Part shown: one piece after another, positions 1 to 35,867 of the stretch | How the letters are laid out: the number at the start of each line of letters is the position of its first letter | Position numbering within the stretch: the first letter of the stretch is position 1 | DNA from: Armatimonadota bacterium | GTDB lineage: Bacteria > Armatimonadota > Hebobacteria > GCA-020354555 > CP070648 | Length of the DNA stretch: 35,867 bases | Assembly (NCBI GenBank): GCA_035527535.1 | Contig: DATLAK010000185.1 | Span: 1 to 35,867 of the forward strand | Direction of reading: 5' to 3' | Translations under genes and position numbers: made by a program | Notes under the pieces: model-generated | What the model was told of the DNA's origin: nothing | The model's input: only the letters and a program-made list of their open reading frames with translations | The model's database searches: none

Positions 1-2
1 GT

Positions 3-50
3 TGGCGCCGCGTACGCGGCGCCAGATTGAACAGGCGAAGGCGCCTGTTC
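3..50. repeat. Two adjacent palindromes
   Basis: Positions 3-24 read the same on both strands (arms TGGCGCCGCGT). Positions 29-37 (GAACAGGCG) pair exactly with 42-50 around the loop AAGG. They could be a terminator pair for a gene left of the window or a REP-type repeat. There is no clear T-tract, so the terminator reading is weak. Confidence 0.5.
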
Positions 51-260
51 CACATCCGAGAGCACGATCCCACCCCTCGGCGCCTCAGCCCTCAAATCGG
101 TGGCTCAGCATACCGCTAATAGCAGACTTTCGCTGCGGGCCACTCGCTCGACTGCGGGGACGCCCCGTGTCCTTGTCAGGGACTCGTGAAGCCGGCGCAG
201 GTGAAGGGAGGGGAAGAACTTCCTCTGGGAGGCGAGTAGACGGGGATCAGGGATAAGATG

Positions 261-322
261 AGTAGAGGCGACTCGACGAGTCGCCTCTACTGGCCTGCAG
301 GGCGGGGCTTCCGTGCCCCGCC
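261..322 (-). terminator. Tandem hairpins downstream of the sigma/anti-sigma operon
   Basis: Positions 261-291 form a near-perfect inverted repeat with arms of about 14 bp (GTAGAGGCGACTC and its complement). Positions 301-308 (GGCGGGGC) pair exactly with 315-322 around TTCCGT. They lie just after the stop codon of the minus-strand membrane protein, so they could end its transcript. Neither hairpin is followed by a T-run on the minus strand, so factor-independent termination is not certain. The first hairpin may instead belong to a dispersed palindromic repeat family, since its ends resemble the palindrome at 35842-35867. Confidence 0.4.
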
Positions 323-337
323 GGCTAGCATTTCTCC

Positions 338-1960
338 CTAGTCCTGCCGCAGCTTCGGCGCGGGGCCGGGCACCTTGATCCAGCCGTCCTCGACCGTTTG
401 GTCGAATCCAGGACCGTGGATTCGCGCTTTGCCCATGATGTAGTACTCTTTCCGGGCGGGCGAGTACCAGATGCGGATTTGGCGCATCGCGCCTTTGTTC
501 AGCGCCTCGAAGTCGCAGCCGCCGTTGGCGATGCCGAAGCGGTTAGCGTTGCCGACGGGCCAGCAATGACCACTGGACCGGACGAGCAATCTCGCACCGG
601 CCGCCACGAGCTCCTTGCCCTTCGCGTCCCACTGCGCCCTCACCTCCGGCGGCGGCATGTGCCGCTTTGACTCGGCGCGAATGCGCGCCTCTTCCCGCGC
701 TCGTTGGGCTTTCCACTGCTCGATGCTCACAATCGGCGGAGTCGGTGCAGCGAACTCCTCATTTGTCAGAACGCGTCGGAATGGCCCTCTCACATCTTCC
801 ACCAGGACTCTCCCGAATATGATGTACGTGTTCTGAGGTGTGTAGAGCATTGCCGTGCCCTTATTGTCGAGAAGCTGAAACCGAAGATTAGGGTGAAAGT
901 CACCGATGTCCGAGAGCCCGGCCGGGCCTTTTCGCGGTGGACATTTCCAGATAAGGTAGGCACCCTCAGCTTCCAGCTTCTTGATCGCAGCCTCAACTTC
1001 CTTCCAACCTTCCACCGAGGCTGGTGATGGAGGCGCGGTCTCATCGGTTACAACCGCGTTCTCAGGAATGCTGACCTGGAAAGTGGAATCGGGGATCGCG
1101 ACATTGTATTCGATCCGCTCTAGCTTGTCCACGAGGCTGCCGGCGCTATCGTATTCCTCCAGACCCAGGAGAAGATCTGTGTCCACATCTACGATCAGAA
1201 CACCTTTGGCCAAACCAGGGCTGCCGGGAGAGATCAGGATGGCCTTTTTCGCTTGCCGCCCGTCAGGAAGTCTGATGGCTTCCCACCTGACCGCCTCCAT
1301 TCCCGGCTCAAGCAATACCCCCCTGAACAGATCGAGGTAGGTCATGCCCTCGCTTAGCCCTACATACTCTCCTGGCGGGCTGATTGTTGCCATCACGAGG
1401 TTGTCCGAGATGCTGAGCGTGACGAGCCGATTACCGTCGTCCACGACATCTTCTGTCCCTTCGGTCACCATGCGGAACTTCCGCCCTTTGACCCAGCCCT
1501 CGACCGAGCGGCGCTGCCCGGTTCCGCGATCGAGCGTCGATCCCACGAAGTGCGCGCTCGTGACGTTTGCCATGGCGCGCGCAACAGCCGCCAGCGCCGT
1601 ATCGCCTCTCCGGCCCGGGAGCTGCCAGAGTGCTACGCCTGCCAGCACACCCAGAAACACAACCGCCATCACTGTCCGTCTCATCGTCATTACCCCTTGT
1701 CTACGCGACTGCTGGACGGGGAGTGAGGGACCATGCGTGCGTGCGGAAGCAGCCGCTAGCAGCGCGTCTGCGTGAACGCATTCGCCGAGTGCCGGCGGAA
1801 CAGGCTCGTCTTCAAGCTGCTCAATCTGGCGGCTAAGACGCTGCCACTCCGCTGCGTTGAGCCGGCACCGGCCGCACAGCCGCAGGCGCGCGGACATGAC
1901 CAGCCGGCCGATAGCACTCAGCTCATCATCCAGGAATGCTCTCAGGTTCTCGCACATCAT
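338..1960 (-). CDS. Probable anti-sigma factor with zinc-finger remnant and LolA-like periplasmic domain
   Basis: A 540-residue membrane protein encoded directly after the ECF sigma factor and overlapping its 3' end by about 35 bases. Residues 1-35 look like a zf-HC2 anti-sigma domain (Cys3, then CGRC at 29-32), but the histidine that normally precedes the CxxC pair is missing. One membrane segment lies at about 96-113. It is followed by a LolA/DUF2092-like beta domain (about 120-300). The C-terminal part contains two similar copies of a module (around LEAEGAYLIW and LVAAGARLLV). I chose the ATG at 1960 because GGGACGAG precedes it; the frame is open to an ATG at 2014. Gene order suggests that the periplasmic part senses an envelope signal and that the short cytoplasmic part holds the sigma factor. 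The anti-sigma role is inferred from position and the degenerate motif; the signal is unknown. Confidence 0.65.
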   Translation of the reverse strand: MMCENLRAFLDDELSAIGRLVMSARLRLCGRCRLNAAEWQRLSRQIEQLEDEPVPPALGECVHADALLAAASARTHGPSLPVQQSRRQGVMTMRRTVMAVVFLGVLAGVALWQLPGRRGDTALAAVARAMANVTSAHFVGSTLDRGTGQRRSVEGWVKGRKFRMVTEGTEDVVDDGNRLVTLSISDNLVMATISPPGEYVGLSEGMTYLDLFRGVLLEPGMEAVRWEAIRLPDGRQAKKAILISPGSPGLAKGVLIVDVDTDLLLGLEEYDSAGSLVDKLERIEYNVAIPDSTFQVSIPENAVVTDETAPPSPASVEGWKEVEAAIKKLEAEGAYLIWKCPPRKGPAGLSDIGDFHPNLRFQLLDNKGTAMLYTPQNTYIIFGRVLVEDVRGPFRRVLTNEEFAAPTPPIVSIEQWKAQRAREEARIRAESKRHMPPPEVRAQWDAKGKELVAAGARLLVRSSGHCWPVGNANRFGIANGGCDFEALNKGAMRQIRIWYSPARKEYYIMGKARIHGPGFDQTVEDGWIKVPGPAPKLRQD

Positions 1961-2534
1961 TGTCTCGTCCCTCGCTTCGCCCCAGCTTCTCGCGCAGAAG
2001 TCTGAAAGCGACATTCATCCGCGACTTGACCGTGCCGATGGGGACGCCGAGGATCGCTGCCGCTTCCCGGTAGTTCAGCCCCTCCAGATGTACCAGGCAA
2101 AGCGCTTCCCGGTAGAGATCAGGCAGAGCGTAGACGGCTTGCCGTACCCGACGTCGCTCATCGGCCTCCAGGAGGAGCGCATCCGGGTTGGCCATCTCCC
2201 TCTCGTGCCGGGTCTCGTCGAACTGCGCAGTCTCGGCATTCGGCTTGTCCCGGTATCGCAGGAACTGGTGGTAGGCGATGCCGAAGACCCAGGTCTTGAA
2301 CTGCGACTTCCCCTCAAAAGAGCCGATGCTTTGCCACAGTGCCACGAAAGTCTCCTGCGCCAGGTCTTCCGCAACGTCGGGGCTGCGGGAGAGCCGTAGC
2401 AGGAACCGGTAGACGGGGCCGAGCAGCAGGCTTACTACGGCCGTGTACGCGCCGTCCTCGCCGCGCCGCAGCGCCTCGACTGTCAGTCGGTCAATGCCTG
2501 GCATTCGTTGCTCAGTCGCGGATTGCGCTTTCAT
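1926..2534 (-). CDS. ECF-type RNA polymerase sigma factor
   Basis: A protein of 202 residues in the size range of sigma-70 family ECF factors. Region 2 is seen around residues 38-105: LLRLSRSPDVAEDLAQETF is a typical region 2.1/2.2 and FKTWVFGIAYHQFLRYRD a typical region 2.3/2.4. Region 4 is near residues 130-190, with LEGLNYREAAAILGVPIGTV and KSRMNVAFRLLREKL forming the helix-turn-helix that contacts the -35 element. Region 3 is absent, as expected for ECF factors. The gene overlaps the downstream membrane protein gene, the usual arrangement of a sigma/anti-sigma pair. No clear Shine-Dalgarno is visible before the ATG at 2534; an internal ATG at 2504 is an alternative. The target promoters cannot be read from this window. 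Confidence 0.9.
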   Translation of the reverse strand: MKAQSATEQRMPGIDRLTVEALRRGEDGAYTAVVSLLLGPVYRFLLRLSRSPDVAEDLAQETFVALWQSIGSFEGKSQFKTWVFGIAYHQFLRYRDKPNAETAQFDETRHEREMANPDALLLEADERRRVRQAVYALPDLYREALCLVHLEGLNYREAAAILGVPIGTVKSRMNVAFRLLREKLGRSEGRDNDVREPESIPG

Positions 2535-3065
2535 GAGTATGTCAGGTTTCCAGGGGAAACGGTTCGGTGACCATCAGCTCCGGTCAGGCTCTAGAGCCCC
2601 TTCTTCGCTCTCGAGTCCGTTTCACACTCCCGGTCGGAATCGAAACCGTGGACAGCCGAGTCTCGCAAGCCAAGGGAACCCGGCTTTCTCTAACCCAGAT
2701 TATGCATGAGGACAAGTCAACGTCATTCTGAGCGCAGTGGCTAGGGCCGACGGATCGGCCCGCCGTGGCGGTCCTTCGGGCTTAGCCGCTCGGGATGACG
2801 CACTCATTGGGTAAGGACCTCACGTTGACAATGCATATTGACTCCGACATAATGAACGCAACGAACTGGCGCTTGAAGAAGATGCCAATATGTGCTTGAA
2901 TATCTCCGTTGAAGCCCACCCTGGTTGTTGGATTGTTAATGCAGAGCTCAATAATCCGGGTTAGAGGGACATCACCATGTTGGGGTAGGCAAGCTGAGGA
3001 ATCAATAGGGAATGCGGATTCCCGAATCTGATATGGGTAATCCCGGCTCGGAGGTCAATCTTATC
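2535..3065. other. Intergenic region holding a MITE-like element
   Basis: Between the divergent sigma factor gene and the GHL10-like gene there is no supported coding region. Most of it (2688-2966) is bounded by 16-bp inverted repeats and is listed separately. The open frame 3012-3065, which would extend the next gene upstream, is probably leader, since a strong ribosome-binding site lies at 3050-3055. Confidence 0.6.
2688..2966. mobile_element. MITE-like non-autonomous element with nested inverted repeats
   Basis: Left end 2688-2703 (CTCTAACCCAGATTAT) and right end 2951-2966 are inverted copies with one mismatch (A versus G). Inside are more inverted pairs: TATGCAT at 2701-2707 with 2831-2837, GTCAACGT at 2716-2723 with 2822-2829, and CGTCATTCTGAGC at 2721-2733 with its near-complement at 2788-2800. 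The 279-bp unit encodes no protein. No obvious target-site duplication flanks the ends, so it may be old, or the true boundary may lie a few bases away. Terminal-inverted-repeat elements without a transposase gene are moved in trans by a related IS; which IS is unknown here. Confidence 0.5.
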
Positions 3066-4562
3066 ATGCCCGGCATCGCTCTCAACGAGGATAGTTCGCA
3101 CTTCTTCATCAGCCGCGCGGCCCGGCGCCTGGACGCCGAGCAGGTCGCCGCCTGGGTGGATCAGTACGCGGACACGCAGGTTCAAGAGCTCATACTCAAC
3201 CCCAACGCCATGCGCACGAGCTACGCCAGCGAGGTCTGGGATCCCATCTGGCGCGGGTACGACCCGCAGCGCGGCGACGACCAGCCGTTGTTCGCCAGCC
3301 TGTCGGGGGAAGCGCGGCAATCGGCGTTCAACTGGGTGCACACGGCGTGGCAGTTGAACCGCGACGGCATTGACGTTTACGCGCAGTGGATCGCGCGCTG
3401 TCGCCAGCGCGGCATCTCGCCCTGGATCTCGATGCGCATGAACGATGTGCACAACGCCGAGGATGAGAACAACTTTATCCACAGCGAGTTCTGGCGCGCG
3501 CGCCCGGACCTGCGGCGGGTGTCGTACCGGTTTCATGAGTGGACCGACCGCGCCTTCGACTACGGCCAAGCGGAGGTGCGCGAGTACCACTTGGCGCTCA
3601 TCCGTGAGTTGGCGGAGCGCTATGATTTCGACGGGATGGAGCTGGACTGGATGCGTTTCGGGTTTCATTTCCGCCCCGGCCACGAGAGCGCGGGAATTCC
3701 CCTGCTGAACCAGTTCATGGCGGAGGTGCGCGGGCTGCTGGACGACTGGGGGCGCAAACGCGGGCATAAGATACTCCTCGGCGCGCGGGTGCCATCTCGG
3801 CCGGAGACCTCCCTCGCCCTGGGCATGGAGGCGGTGACGTGGGCGCGGCAGAGCCTGGTTGACATGCTCGTCGTCACGCCGTTTTGGGCGACCACCGAAA
3901 CCGACATGCCGATCGAGACCTGGAAGGCGCTGCTGCACGGGACACAGGTCGTCCTGGCGGCCGGGCTGGAGATACTCGTTCGCCCCCACCCCGCCTACTG
4001 GGAAAAGTCCCCCATCAACTCCCTGGAGACGGTGCGGGGGGCGGCGACGACGATGCTCGACCGCGGCGCCGACCGCATCTACCTGTTCAACTACATGGAC
4101 GACCCCAGCTCGCAGGTAGCTGGCAAGGACTACCCAAAGCTGCTGCGCGAAGTCGGCGATCTGCAGACGCTCAGCGGCAAACCGCGCCGCCATGTCCTCA
4201 CCTACGCCGACACCTGGGCGCCTGGCGAGCCGCGGGCCATCGCGCTGCCCGCCAGGTGCGGTCCCGGGGCGAGCGCAGCCTTTCGCCTTCCGACCGGCCC
4301 GCAGCCCGAGCCCGGCGAGGTGACGGCCATTCTCGGAATTGAAGGCGAGGCGGTCGCCGGCGACGAGGGGATGGAGGTGCGGGTCAACGGCGAGGTGTGC
4401 CGTGCGGTCGGGCGCGTGGAGTTGCCCGAGCCGCGGATGGAGGTCCCAACCTACGGCTTTGTCGTGCCGCCGGCGGCGATGAAGCGCGGGCACAACCTGA
4501 TCGAGGTCACGCCCCGGCGCGAGGTTACGTTCTGCTGGGTGGAGTTTTACGTGCGGCCGTGA
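3066..4562 (+). CDS. GHL10-like glycoside-hydrolase-related TIM-barrel protein
   Basis: A 498-residue protein without an obvious signal peptide. The central part reads like a hydrolase TIM barrel of the glycosyl-hydrolase-like 10 type: CRQRGISPWISMRMNDVHN, then YDFDGMELDWMRFGF, whose Asp/Glu-rich strand end is where catalytic acids sit in such folds, then ILLGARVPSRPET and DMLVVTPFWATTETDM. The last 120 residues look like a beta-sandwich domain. The ATG at 3066 has GGAGGT at 3050-3055; a longer frame begins at 3012 without such a site. Substrate is unknown, and proteins of this type are often annotated as hypothetical. With the following gene it forms the start of a plus-strand run of sugar- or peptide-related hydrolases. 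A long open frame on the opposite strand across the same DNA is a GC-driven shadow. Confidence 0.65.
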   Translation: MPGIALNEDSSHFFISRAARRLDAEQVAAWVDQYADTQVQELILNPNAMRTSYASEVWDPIWRGYDPQRGDDQPLFASLSGEARQSAFNWVHTAWQLNRDGIDVYAQWIARCRQRGISPWISMRMNDVHNAEDENNFIHSEFWRARPDLRRVSYRFHEWTDRAFDYGQAEVREYHLALIRELAERYDFDGMELDWMRFGFHFRPGHESAGIPLLNQFMAEVRGLLDDWGRKRGHKILLGARVPSRPETSLALGMEAVTWARQSLVDMLVVTPFWATTETDMPIETWKALLHGTQVVLAAGLEILVRPHPAYWEKSPINSLETVRGAATTMLDRGADRIYLFNYMDDPSSQVAGKDYPKLLREVGDLQTLSGKPRRHVLTYADTWAPGEPRAIALPARCGPGASAAFRLPTGPQPEPGEVTAILGIEGEAVAGDEGMEVRVNGEVCRAVGRVELPEPRMEVPTYGFVVPPAAMKRGHNLIEVTPRREVTFCWVEFYVRP

Positions 4563-4582
4563 GGGCGCGCCCGGAGGTAATT

Positions 4583-4600
4583 GCGGTCCCTGCGGACCGC
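4583..4600 (+). terminator. Perfect 7-bp hairpin after the GHL10-like gene
   Basis: GCGGTCC at 4583-4589 pairs exactly with GGACCGC at 4594-4600 across the loop CTGC, 20 bases after the stop codon. There is no T-tract, so it may slow or process transcripts rather than end them. Confidence 0.3.
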
Positions 4601-4855
4601 CACCACCCGCCGCAGGGCTAAAGAAAACCAACCCTTTGCGATTCTCACTTTTCAACTCAGCAGGACCGGACTGTGTATCGGTCACCGCAAGGATAGCATT
4701 CCTCTCATCCGATTCCCACTCTCCGCGAACATACCCCAAGCCTCCGTCCATTTGACTCACCACCGTTCCTCGCAGGAAGCCGTTCGAGAACGCAGAAGTC
4801 TCACTCAGGACTGGTTGTGGTGACGCCGCGGTATCACCGCGATTGGAGGGGAACC

Positions 4856-7090
4856 ATGAGAATCCTCGGCCGTCCATGCGTCCTCATGCCCGCAGCGCTG
4901 GCGTTGCTGACCACGATGACCGTACCGTCCTGCGGCGCGGTCACAAGCGCGCGCCACCGGGCGGCAGTGAAACCTAGCACCAGCAGCAAAGAGCCAGCTG
5001 GAGTCGCCACATATGTCGGACCGAAGCCCCTGCCGGCGGGGCCCAAGGCGTACACCGAACGCCAGTATGCCGCAGTGCGCTTGGCGTGGCGCCGCAAGGT
5101 GACGGTGGAAGCCTACCGCGCCGTCGGGCTGCGCGACCCGGCCTGGGATGAAGCCGCGCTCAACCTGCTGGAGGCGTACGCGCGCTGGGTCGGGCAGCAA
5201 CCCGATGCCCCCAGCGCGAAGCAGTTCATGGCGGCGGCGCAGCCGCTGATGGACACCGAGTGCAATGATCCCTTGGTTCTGTACTGCGTCGGCAGCGCCC
5301 TGCAGGAGGTCGGCAAGGCGAACGAGGCGGAGCCGTATATCCGCCGGGCGATCGAGGGCTACGGGGCGACGCGCTACCCCAGGGTGAGCATGTGGGCCGC
5401 GCCCTATAACCTTGCCCAAGTGTGCAAGGCGATCGGCGGCGACAAGGCCAAGGAGCAGGACCAGTGGCTGGAGGAGCAGGCGCGATGGATCGGCGAAGCC
5501 GTGCGCGGCTATAATTGGACCGGGCCGGAGCGCCGCGTGCTCTGGGCCCCCATCGAGTTTCTACTTGGCCAGGATCTCGAACCGAAGGTGAAGCAGGTGT
5601 ACGAGGCGCTCACCTCCAAGCCGGGCGCTGACGAGTGGTTCGTCAACATGGCCGGGGGCGAGTATCGGATCGACGCCGCGTGGGAGGCCCGCGGCACCGG
5701 TTGGGCTTCCACGGTGACTGAGCAGGGCTGGAAGACCTTCTATGAGCAACTGGAACTGGCGCGGGCGCACCTGATGAAGGCGTGGAAGCTGCACCCCGAC
5801 TACCCGGAGGCAGCGTGCAGGATGATCACGGTGGCGAACGGGGCCGGCGATGGCCAGGCCGCGTGTCGTTTGTGGTTCGACCGCTCGGTAGCCGCGCAGT
5901 TCGATTATATCCCAGCCTATCAGAGACTCCTCCAGTTTGCCCTGCTGCCTCGCTGGGGTGGCAGCCACCGGGAGATGTACGATGTCGGACTCGAATGCCT
6001 TGCCACGAAGCGCTTTGACACCGACGTCCCCGTGCAGCTGTGGCACGCGGTGTCTTTCATCAGCGAATGTGACGGCGACGACACCATCTGGCACCAGCCC
6101 GGCGTTTATCGGGACCTGCGCGCGGTGTTCGAGGGCATGGCGGCAGAACCGTCGCGGGCGAAAGAGATCCCGCAGATAAGGGCCCAGGAGGCAGCGCTGG
6201 CGTGGCGCTGCGCAGCCTACGACGACGCGCGGCGCCTGGTGGACGGGTTGGGCGGGCAGATCCCTGAGCGCCGCCCCCGGCATACGGTCTTCGAGGATTA
6301 CTATAGAACCCCCACCGAGTCGGCCCTCAGCGAGATCTACGCGGCGACCGGCTCCTTTGCGCCTCAAGTCAGAAAGGCCGAGGGGCTGTATCAAGCGGGC
6401 AACGCATCCGGGGCGCTGCCCATCTTCAAGCAGGTGCTCCACGATAACACCGACCGGCTGGCTGATGGCTACCTGCGATCGCGAGCTGGAAGCTGTCGGA
6501 TTGAATCCGAGCTCGACACCGGCAAGTGGGTAGCGCTCACCACATCACTGGACGCCTGGCGTGCGCGCGACGGGGAATGGGGTCTCGCCAGCGACGGCTC
6601 GGTCAGCACGACGGGCCCCCGGGGCTGGGTGAGACTGATATGCGCGGCGCGGATGCCGCGCAATTTCGAGATGCGCGCCGAGGTGGAGCTCAAACCTTCA
6701 GGCGGAACCATTACCGGCGGTGTCGTTTGCGGCCTCGACCGGATGGACAAGGGGCGGTCCATTTACATAGCGACTCAATCGGGCGGCCAGGCCAGCGTGT
6801 ATGGCGCCCACGGCATCCTCGAGAGCAAGCGCGTGAAGCCCATGGATCGTTACATCCTTACGATTCAGGTCTGGGACTACAAGCTGACGGCATATGTGAA
6901 CGGGGAGCTGGTTGACGAAGGCAGGGAGTTCAAGTGGGATCTCAACCCTTCGTCGCCCGCCCAGGTCGGGCTGGCGGCATATGGCTCGCCTCCCTCAGAC
7001 TCAGACCGCGCCGTGTTGTTCCACAACGTGCAGGCGCGATCCCTTGAAGAAGCGCCGTCACCTCCAGAGGTCCAGGCGTCGGGCGGCTGA
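4856..7090 (+). CDS. Predicted lipoprotein with C-terminal LamG/DUF1080-like domain
   Basis: A 744-residue secreted protein. The N-terminus has a basic start, a hydrophobic run and then VPSC at residues 23-26, a plausible lipobox, so it is probably anchored in a membrane by a lipid on Cys26. Residues 60-520 are rich in helical segments with alternating Ala, Leu and Tyr, consistent with TPR-like repeats (for example DPLVLYCVGSALQEVGKANE and FYEQLELARAHLMKAWKLHP); it may be related to the DUF4034 group. Residues about 560-735 resemble a concanavalin-like beta-sandwich of the DUF1080/LamG kind (MRAEVELKPSGGTITGGVVC, then YILTIQVWDYKLTAYVNGEL), a fold used for sugar binding or hydrolysis. The ATG at 4856 follows GGAGGGGAACC. 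Function is not assigned; a role in glycan capture at the surface is an inference from the C-terminal fold and from the neighbours. Confidence 0.65.
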   Translation: MRILGRPCVLMPAALALLTTMTVPSCGAVTSARHRAAVKPSTSSKEPAGVATYVGPKPLPAGPKAYTERQYAAVRLAWRRKVTVEAYRAVGLRDPAWDEAALNLLEAYARWVGQQPDAPSAKQFMAAAQPLMDTECNDPLVLYCVGSALQEVGKANEAEPYIRRAIEGYGATRYPRVSMWAAPYNLAQVCKAIGGDKAKEQDQWLEEQARWIGEAVRGYNWTGPERRVLWAPIEFLLGQDLEPKVKQVYEALTSKPGADEWFVNMAGGEYRIDAAWEARGTGWASTVTEQGWKTFYEQLELARAHLMKAWKLHPDYPEAACRMITVANGAGDGQAACRLWFDRSVAAQFDYIPAYQRLLQFALLPRWGGSHREMYDVGLECLATKRFDTDVPVQLWHAVSFISECDGDDTIWHQPGVYRDLRAVFEGMAAEPSRAKEIPQIRAQEAALAWRCAAYDDARRLVDGLGGQIPERRPRHTVFEDYYRTPTESALSEIYAATGSFAPQVRKAEGLYQAGNASGALPIFKQVLHDNTDRLADGYLRSRAGSCRIESELDTGKWVALTTSLDAWRARDGEWGLASDGSVSTTGPRGWVRLICAARMPRNFEMRAEVELKPSGGTITGGVVCGLDRMDKGRSIYIATQSGGQASVYGAHGILESKRVKPMDRYILTIQVWDYKLTAYVNGELVDEGREFKWDLNPSSPAQVGLAAYGSPPSDSDRAVLFHNVQARSLEEAPSPPEVQASGG

Positions 7091-7274
7091 GAGCTCCGTG
7101 ACCGCTGACCTCTGCCGTCGCAGCGCTCCTCGGCGGCCATGAAGGGGGCGCGTGCAGCAGGTAGTGGTGCTGGTAGGCGGCCTGGAGGTCCTGCGCATGC
7201 TGTGTCGCCTGGCCTGAGTCGGAGTTCGGCGAATCACCGGGGCGCGCCGACAACCTGTGTCCTGGGATCTGACC

Positions 7275-8327
7275 ATGTGTGAGTCCATCGCCGAGTCGCC
7301 CGCATGGCAGTACCTGCACGCCAGCGCGATTGTCTGGCTGCTCCACGATCATTATTACCACCGGCTGGATGCCAACCTAGCCATGCGGGAGGGCGGCGTG
7401 ACTGCCAAGACGGTCATGCCCGTGGCCGACGTTGCGATCTATAACGACAGCCGGAATGAAGACGACTGGGAGTTCTACGTGAGTTCGCTGGCCCAGACGG
7501 AGGGCTGGGCGCGGGATTCCCTGGTGCGGCTGGAACGAGCCCGTCGGCTCTACGAATCGAGGCCGGATCGGTTCCTGGTGGCGCAAAAGGCACAAGATGT
7601 GCTGCGTGCCAAACGGGAAGGGAAATCCGCCATCTTCTTTGGCTTCGAGGGCTGCAAGGCGCTGGAGGGACGGATCGAGCTGCTTCAGGTCTTCCATCGG
7701 TTGGGCGTGCGGCATATGCAGTTGACCTGGGATCGCCCTAACCAACTGGTGGATGCCTCCTCCGGTGAATGGCGGCTCTCTGGCTTTGGGCGGGAGGCGC
7801 TAGCCGGCATGAATGAGTTGGGGATTGTGGTGGATGTTTCACATGCCCCCTGGAGCTTCTTCGCAGAGGTCATTGAGTTCAGCCGGCAACCGGTAGTAGT
7901 GGCGCACGGAGCGCCCAGCGAAGCCCACCCAGGCTGGGGAGACATGGAACGCCGGCACCTGGACGCCCTCAAGGGATGCGGCGGACTGCTTGGGCTGCAT
8001 TTCTGCCGCCACTACATCAACGGCCCGTTCGCCACCTTCAGCGATTTTCTGGACACGGTGGATCACCTGGTCGAGCGGGGCTATGAGGACATCATCGCCC
8101 TGGGCGGAGACTTGTTCGAAGACGATGCCTATTTCCGACGGCGTCATCCGGCCCCCGCAGATGCCAGTCACCAGGAGTGGCGCCCGTTCATTGATGAGCT
8201 GAGCGATATTAGCCGGCTGCCCAATGTCACCTGCGGCCTGGTCTCCCGGGGCTATCCGCAGGCAGTCATTCGCAAGCTCCTGGGTGAGAACGCCCTGCGC
8301 GTGTACCGTCAGGCGCTAGGAGGCTGA
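7275..8327 (+). CDS. Membrane-dipeptidase-like metallohydrolase (peptidase M19 family)
   Basis: About 350 residues, a normal size for family M19, whose renal-dipeptidase members cleave dipeptides with a two-zinc site. Seen in order: EGGVTAK, FGFEGCKALEGRIELL with the bridging glutamate, LGVRHMQLTWDRPNQLVDAS, LGIVVDVSHAPWSFF and QPVVVAHG with the two zinc-ligand histidines, IIALGGDLFEDD, and a C-terminal GLVSRGYPQAVIRKLLGENA typical of the family. The first metal motif, normally D-x-H-x-D, reads H-D-H-Y-Y-H here, so metal binding or substrate may differ. There is no signal peptide, so it should be cytoplasmic. GTG at 7257 is an alternative start; the ATG at 7275 has a weak GGGAT upstream. The gene is coupled to the next one, two bases apart. 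Confidence 0.8.
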   Translation: MCESIAESPAWQYLHASAIVWLLHDHYYHRLDANLAMREGGVTAKTVMPVADVAIYNDSRNEDDWEFYVSSLAQTEGWARDSLVRLERARRLYESRPDRFLVAQKAQDVLRAKREGKSAIFFGFEGCKALEGRIELLQVFHRLGVRHMQLTWDRPNQLVDASSGEWRLSGFGREALAGMNELGIVVDVSHAPWSFFAEVIEFSRQPVVVAHGAPSEAHPGWGDMERRHLDALKGCGGLLGLHFCRHYINGPFATFSDFLDTVDHLVERGYEDIIALGGDLFEDDAYFRRRHPAPADASHQEWRPFIDELSDISRLPNVTCGLVSRGYPQAVIRKLLGENALRVYRQALGG

Positions 8328-8329
8328 AA

Positions 8330-9262
8330 GTGATCATTGACACGCATGTCCACCTCATCCGTCCGTTCGATTCCCATGGGAATCCTCAGTGCTACAGCCC
8401 CCACAAGCCAACCGGCGCCGAGGACTACCTCGCGGTCATGGAGGACGCCGGCATTGACCGCGCTTTTTTCATTAGCTGGTCACCGGAGGACCTCCCCGCC
8501 GATCTGGAGGGCAAGGGCATCGCCTTCGAGAGCGTGCGCGAGACAATGGCGCGCGACTATGCGCTGGAGGTGATGGCGAGGTTTCCCGACCGCTTCTACT
8601 GGTTCCCCTGCCATCTCGGGCCGCAAGTCCCAAACCACATGGCGCTGGCGCGCGAGAGCCTGGAGCTGGGCGCCGCCGGCCTCAAGCTGGCGGTCTCCTT
8701 CTGGGGCGAACTGCCCGATGACCCGCGTCCGATGCGGATTTGCGAGCTGGCGCGCGAGTTCGATGCGCAGATCATCTTGGATACCTCCTTCTGGTATCTG
8801 GGCAAGGACCGACCCGCCGATCCCGACTCCTTACCCCAGGGATTCCGCGAAGTCGCCAAGCGCGTCCAGGATTTCCCCGACTATCTCAGCCACCTGCGAG
8901 CGGTTATCGCGGCATATCCGACCATCAACTTCCAGCTTGCCCATGCGGGCGCGTGTGATTGGACGGTCGAACGCGCCCGCGAGGTCGGGCGCTTCATGCG
9001 CGAGCACCCGAACGTCTATGCCGACCTCGGCGCCGTGCCCCTCACCGCGCCGGGACTGGAGTGCCTAGTGGAGGCGGCGGGAGAGGACCGCATCATGTTC
9101 GGCACGGACTGGCCGCACTTCGCGCAGGGGCCGAAGATGCGCGAGGCGCTGGACAGCATCCGGCGACCGGGGAGGTTCGCCGCGAGAGTGGCGGAGAAGA
9201 TCGTGGGCGAGAACGCTGTGGCCTTCGTCAAGGGCCGGGAGCCGGGGCTGAAGCAGGCGTAG
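8330..9262 (+). CDS. Amidohydrolase-2 family metal-dependent hydrolase
   Basis: A 310-residue TIM-barrel hydrolase. The N-terminal DTHVHL (residues 4-9) is the D-x-H-x-H metal motif; GLKLAVSF marks a middle strand; NFQLAHAGACDW supplies the next histidine; MFGTDWPHFAQG holds the catalytic aspartate found at the end of the barrel in the amidohydrolase-2 (ACMSD-like) family. Members hydrolyse or decarboxylate cyclic or aromatic substrates or lactones, and the substrate here cannot be read. The start is GTG, two bases after the stop of the M19 gene, and its ribosome-binding site AGGAGG lies inside the end of that gene. The two are thus translated together and probably act on one substrate or successive ones. 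Confidence 0.85.
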   Translation: MIIDTHVHLIRPFDSHGNPQCYSPHKPTGAEDYLAVMEDAGIDRAFFISWSPEDLPADLEGKGIAFESVRETMARDYALEVMARFPDRFYWFPCHLGPQVPNHMALARESLELGAAGLKLAVSFWGELPDDPRPMRICELAREFDAQIILDTSFWYLGKDRPADPDSLPQGFREVAKRVQDFPDYLSHLRAVIAAYPTINFQLAHAGACDWTVERAREVGRFMREHPNVYADLGAVPLTAPGLECLVEAAGEDRIMFGTDWPHFAQGPKMREALDSIRRPGRFAARVAEKIVGENAVAFVKGREPGLKQA

Positions 9263-9392
9263 AGGACGGCGGCGCAGTTGACTGGAGTCATCTGTCCTAG
9301 TCAGGTGCCCGTGAAGCCGGCCTGCGATCGTGCCGCCAGCCTGTATGCGGTGGTTCGAGTGTCCGGGAAGAACCGGCACCCGATGCTACCCC

Positions 9393-9487
9393 ACACCCGC
9401 TTCGCGCAGAGCGCAGGCCGCTGCCAGTGGTCGCCACGGTGGACGATCGCCGGTACCGTGCCGCCCAGCGTCATGTGGCCGCGATAG
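9393..9487 (-). repeat. 3'-end gene fragment, copy A
   Basis: This 95-bp segment matches 14592-14686 with about 4 mismatches and also matches the equivalent part of copy B at 11202-11405. Read on the minus strand it encodes YRGHMTLGGTVPAIVHRGDH followed by WQRPALCAKRV, after which similarity to the other copies stops. It is a shorter piece of the same dispersed gene end. Confidence 0.7.
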
Positions 9488-9601
9488 CGGTTGTGGCTAA
9501 GCCTTCGGCGGCTAGGCCGCTGGTCGCCGCCCCGGCCGCAGGCCTATTGAGCTTCGCCTAGTATGTCGGACTTCCTGGACTGGTTGTGATATAGGGCGGG
9601 C

Positions 9602-9830
9602 ATGAAATCGCAATCGCAGCCCAGCTCGCCAAACGCATGGCGGGCAAGTCGCAGACGAGATTTCGCAGACCTGGAGAAGCGCCGCCGGGAAGCGGCCCGC
9701 CTGTTCGCCGAGGGCAATTCACGTGCGCAAGTGGCGCGCGCCTCGGGGGTTAGTGGCAAGCAGCCAGCAACTGGTTCCAGGCGTGGCAGCAAGACGGCGA
9801 GGAAGGCCTGAAAGCCGCCGGGGGGCGCTG
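9602..9830 (+). pseudogene. IS630-type transposase N-terminal remnant, frameshifted
   Basis: The first reading frame gives RRREAARLFAEGNSRAQVAR, then ASGVS, the helix-turn-helix found at the start of IS630-family and related winged-helix transposases. The continuation, NWFQAWQQDGEEGLKAAG, which normally follows directly, is in another frame starting near 9766. A frameshift between about 9755 and 9766 has therefore broken the gene. The catalytic DDE part is absent; after about 9830 the frame continues into unrelated sequence and on into the Kelch reading frame. No inverted repeats or target duplications were recognised. Confidence 0.7.
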
Positions 9831-10020
9831 GGCGCTGACGGCCGAGGGGAACCATCACTGCAGGTATGACCGGCGGGACCTGTACTGCATGTACCACCCA
9901 TGGAAGACCTCGAGGACCGGTGACCATGCCACGCTGACGATAACGGTGACCATCCCCAAGGGGTGGAAGCCGCCGTATGGAGTGGAGTCCTACTGCTCAG
10001 ACAGAGAGGATACGGCCATC

Positions 10021-10992
10021 ATGGATTCAACCATCGTCCCTTCCCATGGGGCGAACGGGTACCGCTGGACCGAGATTAGCCCGGCTGCGCCATTCGCACC
10101 GCGGGACGGGGCCGGCGCAGTAGTGTTTGGTGGGAAGATGTGGCTATTGGGTGGCTGGAACCCGACAGACAAGGAACACTTCCCCCAAGCATGTAACAGC
10201 GAAGTCTGGTCCTCCAAGAACGGCATCGACTGGCATCTGGAGAACCCTCGCGCTCCGTGGGAACCACGCCATACCGCGGGTTACGCAGTGCATAAGGGCA
10301 GAATGTGGATCGTTGGCGGCGATCCCCTACAGGGGCACTACCAGAACGACGTTTGGAGCAGTGGGGATGGTATCCACTGGGGTCTGGTATGCGACAAAGT
10401 TCCTTGGGCTGAGCGCGTGCTGCACTACACGCTGGTGCATGACGGCAAGATTTGGGTTATGGGCGGGCAGACCCTCCCACAGTTCGCCCCGGCGACAGAG
10501 GTGTTCTACAACGACGTCTGGAGTTCGAGCGATGGTGTTGAGTGGACTCGCGTCACCGCGCGCGCGCCCTGGCGGCCGCGAGGCATGATCGGTAGTTGCG
10601 CCGTACTCAAGGGCAGGATGTGGATCCTTGGCGGCGGCACCTACGAGACCCCGGCGACGCCCACGAGAGAGTTCTACAATGATGTCTGGAGTTCAGCTGA
10701 CGGCGTTAACTGGCAAAGGCACGTCGAACATGCGCCTTGGGATCCACGACAGTACCACGAAGTAGCTGCCTTTGACGACAGGTTGTGGGTGCTGGAGGGG
10801 ATGCACGGGGGGCGCAATCGGAATGACGTGTGGTATTCCTCTGACGGTGTCAACTGGCATGAACTGCCCAATACTCCTTGGGAGCCCCGACACGCGGCAA
10901 GTGTATGCGTTCACGACGACGGACTGTGGGTGATCGCAGGGAATAACATGTTCTCGGACGTATGGAAGCTCACTCGCGTGGGGACCCGTTAG
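10021..10992 (+). CDS. Kelch-repeat beta-propeller protein
   Basis: A 323-residue protein made of Kelch repeats of about 47-56 residues. Each repeat has a MW(I/L)(L/V)GG strand, then DVWSS.DG..W, then APW.PR and a variable strand ending in K/DGR. The glycine pairs are at MWLLGG, MWIVGG, IWVMGG and MWILGG, with weaker LWVLEG and LWVIAG. The N-terminal GYRWTEISPAAPFAPRDG and the C-terminal DVWKL complete one blade, giving a six-bladed ring closed in the usual way. No signal peptide is seen with the ATG at 10021, which has AGAGAGGA upstream. An ATG at 9889 in the same frame would add 44 residues. Kelch propellers are binding scaffolds, and some, such as galactose oxidase and sialic-acid mutarotase NanM, are enzymes; which kind this is cannot be told. 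It lies between two copies of the dispersed 3'-end repeat. Confidence 0.8.
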   Translation: MDSTIVPSHGANGYRWTEISPAAPFAPRDGAGAVVFGGKMWLLGGWNPTDKEHFPQACNSEVWSSKNGIDWHLENPRAPWEPRHTAGYAVHKGRMWIVGGDPLQGHYQNDVWSSGDGIHWGLVCDKVPWAERVLHYTLVHDGKIWVMGGQTLPQFAPATEVFYNDVWSSSDGVEWTRVTARAPWRPRGMIGSCAVLKGRMWILGGGTYETPATPTREFYNDVWSSADGVNWQRHVEHAPWDPRQYHEVAAFDDRLWVLEGMHGGRNRNDVWYSSDGVNWHELPNTPWEPRHAASVCVHDDGLWVIAGNNMFSDVWKLTRVGTR

Positions 10993-11435
10993 AGTATACG
11001 AGTATACGGGGAGGCTACGTGTACCGCGACAGGCGATGTGCAGGTGCTCCTGGTGTCGACGATACGCGGATGGATGCAACAGGCCCTGTAGTCGGCCATA
11101 GTCGAGATGATGGTTGCGTTTGATGCCGGTTGCGGATCTCAAGCACCGGTGAAACCAGGTGCGGGTGTCAGGCGCAGCTGAGACCAGCTCGAGTGGACTG
11201 ATACCGATCCTTCTGGGCACCTGGGCGGCCCAGCGGTCATGCAGGTCAGCCCGGCTGCAGGCCGAACACTCGCTCGGCGCAGAGCGCAGGCCGCTGCCAG
11301 TGGTCGCCACGGTGGACGATCTCCGGTACCGCGCCGCCCAGCGTCATGTGGCCGCGATAGATGAACATGCCCTCCTGATCGGTGATGGCGCCAGAGGCGC
11401 ACAAACGCCTTCCGGAAGAGGAGGCAAAGCTAAGT
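10993..11435. other. Intergenic region with repeat copy B
   Basis: Just after the Kelch stop the bases GTATAC occur twice (GTATACGAGTATAC, about 10996-11009). The segment up to about 11200 shows no recognisable gene. From 11202 it is repeat copy B, which ends shortly before the stop codon of the DUF4091 gene on the minus strand. Confidence 0.6.
11202..11405 (-). repeat. 3'-end gene fragment, copy B
   Basis: 204 bp that align without gaps to 14528-14731 with about 11 mismatches. On the minus strand both copies encode the same C-terminal peptide, ITDQEGMFIYRGHMTLGGAV and HRGDHWQRPALCA, ending FGLQPG and a stop codon, followed by about 60 bases that are also conserved. Most differences inside the frame are silent (I count five silent and three amino-acid changes), so the copies descend from genes that were once under selection. 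The N-terminal part of that gene is not present here. Confidence 0.8.
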
Positions 11436-14297
11436 CTAGTCATGGCTCCCCGCCGGCTGCAACCGATGCCGCAGGCGCTCGATATGGGTGGCCACCTCGT
11501 TCCGGTGAGCAAACATCACCTCCGAGTTCTTGGTAAACGTGGCCAGATCGCTGGAGATTGCCGGGCCAATCGTTAGCAGCGCCCGCGATCTCGCCACAAG
11601 CGCATCTCGGTCGTATGCATCACTCGCCTCCAACGCCTCCTGAAGCGATTGCAGAACAGCAAAATAGTCGTAGTCCTCCATGCCGTCACGGAAGATCTCA
11701 AGTCGCACGCTGCTCCAGAACGCACCCTCCGGTCCAGGATACACGAGTTGCGCCTCGCCGTTCACGTTCAGATAGGTCCATGCGTTCCACGGCACCTCCG
11801 GCCAGCGCTTCCCCAACGCGATCGCTCGGTCAATGGCAGGATCTCCAGACCACGGCACCATATTCGAGCCCCATTGATCCAGGCACCAGTGCAGCAGTCC
11901 CTTCGCCTGGTACTTCCAGCAGTGCCAGAAGGTCATGCGCTCTTCAATGCCCGTGTAGTCTACGTACCAGTTAGTGTAGGGACGTTTCATCGTCGGGCCG
12001 CCGTAGAACCACAGCTCGTCACCAGCGGCTTGACGCGCCGCCACCGCCTCGTAGTTGAACGCGTTAGCCGTCACGACCCACGTGTCGATGGCACCTTCTA
12101 GACCCTCCGCCGGCGGGGACGCCGTGCACACGCGGTTGAGCCCCGGGAAGTGCTTACCGATCTGCTCCATCGTATGCCGGACATCCGGGTATAGGCTTGG
12201 GTCTGGCTCATCGTGCGCGTATATGAACGCCATGTCGAGCAGGTCCTGCTCCTTCAGGTAGCTGTAATGCCGCTCGATTCGTGCTAGCGTGGCCTCTGGC
12301 AACGGCCACGAGGGCGCGCTGCCCAGTTGCACCGCATTCAGGCCCCGCTCCAACGCGAACTCGAAATTGTCAATAGGCTCAAGCAGGTTCCAACCGGTCG
12401 CCGGGTTGACACGATACCTGAGGAGAAACGCCATCTCATTGCGCCGTACGTGCTCGGGAATCTCGTCCCACCCGTTCCAGTCCCTGATGTATCCCTCATT
12501 CAGCCAGAAAACGGTCTTGAGCGCCGGCCACCGAGGCAAATCGAAATCGTAGACGCGCACACGAACCGGCACGACAGCGTGCGCGCCATCAGCCACACGA
12601 ACCTCCACGGTCCCCGTGTAGACGCCCGCCGGAGTGCCGTAGGGGATATGTAGGGACACCCAAACGGGCTGGTGAAGCCGATCTATCGGGACCGTGCGTC
12701 GTGCATCGGTCATTGGGATGAGCGGGTCCGGAAACCAGCCGATGTAGTCGATAGGATGACGCGGCTGGCGCGTCTCCACGAAGTCTACCCACTGAAACTC
12801 GAACTTCCCGGAAGGAATGGTGGCGCCACGGGGACCGCGCAGGTCTGATGCAGCCAACGAGACGTCGGCTAACTCGTCGCCGCCGGGGATTAGAACGAGC
12901 TGAAGGCCCTCGTACTCCCCACGTGCTGCTGCGATCTCAAACTCGTCGGCCAGCGGGCCGGCAAACGCGCGATCCCGGAGCAACTTCTCCAGGGTCGATG
13001 CCTTCCCTACGGCGAACGCCGCATCCCCCACGTCATGGTCCAGCCACCATTTGAGCTTCTGCGCTCTGCCAAGCAAACGCTCGAGCGGACTAGCGAGTCC
13101 GTGCCATTCCGCTACGGAAGTCTCCGCCTCTGCCAGCTGCGCACGCCTCTTCTTGGCCTCGCTCTCAAGCCGCACCAAGGACTGCCAAATCCATCGCGGC
13201 GCCAGCGAATCGCCTGCCGCCAGGCGATCGCGGACTCTGCCCAGAGTACACTGTGCCTCGTCCAGGGTCGCTCGGTTCGCCGGCACATTGACCGCGATGG
13301 ACTGCCGCAGGAACGGGCGTCCGCAGCCGCTCTCAGCCACTTCGAGGGTCACAATGCCAAGCGTGCCGTCAGGCAGTACATATGTCAGTGGTTGACGAAG
13401 ACGGCCACCCGCTGGAATGGAAACTTCTTTCGTAAGCAGGGTCTGCTTGCCATCTACTTCCTCTAGGATCAAGCGGATGTCCGCCGAGGCAGTGGACGCA
13501 CTGTGGTTCACGAACTGTACTGTCAACGGATTCTCGCCCACATGCGGAGGCGCGACTTCCTGCAACTCTGCGGTCAGCGCATTGTGACCGCCGAAATAGA
13601 CGTCACCGAAGTACTGCGGTTCGTAGAACCAAGCGTAGGTCACCGCCCACGAGGCGTTTCCTATTCGATTTGGAAGGCGGCGCCCCAGATTCATCCGCCA
13701 CGCGTCTCCCCTGTCCGGTGCAGGGACGTCGACCCCGGCGAGCGGCAGTGCGAGTTCGGCCGTCCACGAGCCGTTCTGCGTAGATGCTGCCCCCCGAGGA
13801 TCGGCACGCCACTGGCGTGCGCCGCCGCCGTACTGCCGTGTGACAAGATCGCCCTCCGACGTTAGCGCCGCTTTGTAGTATCGCTCAGGAGCGCCTGCGT
13901 CAATGAGAACCTCTGCCGTGGCGTCGCCGTCTGCGGGGGGGAAGGCAGGTGGCGCCTGACGTGTTGGCTCGGGACTAAGGCATCGAAACGCGACATATAG
14001 GTAGTCATCATCGTACGTCAGCCCCGCCTCAGTCACGAAGGGCGCGTACTCCCCCTGGTAGCACAGCGAAAAAGGCCGGACCCAGACTGCCCCGTCCCAT
14101 ACCGGCTCATCCAGGTTCCCGTCGATTACGGGGGCTGCGTCTGTGGCGGCAATGCGAATCGACGGCCGCCCGAACAAGGGCCGATCCCGCGGCGGTACTT
14201 GCTCCTTCGCCCAACATAGGGAGGCGGTCCGCGCAAGCACCAGAACCGCCACGGCTGTGGCCAGGACCCCCTTCCTCAGTACGCTCTTATCATCCAT
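11436..14297 (-). CDS. Secreted glycan-active protein with CBM9-like and DUF4091 domains
   Basis: A 953-residue exported protein. The start at 14297 (GGGAG 8 bases upstream) gives a signal peptide: MDDKSVLRKG, a hydrophobic run, then a small-residue cleavage zone ending in CWAKEQ. Residues about 35-230 fit a CBM9-like carbohydrate-binding domain (APVIDGNLDEPVWDGA; LTYDDDYLYVAFRC; WTAELALPLAGVDVP). A beta-sandwich and a helical linker (about 330-440) follow. The C-terminal half is a DUF4091 barrel, seen from FWLNEGYIRDWNGWDEIP through DMAFIYAHDEPDPSLYPDV, LWFYGGPTMKRPYTNW and LEIFRDGMEDYDYFAVLQ. DUF4091 proteins are glycoside-hydrolase-like, and the HDEP region holds the probable acidic active-site residues. 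Substrate is unknown. Direct copies of the same 3'-end repeat lie on both sides. Confidence 0.8.
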   Translation of the reverse strand: MDDKSVLRKGVLATAVAVLVLARTASLCWAKEQVPPRDRPLFGRPSIRIAATDAAPVIDGNLDEPVWDGAVWVRPFSLCYQGEYAPFVTEAGLTYDDDYLYVAFRCLSPEPTRQAPPAFPPADGDATAEVLIDAGAPERYYKAALTSEGDLVTRQYGGGARQWRADPRGAASTQNGSWTAELALPLAGVDVPAPDRGDAWRMNLGRRLPNRIGNASWAVTYAWFYEPQYFGDVYFGGHNALTAELQEVAPPHVGENPLTVQFVNHSASTASADIRLILEEVDGKQTLLTKEVSIPAGGRLRQPLTYVLPDGTLGIVTLEVAESGCGRPFLRQSIAVNVPANRATLDEAQCTLGRVRDRLAAGDSLAPRWIWQSLVRLESEAKKRRAQLAEAETSVAEWHGLASPLERLLGRAQKLKWWLDHDVGDAAFAVGKASTLEKLLRDRAFAGPLADEFEIAAARGEYEGLQLVLIPGGDELADVSLAASDLRGPRGATIPSGKFEFQWVDFVETRQPRHPIDYIGWFPDPLIPMTDARRTVPIDRLHQPVWVSLHIPYGTPAGVYTGTVEVRVADGAHAVVPVRVRVYDFDLPRWPALKTVFWLNEGYIRDWNGWDEIPEHVRRNEMAFLLRYRVNPATGWNLLEPIDNFEFALERGLNAVQLGSAPSWPLPEATLARIERHYSYLKEQDLLDMAFIYAHDEPDPSLYPDVRHTMEQIGKHFPGLNRVCTASPPAEGLEGAIDTWVVTANAFNYEAVAARQAAGDELWFYGGPTMKRPYTNWYVDYTGIEERMTFWHCWKYQAKGLLHWCLDQWGSNMVPWSGDPAIDRAIALGKRWPEVPWNAWTYLNVNGEAQLVYPGPEGAFWSSVRLEIFRDGMEDYDYFAVLQSLQEALEASDAYDRDALVARSRALLTIGPAISSDLATFTKNSEVMFAHRNEVATHIERLRHRLQPAGSHD

Positions 14298-14776
14298 GTG
14301 TGGTCTCCCGTTGCCCCCGATTCCCGAGGTGGACCTGGCTGAGAAATTCCCAAGCTGGCCCGCAATCATCCTACTTCGCTTCACCGAGGCCGTCAACCTC
14401 GGCTGTGCGGTTGTGCTTTGTTCGTGAGATTGTGCGCGGCCAGCAAGCGCCCACTCGTGCCGTTCGCGCGAATTGGTGAAGGCCTCCCGCACCAGTTAGC
14501 CAGCGGCGAGATCGGTGCGTCGGCTCGTATCGCTCCTTCTGGGCACCTGGGCGGCCCAGCGGTCATGCAGGTCAGCCTGGCTGCAGGCCGAACACCCGCT
14601 TCGCGCAGAGTGCAGGCCGCTGCCAGTGGTCGCCGCGGTGGACGATCGCCGGCACCGCGCCGCCCAGCGTCATGTGGCCGCGATAGATGAACATGCCCTC
14701 CTGATCGGTGATGACGCCAGAGGCGCACAAATGATGTGCTTGGGCGCGCAGGTCGGCTTGAGCTTAGATCGCTGCC
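14298..14776. other. Intergenic region with repeat copy C
   Basis: Upstream of the DUF4091 gene the frame stays open to 14492, but codons 14298-14492 are leader rather than protein because a signal peptide starts at 14297. Positions 14528-14731 are repeat copy C. I could not identify a promoter for the DUF4091 gene with confidence. Confidence 0.6.
14528..14731 (-). repeat. 3'-end gene fragment, copy C
   Basis: Same 204-bp unit as copy B at about 95 percent identity by eye, in the same orientation, on the other side of the DUF4091 gene and 3,326 bp away. It lies just past the 3' end of the GNAT fusion gene, in line with it but separated by its stop codon, so it is not part of that protein. 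Confidence 0.8.
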
Positions 14777-17700
14777 TCAGGGCAAGTGGCCGCAGCCCGA
14801 TAAGCAGCACCAAGGCTGCACTTGCCGTGCGGTGCCGCCGCAGGCAAGATAGAGCACAGAGCGCCAGCGTTGCCCCGGCTCCAGCGTGCCCCATGACCGG
14901 GCCACCAGATGGTACCCGTCGCGGCCGCTGAGGTCCACCCCCGCGCGCGCGGCGTGCAGCGAGCCGCTCGTCAGCAAGACGGCGCACCGGGCGGCGGGGT
15001 TCTCGACGATCCCCCACGGCGCGCAGCTCACCGAGACGTGATCGGGCCGCCGATGGCGCACCGCCCCCGGCTCGCCAGCCCGATGCACGAGTATGACGTC
15101 GGTCGGTTTGCCCCCGAGCGCCAGCCAGACATCAGCCCCGGCCTCGAAGCGAGCTGACGCCTCGTGCCGGTTGGCGCACGCGACGCCGAGCGCCAGCACT
15201 GGCAGGCCCGGTAGGAGCATGTACTCCAGCGTCAGCCGCACATTGCGGCCGCGTTCGTGCTTGGGCGAACAGGAGACCCCGATCCCCCGCCAGGTAGCGC
15301 CGCTGCGCCCCTGGCGCGAAATGAAGCGCGCGCGAAACTTCTCGTGGTGCAGCAGAGCCCCGAGGTCGCCGAGCTGCGGCCAGATGCCGCCGAACCAGGG
15401 GTTCCAATACATGAAAGGCCCCGCATCGGGGTACCCGGAGTGCAGCAGCTCGCGCCCCTGCCAGGTCAGCGATACGGCGCAGCCGCAAAACGCGGGATCC
15501 ACGCGCAGGGTCATGGGGGCCGCGCGCAGCGCGAGCACGCCGTCCTGCGCGCGCTCCTCGATCACGGGCGGCTGCTTGGGCAGCAGGACGAGCGGGAGGT
15601 CGCGGCGGTAGGTGACTTCCTCGAGCCGCAGCTCGGCGCGCGCGGCGGCGACGCCCGGCCGCGCGCGGCTTGCGGGCTTGACCCCGATCGTCGAGGCCAC
15701 GGGGTGGGCCTGGTCGAGATCGTCGAAAGCGATGATCCGCTGGTCGGCGTGCGCGCCCGGGGGCATCGCCAGGCGCAGCCGCCCCGACAGCTTCCGCCGG
15801 CCCGCGGAACGAGCAAAGGCGCGAACTTGCGCGCCCTCGGGCGTGACGATCGTCGGACTGGGTTCCAATCCGAACTCGATGGCGGGCGAGGAGGGGGCCG
15901 GCTCGCCCGCGCCAAAGGTGTCGGCTTTATCCCCGTGCAGCGTTTGCCACCACGAGCGAACGGCCTGCGCGCCGCCCGGGCCGGCGAAGACATGCAACGC
16001 CGGCGCCTCGGCCCGCGCGCCCGGCTGCAGGCGCCCCAGCGACTGCTGCACGCGCCACCCCTGCCGCTCGACCCGCGAGGCCTGCTCCCAGATCAAACCT
16101 ACCGCGTAGCCGCGCTCATCCCACACGCAGGTCCAGCCCTCGGGCCAGTCCGCGTCCTCGTCGCCTGCGCGCAGGTGGTACAGTCCAAGACCGGCGCCCT
16201 CACTCGGCGCTTCGCTGATACCACCGGGCGCGGGCAGACCCGCGTATTGCTGGTGCTCCTCCGCCCGGGCGTGGCGCAGCACCGTGAGGTCGAGCGTCTC
16301 GGCGGTGGTGTTGATGACGGCGTCGCGGATCTCGACCACCGGCCGATGCGTCAGGGCGATCCGCCGCTCCAGGAGCACGCCCGGGCGCTGCACCGACTCG
16401 CAGCGCACCACCGCCGTCAGCGCGCCCGCATGCCGCTCGATGGCGGCATCCAGCCGCCGGCCGGTGAAGAACTCCTGCCAAACGAACGGCGGCCCCAGCG
16501 CCGGTGGCGGCAAGCGGATCAACGAGATCGGCCCCGCCTTCTCCCCATCGCGCATCCGGTCGAACACGCGCAGATGGCCGCCGCGGTCGAGGACGACCCG
16601 CAGGCTGTCGCTCTCCAGGATGGCGCGATCCTCGTCCGCCGAGCCCACGAGGTCGCCCGGCCCGCGCGCGCGCAGGGCGACGCGGGCGTCCTTGGCGCGG
16701 ATAGTGCGCCGCCCAACCCGGAGGCTCACCTGCGCCGTAATGTCAACTTGCCCGGCCCCCTCGGGAGTCAGCAGCACCGGCACTTGTTTGCAGCTGTGGG
16801 GCTGCATCTGCAGCAATGCCGCCTGGCGTTTCATCCGCGCACCGCCGGGCGACGAGGCCGCCACCCGCACCCGCGCCGGCTGCTCCAGGTTGGACCGTAC
16901 CCGCAGCAGCACCTGCTGTTGCTGCCGCGGGCGCAGGGACACGAAGTCGCGCTCGACCTCCACGGCGGCGGGCTGCCGCAAGTCCATGCCCGCCGCCAGC
17001 TCCACGGGCTCGCCGTCGAGCAGCACCGCCGACCTGATAATGTGCGCGAAGGGCGCCTTCTCCTTGTCGCGGATATCGGGGGCCACCACGAACTCGGCCG
17101 ACCGCACCTCGCACCCGCGCACGGTGAATGACCCCTGGAAGTCGCACGCGATGCCGGGATCGGGCCGGCAGACGATTACCGCCTGCAAGTCGCGCCCGCG
17201 CTTGCTCTCGATCTCCCAGCGGATCGCCTGCGGCAGGTCGGCAATGACCTTCTCCCCCGGCAAGTAACAGCCGACCCGCAGCTCGTTGGTCTCGATCTCC
17301 AGCAAGCCCCAGGAGTGGCGGTCGAAGACCATCCGCAGCAGGTCACCATCGGCGCGCCACAGGTACTCGAAGGCCCGCACCTCGCCGTGGCGGTAGGCGT
17401 CCTCGAGCAGAGCGAGGTCGCGCACCTGAGTGTCGTACCAGTTGTGGCGCTCGAAGAACGGGCGCGCCAGGGGGTGGCGCAGCGCGAACGGGACGAAGTT
17501 GAGCATCCATGCCTGGGTCTCCGGCACCCACATGAAGCCCGCCTTCTTATAGAGCGGCACCGCCTTGAGGTTGCCCGCCCACGTGCCCAGATGCACCTGG
17601 TCGAAGCCCAGCTCCATCGCCTTCTCGACGCAGCTCAGGAGCACCGCTTTGCCGAAGCCGCGCCCGTGGTAAACGGGGTGGGCGTTGAGGTGTGGGATGT

Positions 17701-17965
17701 AGGCGTGGCGGTCCCCCCGTTGGGCATTGAGGTCGCAGTAGGCGACGAAGCGACCATCGGTTTCGGCGACGAAAGCGGCCAGGCGGTCCTGCTCCTTGAG
17801 CTGGCGTTCCGCCTCCTCGGGCGTCTGCTCGTGCGCGCCGCCGAATCCGCCCGGCCAGCCGGGGGCGCTTTCGTTCCGGAGGCGGGCGAGGCCCGCGGCG
17901 TCCCCGGGACGCCAGTCGGCGGTCAGGTCTCTGGTCGGGTAGTGTCGGACATGGATCAGGGGCAT
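14777..17965 (-). CDS. GNAT N-acetyltransferase domain fused to a long beta-rich region
   Basis: A 1062-residue protein. Residues 1-150 form a GNAT domain: FVAETDGRFVAYCDL, then HPVYHGRGFGKAVLLSCVE with the R-G-F-G-K acetyl-CoA pyrophosphate loop, then VHLGTWAGNLKAVPLYKKAG and FMWVPETQ. The remaining 900 residues have no signal peptide and look like successive beta-sandwiches with a helical middle: LLDGEPVELAAGMDLRQPAA, FFTGRRLDAAIERHAGALTA, YWNPWFGGIWPQLGDLGALL, and a C-terminus resembling galactose-mutarotase-like or alpha-mannosidase-type sandwiches. A protein that acetylates sugars or polyamines and also binds or cleaves a glycan would fit, but this is speculation. ATG codons at 17968 and 17965 both follow AAGGAGG; the second has better spacing (6 bases). 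The long opposite-strand frame here is a shadow. Confidence 0.7.
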   Translation of the reverse strand: MPLIHVRHYPTRDLTADWRPGDAAGLARLRNESAPGWPGGFGGAHEQTPEEAERQLKEQDRLAAFVAETDGRFVAYCDLNAQRGDRHAYIPHLNAHPVYHGRGFGKAVLLSCVEKAMELGFDQVHLGTWAGNLKAVPLYKKAGFMWVPETQAWMLNFVPFALRHPLARPFFERHNWYDTQVRDLALLEDAYRHGEVRAFEYLWRADGDLLRMVFDRHSWGLLEIETNELRVGCYLPGEKVIADLPQAIRWEIESKRGRDLQAVIVCRPDPGIACDFQGSFTVRGCEVRSAEFVVAPDIRDKEKAPFAHIIRSAVLLDGEPVELAAGMDLRQPAAVEVERDFVSLRPRQQQQVLLRVRSNLEQPARVRVAASSPGGARMKRQAALLQMQPHSCKQVPVLLTPEGAGQVDITAQVSLRVGRRTIRAKDARVALRARGPGDLVGSADEDRAILESDSLRVVLDRGGHLRVFDRMRDGEKAGPISLIRLPPPALGPPFVWQEFFTGRRLDAAIERHAGALTAVVRCESVQRPGVLLERRIALTHRPVVEIRDAVINTTAETLDLTVLRHARAEEHQQYAGLPAPGGISEAPSEGAGLGLYHLRAGDEDADWPEGWTCVWDERGYAVGLIWEQASRVERQGWRVQQSLGRLQPGARAEAPALHVFAGPGGAQAVRSWWQTLHGDKADTFGAGEPAPSSPAIEFGLEPSPTIVTPEGAQVRAFARSAGRRKLSGRLRLAMPPGAHADQRIIAFDDLDQAHPVASTIGVKPASRARPGVAAARAELRLEEVTYRRDLPLVLLPKQPPVIEERAQDGVLALRAAPMTLRVDPAFCGCAVSLTWQGRELLHSGYPDAGPFMYWNPWFGGIWPQLGDLGALLHHEKFRARFISRQGRSGATWRGIGVSCSPKHERGRNVRLTLEYMLLPGLPVLALGVACANRHEASARFEAGADVWLALGGKPTDVILVHRAGEPGAVRHRRPDHVSVSCAPWGIVENPAARCAVLLTSGSLHAARAGVDLSGRDGYHLVARSWGTLEPGQRWRSVLYLACGGTARQVQPWCCLSGCGHLP

Positions 17966-18054
17966 CATGAGCCTCCTTGACTAACGACGGAAGGCGAACC
18001 GGAGCGGTTTACCGATCATCGAACCGGAGCGGGAGCCATGCGCGCCGACGCGAA

Positions 18055-18369
18055 CTACTCGATAGTGACAGCGGTGCCGCTGACGCTCACCATAAGCATG
18101 CCGTCGCGCACGACCTCGTAATCTACGTCAACCCCGACGACGGCGTTGCCGCCCAGCGCCGCAGCCTGGTGGGACATCTCGTCGAAGGCGATCTGGCGCG
18201 CGCGCCCTAGCTCGTGCTCGTAGGCGGCGGCGCGCCCGCCGACGATGTCGGTGATGCTGGCGAAGAAATCGCGCATGATGTTGGCGCCCAGGATCGCCTC
18301 GCCGCAGACGACGCCGTGGTAGGCCTTGATGGGATGCCCCTCAATGCTGGGGGTGGTGGTGATGACCAT
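18055..18369 (-). CDS. YbjQ/UPF0145 family protein
   Basis: A 104-residue protein, the usual size of YbjQ (UPF0145, heavy-metal-binding-domain-like) proteins. The characteristic stretches are [20 protein letters not shown], then [20 protein letters not shown] and [17 protein letters not shown]. The proteins form oligomers; their function is not established despite the Pfam name. The start at 18369 follows AGGAGGAGATAACG. It is preceded by the fucose mutarotase gene, 78 bases away; a 16-bp palindrome at 18384-18399 lies between them, so they may or may not share a transcript. Confidence 0.9.
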
Positions 18370-18447
18370 CGTTATCTCCTCCTGCCGCCGGCCGGCGGCC
18401 GAGCATTTCGTCGTCGAGAGGGCGATCGCGACGATCCACGGGAATCC

Positions 18448-18876
18448 TCAGGCGACCACGCCCTTTTTCAGGATGAGGTTGGCGTAGAGCGCCGACTCGC
18501 TGGTGGCCACCACCGCAAACGCCCGCCCCGCGCGCTCGTAGAACGCCATGCGCTCGATCTCGGTGAGCTTGATCTCGCGCCCCTCGGCGGCGGCCAGCAG
18601 GCGGCGGTACTGGTCCCAGATCACCGGCACGGTGGGATCACCGGGGACCACCGACATCACCACCGCGTGATCGTCGGCATAGGTGTCAAGCGGGAAGAAG
18701 CGCAGCACCGCCTCCAGCACCGGCGGCACGCCGTGGCCGGGCAGCCGCACCAGCCGCCGCGCGTGCGTGGCCGCCGGGAAGTTGCCGTCGGCGAGCACCA
18801 GCTCGTCGCCGTGGCCCATGCTCAGCAGCACGTGCATCAGTTCGGGCGAGATAATGGGCGGAATCCCTTTCAGCAT
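18448..18876 (-). CDS. fucU: L-fucose mutarotase (RbsD/FucU family)
   Basis: A 142-residue protein matching the RbsD/FucU family: MLKGIPPIISPELMHVLLSM at the start, then GHGDELVLADGNFPA, the conserved histidine/aspartate motif, and ALYANLILKKGVV at the end. FucU converts the alpha and beta anomers of L-fucose, and RbsD does so for ribose; the ADGNFPA form is closer to FucU. The start at 18876 has GAGAGG upstream; the frame is open to 18978 but nothing in the extra 34 codons is conserved. No fucose isomerase or kinase genes are nearby, so the sugar may arrive from the surrounding glycan-degrading proteins. Confidence 0.85.
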   Translation of the reverse strand: MLKGIPPIISPELMHVLLSMGHGDELVLADGNFPAATHARRLVRLPGHGVPPVLEAVLRFFPLDTYADDHAVVMSVVPGDPTVPVIWDQYRRLLAAAEGREIKLTEIERMAFYERAGRAFAVVATSESALYANLILKKGVVA

Positions 18877-19312
18877 CACGCACCTCTCATTCCGGCCGGC
18901 TGCCGCGCGCGCTTGCTTTTCGCCGCCTGCTCCGACAATCCTTTGCACGCGCGGATTGTTGGTCATGCCAACATTCATCGGCGATCAAATGCTTTGACCT
19001 CGTGAGCCTGGTGTGGTAGACTGTCAGTGATGGATTGAACAGCGAGAGACCTGCGGCGTAGGCCGAGTGGACTCGCCAAGGCAACCATTTTCCCGCTGTC
19101 TCACCGCCCTGGTGTTCTCCGCAAGCGTGCGCGGGTGTCAGTGCCCGCGCATGAACGCGAGCGAGGCCAACGGCCCTCGCCCGACGTCGGCCGTAGTGTC
19201 ATGGTGACGCGCCTGCCTCCGGTCGCCGACTCCGCCGCGGTTGCTCTCTGTTACGCCAATACACATACGTCGGCTGCCAATCCGCCCCCAGCCGGTGAGG
19301 AGGGACGAGCAG
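18877..19312. other. Divergent intergenic region with long asnB-like leader
   Basis: This 436-bp gap separates fucU (minus) from the asparagine synthetase-like gene (plus). It holds a sigma-70-type promoter for the plus strand (18994-19022) and, if transcription starts there, a leader of about 285 bases. In the leader are inverted repeats: ACAGCG near 19037 with CGCTGT near 19095, a hairpin with arms TGCGCGGG/CCCGCGCA at about 19124-19151, and one with arms GCGAGGCC/GGCCCTCGC at about 19160-19180. No known riboswitch class could be matched. Confidence 0.5.
18994..19022 (+). promoter_or_regulatory. Sigma-70-type promoter upstream of asparagine synthetase-like gene
   Basis: TTGACC (18994-18999), a 17-bp spacer, then TAGACT (19017-19022). 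Both hexamers are one or two bases from consensus, with ideal spacing. It points to the asparagine synthetase-like gene 290 bases downstream. Confidence 0.55.
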
Positions 19313-20764
19313 ATGGCAGGAATCGTCGGAGTAGCCAGGAGCAACGAGGAGCGCCTGATCGAACAGGCGCTGGCGACCATCGCCCACCGCGGCAATGCCG
19401 GCCGCATGATCGCATCCCACGACGCCGCCACCTTCGGCCAGGTGTGGCCGCACGCCCAGGCGCAATCCGCAATCAACATTCGCCGCCATCGCACCGTGCT
19501 TCACGGCGAGATCCATAACTGGCCCGAACTGGCCGTCGGCGCGACCTGTCCGCTGGAGGCGCTCGAAAACGCATATCGCTCCCAGGGTCCCGCAGTTGTC
19601 GGTCAGCTCGACGGGCCGTTTGCGCTGTCCATCGCCGGCAGCGAGGGGGTCTTCCTGGCGCGCGACATGTTGGGCCGGTCGCCGTTGTACCTCGGTCGTC
19701 ACCAGGGCGCCGTTTGCTTCGCCTCGGAGCTGAAGGCGCTGGCGGGCTGGGCGGAAGACATTCGCGAGTTTCCGCCGGGGCACTATTACGACCCGCAAGC
19801 GGGCCTGGTGGAATATGCGCGGCTGGAGCTGCGGCCGCCACTCGACTCGCCGGCGCAGCACGTGGCGACGGAATTGCGCGCGCGGCTGGTGGCATCGGTA
19901 CGCAAGCGCGTGAGTCCCGGGCAGGCGGGAGCCTGGCTCTCGGGCGGACTGGATTCGGCGACGATGACGGCGCTGGCGCGCCGCCAGGTGCCGGTGCTGC
20001 ACACCTTCGCGGTGGGGGTCGCGGGGGCGCCCGATCTGGGCTTCGCCAGAGCGGTTGCAGACTTCGTCGGCACCGAACATCACGAGCGCGTATGTACGGT
20101 GGACGAGATGCTGGCAGTGCTGCCCGAGGTCATCTACCACCTGGAATCCTTCGATGCGCTGCTGGTGCGCTCCAGCATCACCAACTTCCTGGTCGGTCGC
20201 CTGGCCGCCGATCACGTGCCCGCGGTCTTGTCGGGGGAGGGCGGGGATGAGCTGTTCGCCGGCTATGCCTACCTGAAGCACCTCGATCCGGCCGAGCTGC
20301 CCGACGAGCTGATTGACATCACCGGACGGCTGCACAACACCGCCCTGCAGCGCGTGGATCGCTGCTCCGCCGGCCATGGTCTGGTGGCGCGCACCGCGTT
20401 CCTCGACCGCGAGGTGGTGGATTACGCCCTGCGCATCCCGCCACAGATGAAGATCAGCGATAACGGCGCCGCGGTCGAGAAGTGGATCCTGCGCCGCGCC
20501 ATGGAGGGACTGCTCCCGCCGCAGGTGCTCAACCGACCCAAGGCCAAGTTCTGGGAAGGCGCGGGAGTGGGTGATCTGCTCGCGGCGCGTGCCGAGCACC
20601 TCATCTCCGACGCCGAGTTCCAAGCTCAGCGCCGCCTCCCCGACGGAGGTAGTCTGAACTGCAAGGAAGAGCTATTCTACTACCGCATTTTCCGCGATTA
20701 CTTCGGGGCCGCGATCAGCCACACCCTCGTCGGGCGAACCAAGGGGGCGCCGGTGGTGCAATAG
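19313..20764 (+). CDS. Asparagine synthetase B-like protein with degenerate glutaminase site
   Basis: A 483-residue protein with both halves of glutamine-dependent asparagine synthetase. N-terminal Ntn-hydrolase part: MAGIVGVARS, HRGNAGRM, HGEIHNWPEL, LDGPFALSI. C-terminal synthetase part: AGAWLSGGLDSATMTALA with the SGGLDS ATP pyrophosphatase loop, and LSGEGGDELFAGYAYLK with the SGEGGDELF motif. In the family residue 2 is Cys, exposed after Met removal as the nucleophile that takes ammonia from glutamine. Here it is Ala, and the Asn of NGE-type loops is His. The glutaminase is therefore predicted inactive, leaving an ammonia-using asparagine synthetase or another amidating or adenylating enzyme. 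The start is well supported by GAGGAGGG eight bases upstream. A frame start at 19241 has no such site and would not restore a Cys. MscS and MATE genes follow at 48-49 bp spacing. Confidence 0.85.
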   Translation: MAGIVGVARSNEERLIEQALATIAHRGNAGRMIASHDAATFGQVWPHAQAQSAINIRRHRTVLHGEIHNWPELAVGATCPLEALENAYRSQGPAVVGQLDGPFALSIAGSEGVFLARDMLGRSPLYLGRHQGAVCFASELKALAGWAEDIREFPPGHYYDPQAGLVEYARLELRPPLDSPAQHVATELRARLVASVRKRVSPGQAGAWLSGGLDSATMTALARRQVPVLHTFAVGVAGAPDLGFARAVADFVGTEHHERVCTVDEMLAVLPEVIYHLESFDALLVRSSITNFLVGRLAADHVPAVLSGEGGDELFAGYAYLKHLDPAELPDELIDITGRLHNTALQRVDRCSAGHGLVARTAFLDREVVDYALRIPPQMKISDNGAAVEKWILRRAMEGLLPPQVLNRPKAKFWEGAGVGDLLAARAEHLISDAEFQAQRRLPDGGSLNCKEELFYYRIFRDYFGAAISHTLVGRTKGAPVVQ

Positions 20765-20812
20765 AGGTACGGGCGCTCGCGGTGGGGGCGGGGCGAGGCG
20801 AAAGGAGCAGCC

Positions 20813-21910
20813 ATGCTGGCGATGACGTGGCGATTGTCGTCTTCCGCGCGTGACCTGGTGACCGCGGGTGGCATTCTGCTCGGCTTTGTGCTGGCGATGC
20901 TCGCGGTACGCCTGCTGTGGCTGCGAGTCCTGGGGCCACTGGTGCGGCGCACCGAAACCGAGCTGGACGATGTGATCCTGGTGCCCCTGCGTGGGCTGGT
21001 GGTGTGGGGCCTGCTGCTGCTGGGGCTGTACGCCGCGGCCTGGAGCCTCGACACCCTGCCGTGGACCCCCCGGGTCGTGGCAGTCGCGGCCAAGGTCTTC
21101 GGCATCGCCTGGCTCGTGCTCGCGATCTGGACCGCGCTGCGCATCTTCAACGGACTGGTGGCGTGGCGGGTCAGGGCCGCCGCCGCCCGCGCCGGAGCCG
21201 CCAGGGACATCACCCATCAGGCGGTGCTCGTTCGCAAGACCGTCAATATCCTGGTGCTGGCTCTGGGCCTGCTGTACGTGCTCAGGATCGCCGACGTTGA
21301 CATCAGTCCCCTGCTCGCCACCGGCGCCATCGGCGGCCTGGCGGTAGCCCTCGCCTTGCAGGATACGCTCTCGAACCTCTTCGCCGGGCTTTACCTGACG
21401 GTGGACAAGCCCATCTCCGTGGGCGACTTCATCCGGCTGGAGTCGGGCGATGAGGGCTTCGTCGAGGAGATCGGGTGGCGCAACGCCAAGATCAGGCTGT
21501 GGGCCAACAACGTGGTCGTGATCCCCAACTCGAAGTTGAGCCAGAGCGTCATCACCAACTACTTCCTGCCGGTGCAGGAGATGTCCGTTTACGTTTCGTG
21601 CGGCGTCTCCTATGACAGCGACCTCCAGCACGTCGAGGATGTCACCATCGCCCTCGCCAAGCAGGTCATGCAGGCGGTGGAAGGCTCCGCCACCGACTGG
21701 GAGCCGGTGGTGCGCTGGAAGGAATTCGGCGACTCCGCCATCACCTTCGTGGTGGTGCTGCGGGTGCGCGACTTCGGCATCCAGTACAAGCTGCGGTCCG
21801 ACTTCATCAAGGCCCTCCATCGGCGCTTCCGGGAGGAGGGCATCGAGATCCCATACCCCATCCGCACCCTCATCATGAAGCCCTCCCCATCCGACGCCGG
21901 CGCGGAGTAG
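20813..21910 (+). CDS. MscS-family mechanosensitive ion channel
   Basis: A 365-residue membrane protein. Transmembrane segments lie near residues 15-37, 58-80, 88-110, 140-160 and the pore segment 165-190. The MscS signature is clear: GAIGGLAVALALQDTLSNLF, then AGLYLTVDKPISVGDFI. The beta domain follows with VVVIPNSKLSQSVITNYF, and the C-terminus reads EEGIEIPYPIRTLIMK, as in typical MscS beta-alpha ends. Such channels open on membrane stretch and release solutes during osmotic downshock. AAAGGAG precedes the ATG at 20813. It sits between the asparagine synthetase-like gene and the MATE gene and is probably co-transcribed with the first; no functional link is required by the sequence. Confidence 0.9.
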   Translation: MLAMTWRLSSSARDLVTAGGILLGFVLAMLAVRLLWLRVLGPLVRRTETELDDVILVPLRGLVVWGLLLLGLYAAAWSLDTLPWTPRVVAVAAKVFGIAWLVLAIWTALRIFNGLVAWRVRAAAARAGAARDITHQAVLVRKTVNILVLALGLLYVLRIADVDISPLLATGAIGGLAVALALQDTLSNLFAGLYLTVDKPISVGDFIRLESGDEGFVEEIGWRNAKIRLWANNVVVIPNSKLSQSVITNYFLPVQEMSVYVSCGVSYDSDLQHVEDVTIALAKQVMQAVEGSATDWEPVVRWKEFGDSAITFVVVLRVRDFGIQYKLRSDFIKALHRRFREEGIEIPYPIRTLIMKPSPSDAGAE

Positions 21911-21946
21911 TCCGCGCCGGCTATCGCGCCCGCGGTCGGTTTCGGG

Positions 21947-21952
21947 TACAAT
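21947..21952 (+). promoter_or_regulatory. Possible -10 element directly before the MATE start codon
   Basis: TACAAT lies eight bases before the GTG at 21960, the distance expected between a -10 box and a transcription start. No ribosome-binding site is seen and the -35 position is poor. If used, the transcript would begin at or next to the start codon and be leaderless. Confidence 0.35.
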
Positions 21953-21959
21953 CCCCTGC

Positions 21960-23369
21960 GTGAGCCCCGACACCCAGGAAACCGCGAGCGACCTCCCGGC
22001 GCGGCGGGTCGCCCGCGATCTGACCACCGGCAGCATACCGCGGCATCTGCTGGCTTTCTCCATGCCCATGCTGGCGGGGAGCCTGCTGCAGACGACGTAC
22101 AGCCTTATCAACGCCTTCTGGGTGGGCAGGTTCTTGGGCACCACCGCTCTCGCCGCGGTCACCGTCAGCCTGCCCGCGGTGTTCGTCCTTATTTCCGTCG
22201 CCGCCGGGCTCACCTTGGCCACCAACATCCTGATCGCACAGTACGCCGGTGCGCGCGACTGGGATCGGCTCAAGGCCGTGGTGCAGACCTCAATCACCCT
22301 CGTCGGCGGCCTGAGCTTCGTCTTTCTTGCCATCGGGCTGGTGGTGACGCAGCGCCTGCTGATGACAATGAATACCCCGCCCGACGTGTTGCCGCCAGCT
22401 GCGGGCTATCTGCGGATCTTCCTGTGGACCCTGCCTTTCAGCTTCGGCCTATTCCTCATCGGCGCCATGCTGCGCGGCGTCGGTGATTCCGCGACCCCGG
22501 TCTATTTTCAGGCGATCTCGGTGGCCATCAACGTTGTGCTCGACCCGCTGTTGATGTTCGGCTGGCTGGGGTTCCCGCGCCTGGGTCTCAACGGCACGGC
22601 CTGGGCCACCATCGTAGCGCAGGCGGCAGCGGTGGCGGCGCTCATGGTGCACATCAGCCGCCGACGCCCGCTGGTGCGGCCGGATTGGCGCCACCCCCGC
22701 ATAGACGCCCCGACGGCCTGGCTGCTGGTGAGGATCGGCTTTCCGGCGATGATCCAGCAGTCCGTGGTGTCGGTGAGCCTGGTGGTCATCGTCAGCCTCG
22801 TGAGCGCCTTCGGGGCGAGCGCCGATGCCGCCTTCGGCGCGGCCATTCGCATTGACCAGGTCGCGTTTCTGCCGGCGCTGACCATGGGCATGGCGATTTC
22901 GACCCTCGCCGGACAGAACATCGGCGCCCGGCGCTACGCGCGCGTCAGCGACGTCTTCCGCTGGGGGCTGCTGCTGAGCGGCGGGATTTCGCTGGTGATC
23001 TCGGCGCTGGCGGTGAGCATCCCCGCGGTGTTCCTGCGCGCCTTCGTCAGCGACCCCCAGGTCATCGCCATCGGCGTCGGCTACCTGCGCATCGTCGGCA
23101 TCACCTACGTGTTCTACGCCCTGCTGTTCGCCAGCAACGGGGTGATCAACGGCGCCGGGCACACGGCGTGGACGACCATTATCTCGGTCATCGGCCTGTG
23201 GGGGATTCGGCTGCCGCTGGCGATGATCTTGCCGCGCTACCTCCACGGTGAAGCGGGCATCTGGTACGCGATGCTCATCGGCGTCGCCGCCAGCGCGGCG
23301 CTGAGCCTCGCGTACTACTTCTCCGGGCGGTGGAAGCAGCCGATCATCAGGACGCCTCCGGTGGCGTAG
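21960..23369 (+). CDS. MATE family efflux transporter
   Basis: A 469-residue protein with about twelve hydrophobic segments, two MatE repeats, and the usual start: LTTGSIPRHLLAFSMPMLAG, followed by SLINAFWVGRFLGTTALAAV. The second half shows GFPAMIQQSVVSVSLVVIVS and ALTMGMAISTLAGQNIGARR. MATE proteins export cationic drugs, dyes or metabolites using a sodium or proton gradient; the substrate cannot be predicted. The start is GTG at 21960 without a visible ribosome-binding site. It ends 71 bases from the convergent glycosyltransferase gene, with an imperfect GGTGC/GCACC stem-loop at about 23410-23440 between them. Confidence 0.9.
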   Translation: MSPDTQETASDLPARRVARDLTTGSIPRHLLAFSMPMLAGSLLQTTYSLINAFWVGRFLGTTALAAVTVSLPAVFVLISVAAGLTLATNILIAQYAGARDWDRLKAVVQTSITLVGGLSFVFLAIGLVVTQRLLMTMNTPPDVLPPAAGYLRIFLWTLPFSFGLFLIGAMLRGVGDSATPVYFQAISVAINVVLDPLLMFGWLGFPRLGLNGTAWATIVAQAAAVAALMVHISRRRPLVRPDWRHPRIDAPTAWLLVRIGFPAMIQQSVVSVSLVVIVSLVSAFGASADAAFGAAIRIDQVAFLPALTMGMAISTLAGQNIGARRYARVSDVFRWGLLLSGGISLVISALAVSIPAVFLRAFVSDPQVIAIGVGYLRIVGITYVFYALLFASNGVINGAGHTAWTTIISVIGLWGIRLPLAMILPRYLHGEAGIWYAMLIGVAASAALSLAYYFSGRWKQPIIRTPPVA

Positions 23370-23440
23370 TGCGTCGTCGGCCTCGGCAGCGTCAACTCTA
23401 CTGCGATCGGTGCTTGCCGGCCCTGCTTACGGCACCCCGG

Positions 23441-24535
23441 TCATCGCGCCGCGAGGTACACTTCCAGGGTCCGCCGAGCGACCTCGTCCCACGAGAACTG
23501 CCGCGCGCGGGCGCGGGATTTCGCAGCCAGCTCGCGCCGCCTGCTGTCATCGGTCAGCAGCGAGACAATGGCTGCTGCCTGGGCCGCAACATCGCCCGGG
23601 TCCACCAGTATGCCAGCGTCGCCCACGATCTCGGGGAAACAGGATGAGGCCGACGCTATCACCGGCGTTCCGCACGCCATCGCTTCCACCACCGGCAAGC
23701 CAAAGCCCTCGTACAGCGACAGGTAGGTGAACGCGCGCGCGTTCAGGTATGCGGCGGGCAGAAGCTCGTCGGGCAGGTAGCCGGCGAAGATGACGTCGCG
23801 GAGCAGGTCCAAGCCGATGGCCTTGCTGCGCAGCGCCGCCACGTAGTGCGGCGCGCCCGCACCCGCCAGCACCAGCGCCGCAGTGACCCCCTCCGTCCGC
23901 GCGCGGGCGTAGGCCTCCAGCAGGGACATCAGGTTCTTGCGCGGCGCCAGCGCGCCGACGTAGAGCAAGTACTCACCCGGCCAGCCTTGGGGCGGCGTTG
24001 ATTCCTTCGCGTTGAGAAAACGTTCCTCGACGCCCGAGGGAGTAACGGTGATATGGTCCGGGCGGCGACGGTAGAGGCGAAGGACATCATCCCGCGTCGC
24101 GTGTGAGACCGCGATGACGTGACGCGCCCGCCGGATGGATTTGCGCGCGCCGCGCTGCTGCATGCGCAGGTCCGCAGGGTCATATGACTGGGGGAAGAAC
24201 TCAAAGGCCAGGTCGTGAACCGTCACCACCGCCGGGCACGGCAGCAGCGGCGGCAACACCGTCGCGGGGAAGTGCAGCACCGACACGCGGTCCGCCCGCG
24301 CCGCCAGCGGCAGGCGCGCGCGCAGCCAGCCCCGGCCCGGCGGCACCAGCCGCATGCGCATGGCGGGTCCGAGCTCCACCGGCGGCCCGGCGGCGAGGTC
24401 GGGGGAGTCAACGTAGAGCAGGCACTCGGGCAGCTCGGGCAACCTCCCGAGATGAGCGATCAGATTGCGCACGTAGCGCTCGACGCCGGTGATGCGGGGG
24501 GCGCCGAGGGTGCGGGCGTCTATGCCGATGCGCAA
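23441..24535 (-). CDS. Glycosyltransferase family 4 protein
   Basis: A 364-residue GT4-type (GT-B fold) glycosyltransferase. Seen: IGIDARTLGAPRITGVERYV (glycine-rich loop near the N-terminus), VSVLHFPATVLPPLLPCPAV, VTVHDLAFEFFP, LLYVGALAPRKNLMSLLEAY (nucleotide-sugar domain), and YEGFGLPVVEAMACGTPVIA, the EX7E acidic motif of GT4. The start codon is TTG at 24535, with GGAGG six bases upstream. It is 25-30 percent similar by eye to the second GT4 protein in this window (25646-26734), and both fit cell-surface polysaccharide or glycolipid synthesis using an activated sugar. Donor and acceptor are unknown. Confidence 0.9.
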   Translation of the reverse strand: MRIGIDARTLGAPRITGVERYVRNLIAHLGRLPELPECLLYVDSPDLAAGPPVELGPAMRMRLVPPGRGWLRARLPLAARADRVSVLHFPATVLPPLLPCPAVVTVHDLAFEFFPQSYDPADLRMQQRGARKSIRRARHVIAVSHATRDDVLRLYRRRPDHITVTPSGVEERFLNAKESTPPQGWPGEYLLYVGALAPRKNLMSLLEAYARARTEGVTAALVLAGAGAPHYVAALRSKAIGLDLLRDVIFAGYLPDELLPAAYLNARAFTYLSLYEGFGLPVVEAMACGTPVIASASSCFPEIVGDAGILVDPGDVAAQAAAIVSLLTDDSRRRELAAKSRARARQFSWDEVARRTLEVYLAAR

Positions 24536-24708
24536 GGTCTGCCTCCGCAGCGGCTAGGTCCGCTGTGCAGACCGCTGGCTAGGCCTAAAGGCCGCCATCT
24601 GGCTAGGACCTTCCGCCGCCACGGCGGTCGCAATGCGACCTAGCCGCCGGTCTCTGACCTGGGGACGTGGCGGGCCGATTCGTCGGCCCTAGCCATCTGC
24701 CTCCGCGC
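24536..24708. repeat. Short structured intergenic stretch with GGCTAGG motifs
   Basis: Repeats of CGGCTAGG, GGCTAGGCC, GGCTAGGACC and CGACCTAGCCG occur within 170 bases, and GGTCGC AAT GCGACC forms a hairpin at about 24627-24641. Similar GGCTAGGCC words occur near 9500-9530. It is likely a cluster of REP-like units rather than a gene. Confidence 0.4.
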
Positions 24709-25164
24709 CTACCGACTGCACACCGCCCAGTCGTAGTTGAAGTCGTTGTCAAATGCGTCAACGCGCAGCTCGTCCGGATGCTCCCGATCGTAGTGCTCGG
24801 TCGGGAGGTTGAGCAAGTACGACATCTCGTTGCCCAGCGCCATCTGCCCGTGCCACACCAGCGGCGGGATCTGCAGCAGGATGGGATTGGCGTCCCCCAG
24901 CACGAAGGTGGCGGTCTGGCGGTAGGTCGGAGAATCCTCGCGCCCGTCGTAGAGGCCGATCTTCGCGTGGCCCTTGACCACGCAGAAGTTGTCGGTCTGG
25001 CGCTGGTGGGCGTGCCACGCCTTCACCACCCCGGGGTAGCAGGTGCTGACGTAAACCTGGCCGACCTTGATAAACAGCTCGTCGTCGTCGCGCAGGATCT
25101 CCATCAAGTAGCCGCGATCGTCAACATGTCGCGTGAGCTGCTTGACCCGGATACCTTCGATCAT
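24709..25164 (-). CDS. RmlC/WxcM-type sugar cupin (dTDP-4-dehydrorhamnose 3,5-epimerase-like)
   Basis: A 151-residue protein, shorter than RmlC proper (about 180). It carries the family pattern: RGYLMEILRDDDELF, QVYVSTCYPGVVKAWHAHQR, NFCVVKGHAKIGLYD, REDSPTYRQTATFVLGDANP, ILLQIPPLVWHGQMALGNE and LLNLPTEHYDREHPDE. The HAH pair and the later WHG histidine correspond to the base and active-site histidines. It is an epimerase, ketoisomerase or related enzyme for nucleotide-linked deoxysugars. The start at 25164 has GGAGG upstream; the upstream open frame is Arg-rich and not conserved. It lies between two GT4 genes and probably supplies a modified sugar to them. Confidence 0.85.
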   Translation of the reverse strand: MIEGIRVKQLTRHVDDRGYLMEILRDDDELFIKVGQVYVSTCYPGVVKAWHAHQRQTDNFCVVKGHAKIGLYDGREDSPTYRQTATFVLGDANPILLQIPPLVWHGQMALGNEMSYLLNLPTEHYDREHPDELRVDAFDNDFNYDWAVCSR

Positions 25165-25645
25165 GAGGGGCCTCCGTCGCCGCCGCGGTCGCCGGCCGCA
25201 AGTGCCCGCCAGTCGGCAAGTGGGCCTTGCCGTGTTCCGCGCTTTGGCGCTATCGGGGGGCAGGGCGGGCCCAGCCCCCCGGCGGCTTCGTTCGCGGCAG
25301 TGGTCCACAATTCCTGCCAGGCGGTCGAGGGCGCGGGTTACGGCCATGAGGGCGCGGGATTTCTTCTGGCACGAGGTTTGTTGCATGGGAGTTCGGGGTG
25401 CGCGCATGGAGGATGAGGTTTGGGCTATTATTGACCGGCTGCGGGGGGGAAGCCGGGCGGCGGGGCGGTCAGAAGGCGCTCGCGGCGGCGCTGGGCGTGG
25501 ACCGTTCTACCGTCACCGGGTGGCTGAGCGGCCGGCACGCGGTTACGTTGCCCATGCTGGTTGCGGCGGCGCGGGCGCTTGGGCTGCAGGTTGTGCTTGA
25601 GCGGCGATAATTAAGTCGACTGTCCCCGGAATTGGGAATTAGCGG
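25165..25645. other. Intergenic region with disrupted small HTH gene and short repeat
   Basis: Between the cupin gene and the second GT4 gene (both minus) is a plus-strand small helix-turn-helix gene (25406-25610, with a break), listed separately. A GACTGTCCCCG block lies at 25618-25628. The rest, 25165-25400, is Arg/Gly-coding in all frames and shows no gene I would support. Confidence 0.5.
25406..25610 (+). pseudogene. Small XRE-like helix-turn-helix gene, frame broken at a G7 run
   Basis: Two overlapping frames read as one short DNA-binding protein. The first gives MEDEVWAIIDRLRG from 25406. The second gives GGQKALAAALGVDRSTVTGW, then LSGRHAVTLPMLVAAARALG and a stop at 25610, a Cro/XRE-type helix-turn-helix. 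The two join if one G is removed from the seven-G run at 25443-25449, giving about 67 residues. With the sequence as written the frame is broken. The cause may be an error at the homopolymer, decay, or slippage. An HTH protein of 70 residues starting at 25398 in the second frame is an alternative, but its N-terminus is poor. Confidence 0.6.
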
Positions 25646-26734
25646 TCACCTGGAGAGCGCTGCGCGATACGCCTGCATCGTAGTACGGGCACACGCCTCC
25701 CAGGTGAACTCCCGTGCGCGCGCCAGTCCGCGCTCGCGCAGCCGCGCCCTCAAGTCAGCGTCCACACAGACCCTCACCAGGCCTTCGGCGATGGCGGCTG
25801 CGTCCAGTGGGTCCACCAGTTCGGCCGCGTCCGCAGCCACTTCCGCCAGCGCCGAACCGTTGGAGGTGAGACACGGAACGCCCTGCGCCATCGCCTCCAG
25901 CAAAGGCAGGCCAAAGCCCTCGTACAACGAGACGAAAGCGAGGGCCTGCGCGTGGTGGTACCAGGCCAGCAGGTCGTGGTCGCTGGCAGCGCCGGGGAGC
26001 CTGACGCGGGCACCGACGCCGTACTGCGCCGCCACCTGGGCCAGGTTGTCCACTCCCCAACCGGGGCTGCCGACCATGCACAGGTCCAGCCCCCCGAGCT
26101 GCGGCGACGCCTGGGCGAAGGCTTCAATCAGCCGGGCGTAGTTCTTACGGGGGCTGATGGTACCGACCGCGAGGATGTAGGGGCGCCCCTGGTTGGGATG
26201 GGCGAGCCCCTCCTGTTCCCTGCTCAAGTGCCACATCGACCCCACCCCGTGGTGCGCGACCGTGATCCGGCCGGGCTCGGTTCCCGGCAATTCCATCACC
26301 TCGCGTCGGGTGAACTCGGACACGCACAGGAGGTGGTCCGCTCGCCGGATGGCCGGCAGCCAAGTGCGACGAAGCATGTGCGCCATGCGCGGCGTGAACC
26401 ATTCGGGGTGTCGTACGAAGGCCAGGTCGTGGACGGTCGTGACCGACGAGCACGGCAGCCAGGGCGGCATCGCTGCATAGGGAAAGTGGATGAGCCGGCA
26501 GCGCTTGCGCACCAGCGCGTAGGGCACGAACACGCTCAGCCACAGCGGCACGTTGGCCGCTACCGTCTCCATCGTCGGGGGCACCGGCGCCTGCGCGCGC
26601 CGGCCGCGGTGCAGGATGAGGAACTTCTCCTGCGTCGGCAGCATCCCCAGGGCGCGAATCAGCTCCCGGATGTAGCGCGGGGTGCCCGACATCGCCCCGG
26701 CCAGCGCCGAGGCGTCTATGGCGATAGTGGTCAT
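25646..26734 (-). CDS. Glycosyltransferase family 4 protein
   Basis: A 362-residue GT4 enzyme. Landmarks: TTIAIDASALAGAMSGTPRY near the N-terminus, RLIHFPYAAMPPWLPCSSVT, TVHDLAFVRHPEWF, PYILAVGTISPRKNYARLIE (nucleotide-sugar domain) and SLYEGFGLPLLEAMAQGVPC, with the EX7E motif. The start at 26734 follows GGAGCAC; a longer frame from 26797 only adds codons of the short repeat block (GGGACTGTCCCC), so it is not used. It lies downstream of leuA but is separated from it by 87 bases that include repeats and a hairpin, so it is more likely a separate unit than part of the ilv operon. Confidence 0.9.
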   Translation of the reverse strand: MTTIAIDASALAGAMSGTPRYIRELIRALGMLPTQEKFLILHRGRRAQAPVPPTMETVAANVPLWLSVFVPYALVRKRCRLIHFPYAAMPPWLPCSSVTTVHDLAFVRHPEWFTPRMAHMLRRTWLPAIRRADHLLCVSEFTRREVMELPGTEPGRITVAHHGVGSMWHLSREQEGLAHPNQGRPYILAVGTISPRKNYARLIEAFAQASPQLGGLDLCMVGSPGWGVDNLAQVAAQYGVGARVRLPGAASDHDLLAWYHHAQALAFVSLYEGFGLPLLEAMAQGVPCLTSNGSALAEVAADAAELVDPLDAAAIAEGLVRVCVDADLRARLRERGLARAREFTWEACARTTMQAYRAALSR

Positions 26735-26747
26735 GTGCTCCGGCGTC

Positions 26748-26817
26748 GGGACTGTCCCCGAACGGGGACTGTCCCCTTGCGGGCGGGTACAGTCCACGTA
26801 GGGACAGTCCCCGCCCG
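26748..26817. repeat. GGGACTGTCCCC repeat block and hairpin after leuA
   Basis: GGGACTGTCCCC occurs at 26748-26759, an extended copy at 26764-26776, and a reversed copy at 26801-26812; a related GACTGTCCCCG lies at 25618. The arms 26780-26786 and 26811-26817 (CGGGCGG and its complement) also pair. The block sits just after leuA on the minus strand and could form the end of the ilv-leu transcript, though there is no T-tract. The same word recurring in two gaps suggests a dispersed intergenic repeat. Confidence 0.5.
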
Positions 26818-26821
26818 TCGC

Positions 26822-28423
26822 TCAGGCGGGGCGCTTGACCTTGCGGCGACCGCGCCGCAGGGTGCGCCGGTCAGCCAGGCGGTTGAGGGCCTGCACGTAC
26901 GCCTTGGCGCTGGCGTCAATGATGTCGGTGCTCGACCCGCGGCCGCTGAACTCGTGGTCATCCTCGTCCGCCAACCGCACGTACACCTCGCCCAGGGCGT
27001 CGGTGCCCCCGGTGACCGACTTGACCGAGAAGTCCACCAGGCGGTGGCGCTCCTGCACCAGTGAGTCTATCGCTTTGTAGACCGCGTCCACCGGCCCCAC
27101 GCCCAAGGCGGCGGCGGTCAACTCTTTCCCCTCGCGCAGCAGGCGCACCGTCGCCGAGGGCATGACCCCGCTGCCGCCGACGACGTGAAGATAGTCCAGC
27201 TGATAAACGCCCGGCACCCGGCGCAGCTCATCGGCGACGATGGATTCCAGCTCGTCGTCGCTGACCTCTTTACGCTGGTCGGCCAGCACCAGGAAGCGCT
27301 GATAGGTCTGCTCCAACTCGGCGGCGCCCAGTTGATAGCCCAGCTCCGAGAGCCGGTGTCCCACTGCCTTGCGGCCCGAGCGGCTGGTGAGCACGATCTC
27401 GCTCTTCTCCAGCCCGATCTTCTGCGGCCGGATGATCTCGAAGCTCTGCCGCTGCTTGAGCAGCTTGATCACGCCGTCAACATGCACCCCGGAGGAATGG
27501 GCGAACGCGTTCGCCCCGACGATCGCCTTGTTCGGTTGCACCGCGATGCCGGTGATGTCCCGCACCAGGCGCGAGCTGCGGTAGATCTCCTTGAGGTTGA
27601 TGCCGGTGGCGAACCGGCGCTTCAACTCGCGCCGGGTGTCGAGGATGAGCGCGATCTCCTCCAGCGCCGCGTTGCCGGCGCGCTCGCCCAAGCCGTTGAT
27701 GGTGCACTCCACCTGGGTGGCGCCGTTTTGCACCCCCGCCAGCGAGTTGGCGGTGGCGAGGCCCAGGTCGTCGTGGCAGTGTACGCTGAAAACCACCCGG
27801 TCGGCGTTGGGCACCGACTCGCGCAGCCGGCGGATGAGGTCGCCGAACTCCTGCGGTAGGGCGTAGCCCAGGGTATCCGGGATGTTGATGATCGCGGCGC
27901 CCGCCTCGATGGTCGCCTCGACGACCTGGCACAGAAAATCGAACTCGGTGCGGGTGGCGTCCATGGGGGAGAACTCCACCTCCGGCACCTGCTGGCGCGC
28001 GCGCTTCACCGAGGCCACTGCCAGCTCGATCACTTCGTCCTTGGTCTTGCGCAGGATCGCCTCCCGATGCTGAGGGGAGGTGCTGAGGAAAACGTGGAGG
28101 CGCACCCGCTTGCCGCCCCGCAAGGCCTCGGCGGTGCGGTCAATACCCTCGGGCCGGCAGAGGCTGAGCGCAGTGATCGTCGGCCCCTGCACGTCTTTCA
28201 CGATCTGCCGCACCGCCTCGAAATCACCCGGCGACGAATAGGGGAACCCGGCCTCAATCACATCCACCCCCAACCGGGCCAACTGATGGGCGACCTGCAA
28301 CTTCTCCGACGTGCTCATTCTGCCGCCCGGGCACTGCTCGGCATCGCGCAGGGTAGTGTCGAAGATGGCGATTCGGGTCTTGGTGCTCTTCCGCTTCCTC
28401 TGTGCCGCGCTAGTGGCGGTCAT
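26822..28423 (-). CDS. leuA: 2-isopropylmalate synthase (LeuA-type)
   Basis: A 533-residue enzyme of the LeuA/homocitrate/citramalate synthase family, which condenses acetyl-CoA with a 2-oxoacid. Seen: IFDTTLRDAEQCPGGRM (metal-binding Asp27, with Gly replaced by Ala after it), EFSPMDATRTEFDFL, FSVHCHDDLGLATANSLAGV with the metal histidines, and NGLGERAGNAALEEIALIL. The C-terminal regulatory LeuA dimer domain (about residues 395-515) is present: LDYLHVVGGSGVMPSATV and GPVDAVYKAIDSL. The usual GIHQDG reads GVHVDG here, so substrate choice (2-oxoisovalerate, expected from the operon) is not certain. Start supported by AGGAGG ten bases upstream. Last gene of the ilv operon; isopropylmalate isomerase and dehydrogenase are not in the window. 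Confidence 0.9.
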   Translation of the reverse strand: MTATSAAQRKRKSTKTRIAIFDTTLRDAEQCPGGRMSTSEKLQVAHQLARLGVDVIEAGFPYSSPGDFEAVRQIVKDVQGPTITALSLCRPEGIDRTAEALRGGKRVRLHVFLSTSPQHREAILRKTKDEVIELAVASVKRARQQVPEVEFSPMDATRTEFDFLCQVVEATIEAGAAIINIPDTLGYALPQEFGDLIRRLRESVPNADRVVFSVHCHDDLGLATANSLAGVQNGATQVECTINGLGERAGNAALEEIALILDTRRELKRRFATGINLKEIYRSSRLVRDITGIAVQPNKAIVGANAFAHSSGVHVDGVIKLLKQRQSFEIIRPQKIGLEKSEIVLTSRSGRKAVGHRLSELGYQLGAAELEQTYQRFLVLADQRKEVSDDELESIVADELRRVPGVYQLDYLHVVGGSGVMPSATVRLLREGKELTAAALGVGPVDAVYKAIDSLVQERHRLVDFSVKSVTGGTDALGEVYVRLADEDDHEFSGRGSSTDIIDASAKAYVQALNRLADRRTLRRGRRKVKRPA

Positions 28424-28455
28424 CTCGGTGGGCCTCCTGCAGCTCGGTCATACTC

Positions 28456-29448
<993 letters not shown>

Positions 29449-29497
29449 TACCTACCTCCGTTAGCAGGATTCTGCGCTGTGCCTCGTCCACGCATGC

Positions 29498-29845
29498 TCA
29501 CCCGCAGCGACTTCTTTCCGCCCCCTGGCTCCCGCCAGCCCACCGCCAAGCCCTCGCCGCCAGCACGCCGTAGAACAGCCCCACGGCGACGAAGATGCCG
29601 AGGTTGATGACCAGCGCCCGGACGCTGTCCAGGCCGAGGCGGGCGGTAAGGAGATTATAGACCATCCACAGGATATAGACCAGCCCGCCCGCGGCCGCCA
29701 GCAGCCCGCCCAGAATCAGCGCCCGCCGGCGCCGCCCGCCGAACAGCGCACCGACCACCGCCAGCGCGACGCCGCCGCCCCCTAACGCCGCCGCGACCGC
29801 GCGCACGATGGCCTCGGCCTGGCCGGGTGAGACGATCTCGTTCAT
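29498..29845 (-). CDS. Small membrane protein of unknown function within the ilv operon
   Basis: A 115-residue protein with about three hydrophobic segments (near 16-34, 43-65 and 78-98), an Arg-rich link after the first (GGRRRRALI) and no motif I recognise. It begins four bases after the stop of the preceding small gene, which suggests coupled translation; the spacing to ilvC is 49 bases. No function can be given. Its position between ilvN and ilvC could mean a transport or accessory role for branched-chain amino-acid metabolism, but it may equally be an unrelated passenger. Confidence 0.7.
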   Translation of the reverse strand: MNEIVSPGQAEAIVRAVAAALGGGGVALAVVGALFGGRRRRALILGGLLAAAGGLVYILWMVYNLLTARLGLDSVRALVINLGIFVAVGLFYGVLAARAWRWAGGSQGAERSRCG

Positions 29846-29849
29846 GGCG

Positions 29850-30056
29850 CTACTTGCGCCCGCGCGAGGTGAAGATGAGGGTCAGCACCACCGCCGCGAT
29901 GAGGATGAGCACGACCGCGGGGCGGCTGAGGTTGACCTCGGGGACGCGCCCGGCGATGCTCTGCACCAACTTGGCGCCGCCGTACACGGCGAAGAAGTAG
30001 CCGAGCACCAGCCCCAGCGCGAATACCAGCAGATCCTTCGCCAATCCACCGCGCAT
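29850..30056 (-). CDS. Small membrane protein of unknown function within the ilv operon
   Basis: A 68-residue protein with two hydrophobic segments (about 7-25 and 44-64) that end in a basic tail (TSRGRK). The ATG at 30056 follows GGAGGTGCGTG; the frame is open to 30092 without such a site. It starts 32 bases after ilvN. No family was recognised. Confidence 0.7.
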   Translation of the reverse strand: MRGGLAKDLLVFALGLVLGYFFAVYGGAKLVQSIAGRVPEVNLSRPAVVLILIAAVVLTLIFTSRGRK

Positions 30057-30088
30057 CACGCACCTCCGCCCATCTCGACGTGCTTGAC

Positions 30089-30574
30089 TCACGTCTGCTT
30101 GGCCCCGCGCACGAGGACGACCTTGCCGGTGCGCACCATCTCGACGATGCCGTGCTTCGCCAACAGGTTCTCCAGGGCGCTGATCTTCTCCTCGTTGCCG
30201 GTGGCCTCGATGATGAGGGTGTCGGCGGCGACGTCCACGATGTTGCTGCGGAAGATGGCCGCGACCTGCATGATCTCATTGCGCGCGTCGGGGTGCGCCT
30301 TGACCTTGATTAGCGCCAGCTCGCGCGAGACCACCGGGTCGCCGATGTGGTCGAGCACCTTGATGACGTCGCGCAGCTTGTAGAGCTGCTTGCTGATCTG
30401 CTCCAGCACCCATTCCGGCCCCTCGACCACGATCGTCATGCGCGAGGTCTGGGGGGCCTCGGTGGTGCTGACGGCCAGGCTCTCGATGTTGAACCCGCGC
30501 CGCGCGAACAACCCCGCGCAGCGGGCGAGCACCCCGGGTTGGTTCTCTACCAGCACAGAGATGGTGTGTCGCAT
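30089..30574 (-). CDS. ilvN: Acetolactate synthase small (regulatory) subunit
   Basis: A 161-residue protein, the size of IlvH/IlvN. The N-terminal ACT domain is clear: RHTISVLVENQPGVLARCAG, then LFARRGFNIESLAVSTTEAP and SRMTIVVEGPEWVLEQISKQ. The second domain reads RELALIKVKAHPDARNEIMQ, then VDVAADTLIIEATGNEEKIS. ACT domains bind valine and make the holoenzyme feedback-sensitive; the N-G-type turn (ENQPG, GFNIES) involved in valine binding is present. The start at 30574 has GGGAGG upstream. The 78-base gap to ilvB contains a long imperfect hairpin (30589-30649). Confidence 0.95.
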   Translation of the reverse strand: MRHTISVLVENQPGVLARCAGLFARRGFNIESLAVSTTEAPQTSRMTIVVEGPEWVLEQISKQLYKLRDVIKVLDHIGDPVVSRELALIKVKAHPDARNEIMQVAAIFRSNIVDVAADTLIIEATGNEEKISALENLLAKHGIVEMVRTGKVVLVRGAKQT

Positions 30575-30588
30575 CTGGTCCCTCCCGT

Positions 30589-30649
30589 ATGGAGCATGGC
30601 CGCCCCGGCCGTGTCGTCGCCCGCACAGGCGAGGGCGCCTATGCTCCAT
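30589..30649. other. Hairpin between ilvB and ilvN
   Basis: ATGGAGCAT (30589-30597) pairs with ATGCTCCAT (30641-30649), and GGCCGCCC pairs imperfectly with GGGCGCC next to it. It may process the operon transcript or set the ratio of large to small subunit. It has no T-tract. Confidence 0.4.
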
Positions 30650-30652
30650 GCG

Positions 30653-32326
30653 CTAATCAATCATCATCTGGTCAATGGAGCCGCCCGCCGGCACCATCGG
30701 CATCACGTTTTCCTCGCGGTTGATGCGGAAGTCAATCAGGCACGGGCGATCGCGCACGCGCATCGCCTTGCGCAGCGCCGGCCGCACCTCCTGCTCCTGC
30801 TCCACGCGTATCCCCACCGCGCCGTAGGCCTCCGCCAGCGTGACGAAGTTGGGCATCCCGCACGACACGTCAACGCACGAGTAGCGCCCGCCGAAAAACA
30901 GCTCCTGCCACTGGCGCACCATGCCCAGGTAGCAGTTGTTGAGGATCGCCACCTTCACCGCCAGCTTGTTCGCCACCGCCGTCGCCAGCTCCTGAATGTT
31001 CATCTGGATGCTGCCGTCGCCGGCGATGTCCCACACCACGGCGTCCGGGAACGCAACCTGCGCCCCGATCGCCGCCGGGAACCCGTAGCCCATGGTGCCC
31101 AGGCCGCCGGACGACAGAAACCGCCGCGGCCGCTGGCAGGGGTAGAACTGCGCCGCCCACCTCTGGTTCTGTCCCACCTCGGTCGTGATGATGGCGTCGC
31201 CCCCCGTGATCTTATGGATCTCCTCGACGATCATCTGCGGTTTCAGCCCGTCCCCCTTGTAGGACAGCGGGTAGCGCTCCTTCCACTCCTGAATCTGCGC
31301 CAGCCACGGCGAATGATCCTGCTGGTCGAGGCGTTTCATCAGCGCCTGGAGCACGAGCTTGACGTCGCCCACGATGGGCACCGCCGGCGGCACCGACTTG
31401 CCGATCTCCGCCGGGTCAATATCAATGTGGATGAACTTGGCGTTGGGGGCGAAGGTCTCGAGCTTGCCCGTCACGCGGTCGTCGAAGCGCATGCCCGCGG
31501 CGATGATGACGTCGGCGCCGTTGAGGGCGTAGTTGGAGTAGGCGGTACCGTGCATGCCCGGCATCCCCAGCGACAGCCCGTTGCGCTCCGGGAACACGCC
31601 CTTGCCCATGAGTGTGGCCGTCACCGGCGTGTTGATGAGCTCGGCGAACTTCGCCAGCTCGTCCGCGGCCTCCGACGCCACCACGCCGCCCCCGGCGATG
31701 ATCACCGGCCGCTCCGCGCCGGCAATGAGCGCCGCGGCCTTCTTGACTTGCAGTGGGTGGCCCTTGGCCTGCGGCTGATAGCCGCGCAGCTCGACCTTGT
31801 CGGGATACTCGAAATCGAGCTCGGCCTGGGCGACGTCGCGCGGCAGATCAATCAGCACCGGGCCGCGGCGGCCGGTGGAGGCGATGTAGAAGGCCTCCTT
31901 GATCACGCGCGGCAGCTCGCGCACGTCCTTGACCAGGTAGTTGTGCTTGGTGATGGGCATGGTGATGCCGGTGATGTCGGCCTCCTGGAAGGAGTCGCGA
32001 CCGATCGCCGCGGTGACCACCTGCCCGGTGACCGCCACCAGTGGGATCGAATCCATGTACGCCGTGGCGATGCCGGTGACGAGGTTGGTCGCCCCGGGGC
32101 CCGAGGTCGCCAGGCACACCCCGACCTTGCCCGTCGCGCGCGCGTAGCCGTCGGCGGCGTGCGCCGCCGCTTGCTCGTGCCGCACCAGGATGTGCCGGAT
32201 CTCCTGTTCGTGATAAAGCGCATCCGAGATCGGCAGCAACGCCCCCCCCGGATAGCCGAAGATGACCTCGACCCCCTCGCGCTTGAAGCCCTCCAACAGC
32301 GCCTGCGCGCCTGTCATTCGCATCAT
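30653..32326 (-). CDS. ilvB: Acetolactate synthase large (catalytic) subunit
   Basis: A 557-residue thiamine-diphosphate enzyme making 2-acetolactate from pyruvate. Seen: [40 protein letters not shown] with the catalytic glutamate, [40 protein letters not shown] and [20 protein letters not shown], the ThDP-binding GDG...N motif. The start codon overlaps the ilvD stop codon as ATGA (32326-32323), so the two are translationally coupled. AGGGAGGGG lies upstream; a second ATG follows at once. Confidence 0.95.
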
Positions 32327-33999
32327 GCACCCCTCCCTGCGTCGCCATCCGCGCTCAGCACCGCTCCCGACGCCGCCGAGGTCACCAGCCGCGCATAGCG
32401 CGCCAACCACCCGCGCTTGACCTTGGGCTCCGGCGCCCGCCACGCTTGCCGCCGGCGCGCGATCTCATCCTGCGCTACCAGCAAGTCTATCGTCCGCGCG
32501 TCGAGGTCGATCGCGATCTCGTCCCCTTCCTGCACCAGGGCCAGCGGCCCGCCTGCCATCGCCTCGGGGGAAATGTGTCCGGCCGAGAGTCCCACCGTCG
32601 CCCCCGAGAAGCGCCCGTCGGTGAGCAGCGCCACCGACTCCCCCAGCCCCGCGCCGGTGATGAGCGACGTCGGATACAGCATCTCCCGCATTCCCGGCCC
32701 CCCGCGCGGCCCCTCGTAGCGCACCACCACCACCTCCCCGGGCTTGATGTCCCCTTTGAGAATGGCGGCGCTGGTCGCCCCCTCGCTGTCGAACACGCGC
32801 GCCGAGCCGCGGAACTTGCGCATGCCCGCGGCGACCGCCGACTGCTTGACCACCGCCCCCTCGGGCGCCAAGTTCCCGCGCAGGATGGCGATGCCGCCCT
32901 GCTCGTGGTAGGGGCGGTCGAGCGGGCGGATGACCTCGTCGTCCGCCACTGTCGCCGCGGCCGCGATGTCGCGCAGGTCGCTCCCGTTGACGGTCGGGCT
33001 GGACTCCAGCGCCTCGCGCAGCACGTGCAGCACCGCCGGGACGCCGCCGGCGTGGTCGAGGTCCTCCATGAAGTGCTTGCCGCCGGGCAGCATGTCGGTC
33101 AGGTGCGGGGTGACGCGGCTGATCTGATCGAACCAGTCGAGCTCGAAGTCCACCCCCGCCTCGTGCGCGATCGCCGGCAAGTGCAGCACCGTATTGGTCG
33201 AGCCGCCGAGCGCGTTGTCCACGCGAACGGCGTTGCGAAACGCCGCCGGGGTCATGACCATACGCGGCCGCAGGTCCTCGGCGATCAGCTCGACGATGCG
33301 CTTGCCCGTCTCGTAGGCGAGGCGGCGCTTCTCGGCGGAGATGGCGAGCGCGGTGCCGGCGTGGGTCAGGCTCATGCCCATCGCCTCGGTGAGACAGGCC
33401 ATGGTGTTGGCGGTGTACAGCCCCTGACAGGAGCCGCCGCCGGGGCAGGCGCAGTACGCGCGCTCCTCCAGGTCGGCGTCGGTGATCTCGCCCTTCTGCG
33501 CCTGGGCCACCGCGTAGTAGGTTTCCCCGTAGGACACGCGCGCGCCGCGGAAGCGACCGGCGAGCATGGGCCCGGCGGTGAGGACGATCGCCGGCAGGTC
33601 GAGCCGCGCCGCCGCCATGAGCATGCCCGGCGTGATCTTGTCGCAGTTGGTCAGCAGCACCAGGCCGTCGAAGGCGTGCCCCTCGGCCATGGACTCGACG
33701 GAGTCGGCGATGAGCTCGCGCGAGGCCAGCGAGTAGTGCATGCCCTTGTGGCCCATGGCGATGCCATCGCAGATGGCGGGCAGCCCGAAGCAGAACGCGG
33801 CGCCGCCGGCGGCGTAGATGCCGCGCTCGATGTGGCGCTCGAGGTCGCGCATGCCGACGTGGCCGGGCACGATGTCGGTGAAGCTGGAGGCGACGGCCAC
33901 AAACGGTCGGCCCATTTCCTCGCGGCTCAAGCCGCATGCGTACAGCAGCGAGCGATGGGGCGCTCGCTCCCGGCCCTGCTTGATCACGTCGCTGCGCAT
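32323..33999 (-). CDS. ilvD: Dihydroxy-acid dehydratase
   Basis: A 558-residue enzyme that dehydrates dihydroxyisovalerate and dihydroxymethylvalerate, the step before the final transamination. Iron-sulfur cysteines lie in [12 protein letters not shown] and in [16 protein letters not shown]. At the first cluster position [15 protein letters not shown] lacks the extra cysteine of [2Fe-2S] enzymes, as in the E. coli-type [4Fe-4S] group, which is oxygen-sensitive. Other landmarks are [36 protein letters not shown] and [32 protein letters not shown] precedes the ATG at 33999. First gene of the operon, about 110 bases after the T-box terminator. Long frames on both strands overlapping it are shadows. 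Confidence 0.95.
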
Positions 34000-34112
34000 G
34001 AATGTATCCTCGTCTGGGCACCCCGGTATGGGCGCCCTATGCTTGCGGGCGGCCAGGCGGGGCCGCCCCGGTCGTCACCTTGTCTTCGCCCTGCAGGCTG
34101 GCCGCGCATCAG
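34000..34112. other. Spacer between T-box terminator and ilvD
   Basis: On the minus strand this is the untranslated part of the ilv leader after the terminator. It holds GGGCGGCC/GGCCGCCC-type complementary GC words but no gene. The ribosome-binding site of ilvD is at its lower end. Confidence 0.5.
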
Positions 34113-34150
34113 AATGACAAACGCCTCTCATCCGATTGGGACGAGAGGCG
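34113..34150 (-). terminator. T-box-controlled intrinsic terminator
   Basis: Arms 34139-34150 and 34122-34133 pair over 12 bases with one G-U pair (CGCCTCTCGTCC with GGATGAGAGGCG), loop CAATC, followed on the minus strand by TTTGTCATT. The 5' arm competes with the antiterminator that contains the T-box sequence. Confidence 0.85.
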
Positions 34151-34446
34151 CAAGGTCTCACGCGGTACCACCCAACTTGAAGTGGCACCCCGACATGTCG
34201 GGGTGCTTCACCCCTTCTCAACGCGCGCTAACGGGCGCACCCGGTGTGCCCTGGCGATCAAGACGCGACCGTATCAGGCACACGGCTCCGGGGCGACGTT
34301 CGGCGGGTGCACGGGGCCGGCTCTCACCTCTCGGCCTTGCTCGAGGCAGGCCTTTCGGCTCCGCTCGAATCAGGCCTTACCCGGCTCTCTGTTCCCGGCG
34401 CTACCGCCTACTCCTCCCCTTCTCGGCCATTGCGGTCTTTGATTGC
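34113..34446 (-). promoter_or_regulatory. T-box riboswitch leader of the ilv operon
   Basis: Read on the minus strand: Stem I elements AGAAGGGGAGGAGTAGGCGG (with the AGTA of the specifier loop), CAGAGAGCCGG and GGTGAGAGCCGG; the specifier side CCGCCGAACGTCGCCC, whose likely codon is GUC at 34295-34297; a Stem III hairpin with 11-bp arms (GCACCCCGACA, 34185-34206); then the T-box itself, GGGTGGTACCGCG (34161-34173). In the T-box the bulge TGGT pairs with the ACCA end of an uncharged tRNA, as expected for Val, Leu or Ile tRNAs. A terminator follows. When the tRNA is uncharged it stabilises the antiterminator and the ilv operon is transcribed; charged tRNA lets the terminator form. Valine as the sensed amino acid is inferred from the GAA-C-NNN register; other registers would give ACG or CGU. 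Confidence 0.9.
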
Positions 34447-34452
34447 TGGTGG

Positions 34453-34481
34453 ATTATACCATGTGCGGCGCAGGCGGTCAA
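34453..34481 (-). promoter_or_regulatory. Near-consensus sigma-70 promoter of the ilv operon
   Basis: On the minus strand: TTGACC (34476-34481), a 17-bp spacer, then TATAAT (34453-34458) preceded by TGG, an extended -10. Transcription should begin near 34446, just ahead of Stem I of the T-box. It is the strongest promoter match in the window. Confidence 0.9.
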
Positions 34482-34737
34482 TCGCGGCCTCAATGGGCCA
34501 CCTGAGACAGGAGCTCCGTTCTTAGCGAGCCTTCCTCGAACGCCCCTACAGTAGCATGTCGTGATCTCGCGCGGTTGAAACCGCGCGCCCAATCAACATA
34601 TCAGAACATGGTTGAGGGATCACTGCTGACGTCGGCACCAGTTCGGGGGGCGCGAGCACACATGCTGCCCAATCCGCGACCGCCGGCAGGACACGCCTCG
34701 TTCGAGAAGAACTCAAACCATGCGAGGAATGTGAACA
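34482..34737. other. Intergenic region between ilv promoter and UroD-like gene
   Basis: Divergent gap. It contains GCCCCTAC at about 34552-34559 (half of a GTAGGGGC palindrome) and a hairpin with arms CGCGCGGTT/AACCGCGCG at 34568-34587. No gene or clear plus-strand promoter was found; the ribosome-binding site GAGGAA of the next gene is at 34724-34729. Confidence 0.5.
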
Positions 34738-35844
34738 ATGCCTGACCCCGTCGTGCCTTTGAGGAACCCCGCGCCGGATTGCGAGCGGTTCATCCGCGTG
34801 CTGATGGGCGAGGAGAAGGCGGAGCGCCCGCCGCTGATCGAGTATATCGTGGACGATGCCGTGCGGCAGCCCATCACCACCGAACTGCTCGGCCGCGAAT
34901 GGGTCGGCCACGGCCCCGATCGCGCCAGCCAGGCGGCCCACTGGGACAACTTCATCGAGCTCTGGTATCGCATGGGCTATGACTTCGTGCGGCTGGAGAT
35001 CGGGTTCGATTTCCCACGGCGCCGGATCGCCGGCGAGGACCCGACCAAGCTCGGCAGCCAGCGCGGCTGGGCGGACGAGCACCGCGGCACCATCGCCTGC
35101 TGGGCCGACTTCGAGAACTACCCCTGGCCGGATATCGAGGACTTTGACTTCTTCCCCCTCGAATACGTTACGACCCATCTGCCCGCGGGCATGGGCTTCA
35201 TCACCAATCACGCCGGCGGGCCGTTCGAGATCGTCAGTCAGGTATTGTCGCTGGAGGGGTTATGTGTCGCCCTCTATGATGCGCCGGACCTGGTTGACGC
35301 GGTGTGTGCGCGGGTGGGCGAGCTGATGGAATCGTTCTACCGCCACATCGTTGATCTTCCCAACGTCATCGCCCTTTTCCAAGGTGATGACATGGGCTTC
35401 CGCTCGGCGACGTTGGTCTCCCCCGAGGTCCTGCGCCGGCTCTTCCTGCCGTGGCACGCGCGCTTCGCGCGCATCGCCCACGACCAGGGGATACCGTACT
35501 TCCTGCACTCCTGCGGTGACGTTTCGGCGATCATGGAGGACCTTATCTCCGTGGTCGGCATAGATGGAAAGCACTCTTTCGAGGACGCCATCTTGCCCGC
35601 GCCCGAGTTCCAGGCGCGCTACGGCGATCGCATTGCCACTTTGGGCGGAGTGGATCTGAACACCCTCGCCGCGGCGTCACCGCAGCGGGTGCGCGCCTAC
35701 ACGCGGTCGCTCATTTCCGCCTGCGCGCCGCGGCGCAGATTCGCCATCGGCTCCGGCAATTCCATCCCCAGCTACATTCCCGTCGAGAACTACCTGACCA
35801 TGCTCGACACGGCGTTGACCTACGAGGCAGGGGGAAACCAGTAG
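34738..35844 (+). CDS. Uroporphyrinogen decarboxylase-like (URO-D superfamily) protein
   Basis: A 368-residue protein of the URO-D fold. Landmarks: GYDFVRLEIGFDFPRRR, PWPDIEDFDFFPLEYVTTHL, GFITNHAGGPFEIVSQVLSL, VIALFQGDDMGFRSATLVSP, PYFLHSCGDVSAIMEDLISV and TLGGVDLNTLAAASPQRVRA, then SGNSIPSYIPVENYLTMLDT. The HSCGD element with a later cysteine (ISACAPRR) resembles the zinc-binding H-x-C...C of corrinoid/coenzyme-M methyltransferases (MtaA/MtbA) rather than heme-pathway HemE, so a methyl-transfer or demethylation role is more likely than heme synthesis. GAGGAA eight bases upstream supports the start. The stop codon TAG is the first three bases of a 26-bp palindrome. Confidence 0.8.
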   Translation: MPDPVVPLRNPAPDCERFIRVLMGEEKAERPPLIEYIVDDAVRQPITTELLGREWVGHGPDRASQAAHWDNFIELWYRMGYDFVRLEIGFDFPRRRIAGEDPTKLGSQRGWADEHRGTIACWADFENYPWPDIEDFDFFPLEYVTTHLPAGMGFITNHAGGPFEIVSQVLSLEGLCVALYDAPDLVDAVCARVGELMESFYRHIVDLPNVIALFQGDDMGFRSATLVSPEVLRRLFLPWHARFARIAHDQGIPYFLHSCGDVSAIMEDLISVVGIDGKHSFEDAILPAPEFQARYGDRIATLGGVDLNTLAAASPQRVRAYTRSLISACAPRRRFAIGSGNSIPSYIPVENYLTMLDTALTYEAGGNQ

Positions 35845-35867
35845 GGGCAAGGCATGCCTTGCCCCTA
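35842..35867. repeat. Perfect 26-bp palindrome at the window end
   Basis: Positions 35842-35867 read identically on both strands (arm TAGGGGCAAGGCA). It starts inside the stop codon of the URO-D-like gene and may act as a terminator or belong to a dispersed palindrome family with GTAG(A/G)GGC ends. The window is cut at its last base. Confidence 0.6.

Follow-up and report, generated by a model that had tools for sequence, protein, structure and literature searches.

Introduction

The closest described relatives of the element discussed here are the IS481 and IS3 families of the rve DDE superfamily, with which it shares a single-ORF transposase that combines HTH and rve/rve_3 DDE domains. The best NCBIfam matches of its intact relatives are IS481 (4e-39) and IS3 (3e-38), but these relatives reach only 105–135 bits (best 134.7) against the curated cut-off of 224 for IS481 (NF033577) and 110–132 bits (best 132.2) against that of 160 for IS3 (NF033516). 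The group also differs from both families in an extra C-terminal tail of about 35 amino acids (ERRxFPDxRITAYRLAA) and in its terminal inverted repeat (TIR), which has the form TGTCCTTGTCAAG(N5-6)GTGAGACC and is sometimes doubled. The insertion sequence (IS) group looks undescribed but is of a known kind.

A second point of comparison is MITEs and other nonautonomous IS derivatives. Two 143-bp elements on contigs C5 and C107 of the source genome resemble them, having both TIRs and a deleted transposase. In contrast to MITEs, only two full 143-bp copies were seen, there is no clean target duplication, and the three copies at our locus are right ends without a left TIR. TIMEs are also nonautonomous, but they derive from Tn3-family transposons (PMC4133298), whereas the present element derives from an rve IS.

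The window (35,867 nt) is the whole of contig C185, one of 192 contigs (3.24 Mb) in the genome assembly of a bacterium from Hebobacteria, a class within Armatimonadota (PMC10290634). It contains three broken copies of the right end of one transposon among ordinary genes. The repeat is real, but it is ordinary genomic debris.

Results

A sequence-only reading of the window had described three same-orientation copies of one gene's 3' end, which encode a common C-terminal peptide. This description holds: the copies (A, B, and C) all lie on the minus strand, the repeats are far above chance, and they are the longest and most similar repeats within the window. Copies B (11202–11405) and C (14528–14731) differ at 11 of 204 nt (94.6% identity), close to the 95% first reported, and a repeat search of the window returns them as direct repeats of 213 nt at 93% (11193–11405 and 14519–14731). 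The changes were said to be mainly silent, which is right (six silent and three amino-acid-changing among the nine differences in the ORF), but six of nine sites are too few for a firm claim about selection.

The extent first given for copy A (9393–9487) turned out to be too short. This stretch is a 95-nt block internal to A that is 95–96% similar to B and C. Copy A itself spans 9293–9545 (minus strand; the boundary at 9545 is approximate) and represents a decayed DDE-transposase IS at its right (3') end. For 218 bp (83%) it aligns collinearly with a copy on contig C107, a stretch that takes in a palindromic insert directly upstream of the YRGHM motif, and it ends in a TIR at 9293–9321. The transposase C-terminus occupies about 9331–9495 (HNRYRGHMTLGG..RTTAYRLAA); read from 9495 to 9331, it matches intact relatives at 56% (tblastn) and the transposase profile (A1) at 6e-17. 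The palindromic insert (CTAGGCC...GGCCTAG, about 9497–9545) lies inside the transposase gene and is common to A and the C107 copy.

Copies B and C are internally deleted transposase 3' ends (minus strand), in which ..SGAITDQEGMF is joined directly to IYRGHMTLGG..GLQPG and a stop, followed by a tail of about 64 bp. About 66 amino acids are gone, the catalytic Glu among them; in one relative (G012) the motifs ITDQEGMF and IYRGHM are about 200 bp apart. The last 64 bp of B and C are unlike the transposase tail of A, and the 5' half of the transposase gene is missing from all three copies. An additional transposase piece (APKHII, about 14731–14751) adjoins the 5' side of copy C outside the shared block and is absent from B. 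Free alignment detects no similarity between B and C beyond the 204 bp: the flanks do not match, and the homology ends sharply at 11202 and 11405. At the repeat edges, where the first reading proposed to look for recombination breakpoints, the copies part sharply: the likeness of A, B, and C ends at once outside the 95 bp, while A and the C107 copy remain collinear. Copies B and C would thus be descendants of one internally deleted copy.

A search of class relatives shows that the shared 49-aa peptide is the C-terminus of intact single-ORF proteins of 379–422 aa. These proteins carry HTH, rve, and rve_3 domains (PF00665, 1.4e-15), and D222, D281, and E317 are invariant in eight sequences (A1), forming a DD(35)E triad. 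With this triad in the rve domain of the parent and TIRs around the gene, the element is a DDE (rve) insertion sequence in the broad sense. What recurs in the window is therefore the C-terminal end of a defunct transposase gene, and the parent is not a host gene. Named matches come mostly from Candidatus Hebobacteria, with others in Planctomycetota, Acidobacteria, and Gemmatimonadota MAGs. A nucleotide-level search of 291 genomes of the phylum for further copies returned only a weak transposase match, and the best plasmid relatives of the transposase are only 23–27% identical.

Where they could be resolved, the ends of intact genes in relatives are TIRs of about 26–29 bp (TGTCCTTGTCAAGnnnnCGTGAGACC), sometimes in tandem; at four loci (L076–L079) the TIRs form inverted pairs around the intact gene, with profile matches at both ends. 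A weight matrix was built solely from the ends of relatives and then run on the window. Its four best matches start at 168 (24.4 bits), 9293 (19.8), 11160 (19.1), and 11131 (17.9), and the next best reaches 10.9 bits. Position 9293 is the outer end of A, 31 bp past the stop of an amidohydrolase gene, and 11131/11160 is the outer end of B; all are oriented as right ends. Since the profile comes from relatives only, these matches indicate that A ends at 9293 and B at a doubled TIR (11131–11188, plus strand, with units at 11131–11158 and 11160–11187; E 0.03–0.04 in the whole-genome TIR-profile search). The TIR lies 100 bp from the 95-bp block in A and 106 bp from it in B. For copy C there is a weak candidate at 14488 (104 bp; p about 0.05 at that place and 0.17 over offsets).

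No left TIR was found in the window for A, B, or C. Copies B and C also fail to qualify as MITEs with both TIRs, as B has right TIRs only and none is sure at C. The possibility that B and C are a MITE of their own with new TIRs was rejected (ends without significant inversion, p 0.16–0.26), as was that of their tail being a diverged A-type TIR (p 0.07–0.34). The top match in the window is a solo TIR of the same family as the ends of A and B (168–196, plus strand), identical at 29 of 29 nt to a TIR of the 143-bp element on C5 (blastn). No transposase remnant was recognised beside it.

When the source genome was searched for the repeat, as the sequence-only reading had advised, one further nucleotide copy (C107:6532–6625, 85%) and more remnants at the protein level were found. 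The transposase profile detects fragments only: at C107, C116 (contig end), C156 (contig start), C127, and copies A, B, and C. No intact parent gene is assembled in the source genome according to this search. The C107 copy keeps more of the transposase gene (model positions 237–389, with stops). C116 and C156 probably adjoin each other, as the end of the one and the start of the other share an exact 22-nt overlap inside the transposase remnant; this remnant holds two inserts of a CCTGTCCTGAGC(GCAG/TACG)TCGAAGG repeat.

The TIR profile matches nineteen sites in the genome, about ten of them at E below 0.05. C5:1037–1179 is a 143-bp element with both TIRs, inverted, and C107:8784–8926 is an 84% copy of it. 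The left 50 bp of the 143-bp element match the left end of intact relatives (scores of 31–34 vs. at most 17.5 in shuffles), and the right 93 bp match copy A (about 90%). Being short, flanked by both TIRs, devoid of a transposase, and present in more than one copy, these elements have the hallmarks of MITEs. Judged by their two ends, they are MITE-like internal-deletion derivatives that keep the transposase 3' end, a form that explains why transposase 3' ends can recur without the gene. The two elements are mosaic: their left parts are about 96% alike, their right parts far less so. A general 3' bias was not seen among class relatives, where about ten transposase stubs are 5' only. Neither C5 nor C107 nor any of the inspected intact copies showed a recognisable target-site duplication, and the window has no Rfam match to structured RNA.

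Two intact genes lie among the copies. A Kelch-repeat beta-propeller ORF (9889–10992, plus strand; Pfam PF24681, 8e-27), the real start of which may lie downstream, stands between A and B. A GH123/DUF4091-type glycoside hydrolase gene (11436–14297, minus strand, with an in-frame ATG at 14297; Pfam GH123_cat, 2e-19) stands between B and C, and its protein has a signal-like N-terminus (MDDKSVLRKGVLATAVAVLVL). Between copy A and the Kelch gene sits a frameshifted N-terminal HTH remnant of another transposase (9600–9860, plus strand; Pfam HTH_23, 3e-12), best matched by IS630 (NCBIfam, 8e-7, two frames joined). For the amidohydrolase adjoining A, the class yielded no homologue at E ≤ 1e-10. The region from 9263 to 14777 is an accretion zone in which transposon debris (A, the IS630-type remnant, B, and C) is interspersed with the intact Kelch and GH123 genes.

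Discussion

Our results are best explained by an insertion sequence and its internal-deletion derivatives that decayed and recombined, a reading to which we assign a probability of about 0.93. In this reading, the repeat is the right (3') end of an IS whose single-ORF DDE transposase gene, about 1.2 kb long, lies between TIRs of about 26–29 bp. Full copies or internally deleted derivatives settled in intergenic gaps of the region, in the same orientation, and then decayed. One copy, already deleted, may have given rise to B and C through duplication or retransposition, and recombination between copies may have produced the mosaic 95-bp block. Five observations count against this explanation: copy C has no convincing TIR, the 64-bp tail of B and C is unlike that of A, the homology of B and C ends sharply, no target duplication was recognised, and no intact parent is assembled. 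The earlier suggestion of 3' stubs shaped by exchange through recombination survives insofar as these are indeed 3' stubs with sharp breakpoints; what has to be revised is their source, as the stubs come from a transposase and mark the right ends of a transposon.

On how B and C came to be two copies, the evidence points two ways. The sharp ends of their homology, which lack target duplications, fit a segmental duplication better than a clean transposition, and the common 204 bp span both the internal deletion and the tail that is not transposase. The additional APKHII piece adjoins the block in C only, which makes B look like a partial copy of C. Yet B has TIRs at about the distance expected of a complete right end, and a random duplication of C would not bring such TIRs along. 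Transposition of a deleted element is favoured by the TIRs at B, local duplication by the sharp ends together with the extra piece at C. As a refinement of the insertion-sequence explanation, local segmental duplication of a degenerate relic, with GH123 coming to lie between the copies through a later rearrangement, is a serious but tentative option that we rate at somewhat under even odds. That a host gene was lost serially here is the least probable account, and the results already contradict it. Only 3' parts remain, as that account predicts, but the parent is a transposase with TIRs and not a locally lost gene, and stubs, 5' as well as 3', are found at unrelated loci of both the genome and the class.

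It had also been proposed that the Kelch and DUF4091 genes were inserted or exchanged at the repeats. One could argue that a composite (IS-flanked) unit, with B and C as its ends, brought in or can move GH123, and that A and B do likewise for the Kelch gene. IS-derived direct repeats do stand on both sides of GH123, the Kelch (60%) and GH123 (62%) genes have a lower GC content than the adjacent 1063-aa gene (71%, GC3 89%), and GH123 has only distant relatives in the class, none closer than 40%. However, some other window genes are equally low in GC3 (65–75%), and the two genes have opposite orientations. Intact outer ends with a target duplication were not found around GH123: neither unit showed an outer left TIR, and C offers no more than a weak candidate for its right TIR. 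The 1063-aa gene has orthologues that stand in other contexts, and synteny of the flanking genes is not conserved in the relatives examined; because the gene orders around the orthologues of the flanking genes do not match, no empty site was found. A composite unit is very unlikely. The Kelch and GH123 genes are ordinary neighbours of the repeats, and no evidence links them to the repeats. Hebobacteria is a class rich in GH123 paralogues. That nonautonomous right ends of this uncharacterised IS group shuffle single carbohydrate-degradation genes (Kelch, GH123) there, acting as borders for recombination or mobilisation, is, in our view, more doubtful still.

Identifying the IS leaves the picture of the neighbouring genes unchanged. 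What changes is that an apparently odd triplicated gene end can now be recognised as a set of transposon right ends, from an IS group that scores under the curated family thresholds. With TIR and transposase models built on this group, annotators could mark such debris in Armatimonadota MAGs and avoid short false genes.
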